Source: Flavobacteriales bacterium
GTDB lineage: Bacteria; Bacteroidota; Bacteroidia; Flavobacteriales_D; Crocinitomicaceae
Direction: 5' to 3'
Assembly (NCBI GenBank): GCA_015665275.1
Contig: JADFAL010000041.1
Location: 1 to 64,000 of the forward strand
Length of the DNA stretch: 64,000 nucleotides
The position numbers and the translations under genes are program-made. Under the pieces are notes generated by a model. It saw only the letters and a program-made list of their open reading frames with translations, did no database searches and was not told the origin of the DNA. This document shows, piece by piece, positions 1 to 64,000 of this stretch (positions within the stretch are counted from its first letter, which is position 1; every line of letters starts with the position of its first letter).

Positions 1-125
1 ATTTGTTTTCTGTGATAAATCTCAATGTTAATGAAACGCTAAGTAGACTTTGTTGATTTCTTAACGATTGACTAACAGGCTGGTAGTCTGACAGAATTAT
101 CATTGTGCTGATTTTTATATTCTCA

Positions 126-1673
126 ATGAAAGCTGAAAAAATACGCACCACCGAATCACGACAAAGAGAACCGAGAAGGATCGCTCCTATCATCGCTCTC
201 CGTTCCTCAAAAAGTGCTTCTCAACAAGAAACGTTAGCCAAGTTGATACAACAAGCGCGCTATACGGAATTTGGGATGTATCACAATTTTAAGGAGTCGT
301 TGAAATCATCCAATGTTGTTCGTTCCTTTCAGGAGTTAGTTCCTATTACCAACTACGAAAGGTTTCATGAAGATTGGTTGCATCGAACAATTGCCGGGGA
401 ATCAGACCTGATTTGGCCGGGATTGATAAAGTTCTACGCACTGTCTTCCGGCACCACAAAAGGCGGAAGTAAATATATTCCGGTGAGCGAGGCGATGCTC
501 CGTCAATTCAAAAAAACGTCGTTTCAGCAAGTGTCTGAAATCAGTAAGAATCAGTTAGGAGCCTCCTTCGTTAAGTCCAAAGCGCTTATTGTTGGTGGAT
601 CCACTTCATTGCGCATTCAAGGCGATATTCGCATGGGAGACCTCAGTGGAATTCTGGCTAAAAACAAGTCTTGGGTATTCTCATCTATGTCGAAGCCGGG
701 GAAGAAAACGGCTCAAATCAACGATTGGGAGGAGAAAATGAACAAGATTGTTGAGAAAGCTCCAAAATGGAATATTGGCGTTATCGCAGGGGTTCCTTCA
801 TGGATTTCCTTGCTTTTGGAACGCATCATCAAACGGTACCAATTGAATTCCATTCACGAGATTTGGCCCAACCTTCAATTGTACGTTCACGGCGGCATTT
901 TCCTTGAACCATACAAAGACAAAATTGATAAAATGTGCAGCAAGCCCTTGTTCTATCAGAATACTTTTCTGGCGAGCGAAGGCTATTTCGGATATCAAAA
1001 AGACCTGAACAATCCGCACATGACACTCCTAACAAAACACGGAATCTTCTATGAATTTGTCGAGGCATCCTCATTTGAATCGTTACGATATGGACAATTC
1101 GATGATCTGAAGACCTTGACCTTGAATGAAGTTCAGCCCAATGTTCCCTACTGCATGATTATTTCTACATGTTCTGGACTATGGAGATACAACTTGGGGG
1201 ACCTCATCGTATTCGATGATGTAAATTCTGGAAGATTCAAAATAATTGGTCGCGTTTCATACAACCTCAACATCTGCGGAGAGCATTTGTCGGAAGAGAA
1301 CCTATCTACGGCAGTGGTAGACACAGGACGCCGATATGGCACCGAAATTCAAGAATTTTGTTCGTATCCCAACCGAAAAACGAACCGTCACGAATGGTAC
1401 ATTGGTGTTGACAGATCTATTCCTGAAGCGGAATTCGAAGTGTATTTAGATGAGCGCTTAAAGCAGCTAAATGATGACTATTATACTTCGCGCAAGTTCA
1501 TTTTGAAACGTCCGAAAGTGAAAACGTTGCCAATTGATAAGTTCTACGAATTCATGGCGATTCACGACCGTATTGGTTCTCAGAGCAAGTTTCCACGGGT
1601 ACTGAACGAAACCTTGGTACGCAAGTGGGAGGCATTCCTATCGAATGAGAATTCGTTGGCAGATGATTTGTAG
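126..1673 (+). CDS. GH3 auxin-responsive promoter family protein (acyl-acid-amido synthetase-like)
   Basis: ORF with GH3-like motifs (FYALSSGTTKGGSKYIPVSEAML, YFGYQ, LWRYNLGDLIVF). ATG at 126 is more plausible than the listed 105 start. Confidence 0.85.
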   Translation: MKAEKIRTTESRQREPRRIAPIIALRSSKSASQQETLAKLIQQARYTEFGMYHNFKESLKSSNVVRSFQELVPITNYERFHEDWLHRTIAGESDLIWPGLIKFYALSSGTTKGGSKYIPVSEAMLRQFKKTSFQQVSEISKNQLGASFVKSKALIVGGSTSLRIQGDIRMGDLSGILAKNKSWVFSSMSKPGKKTAQINDWEEKMNKIVEKAPKWNIGVIAGVPSWISLLLERIIKRYQLNSIHEIWPNLQLYVHGGIFLEPYKDKIDKMCSKPLFYQNTFLASEGYFGYQKDLNNPHMTLLTKHGIFYEFVEASSFESLRYGQFDDLKTLTLNEVQPNVPYCMIISTCSGLWRYNLGDLIVFDDVNSGRFKIIGRVSYNLNICGEHLSEENLSTAVVDTGRRYGTEIQEFCSYPNRKTNRHEWYIGVDRSIPEAEFEVYLDERLKQLNDDYYTSRKFILKRPKVKTLPIDKFYEFMAIHDRIGSQSKFPRVLNETLVRKWEAFLSNENSLADDL

Positions 1674-1694
1674 AGATACAAAAGACTGGTAAAC

Positions 1695-1741
1695 GAAAAA
1701 AGCCGCTCTCTGAGGCTCTCGAAGGGAAGCGGCTTTTTAAA
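1695..1741. terminator. Bidirectional intrinsic terminator between convergent genes
   Basis: AAAAAAGCCGCT...AGCGGCTTTTT inverted repeat flanked by an A-run and a T-run, between a + and a - gene. Confidence 0.8.
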
Positions 1742-1757
1742 AAATTCGAATACTTCA

Positions 1758-2492
1758 CTAGTCGTTCCCTCCCATCAGACGAAGTAATGACATAAACAAG
1801 TTAATGAATAGAATGTAAAGTATCAATCCTCCCACTAATGCCAGTTTGTTGCGCTCTACTCCATCCAACATCTCGTTCTCAGCTGTATTTTTCAATTTTT
1901 GCATGAAATATGCCGTAAGACCTGTAAATACGAAGACTCCGATAATTGCAATCACAAAGTCCATCAGTTCTGAACCGATCCAAATATTCGCGATGCTAGC
2001 GATGAAAATCCCAATGAATGCCATGTAAAGCAAGCTCCCGAACTTTGTCAGATCTGTTTTCGTCGTATAGCCGATGATTGCCATTGCTGCAAAAGCTCCA
2101 GCCGCAGAGAAGAATGTAACCGCGATCGTCCCAATAGAATACATAATCATGATGATGCTCAAACTGAAGCCCATCAAAACGGAATATGCCAAAAACAAAA
2201 AGAGTAACACTCCTAATGAAAGTCTTCTATACGCCAACTGAATCAACAACCCAAGCCCAAGAGGAGCGAGTGATACAACCCAGAAAAGAATATTTGGAGA
2301 ACCAGTATTCGTTACGGGGTCAACTTCAACGAAGTTGGTAAATATAAATTCTGGCGTTCCAGCTAAATATGCGATAATCCCTGAGATTGCTAGGGCTGCT
2401 CCCATGTACATGTAAACGTTCTTGAAGAAATCTTTCGTGATTTCTTTTGAGTACTCTCCACCTGAGGTGAACATACTGTCTAAATTGCTCAT
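1758..2492 (-). CDS. Bax inhibitor-1/YccA family membrane protein
   Basis: 244 aa, seven hydrophobic segments, typical Bax1-I pattern. Confidence 0.85.
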   Translation of the reverse strand: MSNLDSMFTSGGEYSKEITKDFFKNVYMYMGAALAISGIIAYLAGTPEFIFTNFVEVDPVTNTGSPNILFWVVSLAPLGLGLLIQLAYRRLSLGVLLFLFLAYSVLMGFSLSIIMIMYSIGTIAVTFFSAAGAFAAMAIIGYTTKTDLTKFGSLLYMAFIGIFIASIANIWIGSELMDFVIAIIGVFVFTGLTAYFMQKLKNTAENEMLDGVERNKLALVGGLILYILFINLFMSLLRLMGGND

Positions 2493-2494
2493 TG

Positions 2495-3085
2495 TTAATG
2501 TAGTTTTGCTTGTATTAAATTAATAAACTCCTTTCGCGTAGCATCATTGCTTAGGAATAAGCCCGTAAATGCGCTAGACGTTGTTACCGAATTTTGCTTT
2601 TGAACACCGCGCATTTGCATGCACATGTGCGAAGCTTCAATAACAACCGCAACTCCTTTCGGTGTCAATGTACGTTGAATGCAATCACGAATTTCAATAG
2701 TCAATCGTTCTTGCACTTGCAATCGACGCGAATAGGCATCTACCACACGAGGAATTTTGCTGAGTCCCACAATCTTGCCGTCTGGAATGTACGCAATGTG
2801 CGCTTTTCCGAAGAAGGGTAACATGTGATGCTCGCACAACGAATACACTTCGATATCTTTCACAATGACCATCTCAGAATATTCTTCGTGAAATATGGCT
2901 TGTTGTACCAATTCATCCGGATTCTGATCGTATCCTTGCGTCAAATACTGCATCGCTTTAGCAACACGTTCGGGCGTTTTTTGAAGTCCCTCTCTATTTG
3001 GGTCTTCGCCAATTTTCACCAGAACATCTTGATAACGCTCCATCAAATGTGCAGTCGTTTCATCATCGTATATGCTGTCTTCCAT
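2495..3085 (-). CDS. folE: GTP cyclohydrolase I
   Basis: [49 protein letters not shown] motifs. Confidence 0.95.
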
Positions 3086-3146
3086 GCTTACTACGTATAT
3101 AAAGGTAGCAACTGATATTCTACCTTCGTGTTAAAAAAAGTAAATG

Positions 3147-3596
3147 TTAAAACGGTTCGTTTCCTCCGTAGTACTCTACGAAATTATTTTCCGTTTCCAC
3201 TAGTTTGATTTTGGCCAATTCGCCTCCTTTCTCCCTAATCGGACCAGCGATGATATCCCAAACCTCAATGGCAATATTCTCAGTAGAAGGTAAAATTCCT
3301 TTGAGAAAAGGCACATCCAAATTCAGATTACGATGGTCAAGTGGCTCAACCACATATTCCTTAACGATTTTACTCAAGTCTTTGAGATTAATAACGAATC
3401 CTGTGTCGGGATGGGGAATGCCTTTTACCGTCACCCAAATTGAGAAATTGTGTCCGTGCCAATTTGCGTTGGCACATTTTCCAAAAACTTCTTCGTTTTT
3501 TTCTTCGGACCACTTCTCATTATAGAGTTTGTGTGCGGCATTGAAGGTTTCCCTACGTGTGATGTAAACTGTTTTCAACTTCAATGTTTTGTGCAA
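3147..3596 (-). CDS. 6-pyruvoyl-tetrahydropterin synthase / 6-carboxytetrahydropterin synthase family (copy 1)
   Basis: RRETFNAAHKL, FGKCANANWHGHNF, PLDHRNLNLD motifs. No ATG at the start; TTG initiation, probably at 3584 or 3578 because a TATATTTG box overlaps the annotated TTG. Confidence 0.9.
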   Translation of the reverse strand: MHKTLKLKTVYITRRETFNAAHKLYNEKWSEEKNEEVFGKCANANWHGHNFSIWVTVKGIPHPDTGFVINLKDLSKIVKEYVVEPLDHRNLNLDVPFLKGILPSTENIAIEVWDIIAGPIREKGGELAKIKLVETENNFVEYYGGNEPF

Positions 3597-3601
3597 ATAT
3601 A
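3594..3601 (-). promoter_or_regulatory. Bacteroidota -7 box TATATTTG upstream of PTPS copy 1
   Basis: Exact TAnnTTTG match on the minus strand. Confidence 0.5.
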
Positions 3602-3715
3602 ACGTGAATCTTTTGTTTGGTGGTTAGCGATAGGCAGAAGGTTCTAAGTAGAAAGTTGATAGAAATAATCCTTCTACTTTCAACTTTCTTCTTTCAACCC
3701 TTAATCTTTTATCCC

Positions 3716-3723
3716 TAGTTTTG
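3716..3723 (+). promoter_or_regulatory. Bacteroidota -7 box TAGTTTTG upstream of cupin gene
   Basis: Exact TAnnTTTG match about 23 nt before the ATG. Confidence 0.5.
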
Positions 3724-3746
3724 AAGCATCGCAAACAGTAAAATGC

Positions 3747-4262
3747 ATGAATTCATCAAAGTATAGTAAAAAAGAATTGGTTCAAAAACTAGACTTGCGA
3801 CCGCATCCCGAAGGAGGATTCTACAAGGAAACATATCGATCTGAACATTCCATTCCGAATGCAAATTTGGCAGGCAATCATGAAGGTGATCGCAGTTATG
3901 GAACCGGGATCTACTTCATGTTAACAAGCGATGCGTTTTCTGCATTTCACCGTATCGAACAAGACGAACTTTGGTTCTTTCATCAAGGAAGTGCTATAGA
4001 ATTACACATGATTTCTCCAGAGGGAGAACATACCCGACATCTGATTGGAAATAACATTTTGCAAGGGGAGCAACCGCAACTTGTAGTTCCTGAGACATAT
4101 TGGTTTGCTGCGAAAGTAGTGGATGATGGAGAATTCGCACTGGTAAGCTGCACCGTTTCGCCTGGATTTGATTTCCGCGATTTTGTGCTGCCTTCAAGAG
4201 AAGAACTAACTTCAATCTATCCGCAACACGAACAGATCATTTCCGAATTTACACGACACTAA
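3747..4262 (+). CDS. Cupin-domain (DUF985/cupin_5) protein
   Basis: LRPHPEGGFYKETYRS...DELWFFHQGSAIELHMI...VSCTVSPGFDFRDF. Confidence 0.85.
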   Translation: MNSSKYSKKELVQKLDLRPHPEGGFYKETYRSEHSIPNANLAGNHEGDRSYGTGIYFMLTSDAFSAFHRIEQDELWFFHQGSAIELHMISPEGEHTRHLIGNNILQGEQPQLVVPETYWFAAKVVDDGEFALVSCTVSPGFDFRDFVLPSREELTSIYPQHEQIISEFTRH

Positions 4263-4993
4263 TGGAAGAAAGATTGGACAAAATATTAATTCAACGCAAA
4301 TTGGTTTCAACACGAACCCGCGCAGAAAATATCATTCGAGAAACTGGGGTCAAAGTCAACGGTAAACTTATTACCAAGACCGGAAAGAAATTTCCAATTG
4401 ACTGCGAAATAGAAATGATTGCCGAAGAAATTCCTTGGGTTTCTCGCGGAGCGTTTAAATTGATTGACGGTATCAAGGCATGGAATCCTGATATTAAAGG
4501 AAAGGTGCTATTGGATATTGGAGCATCAACGGGTGGATTTACACAGGTATTATTGGATAATGATGCAGCAAAAGTCTATTGCGTCGATGTGGGATCTAAG
4601 CAGTTGCATTCGAAAATTGATGAGGATCCACGAACAATTAACTTAGAGAAAACGCACGTTCGTGAACTAACACCAACGTTGATTCCCGAAATGGCTGACG
4701 GATGTGTGATTGATGTTTCCTTCATCTCGTTAGAGAAAATCTTCCCTTTCGTTCACGCTTTCATGAAACCGAATGCATGGATGATTGCCTTGGTAAAGCC
4801 ACAATTCGAAGTAGGGAAAAAGAACATTGGGAAAGGCGGTGTTGTAAAGGATAAGAAATTGTATCCAGACGTAATCAGAAATATCAAGCAAAGTGCTGGT
4901 AGAAATCAACTCGAATGGCAAGCTACGATGGATTCACCAATTCTTGGTGGAGACGGTAATCGGGAATTTTTAATGTATCTTAGAAAGCTATGA
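4262..4993 (+). CDS. TlyA family rRNA (2'-O-ribose) methyltransferase / hemolysin A-like
   Basis: S4-like N-terminus followed by LLDIGASTGGFTQVLLDNDA; KPQFEVGK. Confidence 0.9.
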   Translation: MEERLDKILIQRKLVSTRTRAENIIRETGVKVNGKLITKTGKKFPIDCEIEMIAEEIPWVSRGAFKLIDGIKAWNPDIKGKVLLDIGASTGGFTQVLLDNDAAKVYCVDVGSKQLHSKIDEDPRTINLEKTHVRELTPTLIPEMADGCVIDVSFISLEKIFPFVHAFMKPNAWMIALVKPQFEVGKKNIGKGGVVKDKKLYPDVIRNIKQSAGRNQLEWQATMDSPILGGDGNREFLMYLRKL

Positions 4994-6516
4994 TAGCAAA
5001 GCTTTGTCTTCTTTTTTGCCTTACGATTTTGAGTTCTGCTTCCATTGCTCAGAACTTCAATAGACCTACCCCAAATTCCTACAATAAGTATGAGTTTCAA
5101 AGAAACGACTCTACGTTAACTGGGTACTATTATTTACTTGCGCCATACTACCACAATGCTCCAACACAAGGTATGAACCAAAAGGCGCTTTATGTTTTAG
5201 ACGAAGATGGATATATCGCCTGGATGACGCAAAATGGTAAAAAGCAATTCGACTTTAAGTATCACCCAGACTTCAATCGATACAGTTTTACGCGAAGGAA
5301 CCAAGGAGAACGACTTCATTATGAAATGAATGAACAATTTGAACTTGTTGACTCCACAATTACCGTTAATGGAGTTATTGGGGATATTCATGAATTGCAA
5401 ATATTTCCAAATGGAAACCGCTGTATAATTGGTGTTCGTCAGCATTTCAATATTGATTTATCCGCCTATACTTTTTACAATGGAGATGTTGGACTAAGCA
5501 ACACGACAGTGGTGTCTGCAGTAATTCAGGAGTTTGATACTAACGGAAATCTAGTCTTTGAATGGGATTCCTTCAATCACATTTCTCCAGATGAATTTGC
5601 CTCCGGTCCGTACAACCCGAATAATTTTGATTATGTACACGCAAACGCCATTGAATTAGACCCAGTAGACAACAACTTATTGGTCAGTTTTAAAACGGCC
5701 AACCTCGTTTGTAAAATCGATCATGTCACAGGTACTATTCTATGGCGCCTGAATGGTAATTTCTCCGATTTTACATTTACTAATGATAGCGGCTTCACTG
5801 GGCAACACGACATTCGAGTCTTATCCAATGGAAACGTCTCCATTTATGACAATGATTATGGTAATAACGCTCCACGAGGTGTGGAGTATAGTCTAGACCT
5901 TAATACCATGCAAGCCACACGCGTAAACGAATGGCCTTATTGGTTCAATTTTTATTCGAATTCTCTCGGTAACTTCCAGCCCGTAACGGATGATTATCAC
6001 CTTGTTTGCTGGGGAAACACCAGAAGACCTCAACCAAGTATTACGCTGTTTGATGATGTAGGAAACATTGCCACCGACATTTTTCTTGCTGACACCATCG
6101 TTTCGTACAGAGCTTTTATGCAAGAGCTACCCAATTTTCCCGAGCGGCCAATTATCCAATGTGAAAAGATCGGAGACTCACTGGAGTTAAGCGTGAGTGG
6201 TACCCACAATTATTTTATTTGGTCTACAGGAGAGGTAACATCAACGATAACCGTAAATCAGGCCGGGGTTTATCAATGCTGGGTAGATTACGGCATAGGC
6301 ATGTTAGGGTCTATCCCTATTAGCATTGATAATATTTCTCAGTGCGCCACTTCTAGTTTGAGTGAAATAGAAATTTACGCCGAAACAAACAGAAGCTATT
6401 TTGATTTACTAGGAAGACCTGTAGAGCAACCAAAAATTGGTGTTCTATACATCGTTATGTCATTTGATGAATACGGTAAATTCAGCGTAAACAAAGAAAT
6501 TTTCACGCATCACTAA
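4990..6516 (+). CDS. Secreted arylsulfotransferase (ASST)-like beta-propeller protein with T9SS-like C-terminus
   Basis: Signal peptide; HANAIELDPVDNNLLVSFKTANLVCKIDHVTGTILWRL and GQHDIRVLSNGNVSIYDN resemble the arylsulfotransferase family; C-term YFDLLGRPV...GVLYIV...KEIF resembles a T9SS sorting tail. Overlaps tlyA by 4 nt. Confidence 0.7.
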   Translation: MIAKLCLLFCLTILSSASIAQNFNRPTPNSYNKYEFQRNDSTLTGYYYLLAPYYHNAPTQGMNQKALYVLDEDGYIAWMTQNGKKQFDFKYHPDFNRYSFTRRNQGERLHYEMNEQFELVDSTITVNGVIGDIHELQIFPNGNRCIIGVRQHFNIDLSAYTFYNGDVGLSNTTVVSAVIQEFDTNGNLVFEWDSFNHISPDEFASGPYNPNNFDYVHANAIELDPVDNNLLVSFKTANLVCKIDHVTGTILWRLNGNFSDFTFTNDSGFTGQHDIRVLSNGNVSIYDNDYGNNAPRGVEYSLDLNTMQATRVNEWPYWFNFYSNSLGNFQPVTDDYHLVCWGNTRRPQPSITLFDDVGNIATDIFLADTIVSYRAFMQELPNFPERPIIQCEKIGDSLELSVSGTHNYFIWSTGEVTSTITVNQAGVYQCWVDYGIGMLGSIPISIDNISQCATSSLSEIEIYAETNRSYFDLLGRPVEQPKIGVLYIVMSFDEYGKFSVNKEIFTHH

Positions 6517-6565
6517 ATAAACAAGAATCTCTTGTTTAGAATTGTTCCAAATAAAGCGAATTGAG

Positions 6566-6573
6566 TATCTTTG
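6566..6573 (+). promoter_or_regulatory. -7 box TATCTTTG 4 nt upstream of the sufS ATG
   Basis: Exact TAnnTTTG match; ATG at 6578. Confidence 0.6.
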
Positions 6574-6577
6574 TACC

Positions 6578-7810
6578 ATGAATGAAACAATCGCGAAGTT
6601 GGACGTAGCGCAAATCAGATTGGAATTTCCGACTCTACATCAAGAGGTATATGGAAAACCACTGATTTACTTTGATAACGGGGCAACGGCTCAAAAACCG
6701 AAGTCTGTAATCGATGCTATTTCGAAGTATTATTCGAAGGACAACGCCAACATTCACCGTGGAGTGCATCACTTAAGTCAAATTGCGACGGAGCAATACG
6801 AAGAAGCACGAAAAATCATTCAGAAATCAATCAATGCACCAGCATCTGAACAAGTTTTGTTCACCAAAGGAACTACAGATGGAATCAACTTGGTGGCATT
6901 TTCTTTCGGACAATTATTGAAAGAAGGTGACGAGATTATTATCTCTGAAATGGAGCATCACTCTAATATCGTTCCATGGCAAATGCTTTGTGAACGTCAA
7001 GGTTGTACCCTCAAGGTAATCCCGATAAATGAGAAGGGCGAATTGAAGATGGATGTCTTCGAATCCTTCTTATCCAACAAGACGAAGTTGGTGGCAGTAA
7101 CGCACATTTCGAATACGCTTGGAACTATTAATCCGATAAAATCAATAGTAGATAAAGCACATGCCGTTGGAGCAAAAGTTCTAATTGATGGGGCGCAAAG
7201 CATTCAGCATGCAAAAGTAGACGTGCAGGATTTGGACTGCGATTTCTTTGTCTTCTCTGGACACAAGGTTTTCGGACCAACTGGTGTTGGGGTTTTGTAC
7301 GGAAAAAAAGAGGTGCTTGATGAAATGCCTCCTTATCAAGGCGGTGGAGATATGATTGCCAAGGTGACTTTTGAGAAAACTACGTATAACGAATTGCCAC
7401 ATAAGTTTGAAGCAGGAACACCCAACATTGCAGGAGGTATTTGTCTTGCAACAGCATTCGAGTATTTGAACTCAATTGACATGGATGCGATTCATGCCCA
7501 TGAGCAAGACTTATTGACATATGCTGAATCAGAATTGAAGCAGATTGACGGAGTTCGATTGATAGGGACGGCGGATAACAAAACAAGCGTCGTTTCATTC
7601 ATTGTAGAAGGAACGCATCCATTTGATGTGGGAACGCTTCTCGACAAACAAGGAATTGCGGTGCGTACAGGACATCATTGTACACAACCATTAATGGATA
7701 TTTTCAAAATTCCAGGAACGGTTCGAGCATCTTTTGCCTTCTACAATACGAAAGAAGAGATAGATGTATTTATTACTGCGCTAAAAAGAAGCGTAAATAT
7801 GTTGTTGTAA
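6578..7810 (+). CDS. sufS: SufS-type cysteine desulfurase
   Basis: NIHRGVHHLSQIAT, SGHKVFGPTGVGVLYGK, RTGHHCTQPLM. Confidence 0.95.
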   Translation: MNETIAKLDVAQIRLEFPTLHQEVYGKPLIYFDNGATAQKPKSVIDAISKYYSKDNANIHRGVHHLSQIATEQYEEARKIIQKSINAPASEQVLFTKGTTDGINLVAFSFGQLLKEGDEIIISEMEHHSNIVPWQMLCERQGCTLKVIPINEKGELKMDVFESFLSNKTKLVAVTHISNTLGTINPIKSIVDKAHAVGAKVLIDGAQSIQHAKVDVQDLDCDFFVFSGHKVFGPTGVGVLYGKKEVLDEMPPYQGGGDMIAKVTFEKTTYNELPHKFEAGTPNIAGGICLATAFEYLNSIDMDAIHAHEQDLLTYAESELKQIDGVRLIGTADNKTSVVSFIVEGTHPFDVGTLLDKQGIAVRTGHHCTQPLMDIFKIPGTVRASFAFYNTKEEIDVFITALKRSVNMLL

Positions 7811-7862
7811 CTACATTTGCAAGTAGAAAGATGCCGAAGGGAAATACGAGTAAGAAAATAGA

Positions 7863-8273
7863 ATGACTTTACAAGAGAAAGAACAGGAGATAATTGACGA
7901 GTTCGCTATCTACGATGATTGGATGGACAAGTACGAGTACATCATCGAACTCGGAAAAGAACTGCCATTAATCGACGATTCATTGAAAACTGACAATCGC
8001 TTAATTGAAGGATGTCAGTCACGTGTATGGTTGAACACGGATTTCGACGGCGAAAACATGCAATTCTCAGCTGATTCTGACGCCATTATAACAAAAGGAA
8101 TAATCGCATTGTTGGTTCGTGTATTTAACAACGAATCACCGAAAAATATTGCTAGCAGTTCACTACGATTTATTGAAGAAATCGGACTGCACGAACATTT
8201 GTCTCCCACAAGATCCAATGGGTTAGCGAGTATGATTCGCACCATGAAAATGGAGGCACTTAAAAAGGTATAG
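7863..8273 (+). CDS. sufE: SufE-like cysteine desulfuration protein
   Basis: LIEGCQSRVWLN catalytic Cys loop; follows sufS. Confidence 0.92.
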   Translation: MTLQEKEQEIIDEFAIYDDWMDKYEYIIELGKELPLIDDSLKTDNRLIEGCQSRVWLNTDFDGENMQFSADSDAIITKGIIALLVRVFNNESPKNIASSSLRFIEEIGLHEHLSPTRSNGLASMIRTMKMEALKKV

Positions 8274-8275
8274 CT

Positions 8276-8587
8276 ATGAGTTCAATGGAACTAGAAAATA
8301 AAGTAGTCGACATTCTGAAGACAATCTTCGATCCGGAAATTCCTGTGGACATTTTCGAATTGGGATTAATCTATGAAGTTAAGATCAACAAAGAAGGACA
8401 TGTCGACATAGAAATGACATTGACTTCCCCAAATTGTCCGGTCGCAGAATCTTTACCGAAAGAGGTTGAAGATAAAGTCGCTGGTGGAGAAGAATTTACT
8501 TCCTGCAAGGTGAATATCGTATTTGATCCACCTTGGGATAAAGACATGATGAGTGAAGAAGCTCAGTTGGAACTTGGGTTCCTTTAA
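8276..8587 (+). CDS. MIP18/DUF59 family Fe-S assembly protein (SufT-like)
   Basis: IFDPEIPVDIFELGLIYEV...MTLTSPNCPVAESLP...VNIVFDPPWDKDMMS. Confidence 0.92.
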   Translation: MSSMELENKVVDILKTIFDPEIPVDIFELGLIYEVKINKEGHVDIEMTLTSPNCPVAESLPKEVEDKVAGGEEFTSCKVNIVFDPPWDKDMMSEEAQLELGFL

Positions 8588-8673
8588 AATCAATTAAAAA
8601 TCTTTTCGGTAGGACGAACTCCATTTTTGAAGGAATTTATTACTTCGTTTTGCCACCTCAAAATTATCATACT

Positions 8674-9918
8674 ATGAGACGTGTAGTCATCACTGGAATT
8701 GGCGCATTAACGCCCATTGGAAATGATTTGGATACTTTTTGGAGCAACTTGAAAGCCGGTAAAAGCGGTGCTGCTCCTATTACGTATTTCGACACTGAAA
8801 AATTCAAAGCAAAGTTTGCATGCGAGTTGAAAGATTTCAATCTGGAAGATCACTTTCACGTGAAGCAACGCAGACAATATGATAACTTCTCGTTATACGC
8901 TCTATATGCTGTTGATCAGGCCGTAACTCAAGGAAACATAGATTTTGAGTCCTTGAATCGCAATCGTATTGGAGTGATCTGGGGGTCAGGAAACGGTGGA
9001 ATTCAAACGTTTCAGGATCAAATGAAAGAATATTGTGAAGGCGATGGAACGCCTCGATTTACACCCTTCTTCATTCCTCGAATTTTGGTAGATATCGCAG
9101 CGGGGATTATTTCCATGAAATATGGATTACGTGGAGTTAATTTCTGTCCAGTTTCAGCTTGTGCAACTTCCAATACGGCAATCATTGAAGCATTCAACTA
9201 CATCCGTTGGAACAAAGCAGACATGATCATTACTGGAGGATCAGAAGCAGCAATTAACGAAGCAGCGATTGGAGGATTTGCATCTGCGCGCGCACTTTCA
9301 AAAAGAAATGACGATCCAGCTACGGCATCACGTCCGTTCGATGTGACAAGAGATGGATTCGTAATGGGTGAAGGAGCTGGAGCATTGGTTCTTGAAGATT
9401 ACGAACATGCCAAGAAACGCGGAGCGACGATCTACGGCGAGATTGTTGGTGGCGGAATGGCTGCCGATGCATATCATTTGACGGGGACACATCCAGAAGG
9501 TGAAGGCGCTGTGCTAGGAATGGAAGAAGCACTTCGTGAAGCCGAAATTACGGCCGAAGAGATTGACTACGTAAACATGCATGCTACTTCTACTCCATTG
9601 GGGGATAAATCCGAACTTATCGCAGCAGAACGTGTTTTTGGAAAGCGATCTTCTTTATCTATCTCCGCTACGAAATCGATGACGGGGCACCTATTAGGAG
9701 CCGCAGGAGCCATTGAAGGAATTGCCTGTGTAATGGCTTTACGCGAAGGAATAGTTCCGCCTACGATCAATACGACGGAGATTGAACCGGAATATGCAAA
9801 TCACTACGATTTCCCATTGGGAACTGCCAAACAGAAAGAAATGACCTACGCCATGAGTAATACCTTCGGCTTTGGAGGACATATCGCATCGGTACTTTTC
9901 AAGAAGTTCGAAGAGTAA
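8674..9918 (+). CDS. fabF: Beta-ketoacyl-ACP synthase II
   Basis: RRVVITGIGALTPIGN, VSACATSNTAI, TSTPLGDKSE, KSMTGHLLGAAGAIE. Confidence 0.95.
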   Translation: MRRVVITGIGALTPIGNDLDTFWSNLKAGKSGAAPITYFDTEKFKAKFACELKDFNLEDHFHVKQRRQYDNFSLYALYAVDQAVTQGNIDFESLNRNRIGVIWGSGNGGIQTFQDQMKEYCEGDGTPRFTPFFIPRILVDIAAGIISMKYGLRGVNFCPVSACATSNTAIIEAFNYIRWNKADMIITGGSEAAINEAAIGGFASARALSKRNDDPATASRPFDVTRDGFVMGEGAGALVLEDYEHAKKRGATIYGEIVGGGMAADAYHLTGTHPEGEGAVLGMEEALREAEITAEEIDYVNMHATSTPLGDKSELIAAERVFGKRSSLSISATKSMTGHLLGAAGAIEGIACVMALREGIVPPTINTTEIEPEYANHYDFPLGTAKQKEMTYAMSNTFGFGGHIASVLFKKFEE

Positions 9919-9960
9919 GCAGCATGTAACTTATTAGCTGCGGAATGTGTTATACTTCAC

Positions 9961-10518
9961 ATGCACGGCAAAAAGAGCATTTTCACGAATCCCTGCAGCG
10001 AATCTTGGGCAAACATGAGAGGAGACGAACGTCAACGCATGTGCTCTATATGCAAAGAGAAAGTTCAGGATATCTCTGCTTTGAGCTTAAAAGAAATCTC
10101 ACGTGAATATATTGATTCTGGGAAGTGCGTTAAAATGAACTCTGATCAAATTCAGTTCTTTCATTCGTTGCGTTCCGTATCAAAAGCAGCAGGTCTTTCA
10201 GCTGCCTTAATATTCTTTCCTTTCTCTCCTATTCAGGCGCAAGATCAAACTCCTAACGAGAGCCATTGCCTTATTTACGGTAAAATTAAAAGCAACATCG
10301 TTTCAAACCGAAACATTTATGTCATTATCGAAGGCAAGACGTATGAAACGAAAACCACGGAGCATGGAACCTTTAAGTTGAAAATTCCCAAAGGAAAGCA
10401 AATAGAAGATTCTAATATCCGACGCATTACAAATAAAAAAATTGAAGAAGATTATATTAGACTGAAGAGGGTTAGAATTCCCAAAGGGTTTAACGTCATT
10501 GGTACCCCTTCTTTTTAG
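9961..10518 (+). CDS. Hypothetical protein with CxxC motif, one TM segment and a carboxypeptidase-regulatory-like region
   Basis: PCSESWANMRGDERQRMCSICKEKVQDIS resembles a recurrent Bacteroidota N-terminal module; hydrophobic segment near residue 80. Confidence 0.6.
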   Translation: MHGKKSIFTNPCSESWANMRGDERQRMCSICKEKVQDISALSLKEISREYIDSGKCVKMNSDQIQFFHSLRSVSKAAGLSAALIFFPFSPIQAQDQTPNESHCLIYGKIKSNIVSNRNIYVIIEGKTYETKTTEHGTFKLKIPKGKQIEDSNIRRITNKKIEEDYIRLKRVRIPKGFNVIGTPSF

Positions 10519-10603
10519 GCAAATCGAAGGCCGAAACACAATTCTTTTCAAGAAATTGGGTTACCTTCTTAGACCAACTAACATTAATGGGTAAAAGTCA
10601 ATC

Positions 10604-11167
10604 ATGACCGATCAGGAAATTATCCAAAGTATCCGGAACAAAAAGTTCGATCGAGCCGTGCGGGAATTGTATAAACATGAACCCATGATTCGTCGTACAC
10701 TGTTCAAATACGGTACTCCTGAGACGCTTGTACCCGAGATAATTAATGATGGGCTGGTGCTATTACTGGAGAAAACACAGCAACCGGATTTTCAACTAAC
10801 AAGCAAACTTTCAACCTACCTTACTGGAATATGTCTCAACCACTGGAGAAATCAAAGTCGTAAACTTTCTAACAAAGAAAAAGTAGTGCTCGATATAGAA
10901 ATAGCGCAGACCTACGCTTTTGTTGACTACGACGAAGAAAAAGAAGAAAAGCTCCAACTACTGGATACGATTTTGGAGAAAATTCAAGATCGATGCAAAC
11001 AGCTGCTTCGCTTGTTCTATTTCGAGAATGAACGAATGGCAGAAATCGCCAAAAAAATGGGATTTAGTTCCGAGAAATCGGCTAAAACTCAGAAGTACAA
11101 GTGCATGGAAAAAGCACATCAATTGGCGAAAAAAGAATTAAAAAACCTTGAAAATCCAGTAGCATGA
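10604..11167 (+). CDS. ECF-type RNA polymerase sigma factor
   Basis: 187 aa, sigma70 r2/r4-like (LSTYLTGICLNHWRNQSRK; LLRLFYFENERMAEIAKKMGFSSEKSAKTQKYKCMEK); 4-nt overlap with the anti-sigma-like gene. Confidence 0.85.
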   Translation: MTDQEIIQSIRNKKFDRAVRELYKHEPMIRRTLFKYGTPETLVPEIINDGLVLLLEKTQQPDFQLTSKLSTYLTGICLNHWRNQSRKLSNKEKVVLDIEIAQTYAFVDYDEEKEEKLQLLDTILEKIQDRCKQLLRLFYFENERMAEIAKKMGFSSEKSAKTQKYKCMEKAHQLAKKELKNLENPVA

Positions 11168-14100
11168 GACCAGAACTAGAACAACTTGCTCAAATAGATT
11201 CGTACGTAAACAATACGTTGAGTGCTGCTGAATCTGCGGCGTTTGAAGCCGAAATGGCTATAAATCCGGCAATGAAAGAAGCCGTAGAAACACAAAATTT
11301 ATTAATTACGGCGGTGAACCGAAAAGCGCTTCTGGCGCAGGTAGTCGCCGCGGCTCCAGCAACGGTTATGCCACCAAGAGATGGATCGATTTTATCCAAA
11401 TTCAAATGGCCCATCATTCTTTCATCCGTGATTGTAGGAGCCGTGATTTCATTCTTTGCCCTGAGAGGAGATAATGAAGAATTACAGAAATCGCATGACA
11501 ACATTCACGCAAATGCTTCCAATGAACCATCTGAAAGTGAAGGTCTTCGAGCCAGTCGAGAAGTCGATTTTACGTACATCCCTGCCAATCCAGATATCGT
11601 TAAGACTTCACGTCGTCAATTTGGTGGATTAGAAACATGGGGTGCTCCAGAATTACAGCAAATCACCATCGATCCTACCCAAGACGAATTGATCGAATGC
11701 AAGGATGGAACCGTGATTTTCGTACCGGAAGATGCCTTTGTAGATGCTAATGGAAATGTTATTGCAGAGCCGGTAACTTTAGAAATCATCGAGGCGCTTA
11801 CCATGGATAAAATTGTAGCGTACAATCTCGCAACAATGAACGGTGACAACGCACTGAAATCTGGCGGAATGGTATATGTGCAACCGAAATTGAATGGTGT
11901 CAACCTCGAATTGGCCGAAGGCAAATCATTGCACATTGAAGTACCTACAGATGAGTACGACAGCGATATGCAAGCCTGGCGAGGGGTTCCCGATGGAAAT
12001 GGGAATTTGAATTGGGAAAACCCTCAGGCTATAGAAAATTACCTGATCCCAGTGGCTATGAGTTCGCTCGACTTCCTTCCAAATGGATTCCGGGAGGAGG
12101 TTGCAGCGACGCTTCCATTTAAGAGTTATAAAACAAGTTCTCGTGAATTGGAAGACAGCTTGTATTTTTCATTGAGCATTCCATCTGATTACGCCGGAGA
12201 TGATCGTAAGGTTGAAGTTACTGCACCAACGAACCGAGGAAAAACTGTAATTACTGACAAGACGGGTAAAGTTCTAGAGAGCAATACGAATACGACGGAA
12301 GCTCCACGCCAATCCAATAGAAAGGGCCTTTACCGCATTGATAAAAGAGGAAAGGTGCAAAAAGGAATCGGTGGAGTTCAATTCCAAAATCTTCCTGATA
12401 GAGACGATATCACGGCAACGTTCAACTTGAAGGACAAACTGTACAATACGCGAATAGATTCATCAGTATTAAAAACAGACCTTTTGGGATTTGTAAGCAT
12501 AACGTTGAAGAGTAAAGACTGCGCCCCTTACACAATCAATAATGTCTTGGTTGAAGAGGAAAAGATAGTTTTTGTCGATTGTTATGATTGGGGTTGCGGC
12601 GTTCAAAAGAACGAAGAACCGTGTGAGAAATGCTACATCAATCCTTCGGATATTTTCGCAATTCATCAGCCAGAATTTGAAGAAACATTCCTTGCTACTC
12701 GAGAATTTCAAGAGCGTTTGCAAGCACTTCATAAAATTGAAAACGCACAGCCATTATTCGGACTTTACATTAATAATCTGGATAAGAACCTACACGAAAT
12801 TGATCGTCAAGTAGCCGATCGTTTGACCGGCAACGACAAAAGAACGTTCGAAGAGTTCGCCGCAGAAATACTGACGACGGTAAAACCAAATGGACAGGAA
12901 TACGCAGAATTGAAAAAGTTCTACTCGGCGAAATTGAACGAGCAGCGGCAAAAGACACGAAAAGCGCAGGAAGCGCACGCTCAGAAATCAGCAGCTGAAC
13001 TTCAAGCCGTACAAGACGAAATGGCGCAATTACGATTTGATTTCAATCAGAGTCAACGGTTAATCCAGTCGAAGTATGCGCCGAAAAGATCAAAAGGTGT
13101 AAGTCCACCACGCGGTGATTTCATGAGTTCCCCAAGTTCATTTCAAGCACCACAGCAGTTTCAGAATACCAACCCACAAGTGGGACAACAAGCAGCCTAC
13201 AAAGTGAATTGGTATGGTACCGGATGGATGAACATCGATGGGTTTCTTCATGAACTCTCGAAAGGGAAAAAACAAATTCCGATCCATGTGGCCGATTCTA
13301 AAGGAATGAAGGTATACCAATCGGTAAATTCAATGAATACGCTTCTGACATTGAACAAAACAGACGAAGGGTATAATGCCTATTTCCCCACTGCAAATAG
13401 TGCAACTTTCGTTAAGAGTTTAGCACTTGGAGTGAGTCGCTCCGCAGATGGACAATTGAAAGTTGCTGCTCAATTTTTCAATCCTTACGCTTCAAGCGCT
13501 ATCACCTTGAATGACTGGGAATCAGTATCCGAAGATGAGTTCAAGCAAAGATTGAAAAACTTGTACCCAGGAGGGAGGAGATTACTTAAGGCAATAAAGA
13601 CAGAAGAAAGACTAAATCAAGAAGCAGAAGAAAGAAAACGCCGTGCAGAGGAGCAACGAAAGAAGCAAGAAAAAGAGTTGAAGGCGTTAGAAGATGAATT
13701 CCAGAAAAGTAATGCACAGCTAGAGGCGAAAACGGAAAAAATCCGAATGCGTCAGGCGGCCGAGCGTTCTTATATGCAACATTTGGAAGACTTCATTAAT
13801 CCATGTCATGCGAATTATGGCAAATCCTCAGTAGTGAGTCGATCGACGGGCGGAATTGTAGAATTCCCTGACGAAGAAGCTCAATTCCCGGGCGGAACGG
13901 TAGAGTTTATGCGTTGGATTTCCCACAACGTCCAATACCCTCAAGGAGCTATGGATGCTGGAGTTCAAGGAAAGATATTTGTAGAGTTTGTCGTTGAACC
14001 GGACGGAAGTGCATCTAATGTTAAAATAAGCAACAGCGACCCAAGAACGAAATTGTTAGAGGCCGAAGCGGTTCGATTGGTTCAAGGAATGCCTCCCTGG

Positions 14101-14172
14101 AAGAGCGGACAAATGAGTGGAGAAAACGTCAGAACAAGATGTCGCATTCCAATAATCTTTACGCTTGACTAG
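11164..14172 (+). CDS. Anti-sigma-factor-like transmembrane protein with ZU5-like region, coiled coil and C-terminal TonB domain
   Basis: N-terminal anti-sigma-like helices, TM at FKWPIILSSVIVGAVISFFAL, GTVIFVPEDAFVDANGN ZU5-like segment, E/K/Q coiled coil, C-terminal VQYPQGAMDAGVQGKIFVEFVVEPDGSASNVKI TonB_C signature. Confidence 0.75.
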   Translation: MRPELEQLAQIDSYVNNTLSAAESAAFEAEMAINPAMKEAVETQNLLITAVNRKALLAQVVAAAPATVMPPRDGSILSKFKWPIILSSVIVGAVISFFALRGDNEELQKSHDNIHANASNEPSESEGLRASREVDFTYIPANPDIVKTSRRQFGGLETWGAPELQQITIDPTQDELIECKDGTVIFVPEDAFVDANGNVIAEPVTLEIIEALTMDKIVAYNLATMNGDNALKSGGMVYVQPKLNGVNLELAEGKSLHIEVPTDEYDSDMQAWRGVPDGNGNLNWENPQAIENYLIPVAMSSLDFLPNGFREEVAATLPFKSYKTSSRELEDSLYFSLSIPSDYAGDDRKVEVTAPTNRGKTVITDKTGKVLESNTNTTEAPRQSNRKGLYRIDKRGKVQKGIGGVQFQNLPDRDDITATFNLKDKLYNTRIDSSVLKTDLLGFVSITLKSKDCAPYTINNVLVEEEKIVFVDCYDWGCGVQKNEEPCEKCYINPSDIFAIHQPEFEETFLATREFQERLQALHKIENAQPLFGLYINNLDKNLHEIDRQVADRLTGNDKRTFEEFAAEILTTVKPNGQEYAELKKFYSAKLNEQRQKTRKAQEAHAQKSAAELQAVQDEMAQLRFDFNQSQRLIQSKYAPKRSKGVSPPRGDFMSSPSSFQAPQQFQNTNPQVGQQAAYKVNWYGTGWMNIDGFLHELSKGKKQIPIHVADSKGMKVYQSVNSMNTLLTLNKTDEGYNAYFPTANSATFVKSLALGVSRSADGQLKVAAQFFNPYASSAITLNDWESVSEDEFKQRLKNLYPGGRRLLKAIKTEERLNQEAEERKRRAEEQRKKQEKELKALEDEFQKSNAQLEAKTEKIRMRQAAERSYMQHLEDFINPCHANYGKSSVVSRSTGGIVEFPDEEAQFPGGTVEFMRWISHNVQYPQGAMDAGVQGKIFVEFVVEPDGSASNVKISNSDPRTKLLEAEAVRLVQGMPPWKSGQMSGENVRTRCRIPIIFTLD

Positions 14173-14770
14173 CCGCTTTCTTTTTTTCATACCAGCGTAC
14201 GAAGTGTAAGGCCGATCGGTAATCCTTTGAATGGATACGAAAGACGTGTTGCTTGTTGAATACTGTGATGTGAATTCTTCCTTCTTCAGCGCGTACTTCA
14301 GAAACGTGTCGCCATGGAATAAGTAGGCTCCGCTCGCCCGGCAGCTTTATTCCACTAATGTACCATCGAATGCCCGTTGTGAAGTTTTGCAAATGCCCAG
14401 AGAACAAATTATAGATTAAGCCTGTGAATATCAAATAGCCACAACTTAAAATATTCTGTCCAGGAAGATAAACTTCTATATAGTCGTAAGCCCAGTAAGC
14501 AATCACAACGAATACGATTCCAGCTAGCCCCCTTAGGATCATTTCTCGAGTTGATTGTTTAACGCGACAATAATCAACAGCGTTTTTTAAGTCTGTATTA
14601 ATGGCTTTTCGTCTTCCCATTCCTCTCAATACTAAGTAAAGAGACGGAATGATTAAGTGATACTGGAACTCCGTAAAATATGCTGATGCGAACAAAACAA
14701 TCCAGCTAAGGATGTCTATTCCATCCCAAAGCGCGTATTTTCTTTTGAATTGATTCAAGGAATATTGCAA
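14159..14770 (-). CDS. Hypothetical multi-TM membrane protein with PH-like C-terminus
   Basis: 203 aa, several hydrophobic helices, then beta-rich GERSLLIPWRHVSEVRAEEGRIHITVFNKQHVFRI. Confidence 0.55.
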   Translation of the reverse strand: MQYSLNQFKRKYALWDGIDILSWIVLFASAYFTEFQYHLIIPSLYLVLRGMGRRKAINTDLKNAVDYCRVKQSTREMILRGLAGIVFVVIAYWAYDYIEVYLPGQNILSCGYLIFTGLIYNLFSGHLQNFTTGIRWYISGIKLPGERSLLIPWRHVSEVRAEEGRIHITVFNKQHVFRIHSKDYRSALHFVRWYEKKKAASQA

Positions 14771-17575
14771 TTATTTCAATTCCATTTCCAAATACCTTGC
14801 AGTATGTGAAGTGTGCTTAGCTTTCTTCACAATTTGCTCTGGCGTTCCGGAACAAACGATCTTTCCTCCGCCTTTTCCTCCTTCCGGGCCGATATCAACA
14901 AGGTGATCCGCAACTTTTACGATGTCAAGATTGTGTTCGATGACCAAGACCGTATTACCTTCGCCTACCAATCTTTGCAACACTTCTAACAACATATTGA
15001 TGTCTTCGAAATGCAACCCTGTAGACGGTTCATCGAGAATATACATGGTGTTTCCTGTACTCTTCTTCGAAAGTTCAGATGACAGTTTGATGCGTTGCGC
15101 CTCTCCACCTGACAAGGTCGTAGAAGGCTGGCCGAGTTTCACATATCCCAAACCAACCGATTTCAGCGTTGATAAGATCCTATGAATTTTAGGAATGTTC
15201 TCGAAGAAGCCAGTAGCATCAGCAATGGTCATTTCTAAGACATCGCTGATCGATTTCCCACGGAAACGCACCTCCAATGTTTCTCGATTGTATCGTTTTC
15301 CATTACACGTTTCGCACTCCACGTATACGTCTGGCAAGAAGTTCATTTCAATCAACTTCATTCCGCCACCGCGACACGTCTCGCAACGTCCACCTTTCAC
15401 ATTGAAGGAGAACCTTCCGGGCTTGTATCCGCGAATTTGCGCTTCAGGAAGCCCCGCGTACAACGATCGAATTTCATCAAACAGTTTCGTATACGTCGCT
15501 GGATTTGATCGTGGCGTTCTTCCAATCGGACTTTGATCAATTTCAATCACCTTGTCCAAGTGTTCGATTCCAGAAATGGATTTATAAGGCAACGGTTTCT
15601 TTACTCCATTATAGATCTCAGCCAACAAAATTGGGTACAAGGTCTGATTAATCAAGGAAGATTTTCCACTTCCTGAAACTCCAGTAACGCAGGTAAAGGT
15701 TCCCAGCGGAATAGTGAGATTGACTGAATCCAGATTCCTTCCAGAGGCCCCTTTCAAAACCAATTTTTTACCATTTCCTTTACGACGCTTCGTTGGAACC
15801 TCTATTTTCTTTTGTCCCGTTAAGTATTGATTGGTTAAGGAATCGACATTTGTTAATTCGGCAATAGGAGCTGCATTTACAATTTGGCCGCCATGAACGC
15901 CAGCACCTGGGCCAATGTCTACCACAAAGTCTGCGGCCTCAATCATTTCCTTATCGTGTTCTACCACAATTACGGAGTTTCCGGTGTCTCGCAAGCGTTT
16001 TAGTGATGTAATCAATCGTGAGTTATCGCGTTGATGCAATCCAATGGAAGGTTCGTCCAAAACATAGAGAACATTCATCAATTCACTTCCAATTTGCGTT
16101 GCCAAGCGAATACGCTGTGCCTCGCCGCCGGATAACGTTTTCGCCGATCGATGCAGTGACAAGTAGGTCAGTCCAACTTCAACAATGAAGCCCAAGCGCG
16201 CGTTGATTTCTTTGAGGATTTCAACGGCAATGTGTCGTTTTTTATCATCGAGATGGGATTCCACCTCTTTGAACCAATTGGCTACCTCTTCGATATCCAT
16301 TTGGGCCAAATCTCCTATATTCTTACCTCCAATTCGGAAATAATGTGCTTCCTTTTTGATCCGTGTTCCATTACACACAGAACATATTTTCTTGTTCATG
16401 AAGCTTTGTGCCCAGCGTTGAATTGCCGCCGAACTTTCTTCTGAGTGACGCGTAATGAAGCTAATAACCCCTTCAAAAACTACGGATTTGTTCTTATTCG
16501 AACGTACGATACCTTCATTTCCATAAAGGATCACCTGCAGCACTTCTTCATCGATATCCTCAATTTTTGTAGTCAATTTGTAGTTTTCCTGTTCAAGGTA
16601 ACGCTCCAACCTTTCGAAAATCCACGTGCGTTTTGAGGGACCAATGGGAACAATTCCTCCGGCCTTTATGCTTTTGCTTTTATCCGGGATAATTTTGGCA
16701 ATGTCTACTTCAGAAACCTCTCCCAAACCACTACATTTCTTACAGGCTCCGTAGGGAGAGTTGAACGAAAATAAATTGGGTTCTGGATCAGGATAACTAA
16801 TGCCGCTGGTAGGACACATCAACGTTCTGGAAAAATGACGCACCTCATCCGATTCGAATTCCATGAGCATCATTGATTTCCCTCCATGCTTCATCGCCAT
16901 AACCACAGCATCGTAAATGCGCTGTCGGTACTTTTTATCTACCTGCAGACGATCAATTACGATATCAATATCGTGGATCTTATAGCGATCCAGTTTCATT
17001 CCTTTTTGAATATCCTGTAATTCACCATCGACGCGAACTTTGGTAAATCCTAGTTTGGTAATTTGTTCGAACAATTCTCGGTAATGTCCTTTTCGCCCTT
17101 TGATTTTAGGCGCTAACACAATCACTTTCTTGCCGGCATATTTCTCAATAATCAGATCTACTATTTGATCATCGGAGTACTTTACCATTTCTTCATCCGT
17201 CACGTATGAATACGCCGTGCTGACGCGGGCGAAAAGCAATCGCATGAAGTCATAAATTTCGGTAATGGTTCCTACCGTTGAGCGAGGCGATCTGGATACT
17301 GTTTTCTGCTCGATGGAAATGACAGGGCTCAACCCGTCGATTTTATCTACATCTGGACGTTCCAATCCACCTAAAAATTGACGCGCGTATGCCGAGAATG
17401 TTTCAATATAACGTCGTTGTCCTTCGGCAAAAATTGTGTCAAATGCCAAAGAAGATTTTCCACTTCCACTCAAACCCGTAAACACAACCAATTCATTCCT
17501 TGGAATTTTTAGGTCTACGTTTTTCAGGTTATGCTCCCTTGCACCGTACACTTCTATGTACTCTTTCTTACTCAC
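14771..17575 (-). CDS. uvrA: Excinuclease ABC subunit A
   Basis: Two ABC ATPase modules (GLSGSGKSSLAFDTIFAEGQRRY; LSGGEAQRIRLATQIG; LSGGEAQRIKLSSEL). Confidence 0.97.
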   Translation of the reverse strand: MSKKEYIEVYGAREHNLKNVDLKIPRNELVVFTGLSGSGKSSLAFDTIFAEGQRRYIETFSAYARQFLGGLERPDVDKIDGLSPVISIEQKTVSRSPRSTVGTITEIYDFMRLLFARVSTAYSYVTDEEMVKYSDDQIVDLIIEKYAGKKVIVLAPKIKGRKGHYRELFEQITKLGFTKVRVDGELQDIQKGMKLDRYKIHDIDIVIDRLQVDKKYRQRIYDAVVMAMKHGGKSMMLMEFESDEVRHFSRTLMCPTSGISYPDPEPNLFSFNSPYGACKKCSGLGEVSEVDIAKIIPDKSKSIKAGGIVPIGPSKRTWIFERLERYLEQENYKLTTKIEDIDEEVLQVILYGNEGIVRSNKNKSVVFEGVISFITRHSEESSAAIQRWAQSFMNKKICSVCNGTRIKKEAHYFRIGGKNIGDLAQMDIEEVANWFKEVESHLDDKKRHIAVEILKEINARLGFIVEVGLTYLSLHRSAKTLSGGEAQRIRLATQIGSELMNVLYVLDEPSIGLHQRDNSRLITSLKRLRDTGNSVIVVEHDKEMIEAADFVVDIGPGAGVHGGQIVNAAPIAELTNVDSLTNQYLTGQKKIEVPTKRRKGNGKKLVLKGASGRNLDSVNLTIPLGTFTCVTGVSGSGKSSLINQTLYPILLAEIYNGVKKPLPYKSISGIEHLDKVIEIDQSPIGRTPRSNPATYTKLFDEIRSLYAGLPEAQIRGYKPGRFSFNVKGGRCETCRGGGMKLIEMNFLPDVYVECETCNGKRYNRETLEVRFRGKSISDVLEMTIADATGFFENIPKIHRILSTLKSVGLGYVKLGQPSTTLSGGEAQRIKLSSELSKKSTGNTMYILDEPSTGLHFEDINMLLEVLQRLVGEGNTVLVIEHNLDIVKVADHLVDIGPEGGKGGGKIVCSGTPEQIVKKAKHTSHTARYLEMELK

Positions 17576-18474
17576 TTGGCTGGTAATTCTATTACGTATG
17601 TTTTAGTATTTGAAACGGTCAATGTTTTGCCCAAAATCCATGGGTTCAATAGTTTCAATTCTCTATAGTTCGAACCATTGTCAATAGACCATTGCACCAA
17701 ATCTGAAATCGATTTGTTTACGTTAACCTTACGCGTTTCCCTTGGTTCATAGAGATACATCTCGTCTGGATGGAACCCATAATTTTCTGGTGACTCAAAA
17801 ATAAGCTTGAGTGCCAACATTCGGAAAAAGTAGCGCCCTGTTTCACGGTTCAGGTATAAATCCATGTATTCATCCACTTGCTGGCTTTCCAAATCGGATT
17901 GAATTCCACCAACACCGCGATTGTATGATGCAGCAGTTAATGGCCAATCTTCGAACTTCGCGTAGACGTTTTTTAAGTATGCACAAGCAGCTCTCGTGCT
18001 TTTCTCAATATGATATCGTTCGTCGATTTCACGATTTACAGTCAATCCATATTCCTTAGATGCTGCTGGCATGAATTGCCAAAATCCTTTTGCTCCCGAG
18101 GGTGATACGGCCTGAGTTAATCCGCTTTCAATCAAACTGAGATATTTCAAATCGTCAGGCATGTTTTCTTCCTGCAAAATGCGTTCTAACTCGCCGAAAT
18201 AACGGTTGGCACGCTTGAAGTATTGAAATGTACTGCTATGATAAAAAGTATTGGTCAAAAGCTCTTTATCGAGACGTTCTTTCGCGTCTAACTTCGTAAG
18301 ATCAATTTTCTGATCACAAAAAGTCATGGAACTCGGGATTTCTGGCATTGAAAAATGCACTTCTTTCTCCACTTTCACTTCCTCGACAACCTCTTTCTTT
18401 TCTTCTTGATTACATCCTGCTGCAATAAGGGTAATTACACCTGCCAACAGAACGACTGGTTTGAATTTTGGCAT
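17572..18474 (-). CDS. Lytic transglycosylase lipoprotein (MltD-like)
   Basis: Lipobox AAGC; LSLIESGLTQAVSPSGAKGFWQFMPAASKEYGL SLT motif. Confidence 0.88.
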   Translation of the reverse strand: MPKFKPVVLLAGVITLIAAGCNQEEKKEVVEEVKVEKEVHFSMPEIPSSMTFCDQKIDLTKLDAKERLDKELLTNTFYHSSTFQYFKRANRYFGELERILQEENMPDDLKYLSLIESGLTQAVSPSGAKGFWQFMPAASKEYGLTVNREIDERYHIEKSTRAACAYLKNVYAKFEDWPLTAASYNRGVGGIQSDLESQQVDEYMDLYLNRETGRYFFRMLALKLIFESPENYGFHPDEMYLYEPRETRKVNVNKSISDLVQWSIDNGSNYRELKLLNPWILGKTLTVSNTKTYVIELPAK

Positions 18475-18494
18475 AACCTAAAAGTACTGATTTT

Positions 18495-19565
18495 TTACTT
18501 CGGTGCTTTGTATTTTATTGTGTTGCGGTACAACAAAATAAAGACGAAAATGAAGTACGAAATAAAGAATACAACCGGAAGATCCGTATCTAATTTTACC
18601 AAATTGACCATGGCTACCGAGAGTAGGCAAGCGATGGCTCCGATGGTTAAAAATACGTACCATACCTTTTTATCCGATAGCCCTGAGTAAACAAGGTGAT
18701 GTGTTGTATGATCCTTACCTCCAATCATGGGGGATTGTCCTCTTTTCAATCGATTTATTACTACCGTAAGTGTATCCACCGCAGCTGGAGTAAATGCAAC
18801 CAAGGCTATGCACAATCCTAACCACGCTGGGCTTTCTGTATCGTAAGAAACATTCCAATGGTTCTGCATACTAAAGAAGGCAACAAACAGTCCAATAAAC
18901 TGTGAGCCCGCATCCCCCATAAACAGCTTCGAAGGGTGTACATTCATCGTTAAGAAACCAACGACTGCGCCTATCACACTGATGTTGATTAGCGTGAAAA
19001 TATTCGTATTGAATTCAAATATCAACCAATTAGAAAGCAAACATGAAAGCAGAATAAAGAAGACAGTGGTTCCGGTAATTCCGTCCATATTATCCAGCAT
19101 ATTCAGGGAATTCATCACAATGATTACCCATACAACGGTCACAATTGCATCTGGACCGGCTAAGTGGAATAGGTGAATGGACGAACCGGTAATTACGAAG
19201 AAAAATCCACAAAGAATCTGTGTAGAGAGCTTGACCAAAGGGCGTGTGTTGTAGGCATCATCGGCCAATCCCATCAGGAAAGCAATACTTCCTGCACCAA
19301 ACAATCCTACGAATTCAGGATTTTGAAAAACATTCCTGTCTTCTCCGAACACTATTGAATAGGCAATGGATGCGAATACGAAAACAACGAAGAAACTTAC
19401 TCCTCCTAAAGACGGTTTTGATTGATTGCTCCATCGAACCACCACGTCGTTCTTGTTACGTATTCCTAAAGATTTTGAAAATCGAAGTAAGATGACATTA
19501 CATATTATTGCAAGCAACATTCCTCCAATCCCAAAGCCAAGAAGTTGTACTAGTTTTGCAATCAC
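18495..19565 (-). CDS. MraY/WecA-like undecaprenyl-phosphate glycosylphosphotransferase
   Basis: Multi-TM; LADDAYNTRPLVK, NMLDNMDGITG, FMGDAGSQFIG motifs; GTG start. Confidence 0.9.
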   Translation of the reverse strand: MIAKLVQLLGFGIGGMLLAIICNVILLRFSKSLGIRNKNDVVVRWSNQSKPSLGGVSFFVVFVFASIAYSIVFGEDRNVFQNPEFVGLFGAGSIAFLMGLADDAYNTRPLVKLSTQILCGFFFVITGSSIHLFHLAGPDAIVTVVWVIIVMNSLNMLDNMDGITGTTVFFILLSCLLSNWLIFEFNTNIFTLINISVIGAVVGFLTMNVHPSKLFMGDAGSQFIGLFVAFFSMQNHWNVSYDTESPAWLGLCIALVAFTPAAVDTLTVVINRLKRGQSPMIGGKDHTTHHLVYSGLSDKKVWYVFLTIGAIACLLSVAMVNLVKLDTDLPVVFFISYFIFVFILLYRNTIKYKAPK

Positions 19566-19588
19566 GTAAAAAGTAACTTTAGTCTCAA

Positions 19589-19596
19589 CAAAGGTA
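19589..19596 (-). promoter_or_regulatory. -7 box TACCTTTG upstream of the MraY/WecA-like gene
   Basis: Exact TAnnTTTG match on the minus strand, 23 nt upstream of the GTG. Confidence 0.45.
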
Positions 19597-19639
19597 GAAA
19601 AATTTGAGAGTACTGTTCTCTCATTGCACCAAACAGCGC

Positions 19640-22084
19640 TTATTTAGACCTACCCAAAATAGTACGGATTTTTCTTTTGATTCGCACCCATAGAGATGGC
19701 TTGGTAAACTTATCCATGTCGTCTTCCATATACCCGGAAGTATATCCGTAGCCGTAACCATAGCCATAACCGTAACCATAGCCGTAACTCGAGTTTCGGT
19801 TCGATTGCACCCCATTCAAAATCACGTTCAGTGACTTCAACTGCTGCATATCAAACAACTCTTTGATTCGGTAGGTAAAGTTTCGCTTCGAGTAATGCGA
19901 TTTGAAAATATAAATCGGAATATCAGCCTCCGTAAGATTTTTCACTCCATCAGAAACCAAGCCGACTGGTGGATTGTCAATGATGATAACGTCATATAGC
20001 GATTTCAATTCTTCTATAATCTCCTTATATCGATCACTCAGAAGTAACTCGGATGGGTTTGGTGGAATCGGTCCAGCGGTAATGAAATCCAATTCTGGAA
20101 TAGTTGAATTCTTAATACATTCTTCCAAATTGGACTGTCCAACGATCAATGAACTCATTCCGTGCGTATTGTCATCGTCGAACCCAAGGTGTACTTTCGG
20201 TTTACGTAAATCCAAATCAAGAAGTATGGTTTTCTTTCCAGACATGGCGATTATACCTCCAAGATTCAAGGCTACGAAGGTCTTACCCTCCCCTGAAATA
20301 GAGGATGAAATGGCGATCGTCTTATAGTTCGGATGGATATAACTTAGGTTTGTACGAATCTTCCGCATCGCCTCGGCCATAATGGATTTTGGTGCTTCAG
20401 CTACAACCAACTGCGAGTATTCCATTGAGAACTTTAACAATGGCACTCCTCCTAGAATTGATGCGCGATCCGGAAGTGTATTTTCCAAATCCTCAATCAG
20501 GTTAATTTCGTTGAACGTAAGGTAGCGGAAAAGCATAATCCCGATTCCAATAAATGATCCAACCAAAATGAAGGTGAAGTAAACAAATCCACCATTTGGA
20601 GCTACGGGCTCAGAGCTCACCACTGGCATTCGTAGAATTCGGTTTTCAGAAGCATATCCTGCGTCGGAAATGGAATACAACACTTTCTTTTCCGTCAAAA
20701 GCGTGAAGTACTTTTCGTTCAATTCCTGGATATTATTCAAACGGCTATATTCCATCCGTTGTTCGGGCAATCCAGTAAGTTTCCCTGTACTTTCGTTGAT
20801 TTTACCCACCAATTTGATCGCTTCCGAATTCAATCGCACCTTAATAGTTGCAATGCTTAACAAGATCGTATTGATCTTACTATCGATACGTTTCTGAACC
20901 AAAATCACTTTTGGATTGTCGCTTGTCAACGAGACCAAATAGTCTTCTTTCTTTTCTAATAATTGTCGCAGTTCGGTAATGTGGTTGCTCAATGCCGACT
21001 CGTAGCTTTTGCCTAAAATCTCAGGAATCATACCGAAAACGCTAAGACTATCCGATGTTGATCCCATCCCTTGAGACGCAGATTCCAATCGACTGTTGAT
21101 CGTATCCAGTGAAGCAATTTCGCTTTTCACTTCCGTAAGTTCCAATTTCAATTCACTCAATTCCTCGTTGGCATCATCTCCTGTAAATTCGGGGTCAACG
21201 ACATTCGTTTTTGAGTAGAACTCGGTGAGGCTGTCTTGTGAAGACAACAATTCGAAATAAAGTGAATCCAGCTGCGTGTTAATGAAGTCCAGCACGTTTT
21301 CAGAACTCTTACGTTTTATTTCCTCGTCATAGTCCTGATATGCTTGGGCTACGGCCAAACTAACATCACGACACATTCTGGCGTTGTGGCCTTTAAACGA
21401 TACCTGAATTGTTCTGGCATTCGGATCCATTGGAATCACGTCAAGCCCAGGATGCAGTCGTCTCACTAATTCTTCCAAATCGTTGATGACAAAGTACAGT
21501 TCATTCTCCTCCGCCATGCTGACAAACGCCTTTGGGTTCGAAGATCGAATTTCGACTTTCATGTCGAGATTGGCCATTGGAGAGTTGAGCGTCCCTTTTA
21601 ACTTGACCTTCTTCCCTCCTTTCTTATATGCAAGAACGACTTGATTGTTTTTGTAAGAGATGCCAATTTCTTTGTTTATAAGAGACGAATCTCTCAGTTC
21701 TAGAATGGCTACATTCAATCTCTTAGACACGTAAAGCTCTTCGGTTAGAAGCTTCCCTCTCGAGAAGGTACTTACGTTCATATCCAACCTTTTTACGGCT
21801 CTCTCAAATAAAAGCTCAGAACGCAACAATTCGACTACTGCAGAAATTTCATCGTCTTGTGTGTTGATATTCTCGAAATCGATAACATCTGCTGCTTTAT
21901 CCTGATTAGAAATCTGTAACATCAAAGACGATTCGTAATCTGGTTTGGTATATCGAAGATAGAAGTACGCGAGAACAACAAATACTCCAACAAAGCCAAG
22001 TACCCAGAACCAATAACGACGAAATATCGTCCGTAGGATCAACGGATCATATGAGGTATTTATGAATAATTTTTGCTTTGCCAC
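19640..22084 (-). CDS. Polysaccharide biosynthesis tyrosine autokinase (Wzc-like BY-kinase)
   Basis: Wzz domain plus SSISGEGKTFVALNLGGIIAMSGKKTILLDLDLRKP, IIDNPPVGLVSD; C-terminal YGYGYGYGYGYGY tyrosine cluster. Confidence 0.93.
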   Translation of the reverse strand: MAKQKLFINTSYDPLILRTIFRRYWFWVLGFVGVFVVLAYFYLRYTKPDYESSLMLQISNQDKAADVIDFENINTQDDEISAVVELLRSELLFERAVKRLDMNVSTFSRGKLLTEELYVSKRLNVAILELRDSSLINKEIGISYKNNQVVLAYKKGGKKVKLKGTLNSPMANLDMKVEIRSSNPKAFVSMAEENELYFVINDLEELVRRLHPGLDVIPMDPNARTIQVSFKGHNARMCRDVSLAVAQAYQDYDEEIKRKSSENVLDFINTQLDSLYFELLSSQDSLTEFYSKTNVVDPEFTGDDANEELSELKLELTEVKSEIASLDTINSRLESASQGMGSTSDSLSVFGMIPEILGKSYESALSNHITELRQLLEKKEDYLVSLTSDNPKVILVQKRIDSKINTILLSIATIKVRLNSEAIKLVGKINESTGKLTGLPEQRMEYSRLNNIQELNEKYFTLLTEKKVLYSISDAGYASENRILRMPVVSSEPVAPNGGFVYFTFILVGSFIGIGIMLFRYLTFNEINLIEDLENTLPDRASILGGVPLLKFSMEYSQLVVAEAPKSIMAEAMRKIRTNLSYIHPNYKTIAISSSISGEGKTFVALNLGGIIAMSGKKTILLDLDLRKPKVHLGFDDDNTHGMSSLIVGQSNLEECIKNSTIPELDFITAGPIPPNPSELLLSDRYKEIIEELKSLYDVIIIDNPPVGLVSDGVKNLTEADIPIYIFKSHYSKRNFTYRIKELFDMQQLKSLNVILNGVQSNRNSSYGYGYGYGYGYGYGYTSGYMEDDMDKFTKPSLWVRIKRKIRTILGRSK
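19744..19790 (-). repeat. 6-bp codon-pair repeat encoding (Tyr-Gly)n tail of the BY-kinase
   Basis: Repeated TAYGGN units (minus strand) encoding YGYGYGYGYGYGYGY. Confidence 0.85.
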
Positions 22085-22102
22085 GCGCTCTTCTTTTCTG
22101 CC

Positions 22103-22870
22103 TTATAAATTGGATATTAAGGTGACCAATACTGCTAAGGATGCTAATAACGATCCAAGTGGTACTACCTTTTCCAGAATCTCTCTACCCAGTTCCGGTG
22201 CTGGCTCAACATAAATGTAATCATTGGCCTGAACAACCAAATCTGTGAATTTCAATCCTTCAATTACCGATAAATCCATTACGTAAACGATGCGTTCTCC
22301 GTTGACATTTCGCATCAACTTCACTGTATTTGCTTTTCCTCGATCGGCAATTCCTCCCGCTAATGCAATTACTTCCATTAATGTGGTATTGGTATTTGTC
22401 AACGGTACAACTTTCGCATCTGATCCGCTTCCAGGGAATACAATAACACGCTGATTGGTAATCTGCACTTTCACAAACGGATTTTTGTATTCGGTTGAAT
22501 ACAATAACTCAAGCGTATCCTCGAAGTTCTCAACTGTCATACCAACAGCATCTACCTTCCCAAGTTTCGGAAGTTCCACTTGACCACTGTTACGCACTAC
22601 GTATTCCGCTTGATCAAATTCTCCGTTGGCCCCAACCGATATTTCAGTAGTACCATCAATCAAATCCTCTCCTTCATTCATGTAAAGTTGAAAGGCGATT
22701 TTATCATTCACGGCAATTTTATACTCTTCGGTAGGTTGCAAAGGGATTTCGTCTGAATTCACTTCAGTTCCCTTGGCTTGCTTCAGCATCAGATTGCTAT
22801 TCACACCACAAGAAGCGGTGATAATCAAACAAGCAACAAATGCGAAAATTACGTTTATACTTTTAAACAT
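22103..22870 (-). CDS. Polysaccharide export lipoprotein (Wza/SLBB-like)
   Basis: Lipobox ASC; EYKIAVNDKIAFQLY...VRNSGQVELPKLGKV...TNTTLMEVIALAGG. Confidence 0.9.
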   Translation of the reverse strand: MFKSINVIFAFVACLIITASCGVNSNLMLKQAKGTEVNSDEIPLQPTEEYKIAVNDKIAFQLYMNEGEDLIDGTTEISVGANGEFDQAEYVVRNSGQVELPKLGKVDAVGMTVENFEDTLELLYSTEYKNPFVKVQITNQRVIVFPGSGSDAKVVPLTNTNTTLMEVIALAGGIADRGKANTVKLMRNVNGERIVYVMDLSVIEGLKFTDLVVQANDYIYVEPAPELGREILEKVVPLGSLLASLAVLVTLISNL

Positions 22871-24062
22871 CTACTCCGTTTTTCTCTAACAATTCTTTGT
22901 ACAAAACATCCATGTTGGATGCCAAAGTATTGTAGTGGAATGTATCCTTTACGAATGTCCAGCCATTTTGTGACATTTTTTGACGTTTTTTTTCATTTTC
23001 GACCAATTCGAGCACTCGTTCGGAGAACAAATCGGCGTCATTCACCGGTACTACGAATCCAGTATCACCATCTTTTACAATATCTCGAACGCCGCCAACA
23101 TCAGTTGAAATCACTGGGATGCATGCCGCTTGCGCTTCAATCAAACTTACGGGAGTGCCTTCGTTATGCGACGTCAGACAAATCAAATCTATCGCAGCAT
23201 TGAACGAGGCAATATCTGTAATCCACGAGGTCAAAACAATTGTATCAGGATACTTTTCATTCAATTCATTCGCTCGATTTTCGATTGATTCGCGTTCCGA
23301 GCCATCTCCTACAACGAACAACTTCAATTTCTTGTTTGTTTTCGCCAATACTTTTTCCATCGAGTTGAAAAACAGATCGTGATTTTTGATGGACGCAAAA
23401 CGTCCAACAATGGCAATTGCAATAGTGTCATCGGTCAACCCTAATTCCTTGCGCTTTGACTCGCGCTCTTGAGTACGCTTATCGTTAAACGGCTGAAGAT
23501 CAAATCCCAATGGGATCACATGTGTTTTTTCCCGTTTACAGATCTTATGCACATCGCAAAGTTCGTCTCGTTGTCGGTTCGAAATTGCCACGATTGCTTG
23601 TGACTTTTTCGCCAGATTTTTTTCAATTTCCTTGAATACGCGCGTCTTCACCTTCCCGAAATAAGAATGAAAAACATGACCATGGAATGTATGAACAATC
23701 ACAGGCACGTCGCAGGCATCTGCTGCCTTTCTACCAAGCGCCCCTGCCTTTGAGGCATGTGTATGAACAATGTGCGGTTTGAATTCTCGAATAATTTCCT
23801 TCAGGCGCTTGTATGCCTGACGATCGCTTGTCAAGCTCGGGTTTCGCACCATTTCTTCAATGAGAATTGGTTCAATCCCATAACTTTTCGGAATATGAAG
23901 CGAATCGGACTCATCTTCTTCGGGCAATCCACCAACAAGTATGGTCTCGTAATCATCACTCAAAAATCGAGTGAGAAACGTAGCGTTGAAAGTAGGTCCT
24001 CCGATATTAAATCGGTTGATGATGCGTAATACGCGAATTTTTTCCTTAGGTCGTTTCGGCAT
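22863..24062 (-). CDS. Glycosyltransferase family 4 (GT4)
   Basis: HTHASKAGALGRKAA, HTFHGHVF, LIEAQAACIPVISTDVGGVRDIVKDGDTGF. Confidence 0.93.
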   Translation of the reverse strand: MPKRPKEKIRVLRIINRFNIGGPTFNATFLTRFLSDDYETILVGGLPEEDESDSLHIPKSYGIEPILIEEMVRNPSLTSDRQAYKRLKEIIREFKPHIVHTHASKAGALGRKAADACDVPVIVHTFHGHVFHSYFGKVKTRVFKEIEKNLAKKSQAIVAISNRQRDELCDVHKICKREKTHVIPLGFDLQPFNDKRTQERESKRKELGLTDDTIAIAIVGRFASIKNHDLFFNSMEKVLAKTNKKLKLFVVGDGSERESIENRANELNEKYPDTIVLTSWITDIASFNAAIDLICLTSHNEGTPVSLIEAQAACIPVISTDVGGVRDIVKDGDTGFVVPVNDADLFSERVLELVENEKKRQKMSQNGWTFVKDTFHYNTLASNMDVLYKELLEKNGVDV

Positions 24063-24110
24063 TGTCCCGCGCGTGTTGTTAGTAAATTTCCGTTGTCTCT
24101 AGTACGTTAA

Positions 24111-25607
24111 TTGATGAATCTTACGAGATTTATCAAAAACAACGCGATGAAGATAGTAAGTTCACTCCTTTTAATCCTGCTTATAATCTCAAATTTTGCA
24201 TTCTCGCAACAATCTCTCACGAATGCAGTTTCGACTTTTACAAATGGATCGGGAATGGAGCATGCATCTGTCAGCATCGAAATCTATGATTTGGATTCAA
24301 AGTCCACAGTAGCTTCGCACAACACAAACCTCACATTACCAACGGCTTCAACGGCAAAATTGTTCTCGACGGCAACAGCATTGGAAATTCTGGGGCCTGA
24401 TTATCGTGCAAAAACAAGATTGTACGTCGAAGGCTATGTGGAAGATGGGAAATTAATTGGCAACCTTTGGATTCGAGGAGGCGGTGATCCCTCTCTTGGA
24501 AGTAAATATTTCAATTCTCCGGGACATGAATTGGATTTCATGAAGCCTTGGATTGACAGTTTAAAGAATATGGGGATTACATCCATTAGCGGTGGAGTCA
24601 TTGGTGATGGTTCCGAATTTGGATACGAGGGTGCGCCAGATGGCTGGAATTGGGTCGATATGGGAAATTACTACGGTGCCGGACCTTCAGGACTAACCAT
24701 TTACGACAATCTTGTACGGTATACTTTCACTTCAGGAAGTACGCCGGGAAGGGTGGTTAAAGTGAAATCCATTGAGCCGGAAGTTCCCGGGCTGATCTAT
24801 CATAATTACGTAAAGTCTTCCAAGCGCAGCGGAGATAATGCCTATTTGTATGGTGGTCCATACGCTTTCGATCGTTTTGGATCGGGAACTATTCCTATCA
24901 ATAAAAGTGCATTTCTGGTAAAAGGAAGCTTGCCCGATCCTGAATTGCAATGTGCTCATGAGTTGACAGAGTTGCTGCAATCGAATGGCATTGATGTGAT
25001 GGAAGAACCGCATGGTTGTCGTTCTATGGAAGTTTTCAGTAAATCCACGGATTACGACAAACGAACTTTGGTCGCTACTCATGAGGGAGAATCGTTACAG
25101 GCAATTATTAAAGAAACCAATCACCGTAGCGTGAATTTGTTTGCGGAACACATGCTGAATCTAATCGGTTACGAAGAGACTGGAAACGGCAGCACAGCTT
25201 CAGGCATTGGTGTGTTTGAGAAGCATTGGAATGCGAAAATTAATACTTCGGGACTGCATCTGAATGACGGAAGCGGGCTTTCTCGAAGCAATGCCATTTC
25301 TGCGCATCACTTTGTGCAGTTTTTAGAGGCAATGAATACAAGCAGCCAAAAGGATGCATTCCGAAAGTCATTGCCAGTTGCTGGTGAATCAGGAACAATG
25401 AAATACGTGTGTAGAAATGCCGCTGGCCATGGAAGAATTGCGGCAAAAAGCGGATCGATGACACGCATTAAAAGTTATTCGGGCTATGTGGATTCAAAAA
25501 CAGGGAAGCACTACGCCTTTGCGATAATTGTGAATAATTACAGCGGGAGTTCAAGTTCATTGAAGACGAAGTTTCAAGCTTTGATGAACGCGATATCGGT
25601 GAATTGA
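24111..25607 (+). CDS. dacB: D-alanyl-D-alanine carboxypeptidase/endopeptidase (PBP4/DacB family)
   Basis: TASTAKLFSTATALEILG SxxK motif, LNDGSGLSRSN, AAKSGSM. Confidence 0.93.
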   Translation: MMNLTRFIKNNAMKIVSSLLLILLIISNFAFSQQSLTNAVSTFTNGSGMEHASVSIEIYDLDSKSTVASHNTNLTLPTASTAKLFSTATALEILGPDYRAKTRLYVEGYVEDGKLIGNLWIRGGGDPSLGSKYFNSPGHELDFMKPWIDSLKNMGITSISGGVIGDGSEFGYEGAPDGWNWVDMGNYYGAGPSGLTIYDNLVRYTFTSGSTPGRVVKVKSIEPEVPGLIYHNYVKSSKRSGDNAYLYGGPYAFDRFGSGTIPINKSAFLVKGSLPDPELQCAHELTELLQSNGIDVMEEPHGCRSMEVFSKSTDYDKRTLVATHEGESLQAIIKETNHRSVNLFAEHMLNLIGYEETGNGSTASGIGVFEKHWNAKINTSGLHLNDGSGLSRSNAISAHHFVQFLEAMNTSSQKDAFRKSLPVAGESGTMKYVCRNAAGHGRIAAKSGSMTRIKSYSGYVDSKTGKHYAFAIIVNNYSGSSSSLKTKFQALMNAISVN

Positions 25608-25700
25608 TTTCTATCGAAAAGCGGAATATTCGAATATCGGAATATCCCGATTTAAAAGATGAGTGAAAATTAGGAACTCAAAACTAAAACTCGTATTTTA

Positions 25701-26672
25701 TTATATCTCAGCATCCAAGATCTCTTTCCAGAAATCAGCAACGCTCTGTCCTTTACATTCAATCATTTGAGGCACCAAACTCTCCGGTGAAAACCCGGGA
25801 ATGGTATTCACTTCAATCACGCACGGCTCTCCATCCACAATCATATAATCGATACGAGCGATGGATCGCAAATTCAGCAATTGATAGATTTTCTTAGATA
25901 ATTCCTGACAACGATCGCGCATTTCATCTGAAATTCTAGCAGGCGTGATTTCTTGCGATTTCCCCAAATACTTCGCCTCATAATCAAAGAAAGCATTGTC
26001 GGTCACAATTTCTGTCATAGGTAACGCTATCAAGCCTTCGGTTGATCGATAAACAGCACAGGTAACTTCAGTTCCATCTAAAAACGCTTCTAGTACCACC
26101 GTTTTCCCTTCCGCGAATGCATTGTCAACGGCGCTCTGTAGTTCTCCTGTCTCCTCAACACGGGCTATACCATAACTCGAACCAGAATCACAAGGCTTTA
26201 CAAAAATTGGAAGTCCCAATGCCTTGACAACCTTTTCTGTTGAGGGCATTTCCGAAGGCTTGGTTAAGTATATTGAATCTGCCACCTTAATGCCAAATCC
26301 TTTCAAGAACTGATTGCAATACCATTTATCGAAAGACAATTGCGATGCTAGCGGTCCAGAATTCACATATGGGATATCAATCATCTCCAAGTAGCCTTGA
26401 ATTTTCCCGTTTTCACCTGGGTCTCCATGAATATAAATAATAGCAACATCGATTTTTTGAGACACTCCATTTACTGAATAGGTAAAATTTGTTGCATCCA
26501 GTGGAACTTCGGAATCGTCCAATTGAACCGTCCATCCACTTTTTCTCAAGTAAATCATTCTGGGCAAATACCCTTCAGGGAAGTCGTCGAAGATGGTCTT
26601 TGCACTCTTCACAGAGATCTCAAACTCAGACGAATAACCACCGCAAATAATTCCTACTTGTTTCATATTCAA
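25701..26672 (-). CDS. ddl: D-alanine--D-alanine ligase
   Basis: ATP-grasp motifs: IYIHGDPGENGKIQGYLEMIDIPYVNSG, VKPCDSGSSYGI, EVNTIPGFSPESLVPQM. Confidence 0.93.
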   Translation of the reverse strand: MNMKQVGIICGGYSSEFEISVKSAKTIFDDFPEGYLPRMIYLRKSGWTVQLDDSEVPLDATNFTYSVNGVSQKIDVAIIYIHGDPGENGKIQGYLEMIDIPYVNSGPLASQLSFDKWYCNQFLKGFGIKVADSIYLTKPSEMPSTEKVVKALGLPIFVKPCDSGSSYGIARVEETGELQSAVDNAFAEGKTVVLEAFLDGTEVTCAVYRSTEGLIALPMTEIVTDNAFFDYEAKYLGKSQEITPARISDEMRDRCQELSKKIYQLLNLRSIARIDYMIVDGEPCVIEVNTIPGFSPESLVPQMIECKGQSVADFWKEILDAEI

Positions 26673-26816
26673 TACTTGTTAAGCGAAAGTAAGAGATAAA
26701 GCTACGTACAAACTGGTACAACATTCAAAGTTTTGCGCAATCGCGTTGTTAAATTCTCTAAAACGGTTAAATCTAAAATTTGCGAAAATCGCAAAACGAC
26801 TTATGAAGCATAGTAT

Positions 26817-26824
26817 TACTTTTG
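26817..26824 (+). promoter_or_regulatory. -7 box TACTTTTG upstream of the acyltransferase
   Basis: Exact TAnnTTTG match 19 nt upstream of the ATG. Confidence 0.45.
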
Positions 26825-26843
26825 TCTCAAGAATACACGGAAA

Positions 26844-28169
26844 ATGCGGATTTTATACTTCATATTATGGATCACCCTGCGCTATTCATTGCGCTTGTTT
26901 TATCCAAGACTTAAGATTATTGGGAGTCCAGCTTCTTTGTTCCGGCGCACTATCTATGTTGGAAACCATCCGGCATCGTTCATGGATCCAATTTCCGTAG
27001 CGGCGCTGCGCAACCCAAGTGTATTCTTCATGACGCGTGCCGACATCTTCACACCTGCGCTAAAACCAATCTTGTGGGCTTGTCAGATGCTTCCTATTCA
27101 TAGACAGCATGACGGAGGAGACACCCGTAAAAAGAATTCAAAGTCATTCGATCGCGCGTCGAGAGTATTGAAATACAATCGTTCATTGCTGATTTTCGGA
27201 GAAGGTTTTACCGACGATGTATTCATTCGAAGATTGAAACCCGTAAAGAAAGGTGCCGCCAAAATTGGTTTCGAGGCGTTAGAGAAATTGAATTGGAGTA
27301 AGAAAATTTATGTAGCTGCCGTTGGGTCCAATTATTCAAAGCCCAACCAAATGCGCAGTGACCTGCTAATTTCCACTTCGGAAGAATTCCTTCTCAACGA
27401 TTACCGCGAACTGTACGAGGAGAATCCGAACAAGGCCATTACGACTGTGACTCGACGTATTGAGCAAATGATGCAGGAACAAATTACGCATGTTCAAGAT
27501 AAAGCGCAAGCCGAGTTCCACGAGCAAATGATGATGCTCACGCGTCGTGGAATGAACGCTGACTCTTTCGATAAATCCATTCCTTTGGAAAGAAGATGGC
27601 GTTACTCTCAACGTTTGGCAAATTGGCTCAACGAGTTAGATATTGAAAAAGATGAGAAAATCTCGAAATTGAAGGAAGACATTGCTGCTTATTTCAAATT
27701 AATAAAGCGCATGCGAATCGAGGATAAGTACGTCTATTGGAAGCAAACGAGTCCAAAAGGCGAAAGAACGAAAGAGGTGATGATGATGATTGCCCTGTTC
27801 CCTTTTGCGATTCTCGGTTTGATTCATTGTGGACCTTGGTACATTCTCATAAAACGCTTCGTTGAGAAATCATTCAGACGTAAAGTATTCTGGGGATCTG
27901 TGAAACTGGTTGCCGCGAAAATCATCATGGGATTGGTTAACCTCCCTGTAATTTGGCTGTTCTATTACTTGATCTATCCTAGCTGGTGGATGGCAATAAC
28001 CTACTATTTTGCCATCGGCTTATTTGGTTTGGCAGCGTATATGTGGTTCAGATATCTCAAGTACTTCAAAACGAAGGGCGCAATCAACAACGCGAAAATG
28101 GACGCCTTTATCAAAAAGCGACAAGATCTTGTTGAACGCTTGAGCGAAGTGCTACCGACAACTTTGTAG
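26844..28169 (+). CDS. 1-acyl-sn-glycerol-3-phosphate acyltransferase-like (PlsC) protein with C-terminal TM extension
   Basis: VGNHPASFMDP, FGEGFTDDVFIRRLKPVKKGAAKIGFEA, then C-terminal TM helices. Confidence 0.82.
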   Translation: MRILYFILWITLRYSLRLFYPRLKIIGSPASLFRRTIYVGNHPASFMDPISVAALRNPSVFFMTRADIFTPALKPILWACQMLPIHRQHDGGDTRKKNSKSFDRASRVLKYNRSLLIFGEGFTDDVFIRRLKPVKKGAAKIGFEALEKLNWSKKIYVAAVGSNYSKPNQMRSDLLISTSEEFLLNDYRELYEENPNKAITTVTRRIEQMMQEQITHVQDKAQAEFHEQMMMLTRRGMNADSFDKSIPLERRWRYSQRLANWLNELDIEKDEKISKLKEDIAAYFKLIKRMRIEDKYVYWKQTSPKGERTKEVMMMIALFPFAILGLIHCGPWYILIKRFVEKSFRRKVFWGSVKLVAAKIIMGLVNLPVIWLFYYLIYPSWWMAITYYFAIGLFGLAAYMWFRYLKYFKTKGAINNAKMDAFIKKRQDLVERLSEVLPTTL

Positions 28170-28338
28170 TGAAAGAGATTTTAACCGCATTGGACGGAAA
28201 GATTCCTTTTTTCGAATAGTTTGATCAAATCATCTAGGTAAAGTCGATTCATAATCCTTTGTGTACTTCTGCACTACACATTGCAAATGGAACCAAGTTG
28301 GCTTTGATTTTGTGATAAAACACCCACCAGCCTTCTAT

Positions 28339-28701
28339 TTAAGCAATCGAACGAATCCAAAAAATCAGTCCTACTCCAACGAGAATGGAAACGGCAACAT
28401 TGAGCAAAGCAACGCCCATATGTCCGGATTGAAGTAATTGCGTGGTTTCATTGCTGAACGTACTAAAAGTGCTGAACCCACCGCAAAAACCTACCATCAA
28501 CAAAGGCTGCAACCAAGTAGATTCTGAATTTTTAGGCACTACAAATACAACCAACAAAGCGAGAACCAAACAAGCAAGGGTATTCGCAATGAACGTTCCC
28601 AACGGGAAATTTCCGGAGTAATAACTGGCAGCAACTTTCGAAACTCCGTAACGCGCAACGCTTCCAAGTCCGCCGCCAAGAAAAATCCAGAGGTACGTCA
28701 T
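28339..28701 (-). CDS. crcB: Fluoride efflux transporter CrcB/Fluc
   Basis: GGGLGSVARYGVSK, GTFIANTLACLVLALL, GFCGGFSTFSTFSNE; ATG at 28701. Confidence 0.93.
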   Translation of the reverse strand: MTYLWIFLGGGLGSVARYGVSKVAASYYSGNFPLGTFIANTLACLVLALLVVFVVPKNSESTWLQPLLMVGFCGGFSTFSTFSNETTQLLQSGHMGVALLNVAVSILVGVGLIFWIRSIA

Positions 28702-29297
28702 GCTTCGGTTTTTAATTTGTTTCGCATCGGTAAAAATAAGAAACGATAGACCAACCAAGCAAAACAACCTCCCAGCATTGCGCCGCCGATCAAATCAGAC
28801 AAATAATGCACTCCTAAGTACAAACGGCTGAAGGAAACCAAAATAGCGACACCGAAAACCAACCAACCTATCTTCGGATACCACTGTTTTAAACTCATCC
28901 AGGCAAAGGTGCAAACAGCAAAAAAGTTGGCCGCATGAGAGGATACAAATCCATATTGGCCGCCTTTGTAAAACTCACCGTCTTCGAACTGATAAAAATG
29001 CAATTGTTCCGTTAAAAATGTATGGTGTGAAGGACGGTAGCGCATCACCGAATCCTTAATGATTTGAGAAGAAGTGAAATCAGATAACCCCACGGCTACA
29101 ATGGCCAGCAGAAGGAAGATTCCAGCATTTTTCCAGTTACTTTTTCGAAAGAAAAGAAAGAGTAAAAACAGATAGAACGGAACCCAAGTTACTTTCGCAG
29201 AAACCAACCAGAAAAATTCATCCAAAAAAGAAGTGTTCCAACTATTTACTGATAACACAATCGATCGGTCAATCGATTCTAGCCATTCAATCATCAT
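28698..29297 (-). CDS. PAP2-family phosphatase
   Basis: [39 protein letters not shown]. Confidence 0.9.
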
Positions 29298-30282
29298 TCA
29301 AAGTTTTCCATATCAAATCCTTCAAGGCGTCAATCCCAGAATTTGTTACGGAAGATATAAAAATGGATGGAACCCCTTCCGGAAGTGTCGGTTTAATTTC
29401 TTCCTTCAACTCTTCGTCCAGCATGTCACTTTTGGTGATGGCGAGAATGATATCCTTGTGGATTAATTCCGGGTTATACAATCGAAGTTCTCGGTACAAA
29501 ATGGCGTATTCCTTTGCAATATCGTCTGCATCTGCGGGCACCATGAATAGCAGTAGGGAGTTCCGTTCGATATGTCGCAAAAAGCGCAATCCCAGCCCTT
29601 TCCCTTGATGCGCATCCTCAATAATCCCGGGAATATCGGCCATTACAAACGATCGATGATCGCGATAGCTTACAATTCCTAGATTCGGTCGAAGGGTTGT
29701 AAATGGATAATCGGCAATTTCAGGCTTGGCGGCAGTCACCGCAGAAAGCAAGGTACTTTTACCTGCATTTGGAAAGCCAACCAATCCTACATCGGCAAGA
29801 ACCTTCAATTCCAAAACCTTCCATCCTTCTCGACCATCATCTCCTGGCTGCGCATAGCGCGGAGTTTGATTCGTAGATGACTTAAAGTTGTTGTTTCCAA
29901 GTCCTCCTCGACCTCCTTTTTCAAGAATCATTTCTTGACCGTCTTCGGTCACCTCAAAAAGGATTTCGTTGGTTTCACTATCTCGTGCGACAGTCCCCAA
30001 AGGAACATCAACAAACACGTCTTCTCCTTGTGATCCGGTCTTTAAATCTCCAGATCCATGAGCTCCGTGTCCTGCCCGGATGTGCTTCTTGAATTTGAGA
30101 TGCAGCAAAGTCCAAAGCTGCTTATTCCCACGCAAAATCACGTGACCACCACGACCTCCATCTCCTCCATCAGGACCTCCTTTTGGAATGTACTTTTCTC
30201 TTCGGAAGTGTGTAGATCCTCCTCCTCCATTACCGGATTTGGTATGAATTTTCACATAGTCAACAAAATTATCGGAGGCCAT
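29287..30282 (-). CDS. obgE: GTPase Obg/CgtA
   Basis: Gly-rich Obg fold ([31 protein letters not shown]) plus [15 protein letters not shown]. Confidence 0.96.
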
Positions 30283-30294
30283 ATTTAGGTGTTG

Positions 30295-30861
30295 CTACGC
30301 GTCGATAATATCGTACAAACGCTGCGTAATGTCATCAATTGAACCAACTCCATCGATCTCATGCAATTTGTTCTGTCCTATATAAAAATTTGCCACAGGA
30401 GCTGTCGAACTATTGTACGTATTGATTCGATTCTGAATAATTTCCGGATCGGCATCATCTTTACGACCTGAAACCTCAGCACGAGCAATCAAACGCGTTT
30501 TTAATTCATCTTCTGGAACAACCAATGAAAGCATCATGGATACCGAAGTACCTTTTGCATTCAAAAATTTGTCCAATGCCTCAGCCTGCGCTTTAGTTCT
30601 AGGGAAACCATCGTAAATCACGCCCTTAGCATTCGGATGTTTCGATACTTCTGCTTCCAAAATCTCAATAGTTACTTCGTCTGGAACTAAATTTCCTTTA
30701 TCAGAATAGCTTTTCGCCAGTTTCCCCAATTCCGATTCTGGATTAAGAGCACGAAAAACATCACCGGTAGAAATGTGCACCAGTCCATATTTTTCTTTAA
30801 GCCTTTCTGATTGCGTTCCTTTCCCTGCACCTGGAGGGCCAAATAATACGATGTTTAGCAT
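30295..30861 (-). CDS. adk: Adenylate kinase
   Basis: FGPPGAGKGTQSERL, IYDGFPRTKAQAE. Confidence 0.96.
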   Translation of the reverse strand: MLNIVLFGPPGAGKGTQSERLKEKYGLVHISTGDVFRALNPESELGKLAKSYSDKGNLVPDEVTIEILEAEVSKHPNAKGVIYDGFPRTKAQAEALDKFLNAKGTSVSMMLSLVVPEDELKTRLIARAEVSGRKDDADPEIIQNRINTYNSSTAPVANFYIGQNKLHEIDGVGSIDDITQRLYDIIDA

Positions 30862-30873
30862 TTTCGTTTTTAT

Positions 30874-31419
30874 TTAGTTAGCATCTCTAATTTGATATAT
30901 CGCATCCAAATTGCGCCCCTTCTCGTCATAATCCAACCCGTATCCTACAACAAATGCGTTCGGAATACTGAATCCAACAAATTCGGGTTTTTCATGACCT
31001 TTAAAGGCATCTGGCTTATACAGTAGCGTGCAAACGCCCACTGATTCAGCACCTTTTCCATCCAACAAAGAAATAATCTTGTCGATGGTGTAGCCAGTGT
31101 CTACGATATCTTCAATTATTATCACGTGCTTGTTGCGAATGTCCGTATTCAAACCGATCAATTCCTCTACTTTGCCCGTCGTTTTCGTTCCTTGGTAGGA
31201 GCTCATTTTGACAAAAGAAATCTCACAGCTCAAATCCACCTGTTTCATCAAATCTGAAGTAAACATAAACGCACCATTAAGAACCGCTAAGAAAACCACC
31301 TCCTTACCTGCATAGGTTTCATTGAGTGTCTTTCCCAACGATTGAATCTTACGATCAATCTCGTCTCGCGTAATAAATTCCTCGAATGACTTGTCTAAAA
31401 CTTGAATCACAAAAAGCAA
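30874..31419 (-). CDS. hpt: Hypoxanthine phosphoribosyltransferase
   Basis: VIIIEDIVDTGYTIDKI PRPP motif; starts at TTG 31419 or GTG 31410. Confidence 0.93.
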   Translation of the reverse strand: MLFVIQVLDKSFEEFITRDEIDRKIQSLGKTLNETYAGKEVVFLAVLNGAFMFTSDLMKQVDLSCEISFVKMSSYQGTKTTGKVEELIGLNTDIRNKHVIIIEDIVDTGYTIDKIISLLDGKGAESVGVCTLLYKPDAFKGHEKPEFVGFSIPNAFVVGYGLDYDEKGRNLDAIYQIRDAN

Positions 31420-31430
31420 TTTTGAAACGA

Positions 31431-31438
31431 CAAAGCTA
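31431..31438 (-). promoter_or_regulatory. -7 box TAGCTTTG for hpt
   Basis: Exact TAnnTTTG match on the minus strand. Confidence 0.5.
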
Positions 31439-31460
31439 CGATTTTCTTCGGAATAGACTG

Positions 31461-31468
31461 TATCTTTG
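31461..31468 (+). promoter_or_regulatory. -7 box TATCTTTG for purK
   Basis: Exact TAnnTTTG match 4 nt before the purK ATG (31473). Confidence 0.6.
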
Positions 31469-31472
31469 CGGC

Positions 31473-32618
31473 ATGGATAAGCAGCTTATAGGAGACTCGC
31501 ACCGACTTGGTATTCTTGGAGGTGGACAATTGGGACGAATGTTGATTCAAGAAGCCATCAGTTACGATATTCATGTGCACATCATGGAGAATCAAGACGA
31601 TGCGCCCAGTAGCAAAATGGCTACTTCTTTCACCAAGGGTGATATCACAAACTATTACGATGTGATGGCCTTTGGGAAGAATCTGGATGTTCTGACCGTT
31701 GAGATTGAGAATGTCAACATTGATGCCTTGTACGATCTTGAAAAACAAGGGGTGAAAGTTTATCCGCAACCACGTGTTTTAGAAATTATCAAAGACAAAG
31801 GAATCCAGAAAGAATTCTACGCGAAACACAATATTCCAACATCTGATTTCGAGTTGTTTCCAGAAAATCCGGATGCGAATGCATTGGCCGCCAAAGTTCC
31901 TTTCGTACACAAATTGAGAACCGGAGGTTACGACGGAAAAGGAGTTCAGATTATCAAATCTGAAGAAGATTTGAAAAACTGTTTCACGGCCCCCAGTCTT
32001 ACAGAAGTCTTGGTTCCATTTGAAAAGGAGCTGTCCGTAATTGTGGCCCGAAATGAAAGAGGAGAAACCGCGACCTACCCAACCGTAGAGTGCGAATTCA
32101 ACGAGGCAAACCTTGTAGCTTACCTCTTCTCTCCTGCTGATGTTTCAAAAGAAACAGAGCAAAAAGCAACAGAAGTTGCAATTGACGTCATTAACAAATT
32201 AGAAATGGTGGGAATTCTAGCTGTAGAATTGTTCCTCACGAAAGATGGCGATCTTCTGGTAAATGAAGTAGCACCAAGACCCCACAATAGCGGTCACCAT
32301 ACCATTGAATGCAATACAACTTCTCAGTTCGAACAACACATGCGATCTGTTTTAAATATGCCGCTTGGGGCCACCCGAATGATTCAAGCAGGTGCCATGC
32401 TCAATTTGATTGGTAGCGAAGGGCATACAGGTAATGTTGTATACAGCGGAATGGATACTATTCTGCAATACCCCGGTGTTCACCCACATATTTATGGTAA
32501 ATCCACCACAAAGCCCTACAGAAAAATGGGGCACATCACCGTCTCTGCACCAACAATTGAAGAGGCCAAATCCATCGCTGGAAAAATTAAAGATAAAGTT
32601 CAGGTAATCGCGTCGTAA
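31473..32618 (+). CDS. purK: 5-(carboxyamino)imidazole ribonucleotide synthase
   Basis: LGILGGGQLGRMLIQEA, KLRTGGYDGKGVQ, NEVAPRPHNSGHHTIE. Confidence 0.95.
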   Translation: MDKQLIGDSHRLGILGGGQLGRMLIQEAISYDIHVHIMENQDDAPSSKMATSFTKGDITNYYDVMAFGKNLDVLTVEIENVNIDALYDLEKQGVKVYPQPRVLEIIKDKGIQKEFYAKHNIPTSDFELFPENPDANALAAKVPFVHKLRTGGYDGKGVQIIKSEEDLKNCFTAPSLTEVLVPFEKELSVIVARNERGETATYPTVECEFNEANLVAYLFSPADVSKETEQKATEVAIDVINKLEMVGILAVELFLTKDGDLLVNEVAPRPHNSGHHTIECNTTSQFEQHMRSVLNMPLGATRMIQAGAMLNLIGSEGHTGNVVYSGMDTILQYPGVHPHIYGKSTTKPYRKMGHITVSAPTIEEAKSIAGKIKDKVQVIAS

Positions 32619-32665
32619 TTTCCATGTTGTTTCGCAGAATTTGATTACTTTTCACCTACTACTGT

Positions 32666-35600
32666 ATGAGGAAACTGCGATATCTATTGACTTTTCTGAC
32701 TTTTGGCTTTCTGATCCAATCGCAGGCACAATTGTACACCTTCCGAAACTACAATCACCGTGATGGATTGCATACGGTTGCCGTTAGGTGCACAGACCAA
32801 TCCGATGACGGATATATCTGGATCGGTACAGAAGGAACTCCACTCGTTCGTTTTGATGGTAAAGAGTTCGTTGAAATCCGGGTGAAAGGTCAAGATTGCG
32901 ACCATCACATCATGGATATCGAATTCTACCGAGATACCGTTTTCTTCGCCTCGCAATTCAAAGGTTTTTATGCCTATTCTCCCAAATCACATAAGTATAT
33001 CAACTTCGATTACGATCGCAGCAGTGGTGGCGATGCTTTGGCATTTATAAACGTTGGCAACAGAAAGTACGGAATCTCAAGCCGCAAGGTTTGGAGCGTC
33101 AACAAAAAATCTACAAAAGCACTGTTCTCTTTTGAGAAATCTATCAAATTGCATCATTACCAAGTTGTCAAAGACTGGGTGGTGCTCTTTACCTCCGAAG
33201 GCAACTTCGTTTTGAAAGGAAACAAGGTTGAGCCTTTAAATAAGGTGCTTGCAATGCCTGAAAATGCAGTAAATGAGTTTCGTTTTGGACACGTCCTTCG
33301 AAACAAACTGGTTTTGTGTAACGACACAGGAACTGAATGGCTGGAAATAGGAATATCATCCAAAGGCAGCCTTGTTGAACAGAAGCGTTTCTCTCGCGAT
33401 TCCGTATTGAATACCGATGAGGTTATAACTTCCTACTATCTCGACGAAGGGGGACAAAAAGTAATTGCATTAACCAACAAAGGAGACGTATACAAAGTTG
33501 TCGATTGTCAGCTTCGAATTGTACCGCACAACTATACGGGGTCGATTGAATCACCAGAAGATGTGATGATCGACCTAAATGGCGATTACTGGGTAAGCTC
33601 TAGTTTGAATGGACTCTACAAAATCTCGCTGGAACCCTTCACTAAAATCCGATTGCATCCACTGTATGAATCTCCTGAAATCATCTTCCCTTACATGACC
33701 AGCCGTAGGGATGTCGTGATCGGGTTGCGCAGCGGTAATACGCACATCGGGAACTTCAATGAATCTGGATTTGAATCTTTTCCATTCGTAACGCTTTGTG
33801 CCACCTCCCTTGGGAATACCGAATATTTAGGCACGAATTTGGGGATCAAAACCTTGGTACGAACCGAAGAAGGCCTTGTAATAGAAGACCTTCTTTTTAC
33901 CAACGAGAAAATCAACTTTATCTTCGGAGAACGCGATTATATCTGGGCTGGCGTTGCCGGAAAGGGACTCTTTAAAATACATAAAACCGAACTTGAACCG
34001 AAAAGTGTCAAGCGTTCAAATGAAAAAGGACCACAATATTTCTATACAGGTCAGCTTTCCGGAAATGGAAAAAACATGTTTTTCGGAACGAACGACGGTA
34101 TCTTCTTTGTAGATAAAAAAGGAACTACTCTAAGGCCTCTGGACATCAAAGAACCAATGGGAAGCTACTCTGGCGTCTCCACCAAAGATGTGTACGGAAC
34201 GGTTTGGTTCACAATGGAGAAAGGTATCGTTGGAATTACGAGAAACGGAGAAACCAGAATTATACGTGGTGAGGATTACTTCGTAACGAACTTGTATTAT
34301 ACTTTATCCGCAGATCGACTAGGGAACCTTATTGTAGGAACCAATCGAGGCGTACGAATTCTCAAGGTCGATAAAAACGGATATGTAATCAGTAATTCTG
34401 AGTACGATTCGGATTCTGGTTTCAATGGATACGAAACCCACATGCGTTCTCAATATCAGAACGACAACAGTATCTACATTGGGACTATTGAAGGGCTTTT
34501 TGTGGTCAATACAGATATATTAGATCAACTAAAAATTCCAATAAAACCAGTAATTCATCATTTGACCCCTGAAAATATTGGTGGTTCCGACGAGGCGAAT
34601 TCATTCCGATTCAAATTCAACGTAAACAATCCCAAAAGCGGTAAAATCACCTATCAATATAGGCTGATAGGATCGGATGACGACAAATGGAAAAAACTGA
34701 ATTCTGCCGAGCTAAACTTGTTCAACTTAAGTTCAGGAACTTATACTCTTGAAGTCAGAGCGACACATGACGGACGCTCCTTTAGCCCCGTTGCCAAGGA
34801 ACAGATTGAAGTTCCCGGAAACTTTTGGAATTCAGCATGGATCGCTCTTGTTGTTATTGGCGTCATTGCATTGCTCAACTTTATCTTACTTCGATTCAAT
34901 CGCCAAATTGACCATGGGTCCCTTATTCGAACACAAGACATGGATGTTCACAGTCGAATGGCTCCAATGATCATCTTATTAGGAATTCTAGCGCTTCTCG
35001 GAACGCACATTTTGGCTCCTTTGATGAACGAGCAATTGGAATTGCACCTACCCCCTCTATTAGCAACAGTAGGCATACTAACGGGACTTTTCTTCCTTTC
35101 TCGCTCATTGATAAATTCGAATCGAAAGTATCTAATGAACCGATTGTTGATTCTTGCGATTTCCTTGGTTATTCTCTACCAAATGTATGAGTCCTTGATT
35201 ACAGATTTACATCCCTTCCATTTACTCGGAATTGTACTGACATGTCTAATCGTACCTTACTTTATTCATGGCGTTAAAGGCATGATGATCTTTACCTCAG
35301 GGCTGACGGTATGTTTGGTTGTGCTGCTCATAGCAGTAGAGAACCCGGTATATCCGAAACCTTATGTGGGTATCGCCTATTCAATTCTTGTTATCCTACT
35401 CATATTCAGTAGCTTTCTTCGGTCTAATTCCCTAGAAAGATTGCTATTTATATCGGGTATCGTGAACAGAGGCAATCTCCCAGCAATTGCATTCAATTCC
35501 AAAGGGAAGATTATTTACGCGAGTGAGAATATTTCAAATTTCTGCGATATCACACATGATAAATTGATCAATCAGGATGTTTCCATGTTGAATCAATTCG

Positions 35601-36940
35601 TTCCCTACGAAGGGAAGTACAAGAATGTCGACGTACTGAAAGATTTTGTAGATGGCAACAACTACATTGTACCAATGCTCGATTCTAAGGGGAATGTCCG
35701 ATGGATTGAATGGCAGTACAACGAATTCGGTGAAGATAGCAAGGTAATGATGGGGCAGGAAATCTCCGAGAAAATGGAGTTGGAAAACACCTATGAATTA
35801 CTCGTTCAAAATGCGGAAGACCTTATTTATCGTTGCGATATGGATGGGAACTTCATCTTTGCAAACAATATCATATTTGAAAAACTTGGCTATGCCAAAG
35901 CCGACCTGATCGGTAAGGATTCCATTTCCATCGTTCCGGAAGATTTCCAGGAAGAAGTGCGTCAGTTCTACCGAGACCATTTCCTAGAACGGAAAACAAC
36001 ATCGTACAAGGAATTCCCAATCATGTCCAAAGACGAAGAAATCATTTGGATAGGTCAGCATGTTACAACAATATTTGCACCAGGATCTCAGGCCTTCATT
36101 AATGGATTCATCGCCTTAGCGCGTGACATAACTTTGGTACGGCGTCAGCAGCAATTGATTCAAAATCAGCGAGACGACATTACGGCGAGTATCAACTACG
36201 CAAAACGAATTCAGTTCAACTTGCTGCCACACGAACGTTATTTTACATCTGGTTTCGGTGAGCACTTCATTATCTACAAACCAAAAGACATTGTATCAGG
36301 CGACTTCTACTGGATGGAAACCATTGGTGAAACAACCGTTTTTGCTCTTGGAGATTGCACTGGACATGGTGTTCCGGGCGCATTTATGACCTTGCTTGGC
36401 ATCAACCTTCTCAATAGCATTGTAAAAGAAAATCGTATTCTAGATCCTTCCAAAATTTTGGACGAGTTAGACAAACGTTTACTGGATATCTTACCGAGGA
36501 ATGAGAATCTGAACAGCCTCAATGACGGAATGGAAATGACCATTTGCGCAATTAACGAATCGGACGATGAAATGGCATATGCCTGCGCAGGTTCGCGTTT
36601 CCTAATCTATACCGACGAGAAGTTCACAATGTTGAAAGGAGACAATAAACATATTGGTGACAGCGGTCCTGACGATTTCAAGTTTTATTCAACTCATTAC
36701 ACACCGTTCACTCATAACGATCTTGTTTATTTATTCTCAGACGGATTGCAAGATCAATTTGGCGGAGACAATGATAAGAAGTTCACCTTCCGCCGTGTAC
36801 TGGGAATGCTAGAGGACAATGCCGGACAGCCTTTACCAGATCAGCGCAAGCACATTGAAGCTACCGTCAACGAATGGATTGGATCCAGCGAACAAACGGA
36901 CGATATTACACTCATTTCCATCAAGAAAAAAATCACCTAA
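32666..36940 (+). CDS. Multidomain sensor: two-component-regulator propeller, Y_Y_Y-like, multi-TM, PAS repeats and SpoIIE (PP2C) phosphatase
   Basis: Signal peptide; propeller repeats (DGYIWIGTEG, GTNLGIKTL, GTNRGVRIL); YQYRLIGSDDDKW...LEVRAT; about seven hydrophobic segments; PAS-like regions; FIIYKPKDIVSGDFYWM, GDCTGHGVPGAFMTLLG, DDITLISIK of SpoIIE. Confidence 0.85.
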   Translation: MRKLRYLLTFLTFGFLIQSQAQLYTFRNYNHRDGLHTVAVRCTDQSDDGYIWIGTEGTPLVRFDGKEFVEIRVKGQDCDHHIMDIEFYRDTVFFASQFKGFYAYSPKSHKYINFDYDRSSGGDALAFINVGNRKYGISSRKVWSVNKKSTKALFSFEKSIKLHHYQVVKDWVVLFTSEGNFVLKGNKVEPLNKVLAMPENAVNEFRFGHVLRNKLVLCNDTGTEWLEIGISSKGSLVEQKRFSRDSVLNTDEVITSYYLDEGGQKVIALTNKGDVYKVVDCQLRIVPHNYTGSIESPEDVMIDLNGDYWVSSSLNGLYKISLEPFTKIRLHPLYESPEIIFPYMTSRRDVVIGLRSGNTHIGNFNESGFESFPFVTLCATSLGNTEYLGTNLGIKTLVRTEEGLVIEDLLFTNEKINFIFGERDYIWAGVAGKGLFKIHKTELEPKSVKRSNEKGPQYFYTGQLSGNGKNMFFGTNDGIFFVDKKGTTLRPLDIKEPMGSYSGVSTKDVYGTVWFTMEKGIVGITRNGETRIIRGEDYFVTNLYYTLSADRLGNLIVGTNRGVRILKVDKNGYVISNSEYDSDSGFNGYETHMRSQYQNDNSIYIGTIEGLFVVNTDILDQLKIPIKPVIHHLTPENIGGSDEANSFRFKFNVNNPKSGKITYQYRLIGSDDDKWKKLNSAELNLFNLSSGTYTLEVRATHDGRSFSPVAKEQIEVPGNFWNSAWIALVVIGVIALLNFILLRFNRQIDHGSLIRTQDMDVHSRMAPMIILLGILALLGTHILAPLMNEQLELHLPPLLATVGILTGLFFLSRSLINSNRKYLMNRLLILAISLVILYQMYESLITDLHPFHLLGIVLTCLIVPYFIHGVKGMMIFTSGLTVCLVVLLIAVENPVYPKPYVGIAYSILVILLIFSSFLRSNSLERLLFISGIVNRGNLPAIAFNSKGKIIYASENISNFCDITHDKLINQDVSMLNQFVPYEGKYKNVDVLKDFVDGNNYIVPMLDSKGNVRWIEWQYNEFGEDSKVMMGQEISEKMELENTYELLVQNAEDLIYRCDMDGNFIFANNIIFEKLGYAKADLIGKDSISIVPEDFQEEVRQFYRDHFLERKTTSYKEFPIMSKDEEIIWIGQHVTTIFAPGSQAFINGFIALARDITLVRRQQQLIQNQRDDITASINYAKRIQFNLLPHERYFTSGFGEHFIIYKPKDIVSGDFYWMETIGETTVFALGDCTGHGVPGAFMTLLGINLLNSIVKENRILDPSKILDELDKRLLDILPRNENLNSLNDGMEMTICAINESDDEMAYACAGSRFLIYTDEKFTMLKGDNKHIGDSGPDDFKFYSTHYTPFTHNDLVYLFSDGLQDQFGGDNDKKFTFRRVLGMLEDNAGQPLPDQRKHIEATVNEWIGSSEQTDDITLISIKKKIT

Positions 36941-36942
36941 GA

Positions 36943-37362
36943 ATGGCTGGAGAAACCATCCGAATTTGCCGACGAGAAACCTTCAATGCCGCACATCGAC
37001 TGTACCGAAAGGATTGGTCAGATGAGAAAAATTACGAAGTATTCGGAAAATGCAGTTACCCAAATTATCACGGACACAATTACGTGATTGAAGTCTGGCT
37101 AGAAGGTCCTATTGATCCAATCACAGGTTATTTGATGGATTTGAAACTGCTCAAGGGGATCATCCAAAAAGAAGTTTGTGATCGATTTGACCATAAAAAT
37201 TTCAATTTGGATTGCGCAGAGTTCAAAGATCGCATTCCCACCGCCGAAAATATTGCCGTAGTTAGTTGGAACCTTATCAAACCGGAATTACCTGAAAACA
37301 TCGCGCTGGAGGTAGTCATTCAAGAAACGGAAAAGAACAAAGTAGCTTACCGCGGAAATTAA
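36943..37362 (+). CDS. 6-pyruvoyl-tetrahydropterin synthase / 6-carboxytetrahydropterin synthase family (copy 2)
   Basis: RRETFNAAHRL, FGKCSYPNYHGHNY, RFDHKNFNLD; ATG at 36943. Confidence 0.9.
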   Translation: MAGETIRICRRETFNAAHRLYRKDWSDEKNYEVFGKCSYPNYHGHNYVIEVWLEGPIDPITGYLMDLKLLKGIIQKEVCDRFDHKNFNLDCAEFKDRIPTAENIAVVSWNLIKPELPENIALEVVIQETEKNKVAYRGN

Positions 37363-37391
37363 TTTGGCATACGTTTTGTCCAACCACCCGC

Positions 37392-38165
37392 ATGAAATTT
37401 TTATATACCCTAGCCATACTGCTTGCATTTGCCTGTACCGAAGCTGTAAAGAAATCCAATGAAGCATCGGCAGAAGTGATCGGCAAAAAAGACACTACAC
37501 GAGTAGAGAAATATTATCACTCACACGTAAACGACTCCCTTCAAAGCACATCTCTAGGGTCGGTTTCGAATGGCAAATTAAAGAACGCCACCCTGATCCC
37601 GTTCAAAGGGGAGAATTTCGAATATTTCGACGCGTCAAGCTACATGGGCGGGAGGGCTTTCACGAATAACAAAGTCGCCGAAATAACCATAAACACCTAT
37701 CAAGCATTATTAGATCAAGGAATCGATCGCCGTTTCAAAGTGATGGAATTCTCAAACAAAGAAGGAGGGAAAATGTTTCCACATCGCACCCATCAAAATG
37801 GCCTGAGCGTTGACTACATGATGCCACTTCAAAAAGAAGGTGTTCCTTACTACGAATTAGATGAAAAAGGTGCAAGTCACTACTTGATGGATTTCAATAC
37901 CGAAGGACTTTACACAGAAGACACGACTGTTTCCATCGATTTCAACATGGCGGCCCGACACATTTTGGAACTAGATAAACAAGCCCAAAAAAATGGCATG
38001 TGTATTCAAAAGGTGATTTTCAATACTGATCTGAAAGATGAGTTGTATGCAACGGAATACGGAACCAAATTAAAGACGAGCGGGATCTACATCACGAAGA
38101 ACTTATCCAAGGTGATCAATGATCTTCACGACGATCATTATCACGTAGATTTTGTTAATTTGTAA
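37392..38165 (+). CDS. Penicillin-insensitive murein endopeptidase-like lipoprotein
   Basis: Lipobox FAC; FPHRTHQNGLSVDYMMP, DDHYHVDFVNL. Confidence 0.78.
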   Translation: MKFLYTLAILLAFACTEAVKKSNEASAEVIGKKDTTRVEKYYHSHVNDSLQSTSLGSVSNGKLKNATLIPFKGENFEYFDASSYMGGRAFTNNKVAEITINTYQALLDQGIDRRFKVMEFSNKEGGKMFPHRTHQNGLSVDYMMPLQKEGVPYYELDEKGASHYLMDFNTEGLYTEDTTVSIDFNMAARHILELDKQAQKNGMCIQKVIFNTDLKDELYATEYGTKLKTSGIYITKNLSKVINDLHDDHYHVDFVNL

Positions 38166-38186
38166 GAAATCAACAAACTACGACGA

Positions 38187-39122
38187 TTGAGATTTTCTGT
38201 AATTGCCGCATTAGTACTACTCGTTCTTGCCTCGTGTAAAAATGATAAAGTCGAACGCGTTTTTCACACTCGAAACGTTATTGTAATTGTTGTAGATGGT
38301 CCCAGAGTTACTGAAACCTGGAATGAACCTGGTCGACCAAACATCCCCTATCAATCAGCATTACTTCAGGAAGGAGTTTTGCTAGAGAATTTCAGAAATG
38401 AAGGTCCCACCTGGACCATGAACGGTCATTGTGCAATCACAACAGGAAACTATCTCAACATACCCAACGGAGGAAATGCCGTACCAAGCGTCCCTAACAT
38501 TTTCCAGTTATTCCGTAAGCAACATTTCCTTGACTCAACAGATGTATGGCTCGTAGCCAGCAAAGGAAAAATTGGAGCCCTCGCCAATTGTGGCGACCCC
38601 ATGTGGAACGACAAATATCTTCCAGCGCGAAACTGTGGAATCAATGCAGGAGGAGCCACTAGCGGATATCGAGACGATAGCACAACGTTTGAAATCGTGA
38701 TGGATGTTCTTGAAAATCACCATCCGAAATTAATGCTGATAAACTTCAAAGAACCAGATGTGTCAGGACATTCACAAGATTCAACCGGATACATTCAAGG
38801 AATTCAAGACACGGATGAGTACATTCAAAAAATCTGGCATTTCATTCAAAACGATGCGACCTACAAGAACAACACAGCGCTGATCGTTACGAATGATCAC
38901 GGTCGACATTTAAACGGAGTTTCGGGCGGATATGGCGGACATGGAGATGATTGTGAGGGTTGCCGGCACATCACCCTATTTGGTCTCGGTCCGGACTTCA
39001 AGAAAAATACGATTATCAAGAATCAATACAATCAAACGGATTTAACGGCCACCATCGCAGAAATGCTGGGAATTGTCATGCCGAGCGGTCAGGGAACCCC
39101 GATCAAAAAATTGTATCGATAA
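38187..39122 (+). CDS. Alkaline phosphatase/sulfatase-superfamily lipoprotein
   Basis: Lipobox ASC; NVIVIVVDGPRVTETW, NFKEPDVSGHSQDS, IVTNDHGRH; TTG start. Confidence 0.8.
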   Translation: MRFSVIAALVLLVLASCKNDKVERVFHTRNVIVIVVDGPRVTETWNEPGRPNIPYQSALLQEGVLLENFRNEGPTWTMNGHCAITTGNYLNIPNGGNAVPSVPNIFQLFRKQHFLDSTDVWLVASKGKIGALANCGDPMWNDKYLPARNCGINAGGATSGYRDDSTTFEIVMDVLENHHPKLMLINFKEPDVSGHSQDSTGYIQGIQDTDEYIQKIWHFIQNDATYKNNTALIVTNDHGRHLNGVSGGYGGHGDDCEGCRHITLFGLGPDFKKNTIIKNQYNQTDLTATIAEMLGIVMPSGQGTPIKKLYR

Positions 39123-39168
39123 CAAATCGTCTTTCCTCTTTGAGCGAGCCTACCGAGCGGTCTTTCCA

Positions 39169-39549
39169 CTACTTCACGTAGTCTTGCTTGTGCACTAGCA
39201 TGTAGGTATCATTATCCATTTTCAGGTAGCCTTGCTCGTAGCAAAAATAGTACACAGCCCCCTTCTTAGTTTCATAGATGTTCGTGTAATAATGGAAATT
39301 GAATCCCTCTTCCGCCAGGGTAATTCCGCTGACCGTTTTCTTTCCATTCGGGTTCATTTGCGATAAAATCCGTCGGTTCTTTCGCAAAATATTGTTAATT
39401 CGACGGATGTACTTTGTCGCGTCTTCGTTCAATCGATTGTTGTGTGTATTGCGACAATAATCCGAGCAAAAACGCTTGTCTTTACGCCCGAGCAAAGCAT
39501 CTCCACACTCAGCACACTTTCGTTCTTCTATCCCTTTATTTACAGTCAT
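39169..39549 (-). CDS. Hypothetical small zinc-ribbon protein
   Basis: KCAECGDALLGRKDKRFCSDYCRNTHNN four-Cys module followed by a basic helix; ATG at 39549. Confidence 0.65.
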   Translation of the reverse strand: MTVNKGIEERKCAECGDALLGRKDKRFCSDYCRNTHNNRLNEDATKYIRRINNILRKNRRILSQMNPNGKKTVSGITLAEEGFNFHYYTNIYETKKGAVYYFCYEQGYLKMDNDTYMLVHKQDYVK

Positions 39550-39638
39550 TTCCAATAACAATGTTAACATTAATTAACAGCAAAATCAAGTAGGTGGAAA
39601 CTATCTTTATCAACTTTATCTGTTCGATACACACATCT

Positions 39639-40661
39639 ATGAATGATAATACGCAAAATGACTTAAATCCAGCAGAAGCTCTGCGAATTTTAAGTGAACA
39701 CATCGCCAAAGAAAAACCCGTGATCGGAATGCTTCGGGAAGAAGTAGGAAAAGTCATCGTTGGGCAGACTTATATGGTTGATCGATTGTTAATCGCATTA
39801 CTTGCAGATGGACACGTACTCTTGGAAGGTGTTCCGGGATTGGCAAAAACCTTAGCAATTAAGACGCTCTCGGAAGCAGTCAATGTAGAATTCAGCCGTA
39901 TTCAGTTTACGCCAGACCTTCTTCCAGCGGATGTTACGGGAACGTTGATCTACAATCAGAAAAGCGAATCATTCACAGTCAAGAAAGGACCGATCTTCGC
40001 CAATTTTGTGTTGGCAGATGAAATAAACCGTGCTCCAGCAAAAGTGCAAAGCGCCTTGCTAGAAGCCATGCAGGAAAGACAAATCACCATCGGCGACGAG
40101 ACGTATCCTTTGCCGAAACCATTCTTGGTATTGGCTACACAAAACCCAATCGAACAAGAAGGAACATATCCTTTACCGGAAGCGCAAGTCGATCGATTTA
40201 TGCTCAAAGTAAATCTAGGATATCCAACAAGAGAAGAAGAGCGACAAATCATTCGTGTGAATGTGCAGCAGGAAGGATTGCCAAAGGTGAAGCATGTGAT
40301 TTCAGTGGAAGACGTGGCACGCTGTCGTGATTTCGTGAAGCAGATTTACATCGACGAGAAAATTGAAAATTATATCGTAGACCTTGTCTACGCGAGTCGT
40401 AAACCAGAAGAATACGGATTGGGCAACCTCTCCCCTATGATAGGATTTGGTTGTTCACCTCGAGCAAGTATCAACCTAGCCTTGGCCTCTAAGGCTTTTG
40501 CTTTCCTTCAAGGTCGCGCCTTCGTAATTCCAGAAGATGTTCGCGCCATTGCACAAGATGTCATGGGACACCGAATTGGATTGACCTATGAAGCCGAAGC
40601 AGAAAACATGTCTTCAGGAGACATCGTAAATAAAATCATCAACAAAGTAGAAGTACCTTGA
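39639..40661 (+). CDS. MoxR family AAA+ ATPase
   Basis: LLEGVPGLAKTLAIKTL, LADEINRAPAKVQSALLEAMQERQ, ATQNPIEQEGTYPLPEAQVDRF. Confidence 0.96.
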   Translation: MNDNTQNDLNPAEALRILSEHIAKEKPVIGMLREEVGKVIVGQTYMVDRLLIALLADGHVLLEGVPGLAKTLAIKTLSEAVNVEFSRIQFTPDLLPADVTGTLIYNQKSESFTVKKGPIFANFVLADEINRAPAKVQSALLEAMQERQITIGDETYPLPKPFLVLATQNPIEQEGTYPLPEAQVDRFMLKVNLGYPTREEERQIIRVNVQQEGLPKVKHVISVEDVARCRDFVKQIYIDEKIENYIVDLVYASRKPEEYGLGNLSPMIGFGCSPRASINLALASKAFAFLQGRAFVIPEDVRAIAQDVMGHRIGLTYEAEAENMSSGDIVNKIINKVEVP

Positions 40662-40677
40662 TCATTGATCATCCCAT

Positions 40678-41544
40678 ATGGAAACCTCAGAGCTTCTAAA
40701 GAAAATACGCCGCTTGGAAATCAAGGCAAAAGGCCTTACCAAGCACATCTTTTCGGGAGAGTACCACTCTGCCTTTAAGGGAAGAGGTATGGCGTTCAGC
40801 GAAGTTCGAGATTATCATTTTGGTGATGAAGTTCGTACTATCGATTGGAACGTTACCGCCCGATTCAACGAGCCGTATGTGAAGGTATTTGATGAGGAAC
40901 GGGAACTTACCGTGATGCTAATCATTGACGTTTCCGGATCGGAAAATTTTGGTTCCGGTGAGAAAACAAAGAAAGAACTCGCGCTAGAATTAGCAGCAGT
41001 ATTGTCGTTTTCAGCGCTAAGCAACAACGACAAGGTTGGAGCCATATTCGTTTCAGATAAAATTGAAAAGTATATCGCGGCAGACAAAGGAAAGAAACAT
41101 GCTTTGATGATTCTGCGTGAATTGATTGAATTGGAACCTTCAAGTAAAGGAACTAATATTGAAGCAGCACTGAAATTTTTCCGAACCACTCAAAAGAAAC
41201 GTAGTATCGCCTTTGTTATCAGCGACTTCATTGATGAAAACAATTTCATAGAAGGATTGAAAGTTGCACGAAAGAAGCATGATATGGTAGCCATTCGCCT
41301 GGTAGATGAAGCTGAGCGCGAACTTCCAAATATCGGATTGGTACAATTCTTCAATGCAGAAACAGGTCAAACCACTTGGGTCAACTCCAATAGCGCTGAA
41401 GCACGTAAAACACACCGTGAATTATACGAAAAAGAAGAAGCAATCCTTTTGGACAACCTTCTAAAATCTGGGGTTGATTTCGCATCCATAAGTACCTCGG
41501 AAGATTTCATCAAACCACTGATTAAACTCTTCAAAAACAGATAG
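40678..41544 (+). CDS. DUF58 domain protein
   Basis: FSEVRDYHFGDEVRTIDWNVTARFNEPYVKVFDEERELTVMLIIDVSGS. Confidence 0.95.
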   Translation: METSELLKKIRRLEIKAKGLTKHIFSGEYHSAFKGRGMAFSEVRDYHFGDEVRTIDWNVTARFNEPYVKVFDEERELTVMLIIDVSGSENFGSGEKTKKELALELAAVLSFSALSNNDKVGAIFVSDKIEKYIAADKGKKHALMILRELIELEPSSKGTNIEAALKFFRTTQKKRSIAFVISDFIDENNFIEGLKVARKKHDMVAIRLVDEAERELPNIGLVQFFNAETGQTTWVNSNSAEARKTHRELYEKEEAILLDNLLKSGVDFASISTSEDFIKPLIKLFKNR

Positions 41545-42497
41545 TGCGATTGATGCTCCTCATATCGACCCTGTTTTTTATTGGAAACGCCTTTGCGCAA
41601 CAATTGGACGCCACAATTTCAAAAAGTCGGGCGAAAATTGGCGAACCGCTTACCCTCAAATACAAACTTAAAACACGAAGCAACGACACTATTGTCTTCT
41701 ACGAAAAATACAGTGAGATTCCGATGCGAACATATGGCGGCGGACAATTATCAAATGACGGTGCTTCCGCGGAGATTCTCACAAATTTCAACGATTCCTC
41801 TTACAAAGTTCAAGGTGGCAAAGAATGGTTAGGGGATTACGAAATCATGATTTGGGACAGCGGAACGTTCATCATTCCCGGCCCGGAGATTGTTATTAAC
41901 GATTCAACATTTTACTTCGATGACCTCAAAGTTTACGTGGATTTCTCTACAAAGAAAAGCGGGGTTGACCTCTACGATATTCGAGAGAATTATGCAGAAC
42001 TACCTGAAGAAGAAAACGTTTTCGTTCGTTGGATCAAAAGAAATTGGTGGATACTAGCCATTGTTGTTGCGGCTTCAGCAGGACTATTATGGTTCATCAA
42101 CAAACGAAAACCGCCTGAACGAATCAAAGTGGTCAAAGCAATGTCCTTGAAAGAACGAACCCTGGCTGCTATTGATGCCCTTGAAGGTGAAAAGCTTTGG
42201 GAGCAAGACAAACTCAAAGAGCACTTCATCGAACTGTCCTACATCATGCGCTCGTATTTAACGGCCAGATATGATATTGCCATTTTGGAAAAAACAACGT
42301 ATCAAACCAAACAACTCCTTCTTCAAAAAGGACTGAACGAAGATACCGTTGATACCATCGCACGAATTCTTTCCCACTCTGATATGGTGAAATTCGCCAA
42401 ATCAAGCCCAGACGAAATTTCCATTCTGAAAATATCCACCCTCGCGCGACAGATTGTTGCTGAAACCAGTCCGCTAGAATTTGACAACTATGAGTAA
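41544..42497 (+). CDS. Bat-operon membrane protein (DUF4381-like/BatD-like)
   Basis: Signal peptide, beta-rich N-term, TM, C-terminal helical segment; located between DUF58 and batA. GTG start. Confidence 0.7.
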   Translation: MRLMLLISTLFFIGNAFAQQLDATISKSRAKIGEPLTLKYKLKTRSNDTIVFYEKYSEIPMRTYGGGQLSNDGASAEILTNFNDSSYKVQGGKEWLGDYEIMIWDSGTFIIPGPEIVINDSTFYFDDLKVYVDFSTKKSGVDLYDIRENYAELPEEENVFVRWIKRNWWILAIVVAASAGLLWFINKRKPPERIKVVKAMSLKERTLAAIDALEGEKLWEQDKLKEHFIELSYIMRSYLTARYDIAILEKTTYQTKQLLLQKGLNEDTVDTIARILSHSDMVKFAKSSPDEISILKISTLARQIVAETSPLEFDNYE

Positions 42498-43527
42498 CTT
42501 CTGGAATTTGCGCTTTTGGGAATATGAATTCTTCGAACCAAATTGGTTGTGGCTCCTCGTCATTGTGCCAGGTGTTTGGTACATTTTATTCAAACGAGAG
42601 CGACAACGAAAGGGAGACATCAAGTTCTCTGGAGGAGTAGAACATCAAAGAAAACTAGGCACCAATTGGATTGCACGCCTTCGCGAAGGACTGATCATTC
42701 TGTCGGGATTGGCGTTGACCTCGCTCATTTTAGCACTAGCAAAACCCTATCATTGGGAATTGCACGACGATTCTTCTCAAGATTTTAAGTACGGAATTGA
42801 TATTGTAATTGCCATGGACGTCTCCGGATCGATGCTTGCAGAAGATTTTCAACCGAATCGATTAGAAGCCTCTAAAAGAGTAGCCAAAGAGTTTGTAGAC
42901 GGGAGAAAGGGAGACAGAATCGGATTGGTAGCATACGCCGGAGAAGCCTATACCGCATGTCCTTCAACATTAGATTACGAAGTGTTGAAGCAACAAATAA
43001 GCAGAATGAATGGTGACCGAATTATGGGAGGAACCTCTATCGGCTTGGGACTTGGCACGGCTGTAACTCGACTTCGAAAAGACAGTACGCAAACGGGATC
43101 AAAGGTAATTATCTTACTAACCGATGGTGTTGATGGCGGGGTTGAAATGGACCCGATGATGGCGGCAGAACTAGCAAAAAGTCAAGACATTCGTGTGTAC
43201 ACAATTGGAGTTGGAAGCAAAGGCAAAGCGAAAGCGCGGGTGAATTCCCCCTTTGGAACGTACTACACTTCCATGGAAACCGAAATCGATGAAGCCTTAT
43301 TGAAACGCATCGCTAACATAACCGAAGGAAAATACTTCCGGGCTAAGGACGAAGACGGTCTCAAAAACATCTATAAGGAAATCGATAAGCTCGAGAAGAA
43401 GAGAATCGCAGACAATCAGTATAAATCACAACCACCACCAACGCCACAATCGTATTTGAACGTAGCCATTTTCTTTGCCGCGCTCGTCTGGTGTTTACAA
43501 TTCTTCCTATTCAAATCGCTTGACTAA
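42490..43527 (+). CDS. batA: VWA-domain protein BatA
   Basis: IVIAMDVSGSMLAEDFQPNRLEASK MIDAS; TM at both ends. Confidence 0.92.
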   Translation: MSNFWNLRFWEYEFFEPNWLWLLVIVPGVWYILFKRERQRKGDIKFSGGVEHQRKLGTNWIARLREGLIILSGLALTSLILALAKPYHWELHDDSSQDFKYGIDIVIAMDVSGSMLAEDFQPNRLEASKRVAKEFVDGRKGDRIGLVAYAGEAYTACPSTLDYEVLKQQISRMNGDRIMGGTSIGLGLGTAVTRLRKDSTQTGSKVIILLTDGVDGGVEMDPMMAAELAKSQDIRVYTIGVGSKGKAKARVNSPFGTYYTSMETEIDEALLKRIANITEGKYFRAKDEDGLKNIYKEIDKLEKKRIADNQYKSQPPPTPQSYLNVAIFFAALVWCLQFFLFKSLD

Positions 43528-43555
43528 TCGCAAGTTTACATATCGATTGAATCGA

Positions 43556-44683
43556 ATGCTGATCATGTTATTGGCCTGGGAAGTCATTTTCTGGGGGCTC
43601 TACTTTATACTGATCATGGCCCTTGGGTTCTTTGGCGATGGTAAAGGAGATGAAATCTTACTGTATCGATATCCAGAGCGCTTCATGTGGATGCTGGTCA
43701 TTATTCCCATCCTTTTCGCATTCATCCTCTTCGTACAGAAACACAATAAAAGAGCACTGGCATTAAACCAACGAGTGCGCGAAGCTTGTATTCGTCCAGT
43801 TTCCGAGGGATTCACTTCATTCAAATGGATTATGTTCCGAAACGTGATCGTGTTTATGATCATCGCCTTTGCACAACCCGTTTTTGGAAAACGTAAATCG
43901 GAGGCTACAGTAGAGAATCTAGAACTTGTCATCTGTTTGGATGTTTCCAATTCCATGAATACAAGAGACATCACTGACGATATGTCTCGTTTGGAAATTT
44001 CAAAACGCGCCATGCAGCAATTGATTAACAACCTGCATGGAGAACGCATTGGCATTTGTCTTTTTGCGAATGACGCTCTGGTTCAATTGCCAATCACTCG
44101 TGATTATGGCGCAGCGAAGCTATTTATCGATGAAATTGAAACGGATTTAATGGCCAATCAAGGAACAAACATCCGAGCTGCTTTGGATGTTTCCAGGAAG
44201 ATGTTTTCGAAGGATCGCACGGCGAAAGGAATCATCATGGTAACCGACGGTGAAAACCATGAATCCAACCCGAACCGGGTACTGAAAAAGATTCGTGACT
44301 CAAAAATTCAGCTTTGCGTACTCGGGATCGGAACAAAAAAAGGAGGATTGGTCCCTAACAACCCGCACCGCCCAGATCTCGGTTACAAAAAAACAGCTAC
44401 AGGCAAAGCAGTTCGTTCGAAAGTGAACCCAAAAATGATTGAATCCATTGCATCCAAAGCAGGAGGAAAGGCCTCTATGAGTGCTGATGAATTTCCAGAT
44501 CTTTCAGCTTTATTAACACAAATAACTCGGATGAAGCGGACTAAAATCGATAATTTTGATTTTGATATTCGCACGGAACGCTACCAAATCCCATTGGTTT
44601 TTGCTCTGGTTTCGTGGTTAATATACTTATTGTGGTCCGAAAAATTTTCGGCCAGATTAAACAGAAAGTTAGAATCGAAATGA
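43556..44683 (+). CDS. batB: VWA-domain protein BatB
   Basis: LVICLDVSNSMNTRDITDDMSRLEISK MIDAS; TM segments. Confidence 0.88.
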   Translation: MLIMLLAWEVIFWGLYFILIMALGFFGDGKGDEILLYRYPERFMWMLVIIPILFAFILFVQKHNKRALALNQRVREACIRPVSEGFTSFKWIMFRNVIVFMIIAFAQPVFGKRKSEATVENLELVICLDVSNSMNTRDITDDMSRLEISKRAMQQLINNLHGERIGICLFANDALVQLPITRDYGAAKLFIDEIETDLMANQGTNIRAALDVSRKMFSKDRTAKGIIMVTDGENHESNPNRVLKKIRDSKIQLCVLGIGTKKGGLVPNNPHRPDLGYKKTATGKAVRSKVNPKMIESIASKAGGKASMSADEFPDLSALLTQITRMKRTKIDNFDFDIRTERYQIPLVFALVSWLIYLLWSEKFSARLNRKLESK

Positions 44684-45390
44684 AAACGATAGCTGTACTT
44701 GTTGTCCTGTTTGTTGTCTCGAATGTATACGCTCAAGATTGGCGTGATACGTTGGAGTTGGCACGTACTGCGTACAAATCAAAAGATTTCGATAAAGCCC
44801 TTGGGTATTATGAAAGAGCCCAAAGCACTGCGCCTGATGGTGTAGACCTTTCCGATGAAATGGGGCAATCGGCATATAAAGCAAAACGATACGACGTAGC
44901 TGAAAAGATTTATCAGCAAAATCAAGCCAATAAAAACTCATCAAAAGCACAGGCAGACAATTACCACAATTTAGGGAATTCACGCATGCGTCAGAAGAAT
45001 TATGAAGGTGCCGTAGATGCCTATAAGGATGCCTTGCGCCGAAATCCAAAAGACGAAAAAACGCGCTACAATCTATCAGAGGCAATTCGTCAGATTAAAA
45101 AGAAAGAGTGCGAGCAAGAAAAGAATCAGCAACAAAACGGTAATAACGGGAATCAGAACCAACAGCAGAGCCAAAACGGTCAGCAATCTCAAGGAAAGCA
45201 GGGTCAGCAACAAAAAAACGGCCAGGGTGGCGGCAATTCTTCGCAACCGAAAGACGGCAAAGGAAAGTTATCGAACAAAACTGCCGATCGCATGCTTGAC
45301 GATTTAATGAAACGAGAAGCGGAAACCCAACGTCGAATGGCTGGCTATAGTGCAGGAAGTGGACGATCAAAATCAGGAAAGGACTGGTAA
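44680..45390 (+). CDS. batC: TPR protein BatC with Q/N-rich tail
   Basis: TPR motifs, then QQQNGNNGNQNQQQSQNGQQSQGKQGQQQ; downstream of batB. Confidence 0.85.
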   Translation: MKTIAVLVVLFVVSNVYAQDWRDTLELARTAYKSKDFDKALGYYERAQSTAPDGVDLSDEMGQSAYKAKRYDVAEKIYQQNQANKNSSKAQADNYHNLGNSRMRQKNYEGAVDAYKDALRRNPKDEKTRYNLSEAIRQIKKKECEQEKNQQQNGNNGNQNQQQSQNGQQSQGKQGQQQKNGQGGGNSSQPKDGKGKLSNKTADRMLDDLMKREAETQRRMAGYSAGSGRSKSGKDW

Positions 45391-45393
45391 TTC

Positions 45394-47097
45394 ATGCGAA
45401 TTCTATTGTTCATAGCAACCCTTAGTTCTACTTGTTGGCTCTTTGCCCAGAACAAGGTGAATCTGTCTATCAACCCAGGAACTGCTGAAGTTGGTGAGAC
45501 ATTTGAAATTACCGTTACTTCATCAAAATCTGGAAATGTAGATTTCGGAATGCTTCCAGATGAGTTCGTACAGGATTACGCCATACAACAAGGAACCTCT
45601 CAATATCAGGCTTCGAATGGCAAAATGACTATCCAGCATTACTATACAATTTCAGGGATCATTAAAAAACCAGGGAATTACACTTTTGGACCGGTAATGG
45701 TAACCTCTGGAAATAAGACTTACCCTTCCAATACGGTTGTGATCAATATCAGCCAGAAAGTCAAAATGAAAGGTGGTCATTTTACTAGTCGCCAACTTCG
45801 AGACCCAGCTTTTGGAACCATCGAAGTAAACAAGACTACCCTTTATGAAGGGGAGCCGCTTTTGGTTCGAGCAAAAATCTACGCACGCTACAAGCCAACA
45901 CACATCAACAATTATAAACCTTACGACATGGATGGGGCACTCCTCAAACATGCAGTTGGAAATAACGGGCAATTAAAAACAGTCGTTGAGCAATTTCACG
46001 GTGAGAATCTGTACGCAATAGATTATGATAAAAACATCTTATTCCCTTCTACGGTAGGTAATGTAAAGATTGAACCTTATAAATTAAGTTTGCATCAAGG
46101 GTATCAGAATTTCCCATTAGAGTCTGGTTCTATTACTGTGAATATTCTTCCACTTCCTGGAAATCCTCCGAAAGACTTTATTGGCGGGGTTGGTTCCTTC
46201 AAAGTCAACAGAAAATTGCAAGAAACAGAGTTCGATCAGGGAGATGTAATCGCAATGACACTTGAAATATCAGGTGTTGGAAACCTCCACAACATTACTG
46301 CCCCTCAACTAAACCTTCCAAAAGGGTTTTCGCAATACGGCGATCCATTAATTACAGAGGAGTTTAGTATCGGTGTTCGAGGATCTGAGGGAACTATTAC
46401 CTACGAGTACAATATTGAAGTTGTCGCTTCGGGACAAACCACATTGCCTTCTACAACGATTACATATTTCGATCCCAACCTTAAAAAATACGTTACCGCA
46501 GAATCGGCTGAAGACAGTTTAGACATTAAACCAGTTGCCGGTGTTGTGGTTGACCTTTCTGATGAAAAATCGCAAAAGCGAACGAAGGAACTTATTGTGC
46601 AGGAATTCAATCCTCGTAGTAATGACGGTAGTATTGCACCCGGAAGCTTCTTTGGAACAAGTCTTTTCTGGGGAAGCGTATCAATTCCGTTAACCTCCGC
46701 TTTCCTCTTTTTGATTTTTGTTAAGTCACGCAAGCAAAGTGAAGAGCGCAAAGTGGAAAGGCAACGCAAGATTGATCAATCGGCGGCGATGTCAGATAAA
46801 TTACAGACAGTCTACACAGCTTCCAAATCAAACGACTCTACTGCCTATTATGATGCATTAGACAAAGCGCTGCGGACAGCTTATTCGGTGGCACTGAACA
46901 AGCAGGATGAAATTGTCAGCAAACAAGACATTATGAATCATGCGGACAATTTAGGTAGTGATATCAAAGAAATGACCTCTACCCTGTTCTCGAATATTGA
47001 GGTGGCAAAATTCAGTTTTGGTTCCGATTCAGAAAAACAACAGGAAGATCTGAAACTACTCGAAGGTATTATAAGCGCACTGAAAGTCAAGAAATGA
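45394..47097 (+). CDS. batD: BatD family protein
   Basis: Signal peptide, repeated beta domains, C-terminal TM and helical tail; operon position. Confidence 0.88.
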   Translation: MRILLFIATLSSTCWLFAQNKVNLSINPGTAEVGETFEITVTSSKSGNVDFGMLPDEFVQDYAIQQGTSQYQASNGKMTIQHYYTISGIIKKPGNYTFGPVMVTSGNKTYPSNTVVINISQKVKMKGGHFTSRQLRDPAFGTIEVNKTTLYEGEPLLVRAKIYARYKPTHINNYKPYDMDGALLKHAVGNNGQLKTVVEQFHGENLYAIDYDKNILFPSTVGNVKIEPYKLSLHQGYQNFPLESGSITVNILPLPGNPPKDFIGGVGSFKVNRKLQETEFDQGDVIAMTLEISGVGNLHNITAPQLNLPKGFSQYGDPLITEEFSIGVRGSEGTITYEYNIEVVASGQTTLPSTTITYFDPNLKKYVTAESAEDSLDIKPVAGVVVDLSDEKSQKRTKELIVQEFNPRSNDGSIAPGSFFGTSLFWGSVSIPLTSAFLFLIFVKSRKQSEERKVERQRKIDQSAAMSDKLQTVYTASKSNDSTAYYDALDKALRTAYSVALNKQDEIVSKQDIMNHADNLGSDIKEMTSTLFSNIEVAKFSFGSDSEKQQEDLKLLEGIISALKVKK

Positions 47098-47834
47098 GAC
47101 TCCTAACGATTTTCACAGCAATCATTGGGCTTCAAGCCGTCGTTTTCGCTAGCGATAAGCAAAGTCGATTCGAACGTGCAGAACAAATGCACATGGAGAA
47201 ACGGTTCAAAGAGGCCATTAACTTATTGGAGGAAGAAGCCATCGCGCGTCCCTACAATCCGTCGGTGTTTTTTAATCTTGGATTGGCATATAAGGCAGAG
47301 AAAAATTATCCTAAAGCCATTTGGGCCTTCGAGAAAACACTGAAAATTCAACCAAAAGATTCAGAAGCGATACAATTAATCGAGGCATGCTATGCAGAAA
47401 TGGATAGCAATCAAGCCTGGAAAGATGAAACCGGAACTTTTCAAAGAGCACTAATTGCCATGGGGTCCGATTTCTGGTCGGTATTGGCAATCATTTTTTC
47501 GCTTCTAGGAGGAATCTGCATTGTATTGGCCAAGCGCACTAAATTGAATGTGAAACGCAAATGGTATATCGGAACCGTTGCGTTTTCTATTATCACACTC
47601 TTGATATGCGTCGCGAACGCCTCCAGTTCGTATCAATATGAACACAGTAGTGATTACGCTATTGTATTGGATGAAATAGAATTGGGCGACGAAGGCATCT
47701 CTGAACAGCAGATGAAAACGGAATTCAAAACTGGTTCAAAAATCACCGTTGAAAAATGGCATAACGACGGAAGCGCTTCGGTTAATGCATTCGGCAAAAC
47801 CGTAAAAGTGACAAAAGGACTCGCAAGAATATAA
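47094..47834 (+). CDS. batE: TPR/SH3-like membrane protein BatE
   Basis: TPR at VFFNLGLAYKAEKNYPKAIWAFEKTLKIQP, two TMs; operon position. Confidence 0.82.
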   Translation: MRLLTIFTAIIGLQAVVFASDKQSRFERAEQMHMEKRFKEAINLLEEEAIARPYNPSVFFNLGLAYKAEKNYPKAIWAFEKTLKIQPKDSEAIQLIEACYAEMDSNQAWKDETGTFQRALIAMGSDFWSVLAIIFSLLGGICIVLAKRTKLNVKRKWYIGTVAFSIITLLICVANASSSYQYEHSSDYAIVLDEIELGDEGISEQQMKTEFKTGSKITVEKWHNDGSASVNAFGKTVKVTKGLARI

Positions 47835-47955
47835 TCTAGTCTCCGGCCATTATTATCTCTTCTTCATTCAATACATCAATTTATAACTCCGGCTTCGTAA
47901 GCCTCAGCCATCGTGATTCCTGACCCAATATTCCTGATTCATAATTCTTAATGCG

Positions 47956-47963
47956 TAATTTTG
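47956..47963 (+). promoter_or_regulatory. -7 box TAATTTTG 6 nt upstream of rlmN
   Basis: Exact TAnnTTTG match; ATG at 47970. Confidence 0.55.
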
Positions 47964-47969
47964 TCCCAC

Positions 47970-49043
47970 ATGTCAACAACCAAACAAAATATCCGGCTTT
48001 TTTCGCTTGAAGAATTGACCAGTCAAATGGTTGGCTTTGGAGAAAAACCGTTCCGTGCAAAACAAGTTTTTGAATGGCTTTGGCAAAAGGACGCATCATC
48101 GTTTGAAGAAATGTCGAGCTTGTCTTTGGCCTTGCGCGAAAAACTGGAAGAGCACTTTACGATCAACCACATAGAAATCAAAGACGAACAGGTTAGTTCG
48201 GACAAAACCATCAAATGTGCTTTCAATACAGTTGACAAAAGAGTTGTTGAGGGAGTTTTAATTCCGACATCGAAACGTATGACAGCATGTATCTCTTCTC
48301 AGGTTGGATGCAGTCTTGCTTGTAAATTCTGTGCTACCGGCAAACTTAAGTTGATGCGCAACCTTACCGCAGGCGAAATGGTCGATCAGGTTGTTTATTT
48401 GCGTGATCAGGCAATTTCTCGCTACGACACTCAACTATCCAACATTGTGTATATGGGAATGGGAGAACCGCTGTTGAATTACAAGCACATGTTACGATCA
48501 ACAGAACTGCTCACTTCCGAAAAAGGATTGGGAATTTCTCCAAAACGCATTACAGTTTCCACTGCTGGAATCGCAAAGATGATTAAGAAACTGGGCGATG
48601 ACGAAGTAAAATTCAATCTGGCTTTATCACTCCATGCAGCCAATGACGTCAAGAGAAGTCAAATCATGGATATAAATGACACGAACAATCTAGAGGCGTT
48701 GCAGGAAGCCTTAACGTATTTCCATGAGAAAACGAGGACCCGTGTTACCTTCGAATATATCATCTTCAAAGATTTCAACGATTCTATTGAAGACGCCCAA
48801 GAATTGGCCGAATTTGGCAAGTGTGTTCCCTGTAAAGTGAATATCATTGAATACAACCCAATTGATGATGGTGAATTCCAGCAGGCATCCGTTCAGAAGG
48901 TAGATGCATTTGCGGCCTATTTGGAAAGTAAGAACATGATTGTCAATGTGCGCAGGAGCCGTGGAAAGGATATCGATGCTGCTTGCGGTCAACTTGCGAA
49001 TAAAAATAATGCTGTTAAAAAGGAAGAAAGGGTCTTCAAATAG
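47970..49043 (+). CDS. rlmN: 23S rRNA (adenine(2503)-C(2))-methyltransferase RlmN
   Basis: SSQVGCSLACKFCATGKLKLMRNLTAGEMVDQV radical SAM motif. Confidence 0.96.
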   Translation: MSTTKQNIRLFSLEELTSQMVGFGEKPFRAKQVFEWLWQKDASSFEEMSSLSLALREKLEEHFTINHIEIKDEQVSSDKTIKCAFNTVDKRVVEGVLIPTSKRMTACISSQVGCSLACKFCATGKLKLMRNLTAGEMVDQVVYLRDQAISRYDTQLSNIVYMGMGEPLLNYKHMLRSTELLTSEKGLGISPKRITVSTAGIAKMIKKLGDDEVKFNLALSLHAANDVKRSQIMDINDTNNLEALQEALTYFHEKTRTRVTFEYIIFKDFNDSIEDAQELAEFGKCVPCKVNIIEYNPIDDGEFQQASVQKVDAFAAYLESKNMIVNVRRSRGKDIDAACGQLANKNNAVKKEERVFK

Positions 49044-49191
49044 ACTCGTTTAAAAATTAACGAGCACTTCAATTCTGTGATTTTTCGGGCTTTTCAGAAC
49101 GAAATCTAAAAAAATTCGAGTTTTTTTTCGACCTTTATGCATCCTAAACGTGAACGTTCGCGTCTAGCTTATGTAACTAATTAAAATCACC

Positions 49192-49647
49192 ATGAATCAA
49201 AGAAAAAATTTCGGCAGAATGATGTTGCTAGTTTGCGCATTGTTCCTCGGAAACATGACATTCGCGCAAGAATCCATGCGTGCTGATGAAATTGGAAACA
49301 AATGGACTTCCCTCACTTCTATAGAAGGAGTCAATGTTTCTCTGAAAAAAGAAAAAGTAGATGTAGGTGCTGCAAAAGCATTTACATACGGTATGTTGCG
49401 TTTTGAAAATACAACAGCCAATGACATCACGCTTGAATTCTATTTTGAATTACAGTATGAAAACGGTTGCGTTGGATGTGGAAATGTAGATGAGTACCGA
49501 AAAGTGATTACGATTCCAGCAGGAACAACACTTGAAGGCGACGCTACTTTCGAACAGCCGGAATTAAGTCTATTGATTAACAATCCGTACACAATTGACC
49601 TTGGAGAATTCCAGTCATTGAAAGCGGGTCAACTAACTATTAAGTAG
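49192..49647 (+). CDS. Secreted hypothetical protein
   Basis: Signal peptide; beta-rich; immediately precedes the CHU_C protein gene. Confidence 0.6.
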   Translation: MNQRKNFGRMMLLVCALFLGNMTFAQESMRADEIGNKWTSLTSIEGVNVSLKKEKVDVGAAKAFTYGMLRFENTTANDITLEFYFELQYENGCVGCGNVDEYRKVITIPAGTTLEGDATFEQPELSLLINNPYTIDLGEFQSLKAGQLTIK

Positions 49648-49649
49648 TC

Positions 49650-51593
49650 ATGAGAAAGTATATCTTACCTATTTTGACCGCCTTGGTATTGCCGTTCGCA
49701 GGTAGTGCTCAGGTGTGTAACGTATCAGTTGCTCCAGAGGATACCATTATTTGTCCTGGAGACTCTGTACTAGTAACAAGTTTGGCTTCGATCACATCTA
49801 GTGGACAACAGTTTAACTTCGATTTCGGGGTACTTCCTCCGGGATGGTCAACTTCTGGTGGTTCGACGTTTAGTCAGCCATGTGGAGCTGGAATTAACAA
49901 TACCCCTTACTACTGGGCATCAACTTCTGGTGGAGGAACACCTCAAATTAACTCTCCAGCATTCGACGTAAGTTGTGGTGGATTTATCACATTCGATATG
50001 GTTTATGCCGTTCAAGGTGGAGGTGCTCCATGTGAAGGGCCAGACCTTGCCCACGAGGGTGTTGAATTACAGTACTCTACTGATGGTGGTGTGACTTGGC
50101 TTCCAATTATTTACTATAGCCCAGGTGGATTCGAATTGCCGCAAAACCCGGGAACTACAGGATCCGTTGCCAATGGTGCTACACCATACACGGTTTGGAA
50201 TTCATTTAGTGTTCCAATTCCTGCAGCTGCGCAGACAACGGGAACAGAATTCCAGTGGATTCAGTTGAACTCTTCAGGCACATGTTGTGACAACTGGGGT
50301 GTAGATAACATCGTTGTTGCCGCAGGACCTTGTAACAGTGCTTGGGTAGATTGGGATAATGATGCTGTTCAAGATTCAAACGACTTCTACTGGACTCCAA
50401 CTACGGATACATTCTTCGTAGCAGACGTTTACGATTCTCTTGGTAACTACGCTTGTACTTCAGATACAGTATTTATCAGTGTTTACCAAAACACAATGAC
50501 ATACGATCTAGTGGATACAGTATTTGCTTACTGTCCATTTGATACAATCCCAACAGGAATTACAAACTTACAGAACGCTCCTGGTCCATTCTCATACAAC
50601 TGGACTACAGGAAGTGTTACTGACAGTACGTTACTAGGTGCCGGTGCAGCAGAGCAATCGCAAACGACCTTCTTTATCGACGTCACCGACGGCTGTGGAT
50701 TCGTCATCACCGATAGTGTCGTCCTAGATGTAAATCAAACGTTGTCTATCGATTCATTCTTTATTCAGAATGCGAATGCGTGTAACCCAACGGGAGCTGC
50801 TTCGGCCTTCTATTCGGGCGACTCGACCAATGCTCTGAATGGACTGAATTGGTTCTTCGAAGGACCTGGTCAACCCGGGGCGAACCAAGTGAACGCAAGT
50901 GTAATCACAAACGTTCCTTCAGGATGGTACTACGTAACCTTGACAGATGCAGTATGTACAGTAACAGATAGTGTATTTATCGATATCGATCAGCCACCTG
51001 TGGCTCAATTCAGCCCAGGAAATGCAAACGGATGTGCTCCAGTAGATGTTAGTTTCGTAAACGCAAGTCAGAATACAGTGAATTATGTTTGGGACTTTGG
51101 TGATGGTTCTCCAACAGTAACTTCATTGGACGCTTCTCACACGTTCACGCAAACATCAACTGTAATGCTAATCGCTTCTGATGCTTCAGGATGTGCCGAT
51201 ACTGCATTCGCTCAAGTTGATGTTGTACCTTGTGGATGCACAGATCCAAATGCAATCAACTACAACCCATTTGCAACAATCGATGATGGAAGTTGTTTCT
51301 TCCCAGAGCCGATTGTTTCTCCACACAACGTGTTTACACCGGATGGTGATGGAAACAACGACCTTTTCTTCCTAGATACTAAAAACGTCGAAGAGATGAC
51401 ATTGGTTATTACCAACCGTTGGGGTAACTTAATCTACGAAGGAAAAGGCCCTAACCCAGCTTGGGATGGAACCAACCAGAGTGATGTTGAAGTAGAAGAA
51501 GGAGTTTACTTCTACAAGTACACAGCTGTTGGAATTAATCCAGAGCCGGTTGCAGAAGGACACGGATTCATTCATTTGATTCGTAATAAGTAA
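49650..51593 (+). CDS. Surface protein with PKD domain, DGSC-type Cys motif and gliding-motility-associated (CHU_C/T9SS type B) C-terminal domain
   Basis: YVWDFGDGSPTVTSLDASHTF PKD; GCTDPNAINYNPFATIDDGSC; VFTPDGDGNNDLFF...ITNRWGNLIYEG...WDGTNQSDVEVEEGVYFYKY. Confidence 0.9.
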   Translation: MRKYILPILTALVLPFAGSAQVCNVSVAPEDTIICPGDSVLVTSLASITSSGQQFNFDFGVLPPGWSTSGGSTFSQPCGAGINNTPYYWASTSGGGTPQINSPAFDVSCGGFITFDMVYAVQGGGAPCEGPDLAHEGVELQYSTDGGVTWLPIIYYSPGGFELPQNPGTTGSVANGATPYTVWNSFSVPIPAAAQTTGTEFQWIQLNSSGTCCDNWGVDNIVVAAGPCNSAWVDWDNDAVQDSNDFYWTPTTDTFFVADVYDSLGNYACTSDTVFISVYQNTMTYDLVDTVFAYCPFDTIPTGITNLQNAPGPFSYNWTTGSVTDSTLLGAGAAEQSQTTFFIDVTDGCGFVITDSVVLDVNQTLSIDSFFIQNANACNPTGAASAFYSGDSTNALNGLNWFFEGPGQPGANQVNASVITNVPSGWYYVTLTDAVCTVTDSVFIDIDQPPVAQFSPGNANGCAPVDVSFVNASQNTVNYVWDFGDGSPTVTSLDASHTFTQTSTVMLIASDASGCADTAFAQVDVVPCGCTDPNAINYNPFATIDDGSCFFPEPIVSPHNVFTPDGDGNNDLFFLDTKNVEEMTLVITNRWGNLIYEGKGPNPAWDGTNQSDVEVEEGVYFYKYTAVGINPEPVAEGHGFIHLIRNK

Positions 51594-51621
51594 GAAAGAT
51601 AATTTCTACCTTTTAAATACA

Positions 51622-51652
51622 AAGCGCCTTCGGAAACGGAGGCGCTTTTTTT
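51622..51652 (+). terminator. Intrinsic terminator
   Basis: AAGCGCCT...AGGCGCTTTTTTT hairpin plus T-run downstream of the CHU_C protein. Confidence 0.8.
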
Positions 51653-51759
51653 ATGTTAGCAATCGCTTTGTTCAATTAAGAAGAAATACCTTTTAGTAAA
51701 GGATCGTTAAACTTCTCTCATTCGCATCCAATTCCCTGTTGCAACGGAGAAGGAACTGC

Positions 51760-51767
51760 TATATTTG
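51760..51767 (+). promoter_or_regulatory. -7 box TATATTTG with upstream TTG, polyprenyl synthetase promoter
   Basis: TTG (51739-51741), 18-bp spacer, TATATTTG, 5 nt to ATG. Confidence 0.65.
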
Positions 51768-51772
51768 TATTA

Positions 51773-52744
51773 ATGATGACCGTAAAGGAAATAATGGCTC
51801 CGGTGCAATCGGAAATGAATGAATTCGAAGTTCGCTTCAGGGATAACATGAAATCCAACGCGCCCCTTCTGGATAAAGTAACGCATTACATCATCCGTCG
51901 AAAAGGAAAACAAATGCGCCCATTATTTATCTTTCTTACAGCCAAAATGCTGGGTGAGGTCAACGACAAAACCTATACCGCGGGAACACTTGTTGAATTA
52001 CTACACACAGCAACACTCGTTCACGATGACGTTGTAGACGATGCCAACGAACGTCGCGGATTCTTTAGTGTGAACGCGCTATGGAAAAACAAAATTGCAG
52101 TGTTGGTAGGCGACTATATGCTTTCGAAGGTATTGCTGCTTTCGATAGAACACAATAACACAGACTTGCTGAAAGTAATGGCTCGGGCCATTCGTGAAAT
52201 GTCGGAAGGAGAATTACTTCAGATCGAGAAAGCGCGTAAGTTGGATATCACCGAAGAGGTCTATTTCGAAGTAATTCGCCAAAAAACAGCATCCTTGATT
52301 TCAACCTGTTGTGAGGCTGGGGCATTGAGCGTTGATCGGAAAGATGTTTCGGATAAAATGCGTGATTTCGGCGAACTCATCGGAATTTCATTTCAATTGA
52401 AGGATGATATTTTTGACTATAGCGATCCCGGAGACATTGGAAAACCAACTGGATTGGACATCCGTGAACGAAAAATGACATTACCTCTGATATACGTGCT
52501 AAATACTGCACCGGAAGAAATCAGAAAGGAACTCATTAACATTGTAAAGAATCACAACGAAAACCCTAAAAAAGTGAAGCGTGCAGTTGATTTGGTTATT
52601 GAACACGGTGGAATTGAATACGCTCACAAACAAATGCTAGAATACAAAGAAAAAGCATTAGCGCTCTTAACTGATATTCCTGATTCCGAGGCAAAAACAG
52701 CTATCTTAGGGTTGGTCGACTACACTACGAATCGAAAAAAATAA
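51773..52744 (+). CDS. Polyprenyl synthetase family protein
   Basis: LLHTATLVHDDVVDDANERRG, FQLKDDIFDYSD. Confidence 0.94.
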   Translation: MMTVKEIMAPVQSEMNEFEVRFRDNMKSNAPLLDKVTHYIIRRKGKQMRPLFIFLTAKMLGEVNDKTYTAGTLVELLHTATLVHDDVVDDANERRGFFSVNALWKNKIAVLVGDYMLSKVLLLSIEHNNTDLLKVMARAIREMSEGELLQIEKARKLDITEEVYFEVIRQKTASLISTCCEAGALSVDRKDVSDKMRDFGELIGISFQLKDDIFDYSDPGDIGKPTGLDIRERKMTLPLIYVLNTAPEEIRKELINIVKNHNENPKKVKRAVDLVIEHGGIEYAHKQMLEYKEKALALLTDIPDSEAKTAILGLVDYTTNRKK

Positions 52745-52746
52745 AT

Positions 52747-53190
52747 ATGAAATTAGTTTGGATCTTCTTTTGTTACCTTTTGATCTGGGGATGCTCTGAC
52801 TCCCAAGAAAAAGAGGAGAGTGAAACCAAGGAAAACACGAAGGGTGCTCCTCAAACGGAAAAACCGGTCAATCCAGAAGACTTGATAGAGGTTGTTGGCA
52901 ATACGTATAAAGAATACTACGACGCAGCCAAGACCAAAATTAAATTTGAGGGGGAACAAGATGAAAACAAGGAACGCCATGGCAAGTGGGTATACTATTC
53001 CGAAGCCGGAAATGAGATGAACACCTCTCATTACAAACACGGCGTTTTACATGGTTTTATGCAGGTAAGGCGTCCAAATGGTGCTTTCTATTATCACGGT
53101 GACTTCATTGACGGCGAAAGATCCGGCCTTTGGAAGTTTTATGATGAACAAGGGAAGTTCTCTTACGAAAAAAATTACGACGCGAAATAA
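52747..53190 (+). CDS. MORN/YwqK-like repeat lipoprotein
   Basis: Lipobox WGC; RHGKWVYYSEAGNEMNTSHYKHGVLHGFMQVRRPNGAFYYHGDFIDGERSGLWKFYDEQGK. Confidence 0.78.
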   Translation: MKLVWIFFCYLLIWGCSDSQEKEESETKENTKGAPQTEKPVNPEDLIEVVGNTYKEYYDAAKTKIKFEGEQDENKERHGKWVYYSEAGNEMNTSHYKHGVLHGFMQVRRPNGAFYYHGDFIDGERSGLWKFYDEQGKFSYEKNYDAK

Positions 53191-55214
53191 TGGCAATGAT
53201 TCCACCGCATATTGTGGATGATATCATGCAAGCCTCCCGAATTGAGGAGGTTATTGGTGAGTTTGTCAACCTGAAGCGTGCTGGCTCTAACTTGAAAGGA
53301 CTGAGCCCGTTCACCGACGAAAAAACACCTTCGTTTGTCGTTTCTCCTGCCAAACAAATTTTCAAATGCTTCTCAACAGGAAAAGGAGGTACGGTAGTTA
53401 CTTTCCTCATGGAGAAAGAACACTTTTCGTATCCAGAGGCATTGCGCTGGTTGGCGGATAAATACGGCGTACAGATTCCAGAAGACAAGCCGCCTACGCC
53501 GGAAGAATTGGAAGCCATCTCAGAAAGAGAAAGCTTACACATCATCAATGAATTTGCCCAAAAGCATTTTGTTGAAACGATGCACGATACAGATGAAGGG
53601 AAAACCATCGGTCTCTCCTACTTTGTAGAACGTGGCTTCCGTCCAGAGATCATTGAAAAATTTCAACTCGGTTTTTGCTCAAATAAAAGCGACGCCTTTA
53701 CGAAAGCTGCTTTAGATAAAGGTTACAAACAAGAATACCTTGAGAAGGTTGGATTGACCAAAACCAAGGACGAGCGTTCTTTCGACTTCTTCCGAGGGCG
53801 TGTTATGTTCCCTATTCACAGTGTTTCAGGTCGCGTGCTGGGATTCGGTGGGCGAACACTAAAGAACGACAAAAAAGTCGCGAAATACTTCAACTCGCCC
53901 GAAAGTCTGATTTACAATAAAAGTCAGATTCTTTATGGATTGTATTTCGCAAAAGGTGACATTATCAAGTACGATAATTGTTACCTCTGTGAAGGGTATA
54001 CGGATGTAATCAGCATGTACCAGGCGGGAATCCAAAATGTTGTCTCGTCTTCGGGAACCTCATTGACGCGGGAACAAATTCGACTGGTTAAACGCTATAC
54101 AAATAACATCACCATTCTTTACGATGGAGATGCAGCTGGAATTAAGGCCTCCTTCCGAGGAATCGATTTGATTCTAGAGGAAGGATTGAACGTTAAGGTG
54201 GTTTTATTCCCTGATGGAGAAGACCCGGATTCGTTCGCCAAGACCCACAGCACGACTGAAATTGAAGATTACATCAAAAGTCATCAACAAGATTTCATTT
54301 CTTTCAAGGCCGATATTTTATTGGAAAGTGAGGGCGATGACCCTATTCGTAGAGCTCAGTTAATTAAGGATATTGCACACAGTGTCTCCCTTATCCCGGA
54401 TCAAATAACGAGAAATGTATTCATTCCGGAAGTAGCGAAACGCTTCGAGATTAGCGAAGACGTGATTTGGTCAGAGGTGGCTAAAGACCGTCAGGACAAC
54501 CTTGAGAAAACGCAGCAGGAATCCCTTAGAAAGAAACGCAACGAAGCCCGTCAACAGCAGCAACAAACAGAAGCATCAGCCGACGATCCTTACGCTCACG
54601 AACCGAGTCCATTCGAAAGTGAAGCACCGATAAAGGAAGTTGTTGTTGAGGATAAAAAGGATCATTACGAGTACGACCTCATGCGAATATTGGTCAAATA
54701 CGGAACATTGGCCCTCACAATTGAACAACTCAACGAGCATGGCGAATCGGAAAAAGTTGAAACAAGTGTGGCAGAATTTGTTTGCCATGAACTGAATGTC
54801 GACGAATTAACCTTTGATACACCCGTATTCAACCGAATGCATAAAGTAATTGCTGATTCGCTTATTGAAAATGTGTTCTTAAAACCAACGGTTTTCCTTC
54901 GAATGGAAGATCAGGATATTGTGAAATTTGTGACACAAATCGAGTTAGAAGATATTCAACTGAGCCCGAATTGGGAAGTGAAGCACAAGATTTTAACTCC
55001 ATCTGAGAAAGACAAAATCAATATCGCAGCTCCAACGTCTACGTTTACCTTCAAGTTGTCTAAGGTGATGAAGCGCATCAATGAAATTCGAAAAGAACTT
55101 CCTGCGCCAGGACAAGAAGATGAGCAAACAATGGATCTTCTTGCCGAACAGGCTAATTTAGAGCGCGTAAAAATCTTTATCTCCAATCGATTGGATCGCG
55201 TTAATACTCATTGA
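53190..55214 (+). CDS. dnaG: DNA primase DnaG (degenerate zinc-binding domain)
   Basis: DEKTPSFVVSPAKQIFKCF; TOPRIM CEGYTDVISMYQAGIQNVVSSSGTSLT; YDGDAAGIKAS. Confidence 0.95.
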   Translation: MAMIPPHIVDDIMQASRIEEVIGEFVNLKRAGSNLKGLSPFTDEKTPSFVVSPAKQIFKCFSTGKGGTVVTFLMEKEHFSYPEALRWLADKYGVQIPEDKPPTPEELEAISERESLHIINEFAQKHFVETMHDTDEGKTIGLSYFVERGFRPEIIEKFQLGFCSNKSDAFTKAALDKGYKQEYLEKVGLTKTKDERSFDFFRGRVMFPIHSVSGRVLGFGGRTLKNDKKVAKYFNSPESLIYNKSQILYGLYFAKGDIIKYDNCYLCEGYTDVISMYQAGIQNVVSSSGTSLTREQIRLVKRYTNNITILYDGDAAGIKASFRGIDLILEEGLNVKVVLFPDGEDPDSFAKTHSTTEIEDYIKSHQQDFISFKADILLESEGDDPIRRAQLIKDIAHSVSLIPDQITRNVFIPEVAKRFEISEDVIWSEVAKDRQDNLEKTQQESLRKKRNEARQQQQQTEASADDPYAHEPSPFESEAPIKEVVVEDKKDHYEYDLMRILVKYGTLALTIEQLNEHGESEKVETSVAEFVCHELNVDELTFDTPVFNRMHKVIADSLIENVFLKPTVFLRMEDQDIVKFVTQIELEDIQLSPNWEVKHKILTPSEKDKINIAAPTSTFTFKLSKVMKRINEIRKELPAPGQEDEQTMDLLAEQANLERVKIFISNRLDRVNTH

Positions 55215-55990
55215 TTGTGAATCGTTTTACCCGACACACACCGTTAATTCTTTTACTTTTTGTGATGCTATTCGCTGGAGCTTGCACGATTCAGAAGCGA
55301 GTGCATCGAAAGGGATGGTTTGTGTACTGGAATCATGATAAAAAAGTAAGTGAGAGCACGTGTGAGAACAAAAGCAAGAGTGCAATTGTAAATTCGGATG
55401 AAACTGACAATGTAAATAACCACGATGCCCATCTTGTCTCTGAAAGCACAACACGCGTAGTAACGAATGCAAGCGTATCGGAATTGGAAGTTAAGGACAA
55501 AAGAACATCCGAAAGGGAGTTCAAAGATTTAGCACAAGACCACCTAGGACAAAAAGAATTACTTGAGAAAAGAGAGACCGCAGTCGTTTCCAGCACCGAA
55601 AGTAGTTCCTCTCACAAAAAAAATCAGAATCAATCAAATTCCCCCACTCGGATTCCTTTACTAGCTTGGGCCTTGTTATTTTTAGGCTGCATACTCATTG
55701 CACTTGCTATTGTTTTAGGACTTATCTATCTGGCCGTAAACGGAGCATTGATTGGCGCTCCCTTATACATGGGAGTTCTGTTATTAGCTGGTGTCATATT
55801 CCTTGTCTTGGCAACTCGAACTGCGCTAGCCCCTTTGAATTCTCAACCTCCACCTGACCCTCGTACTGAAACGGAAGAACCAAAAAGAGAAAAGAAAGAG
55901 CGTGAACCGCTAAAAGAGAATGATAAAATATTCCTGGGTGTAATTGCAGGATTAATTCTCATTATTGCCATTTCTCTGCTTTCGTACTAA
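55211..55990 (+). CDS. Hypothetical lipoprotein, KRVHRKGW family (copy A)
   Basis: Lipobox GAC followed by TIQKRVHRKGWFVYWNHDKK; charged region; C-terminal TMs. TTG 55211 or GTG 55217 start. Confidence 0.65.
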   Translation: MIVNRFTRHTPLILLLFVMLFAGACTIQKRVHRKGWFVYWNHDKKVSESTCENKSKSAIVNSDETDNVNNHDAHLVSESTTRVVTNASVSELEVKDKRTSEREFKDLAQDHLGQKELLEKRETAVVSSTESSSSHKKNQNQSNSPTRIPLLAWALLFLGCILIALAIVLGLIYLAVNGALIGAPLYMGVLLLAGVIFLVLATRTALAPLNSQPPPDPRTETEEPKREKKEREPLKENDKIFLGVIAGLILIIAISLLSY

Positions 55991-55995
55991 CAGAA

Positions 55996-56118
55996 ATGCA
56001 CTCGTTCGAAATAGTACCTATCCATTTCATGCTTACCAATTACGCCATTGTTATGGCCGATCTATTCGTTGCTATGCATTTACCTATTCTGATAATTACC
56101 TTATTTTTTCTCCGGTAA
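55996..56118 (+). CDS. Candidate 40-aa hydrophobic micro-ORF
   Basis: ATG...TAA encoding MHSFEIVPIHFMLTNYAIVMADLFVAMHLPILIITLFFLR, intergenic between two paralogous lipoproteins. Confidence 0.2.
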   Translation: MHSFEIVPIHFMLTNYAIVMADLFVAMHLPILIITLFFLR

Positions 56119-56167
56119 CCTACTGAACAATTCATATCTTCACCACGAACGTAACAAACACTCAATT

Positions 56168-57082
56168 TTGAAATCTAGGTCCACCACTCTCTTCATTTTC
56201 AGTCTTTTCTTACTCTTTTCAATTGCGATGAATTCCTGTACGGTAACAAAGCGCGTACATCGTAAAGGATGGCATATCAGCTGGCACAAGAACCATCGAT
56301 CGGACAATTCCCAAAACAATGAGACGGTTGAGCACGGCGGCGCCGATACAATGAAAGCAGAACGCGGAGGTAAAAAGGTTGTGGACAAATCCAATGTGGC
56401 GGAAAAGAAAAAATCTGAAGAAGCGAAGAGTGAATATAAGGCCGAAAACTTTTCAAAGCAAGATCCCTCCACAGATTCCATGGAGCCTACTTCAAGCCCT
56501 GAAACGAAGAACGATGCTCCCGAGGACGAACTTCCAAACTCGGAATCGAACGAAAGTCAGGAGTTAAATGAAATCCCGTTGGGTGGGGCCTATATCTTTC
56601 TTGGATTATTCATTGCTTTAGGAGTTGGTATTGCTGCATTCGGCGCATTTGAATTTGCTCTCGGTGCCCTGCTTATCGCTATTGCCGCAGCAATAATAAT
56701 TGTACACGTCATTGGAATTAAAAATGGAAAAAATAAGTCTCACATTCGTCCAAGCGGATTCTACAACTCCATTTTATTTGTAGTGTTGTGTTCTGTTCTT
56801 TTGGCCTACCTTATTATTTATGGGGGGCTAGGCGAACTTATCGGGATAATTGTTGCCGTTTTTCTTGTCGCTCTCATTGCAATGTTACTATTCTTAGTGA
56901 ATCAAACCAAAGATTTGCATCACGAAGCAGTACAAAAGAAAAAAGCGGAGAAAGAAGCTGCTAAAAAACAAAAGAGCGAAGAAGCTATAGAGAAAGTGAA
57001 GAAAAAAAATCGCATCGCCGGATTAATTGTTGGAGGTCTTGCAGTTGCCCTTTTCCTAACAATTGCTTTGCTCAGTAACTAA
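56168..57082 (+). CDS. Hypothetical lipoprotein, KRVHRKGW family (copy B)
   Basis: Lipobox NSC followed by TVTKRVHRKGWHISWHKNHR; charged region; multiple TMs; TTG start. Confidence 0.65.
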   Translation: MKSRSTTLFIFSLFLLFSIAMNSCTVTKRVHRKGWHISWHKNHRSDNSQNNETVEHGGADTMKAERGGKKVVDKSNVAEKKKSEEAKSEYKAENFSKQDPSTDSMEPTSSPETKNDAPEDELPNSESNESQELNEIPLGGAYIFLGLFIALGVGIAAFGAFEFALGALLIAIAAAIIIVHVIGIKNGKNKSHIRPSGFYNSILFVVLCSVLLAYLIIYGGLGELIGIIVAVFLVALIAMLLFLVNQTKDLHHEAVQKKKAEKEAAKKQKSEEAIEKVKKKNRIAGLIVGGLAVALFLTIALLSN

Positions 57083-57084
57083 GG

Positions 57085-57801
57085 CTATTTCAAGAGACGT
57101 TTGTACATTTGAACGGTATTCTCTAATCCGAAATACAAAGCATCCGCAATCAAGGCATGCCCAATGGACACTTCCAATAATTCCGGGATATGTTCTTTGA
57201 AGAAACGAAGGTTATCCAGATTCAAATCGTGACCTGCATTGAGTTCCAATCCTAATTCAACAGCAAGATTCGCCGCTTCGACATACTCCTTAATTGCTGC
57301 TTCGGGATCCTTTGCGTAATCATCAGCAAAAGGACCAGTGTACAACTCAATTCGATCTACGCCACATTTCGCCGCGTATTCAATGTTCTGTAAATCGGTA
57401 TCTACGAAAATGGAAGAACGAACTCCTTGCTCTCTGAATTGCTGCGCCAAATCTGTTAATAAAGCTACATTCGTTTTGGTATCCCAACCAGCGTTTGATG
57501 TCAAAACATGTGGTGGATCGGGTACCAATGTTGCCTGCGCAGGTTTCGTTTCTGAGATCAGTTTCAAATAACGTGTGTCAGGATACCCTTCGATATTGAA
57601 TTCCGTGCTTACTTTTTCAGACAAATTATAAACGTCTTGAGTAGTAATATGGCGTTCATCAGGACGCGGATGCACAGTAATCCCATCTGCCCCAAATCGT
57701 TCGCAATCCAACGCAACTTGTACTACGCTAGGAACGTCTCCTCCGCGAGCATTTCTTAAGGTTGCTATTTTGTTCACATTAACGCTCAACTTGGTTTCCA
57801 T
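57085..57801 (-). CDS. pdxJ: Pyridoxine 5'-phosphate synthase
   Basis: [62 protein letters not shown]. Confidence 0.95.
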
Positions 57802-57820
57802 AGGCCTATTTTTGTCCCTG

Positions 57821-57828
57821 CAAAAGTA
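57821..57828 (-). promoter_or_regulatory. -7 box TACTTTTG for pdxJ
   Basis: Exact TAnnTTTG match on the minus strand, 19 nt upstream of the ATG. Confidence 0.45.
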
Positions 57829-57866
57829 CGAACAAACTCAGGATTTGTAGTACATTAGCGTTAACA

Positions 57867-58529
57867 ATGAGAGCAAAGGATTTAATCACGGAAGAAATTC
57901 CACCGTTGACACATTTGGATACGGGAGAACGCGCTTTGAACTGGATGGACGAGTTCAAGGTAACCCATTTGGCCGTTATGAAAAATGGCAATTTTGTAGG
58001 GGTTGTTTCGGAAACAGATATTTTGGACAAAATGGAAATGGATCAAACACTTGACGTGCTGTTCCAACACCTACCAAGACCTTATGCCTTTGCTGGAGAT
58101 CACATCTATCAGGTACTTGCTAAAATCGCCGAGTTCAAATTGAGTTTGATCCCCATTCTTGATGAAAAAGAAGAATACCTCGGATGTACAAGTGTTCATC
58201 ACTTGCTTACTTTGATTGCCAATACTGGAAGTATTAAAGAATCTGGTGGTATATTGGTTCTGGAAATAGCCCACAACGATTACTCAATGGCCCAGATTGC
58301 ACAGATTGTTGAAAGCAACGACGCAAAGATTTTGAGCTCCTACATCATGTCTTCTCCAGACTCAACCAATGTAGAAGTAACATTGAAATTGAATCAGCTT
58401 GAGTTGGATCGCATCATACGTACTTTTGAGCGTTACGACTATATCATTAAGGCATCTTACCAAAAAAGTGCATTTGAAGACGACTTCAAATTCCGTTACG
58501 ACGCGTTGATGAATTACCTCAATCTTTAA
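57867..58529 (+). CDS. CBS-domain protein
   Basis: Tandem CBS-like repeats (THLAVMKNGNFVGVVSETDILDK; LSLIPILDEKEEYLGCTSVHHLL). Confidence 0.85.
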   Translation: MRAKDLITEEIPPLTHLDTGERALNWMDEFKVTHLAVMKNGNFVGVVSETDILDKMEMDQTLDVLFQHLPRPYAFAGDHIYQVLAKIAEFKLSLIPILDEKEEYLGCTSVHHLLTLIANTGSIKESGGILVLEIAHNDYSMAQIAQIVESNDAKILSSYIMSSPDSTNVEVTLKLNQLELDRIIRTFERYDYIIKASYQKSAFEDDFKFRYDALMNYLNL

Positions 58530-58532
58530 CTC

Positions 58533-59411
58533 ATGAAGGTTGCAATCTACGGTAGAAAAGTCAACAAGGTCAATCTCGATTTTTATATCGAGTTTTTGGG
58601 AATCCTAAAGGATTTTGGCTGGAGGCCCGTTTTCGAGGCAAAACTTAAAGAACATTTGGTGAAGAAAATTGGATTGGATGAAAATTCCGAACAATTCTCT
58701 ACTTATAAAGATTTTAAATCCGGAATTGACCTCAGCTTCAGTATTGGAGGCGACGGAACCTTTATGCAAAATGTGAAATTCATTCGCGATTCAGGTGTAC
58801 CCGCTTTGGGTATTAACACCGGTAGATTGGGTTTCTTGGCAAACGTTTCAAGATCCTATTTACAAGAAGCCATGGACATGGTGCACCAAAATAAGTTTGT
58901 GCATCAAGAGCGATCTTTACTTCGCGTTGAAACGGAAGCAATTGATCTTGGCGAGAACAATATGGCACTGAACGAAATAACGCTTCAGAAAAAAGATACT
59001 TCATCCATGATTACGGTTCACGTATCCTTGGATGACAAATACCTGAACTCCTACTGGGCCGATGGATTGATCCTGAGTACACCAACGGGGTCAACGGCAT
59101 ACAATCTAAGTTGTGGCGGTCCAATTGTTACACCAGGATGTCAAGTACACATCTTAACGCCAATTGCTCCGCATAATCTTACCGTACGTCCAATGGTAGT
59201 TCCCGATCACATGCCCATTAAGTTGAGTATGGAAAGTCGGAATCGATCGAACCTTGTAAGTTTGGACGGAACTTCCTATTCTATTAAAAACGGCGAAGAA
59301 ATTAATGTTTATAAAAGCGATTACATGATTAATGTGATCAAATTTGAGGATAATAACTTCCTCGATACTATTCGAAATAAGATGTCTTGGGGAGTCGATC
59401 AACGCAATTAA
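58533..59411 (+). CDS. nadK: NAD kinase
   Basis: SIGGDGTFMQNVKFIRDSGVPALGINTGRLGFLA; STPTGSTAYNLSCGGPIVTP. Confidence 0.95.
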   Translation: MKVAIYGRKVNKVNLDFYIEFLGILKDFGWRPVFEAKLKEHLVKKIGLDENSEQFSTYKDFKSGIDLSFSIGGDGTFMQNVKFIRDSGVPALGINTGRLGFLANVSRSYLQEAMDMVHQNKFVHQERSLLRVETEAIDLGENNMALNEITLQKKDTSSMITVHVSLDDKYLNSYWADGLILSTPTGSTAYNLSCGGPIVTPGCQVHILTPIAPHNLTVRPMVVPDHMPIKLSMESRNRSNLVSLDGTSYSIKNGEEINVYKSDYMINVIKFEDNNFLDTIRNKMSWGVDQRN

Positions 59412-59483
59412 CGTTAAACCTCGGCAAGACTTTTGTATAATCCAATAGAGCCTATTATTTTTATTGATTCAAAATTGAAAATC

Positions 59484-60662
59484 ATGAACAAACTCTTAAT
59501 CATATTTCTCTCCTTATTCGTTTCAGGGTCGATCTTCGCACAAGAAGAACCTATGGGAACAAAAGATTTGGCAATGGCGCCAGGTATGTATGCTGTATTT
59601 GAAACTCCGAAGGGAAAAATTATCTGCCAACTAGAATTTGAAAAAACCCCTTTGACCGTTGCCAATTTTGTTGGTTTGATTGAAGGAAATTTTGAAGGCG
59701 CTGGAAAAACCTTCACTGAACCTTATTACGACGGAATCAAATTTCACCGCGTGATCAATGATTTCATGATCCAAGGTGGAGACCCAACCGGAACAGGTCG
59801 TGGTGGCCCGGGATATCGTTTTCCAGATGAATTTGTAGCAGACTTGAAACACTCCGGTGCAGGAATCCTTTCCATGGCGAACAGTGGAAAGAACACCAAT
59901 GGAAGCCAGTTCTTCATTACGCACAAAGCAACACCATGGCTAGACGGAAAACATACGGTTTTTGGACACGTTGTTCAAGGTATAGAGGTAGTTAACGCAA
60001 TCGAGCAAAACGATACTATGGATAAAGTATCTGTGCTTCGAGTTGGAGCAAAGGCACAAGCATTCAACGCTTCTGAGACTTTCCAGACCATATACGCTCC
60101 TTTCTATGAAGAGTTCGTGGTATGGCCAGCATATGTAGATTCTGTATCGAAAATGTCTGTTGCAGATTTCAACGCTGGATTCTACGAGTCAATCAAGGCC
60201 TCTTTACCAAAGAAACAGGCTAAGAAGTTGAAACAAACAGAATCTGGTTTGGTATACCTATTGAACAAGCGCGGAAAGAAGAAGTTGATGGTAACACCAG
60301 GTGATACTTTAGACGTTCACACTGAAGGATTGCACCGCAACACTGAGAAACCATTCTTCAATACTAGAGATGAAGGAGCAGAATCTATGAAATTCCAGTT
60401 CCAGAATCCAAGCCGCAGAATGGTAAACGGATTCGAAGAAGCATTGCAATTAATGGGGCCTAGTGGTTCTGGTACGTTCTATTTGCCGTATCACCTTGCG
60501 TATGGTGTTGGTGGAAACCCTGGAGCTAAGATTAAGCCGTACGAAGACGTGATCTTCAAAGTAGAAGTGTTGTCAGTAAAGAAAGGTGAGTTGGCGGAAG
60601 AAAGCCATGATCATAATGATCATGATGGACACGATCACAGCCATGACGGACACAAGCATTAA
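59484..60662 (+). CDS. Dual-domain peptidyl-prolyl isomerase (cyclophilin + FKBP) with His-rich tail
   Basis: [31 protein letters not shown] (cyclophilin), [28 protein letters not shown] (FKBP), tail [18 protein letters not shown]. Confidence 0.92.
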
Positions 60663-60686
60663 GTCGTTCGAAAGAAATTAAATACG

Positions 60687-60718
60687 AGCTGTCTTCCAAT
60701 CGGGAGGCAGCTTTTTTT
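60687..60718 (+). terminator. Intrinsic terminator
   Basis: AGCTGTCTTCCAATCGGGAGGCAGCTTTTTTT hairpin plus T-run. Confidence 0.8.
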
Positions 60719-60762
60719 GTGGAAATGTTTTAAGATCGGAGCTGAACGTTTTCGAAGAGGTA

Positions 60763-60790
60763 GGAGAAGTGGGAGAAGTGGGAGAAGTAG
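60763..60790. repeat. 9-bp tandem repeat (GGAGAAGTG)x3
   Basis: GGAGAAGTG GGAGAAGTG GGAGAAGTA. Confidence 0.8.
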
Positions 60791-61037
60791 GGTAAAGAGA
60801 TGTGCTTGCAGTTTATAACAAGCTGAGGAGCCATGATTGGAGTAGGCTAATTATATAAGATAGCCAAAAATTTTAGCAATTACTAGATTTTTACAATTTG
60901 CTAATTCGCGAAATGTCGAATTTGAGCAGCAAGTGCGCAATAACAGCGCAAAAAACACATTTACCCCCATCAACTGAAAGAGTACTTGAAAAAAAAGTTT
61001 ACTTGAAAGGCAATTCGAGGCTCTCAGCTAAATTCCA

Positions 61038-61880
61038 TTAATAACGATACTGACACTTGCTTGGTCTTCCCAAACGGAACGTCAACATGGCTCCTGAGAA
61101 TACGTACCAGTCGTTGGTCGAAGCATCTCCTCTGCGTCCAAATCGCTCATTGTTCAGCGTCCGATTAGACATCGTTGCTGCCAAAGGTCCATTTTCCGCT
61201 GCCAAGAGATCAGGATCCACATACGAATCAGAACCGATATCATCGATGTAATCCGTAAATGTTTTGCGTAGACCAACTTCAAAATTCAAACTCGCCGATT
61301 CACCAATAGAAAGTTTGACTCCCACTCCCAGTGGAACTACCAATTGCGTTAAACTGTATGGATTTCGATCAGATAAAGACGTTCCTTGCCCCTCTGTACC
61401 CAGCGGCTGCAATTCCACCTCGTTTCCGTTGTCTCCAATCGCCTTTGGATTCATCCGAAACAACCCAATTTCAGCTACCATATAGGCAGTCCCTTTATAG
61501 CGGTCGTTTCCAATCTGAAATGGGAAATAGTTAAACTCAATTCCACCGGCAAGCTCCCAAATAGTGGTATTAAAACTTAAATTTCGCTGTGTTTGTTGCT
61601 CCAAGTTGGAATCGCTGTCTTCCCCACTCAACTTTCCATAAAGAAAATTTGCACGAATTGCTGCTCGAGGATGCAGGTTAAAACGGTAGACCAATCCTCC
61701 CGCTAAATGCGTATTACGATAAGGTATGAAACGGTTGACATCTCCCAGATAGTATGTCCCGCCTACCATCAAACCAAGCTCAGATCGCGATGCATTTGTT
61801 GCATACTGCGCCTTTGCTGGTGCTACCATTCCCAGAAAAAAACATGCGATTAACGCTGCAAGTCTTGTTTTCATTGCCAT
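61038..61880 (-). CDS. DUF6089-like outer-membrane beta-barrel protein
   Basis: Signal peptide; SELGLMVGGTYYLGDVN, YRFNLHPRAAIRANFLYGKLSGEDS; ATG at 61880. Confidence 0.82.
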   Translation of the reverse strand: MAMKTRLAALIACFFLGMVAPAKAQYATNASRSELGLMVGGTYYLGDVNRFIPYRNTHLAGGLVYRFNLHPRAAIRANFLYGKLSGEDSDSNLEQQTQRNLSFNTTIWELAGGIEFNYFPFQIGNDRYKGTAYMVAEIGLFRMNPKAIGDNGNEVELQPLGTEGQGTSLSDRNPYSLTQLVVPLGVGVKLSIGESASLNFEVGLRKTFTDYIDDIGSDSYVDPDLLAAENGPLAATMSNRTLNNERFGRRGDASTNDWYVFSGAMLTFRLGRPSKCQYRY

Positions 61881-61887
61881 AGGAACG

Positions 61888-61895
61888 CAAAGATA
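61888..61895 (-). promoter_or_regulatory. -7 box TATCTTTG 7 nt upstream of the DUF6089 gene
   Basis: Exact TAnnTTTG match on the minus strand. Confidence 0.55.
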
Positions 61896-61996
61896 ATAGG
61901 AAAATTGTTTGGTTTGAAAGATTTCCTCGGTCATTAGTTTTAATAATTTCATTTTAGTTTAATTATTTAACTTTTTGTTATTTATTGAAATTAATA

Positions 61997-62004
61997 TACA
62001 TTTG
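61997..62004 (+). promoter_or_regulatory. -7 box TACATTTG with TTG 19 bp upstream, lysA promoter
   Basis: TTG (61975-61977), 19-bp spacer, TACATTTG. Confidence 0.65.
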
Positions 62005-62023
62005 TCCTCCAATTTAAAATGTT

Positions 62024-63289
62024 ATGAATACTCAAACACTTCTAGAGGTAGCCAGTAATTATGGAACGCCCACGTATGTTTATGATGCCGAGAGAATCGC
62101 GATGCAATACCGTAAACTTCACGCGGCTTTTAAACGCTTGGACGTCAAATTACACTATGCAATGAAAGCGCTGAGTAACATCAATATTTTGCGATTGCTC
62201 AAGAATGAAGGAGCAGGACTTGATGCCGTATCCATTCAAGAGGTTCACCTTGGACTACATGCAGGATTCGCGCCAGAATCAATTATGTACACCCCAAATT
62301 GCGTTTCATTTGAGGAAATTCGACGTGCGGTAGAATTGGGGGTGCATATCAATCTAGACAACTTGAACATGCTGGAGAAGTTCGGTAGTGAATATGGAGG
62401 AAGCGTTCCGGTATGCATTCGAATCAATCCACATATTATGGCCGGAGGCAATAGTAATATCTCCGTAGGTCATATCGATTCGAAGTTTGGAATATCAATT
62501 CACCAAGTACGCCATATTGAGCGGATCGTAGAGCATTACGGATTGAACATTCGTGGACTGCACATGCATACAGGTAGCGACATTATCGACGCAGATGTAT
62601 TCCTTCGCGGAGCAGCCTTATTGTACGAAGCGGCAACGCACTTTCCAGATTTGGAATTCATGGATTTCGGAAGTGGATTCAAAGTTGGATACAAAGAAAG
62701 CGATATGGTCACTGATATTGAAACTATTGGAGCTCGAATCGCGGATTCCTTTCAGCAGTTTTGTAATGAATATGGTCGTGACTTAGAATTATGGTTCGAG
62801 CCAGGGAAATATATCGTGAGTGAAGCAGGGAAGTTCCTAGTACGCACAAATGTGGTGAAGCAAACCACATCAACCGTATTTGTAGGAGTTGACAGCGGAC
62901 AAAACCATTTGATTCGCCCCATGTTTTATAATGCATATCATCAAATTGAAAACGTTAGCAATACTTCGGGAGAGAAGAAGTTGTATTCTGTCGTCGGCTA
63001 CATCTGTGAAAGCGACACCTTGGGGCACGACCGCCTTTTAACTGAAGTTCGCGAAGGAGATGTACTTGCTATTTCGAATGCCGGAGCATATGCCTTTAGT
63101 ATGTCGAATCAGTACAATTCTCGTTTTCGCCCTGCGGAAGTGCTGTTATACAAAGGCAAGGCTCATCTAATCCGTGAACGCGAAACAATGGAAGATTTAC
63201 TCAAAAATCAAGTTGAATTGCCTGAATTTGAAACGGTTTCTGCTGAAATTGCCTTATTTCGAAAGAAACAAAACACATGGCTCAAGTAA
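62024..63289 (+). CDS. lysA: Diaminopimelate decarboxylase
   Basis: LHYAMKALSNINIL, GSGFKVGYKESD, ICESDTLGHDRLL, YAFSMSNQYNSRFRPAEVL. Confidence 0.93.
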   Translation: MNTQTLLEVASNYGTPTYVYDAERIAMQYRKLHAAFKRLDVKLHYAMKALSNINILRLLKNEGAGLDAVSIQEVHLGLHAGFAPESIMYTPNCVSFEEIRRAVELGVHINLDNLNMLEKFGSEYGGSVPVCIRINPHIMAGGNSNISVGHIDSKFGISIHQVRHIERIVEHYGLNIRGLHMHTGSDIIDADVFLRGAALLYEAATHFPDLEFMDFGSGFKVGYKESDMVTDIETIGARIADSFQQFCNEYGRDLELWFEPGKYIVSEAGKFLVRTNVVKQTTSTVFVGVDSGQNHLIRPMFYNAYHQIENVSNTSGEKKLYSVVGYICESDTLGHDRLLTEVREGDVLAISNAGAYAFSMSNQYNSRFRPAEVLLYKGKAHLIRERETMEDLLKNQVELPEFETVSAEIALFRKKQNTWLK

Positions 63290-63690
63290 CTGGATTGGGG
63301 GGCGTATTCCTCAAGTTTCAACAACCGGAAGCAATGCGCACTTGGTACAAGGATGTTCTGGGAATGCAGCCCAACGCCTACGGCGTACTCTTCGAATTCA
63401 ATGGAGATACCCATTCGAAAAAAGGATATTGCCAACTGGGCACATTCGAAGCGTCCAGTGATTATTTTGGTGATCCGAAGCAACAAGTAATGTTGAATTT
63501 TCGGGTAGATGATTTGGAAGCGCTGCAAACGCAATTGGAAGCTGCCAAGGTCAAAATTGTCGATACAATTGAATCGTTTAGTTACGGCAAATTTCTCCAC
63601 ATCGAAGATCCCGAGGGAAATCGAATTGAACTGTGGGAGCCAGTAGATAGCGAATTTGAAGCGGTGGGTGATGCGATGCCTATGAAATAG
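63277..63690 (+). CDS. VOC/glyoxalase-bleomycin resistance family protein
   Basis: GGVFLKFQQPEAMRTWYKDVLGMQ...EDPEGNRIELWEPVD. Confidence 0.88.
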   Translation: MAQVTGLGGVFLKFQQPEAMRTWYKDVLGMQPNAYGVLFEFNGDTHSKKGYCQLGTFEASSDYFGDPKQQVMLNFRVDDLEALQTQLEAAKVKIVDTIESFSYGKFLHIEDPEGNRIELWEPVDSEFEAVGDAMPMK

Positions 63691-63748
63691 AATATTTCAC
63701 TGGTAACCTCGTCGAATTTGTATTTTGTTGCTTCAAACGAAATGCACT

Positions 63749-64000
63749 ATGAAGACGTTGTTGCCATTAATTCTACTTCCCCTTTTAGTACTTATAGCTT
63801 GTGGATCTCCGGACAAGGAAGATTCTGATGTTAAAATCGAGAATGATTATCCTACCGTTCATAAGGTAGTTGCGCATTGCAACAAAACAATCAACCACGG
63901 CCCCAAGGAAGGATACTTCCGCCTAGCAAAGAAACCCAAAGGTTATTTCTTGCAATACATCTCTGATGAAAAAAACGTCGAAGTTGATTACGAAGCGTTG
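63749..64000 (+). CDS. Hypothetical lipoprotein, truncated by window end
   Basis: Open frame MKTLLPLILLPLLVLIACGSPDKEDSDVK...; lipobox LIAC; no stop before 64000. Confidence 0.6.
   Translation, partial: MKTLLPLILLPLLVLIACGSPDKEDSDVKIENDYPTVHKVVAHCNKTINHGPKEGYFRLAKKPKGYFLQYISDEKNVEVDYEAL

Follow-up and report, generated by a model that had tools for sequence, protein, structure and literature searches.

An ECF sigma gene and the gene overlapping its 3' end quite probably encode an autoregulated sigma factor together with its cognate anti-sigma factor, a single-pass membrane protein whose scaffold has two slots for exchangeable cassettes and which here carries a TonB C-terminal (TonB_C) domain as a docking module for an envelope partner. 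Both genes lie in the window, that is, the whole 64,000-nucleotide stretch of contig JADFAL010000041.1 (Flavobacteriales bacterium, family Crocinitomicaceae, assembly GCA_015665275.1) that was analyzed. The pairing of the two genes, the domain make-up, the exchange of cassettes and the promoter motif can be read from sequence comparison, and the features are collected in Table 1.

Table 1. Features of the sigma/anti-sigma gene pair, with positions in the window
Feature	Position	Strand	Basis
Promoter-like motif GTTACCTT-N13-ACAT	10560..10584	+	Family sigma genes are preceded by the same two-box motif
ECF sigma factor, 187 aa	10604..11167	+	TIGR02937 (1.1e-14); profile match to solved ECF sigma factors; homolog upstream of 88/88 full-length anti-sigma members
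Modular membrane anti-sigma factor (putative), 1002 aa	11164..14172	+	Open reading frame, family alignment and sigma co-occurrence
N-terminal anti-sigma-like domain, residues 1-62	11164..11349	+	Family profile; NF052375 in 25/45 homologs; co-occurrence with sigma gene
Single transmembrane segment, ~residues 80-103	11401..11472	+	Hydropathy above threshold in windows starting at residues 80-85
Conserved periplasmic domain Z, residues 152-342	11617..12189	+	Family alignment and profile searches; earlier ZU5 label unsupported
Slot 1, variable insert between Z and D2	12190..12627	+	In relatives: cytochrome c, TonB_C, PPIC, other modules
Conserved helical domain D2, family-specific	12628..13035	+	Profile searches of class, order and phylum genomes
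Conserved segment D3 (WYxxGWxNID...), ~residues 677-790	13192..13533	+	Alignment A1
Long charged helical stretch, residues 804-883	13573..13812	+	Composition; helix in low-confidence model
Slot 2, TonB_C domain, residues 922-1001	13927..14166	+	PF03544, 53.5 bits; whole-genome match at the same place

Gene pair and architecture of the 1002-aa protein

A preliminary description of this DNA, made from the letters alone, had reported an ECF sigma gene overlapping the gene of a giant protein, and both open reading frames are indeed present with a 4 bp overlap. In an NCBIfam scan the sigma product scored over the cut-off of TIGR02937 (sigma70-ECF), and its profile matches the solved ECF sigma factors 2q1z/2z2s and 5wuq. 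Also in agreement with that description, neither ExbB/D nor a TonB-dependent receptor was seen when the listed neighbors between 6000 and 19000 were read by eye. Across the family the sigma gene is the sole recurrent neighbor, and no other conserved neighbor was found. Just 5' of the sigma gene, at 9961-10518 (+), the window encodes a 185-aa protein with a Cys-rich N-terminus, which gave a weak CarboxypepD_reg-like match and no family over cut-off.

An alignment of 17 homologs revealed a conserved frame consisting of an N-terminal domain, a transmembrane segment, domain Z, a variable stretch, domain D2, segment D3, a charged helical stretch and a variable C-terminus. Hydropathy analysis of the 1002-aa protein located one hydrophobic segment, starting at residues 80-85, matching the single transmembrane segment originally described, and charged helical stretches, in line with the long coiled coil noted at the same time, lie at residues 577-638 and 804-883 (weak model). 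The ZU5-like label is not supported, with none of the 17 homologous segments matching ZU5 in Pfam even at E=10; the segment is better regarded as a conserved nameless domain, which we term Z, and a PDB profile search with it returned no match. AlphaFold was run on the full protein and on residues 1-107, each with one homolog only, and the resulting models were poor (mean pLDDT 35 and 60), with no sigma-binding fold seen.

A probable anti-sigma domain at the N-terminus

Searches of related genomes yielded many homologs with a sigma gene just upstream, and paralogs of the pair lie on contigs 17 and 26. Among 101 full-length members, the sigma gene lies directly upstream on the same strand in all 88 that carry the N-terminal domain and in none of the 13 that do not, the same pattern as in a first, smaller set (45/45 versus 0/11). 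Fisher's test of this association gives p=1e-16, a value that overstates independence, as the sequences are related. The N-terminal domain was gained or lost at least four times on a 57-row tree. In addition, the NCBIfam model NF052375 ("anti-sigma factor") is matched by 25 of 45 homologous N-termini, with a best value of 2.6e-6, and zf-HC2 has weak matches in 13 of the 45. The N-terminus of the window protein matches neither of these models, and no anti-sigma domain was found in it over a curated cut-off. In a PDB profile search with the N-terminal domain the best anti-sigma chain was 3hug (E=0.75). Class I anti-sigma factors have a helical fold that places helix 1 on sigma4 and helix 4 on sigma2; in the window protein, low-confidence AlphaFold models predict helices at residues 3-17, 21-33 and 35-61.

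The anti-sigma-like character first ascribed to this N-terminus is supported by the conserved linkage to a sigma gene and by the NF052375 matches of its homologs, and it very probably is an anti-sigma domain. Since the window N-terminus has no significant match of its own and no usable AlphaFold model was obtained, we strongly infer, rather than demonstrate, that it binds the sigma factor; membership of the window protein among the class I anti-sigma factors is likewise likely and not proven, because neither a domain match at a curated cut-off nor the fold was obtained. The same lack of any structural or curated sign of an anti-sigma fold in the window protein would suit a different role, in which sigma is not inhibited by the N-terminus and the protein forms a co-transcribed envelope structure or acts as a positive co-factor. 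However, the perfect co-occurrence of N-terminal domain and sigma gene and the anti-sigma matches among homologs argue against such a role, which we consider very improbable.

Many of the 13 members without the N-terminal domain look like lipoproteins. Five scaffold proteins of this kind (L101, L108, L112, L117 and L125) begin with a signal resembling that of lipoproteins and lack a sigma gene, and in them the Z-D2 frame is used as a free envelope protein. A further locus (L243:684 onwards, +) encodes a 554-aa Z-domain protein whose N-terminus is FecR-like by eye, and this protein may be a second type of sigma regulator that contains Z.

Promoter motif and candidate regulon

A two-box motif, consisting of GTTACCTTT or GTTTACCTTT followed at nearly fixed spacing by ACAT, is centered ~40 bp before the sigma start codon. 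In its strict form it was found upstream of the sigma gene in 49 of 89 cases, mostly at fixed spacing, and a loose form precedes 53 of 116 sigma open reading frames versus 3 of 795 background open reading frames. Because this promoter-like motif (GTTACCTT-N12/13-ACAT) precedes the sigma genes in more than half of the pairs, the pair in the window included, autoregulation of the sigma/anti-sigma pair is implied.

Four other exact copies of the motif are present in the window genome, two of them no more than ~55 bp 5' of genes that encode secreted Z-domain proteins (L224:1554-2855, +, and L220:2-1501, -), of which one is a lipoprotein and one is encoded beside an exonuclease VII large-subunit-like gene. 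These two genes are suggestive candidates for membership of what would be a small regulon. Over the whole window genome the motif is no more frequent than its reversed control, and it was absent from Z-only genes fetched from other genomes.

Exchange of cassettes at two fixed positions

A local profile detected TonB_C in 20 of the 87 anti-sigma members; in 14 it is C-terminal and in 6 it lies internally, between Z and D2. Pfam confirms the domain in all six internal cases and in most C-terminal ones, with L115 falling below cut-off. Twenty-five of the 87 members carry cytochrome c (profile plus CxxCH, Pfam-confirmed in a subset) and two carry PPIC rotamase, and DsbD_N-like, CarboxypepD_reg and CHU_C domains also occur. 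The CHU_C domains and the Bacteroidetes-type sigma matches point to Bacteroidota as the phylum. As TonB_C is found in only these 20 members, and there either at the C-terminus or internally, it is not the essence of the family.

On the scaffold tree, at least 11 state changes are needed for TonB_C and at least 22 for cytochrome c. There are pairs of members with 80-93% identity between the scaffolds whose inserts show no more similarity in alignment than shuffled sequence; the scaffolds of L203 (DsbD-like) and L218 (cytochrome c) are 93% identical, and that of L193 (cytochrome c) is 81-83% identical to those of L105, L194 and L200 (all DsbD-like). The TonB_C domains of the window protein and L047 group with TonB_C proteins of the genus, that of L049 with those of G061 and that of L104 with those of G151. 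A single clade of all members' TonB_C domains was rejected (AU p=0.001), as was a clade of the window, L047 and L049 domains (p=0.025). With unrelated cassettes on scaffolds of 80-93% identity and TonB_C domains matched to lineage, this is a cassette-bearing membrane anti-sigma family and not a fused TonB energy transducer. Bacteria seem to rewire the input of a sigma switch by swapping the cassette. We find it reasonably likely that the family gains inputs through exchange at two fixed positions, where cytochrome c, DsbD-like, PPIase, CarboxypepD_reg or TonB_C cassettes would provide redox, protein-folding or outer-membrane sensing, and that it includes heme-bearing anti-sigma factors.

Of the conserved domains, D2 is specific to the scaffold family (40 of 395 genomes of the class, 60 of 399 genomes of the order, and in the phylum sample nothing but the window genome and a single weak match elsewhere). 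Z is widespread, found in 221 of 395 genomes of the class and also within secreted proteins. This distribution of Z, together with the facts that most members work without TonB_C and that the scaffold is the conserved part, would fit a reading in which the Z/D2/D3 scaffold does the sensing and TonB_C is a mere structural anchor or length gauge, attached to peptidoglycan, the outer membrane or the protein itself. The repeated exchange at two positions suggests instead that the cassettes carry the specificity, and we regard the anchor as unlikely.

The TonB_C domain and a proposed mechanism

The C-terminal TonB_C domain of the window protein was verified by HMM search, with PF03544 scoring well above its Pfam cut-off of 24.6 bits (E=3e-14), TIGR01352 also over cut-off, and solved TonB chains matched down to 2e-5. 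TonB energy transducers have a short cytoplasmic N-terminus and a transmembrane segment with a conserved histidine for ExbB/D. The window protein has a cytoplasmic N-terminus of ~79 residues, and its transmembrane segment, KFKWPIILSSVIVGAVISFFALRG, which begins near residue 80, contains no histidine. The original proposal of a fused anti-sigma/TonB protein survives in part: the anti-sigma assignment and the fusion to TonB_C hold, but with these features, and with TonB_C in mid-protein in six relatives, the protein is not a usual TonB transducer.

A Ser/Thr kinase encoded on contig 4 of the window genome (G000, L066:6045-7589, -; PF00069 at 7.6e-58) also ends in a TonB_C domain (3e-14), which over 105 residues shares 46% identity with the one in the window protein. 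The kinase is a second signaling protein of this genome that apparently has TonB_C as its periplasmic input, and the fusion of TonB_C to it as well supports TonB_C being a general periplasmic input module there. On contig 9 of the same genome (68848-69962, L012), two tandem TonB-like genes encode a transmembrane segment, an acidic or proline-rich linker and TonB_C. They have no adjacent ExbB/D matches and have same-length relatives in many genomes of the genus, and the closest TonB_C relatives of the window domain are their products.

In its strong form, the original idea would make the protein a true TonB/anti-sigma hybrid: energized by ExbB/ExbD, it would exert a pull on outer-membrane receptors and signal to sigma whether these are occupied. 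The good preservation of TonB_C, its resemblance to the TonB_C domains of TonB-like proteins of the genus and the presence of ExbD proteins in the window genome are in keeping with such a hybrid. Given the long N-terminus, the absence of histidine from the transmembrane segment and the mid-protein TonB_C of relatives, an energized TonB is nevertheless unlikely, and given further that 67 of 87 anti-sigma members have no TonB_C and that the kinase points to a general module, we judge the hybrid improbable.

The milder part of that proposal, in which the anti-sigma protein would use TonB_C to dock onto a partner in the envelope, is plausible and would fit the similarity of the domain to TonB_C proteins of its own genus. 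In the cassette-scaffold mechanism that we favor, the first ~62 residues would hold the sigma factor in the cytoplasm, and the periplasmic scaffold (Z, D2, D3 and the coiled coil) would provide two cassette positions taking different sensing or docking domains. In the C-terminal slot, the TonB_C domain found here, which is related to those of the genus, would most likely bind passively to an envelope partner, one that the resident TonB proteins recognize as well. We infer both this partner and a release step, in which altered TonB_C binding would free the sigma factor, through proteolysis or a conformational change, to transcribe its own operon from GTTACCTT-N13-ACAT.

Comparison with known systems

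Like TonB energy transducers, the window protein has a C-terminal TonB_C domain with the usual motifs; unlike them, it has a long cytoplasmic domain, a transmembrane segment without histidine and a scaffold that mostly lacks TonB_C in relatives. It resembles FecR/PupR cell-surface signaling in being an inner-membrane anti-sigma protein that could read the state of the outer membrane with a TonB-type domain involved. In contrast to FecR/PupR and their TonB-dependent receptors, TonB_C is here part of the anti-sigma protein itself and no receptor is adjacent, and Pfam and NCBIfam scans gave no match to the FecR domain. The kinase of the same genome shares the arrangement of a cytoplasmic signaling domain, one hydrophobic segment and TonB_C, but has a kinase in place of the anti-sigma domain and no Z/D2/D3 scaffold.

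In layout the window protein resembles class I membrane anti-sigma factors of the RseA, RskA, RsiW and RslA type, which have a short N-terminal helical domain (predicted here with low confidence), one transmembrane segment and a gene directly 3' of the ECF sigma gene. The window protein differs from them in having no match at a curated cut-off, and its family in the exchangeable modules of a periplasmic part of ~600-1000 aa. In each class I group, as PMC7406223 reports, the fused domains show striking conservation, from which the modular family departs. In the literature searched, which comprised open-license papers only, there was no description of anti-sigma factors with cytochrome c, ZU5 or TonB C-terminal domains, and the family is apparently undescribed. 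Its near-identical scaffolds with different sensors would serve as natural experiments on the transmission of a periplasmic signal across the membrane to an anti-sigma domain, and the cassette frame would offer a modular base for building sensors. Finally, a class I anti-sigma neighbor is found for 6% of Bacteroidetes ECF sigma factors versus 32% on average, and how the rest are regulated has been posed as a question (PMC7406223); as one candidate answer, the modular family may explain part of this scarcity of recognized anti-sigma factors.
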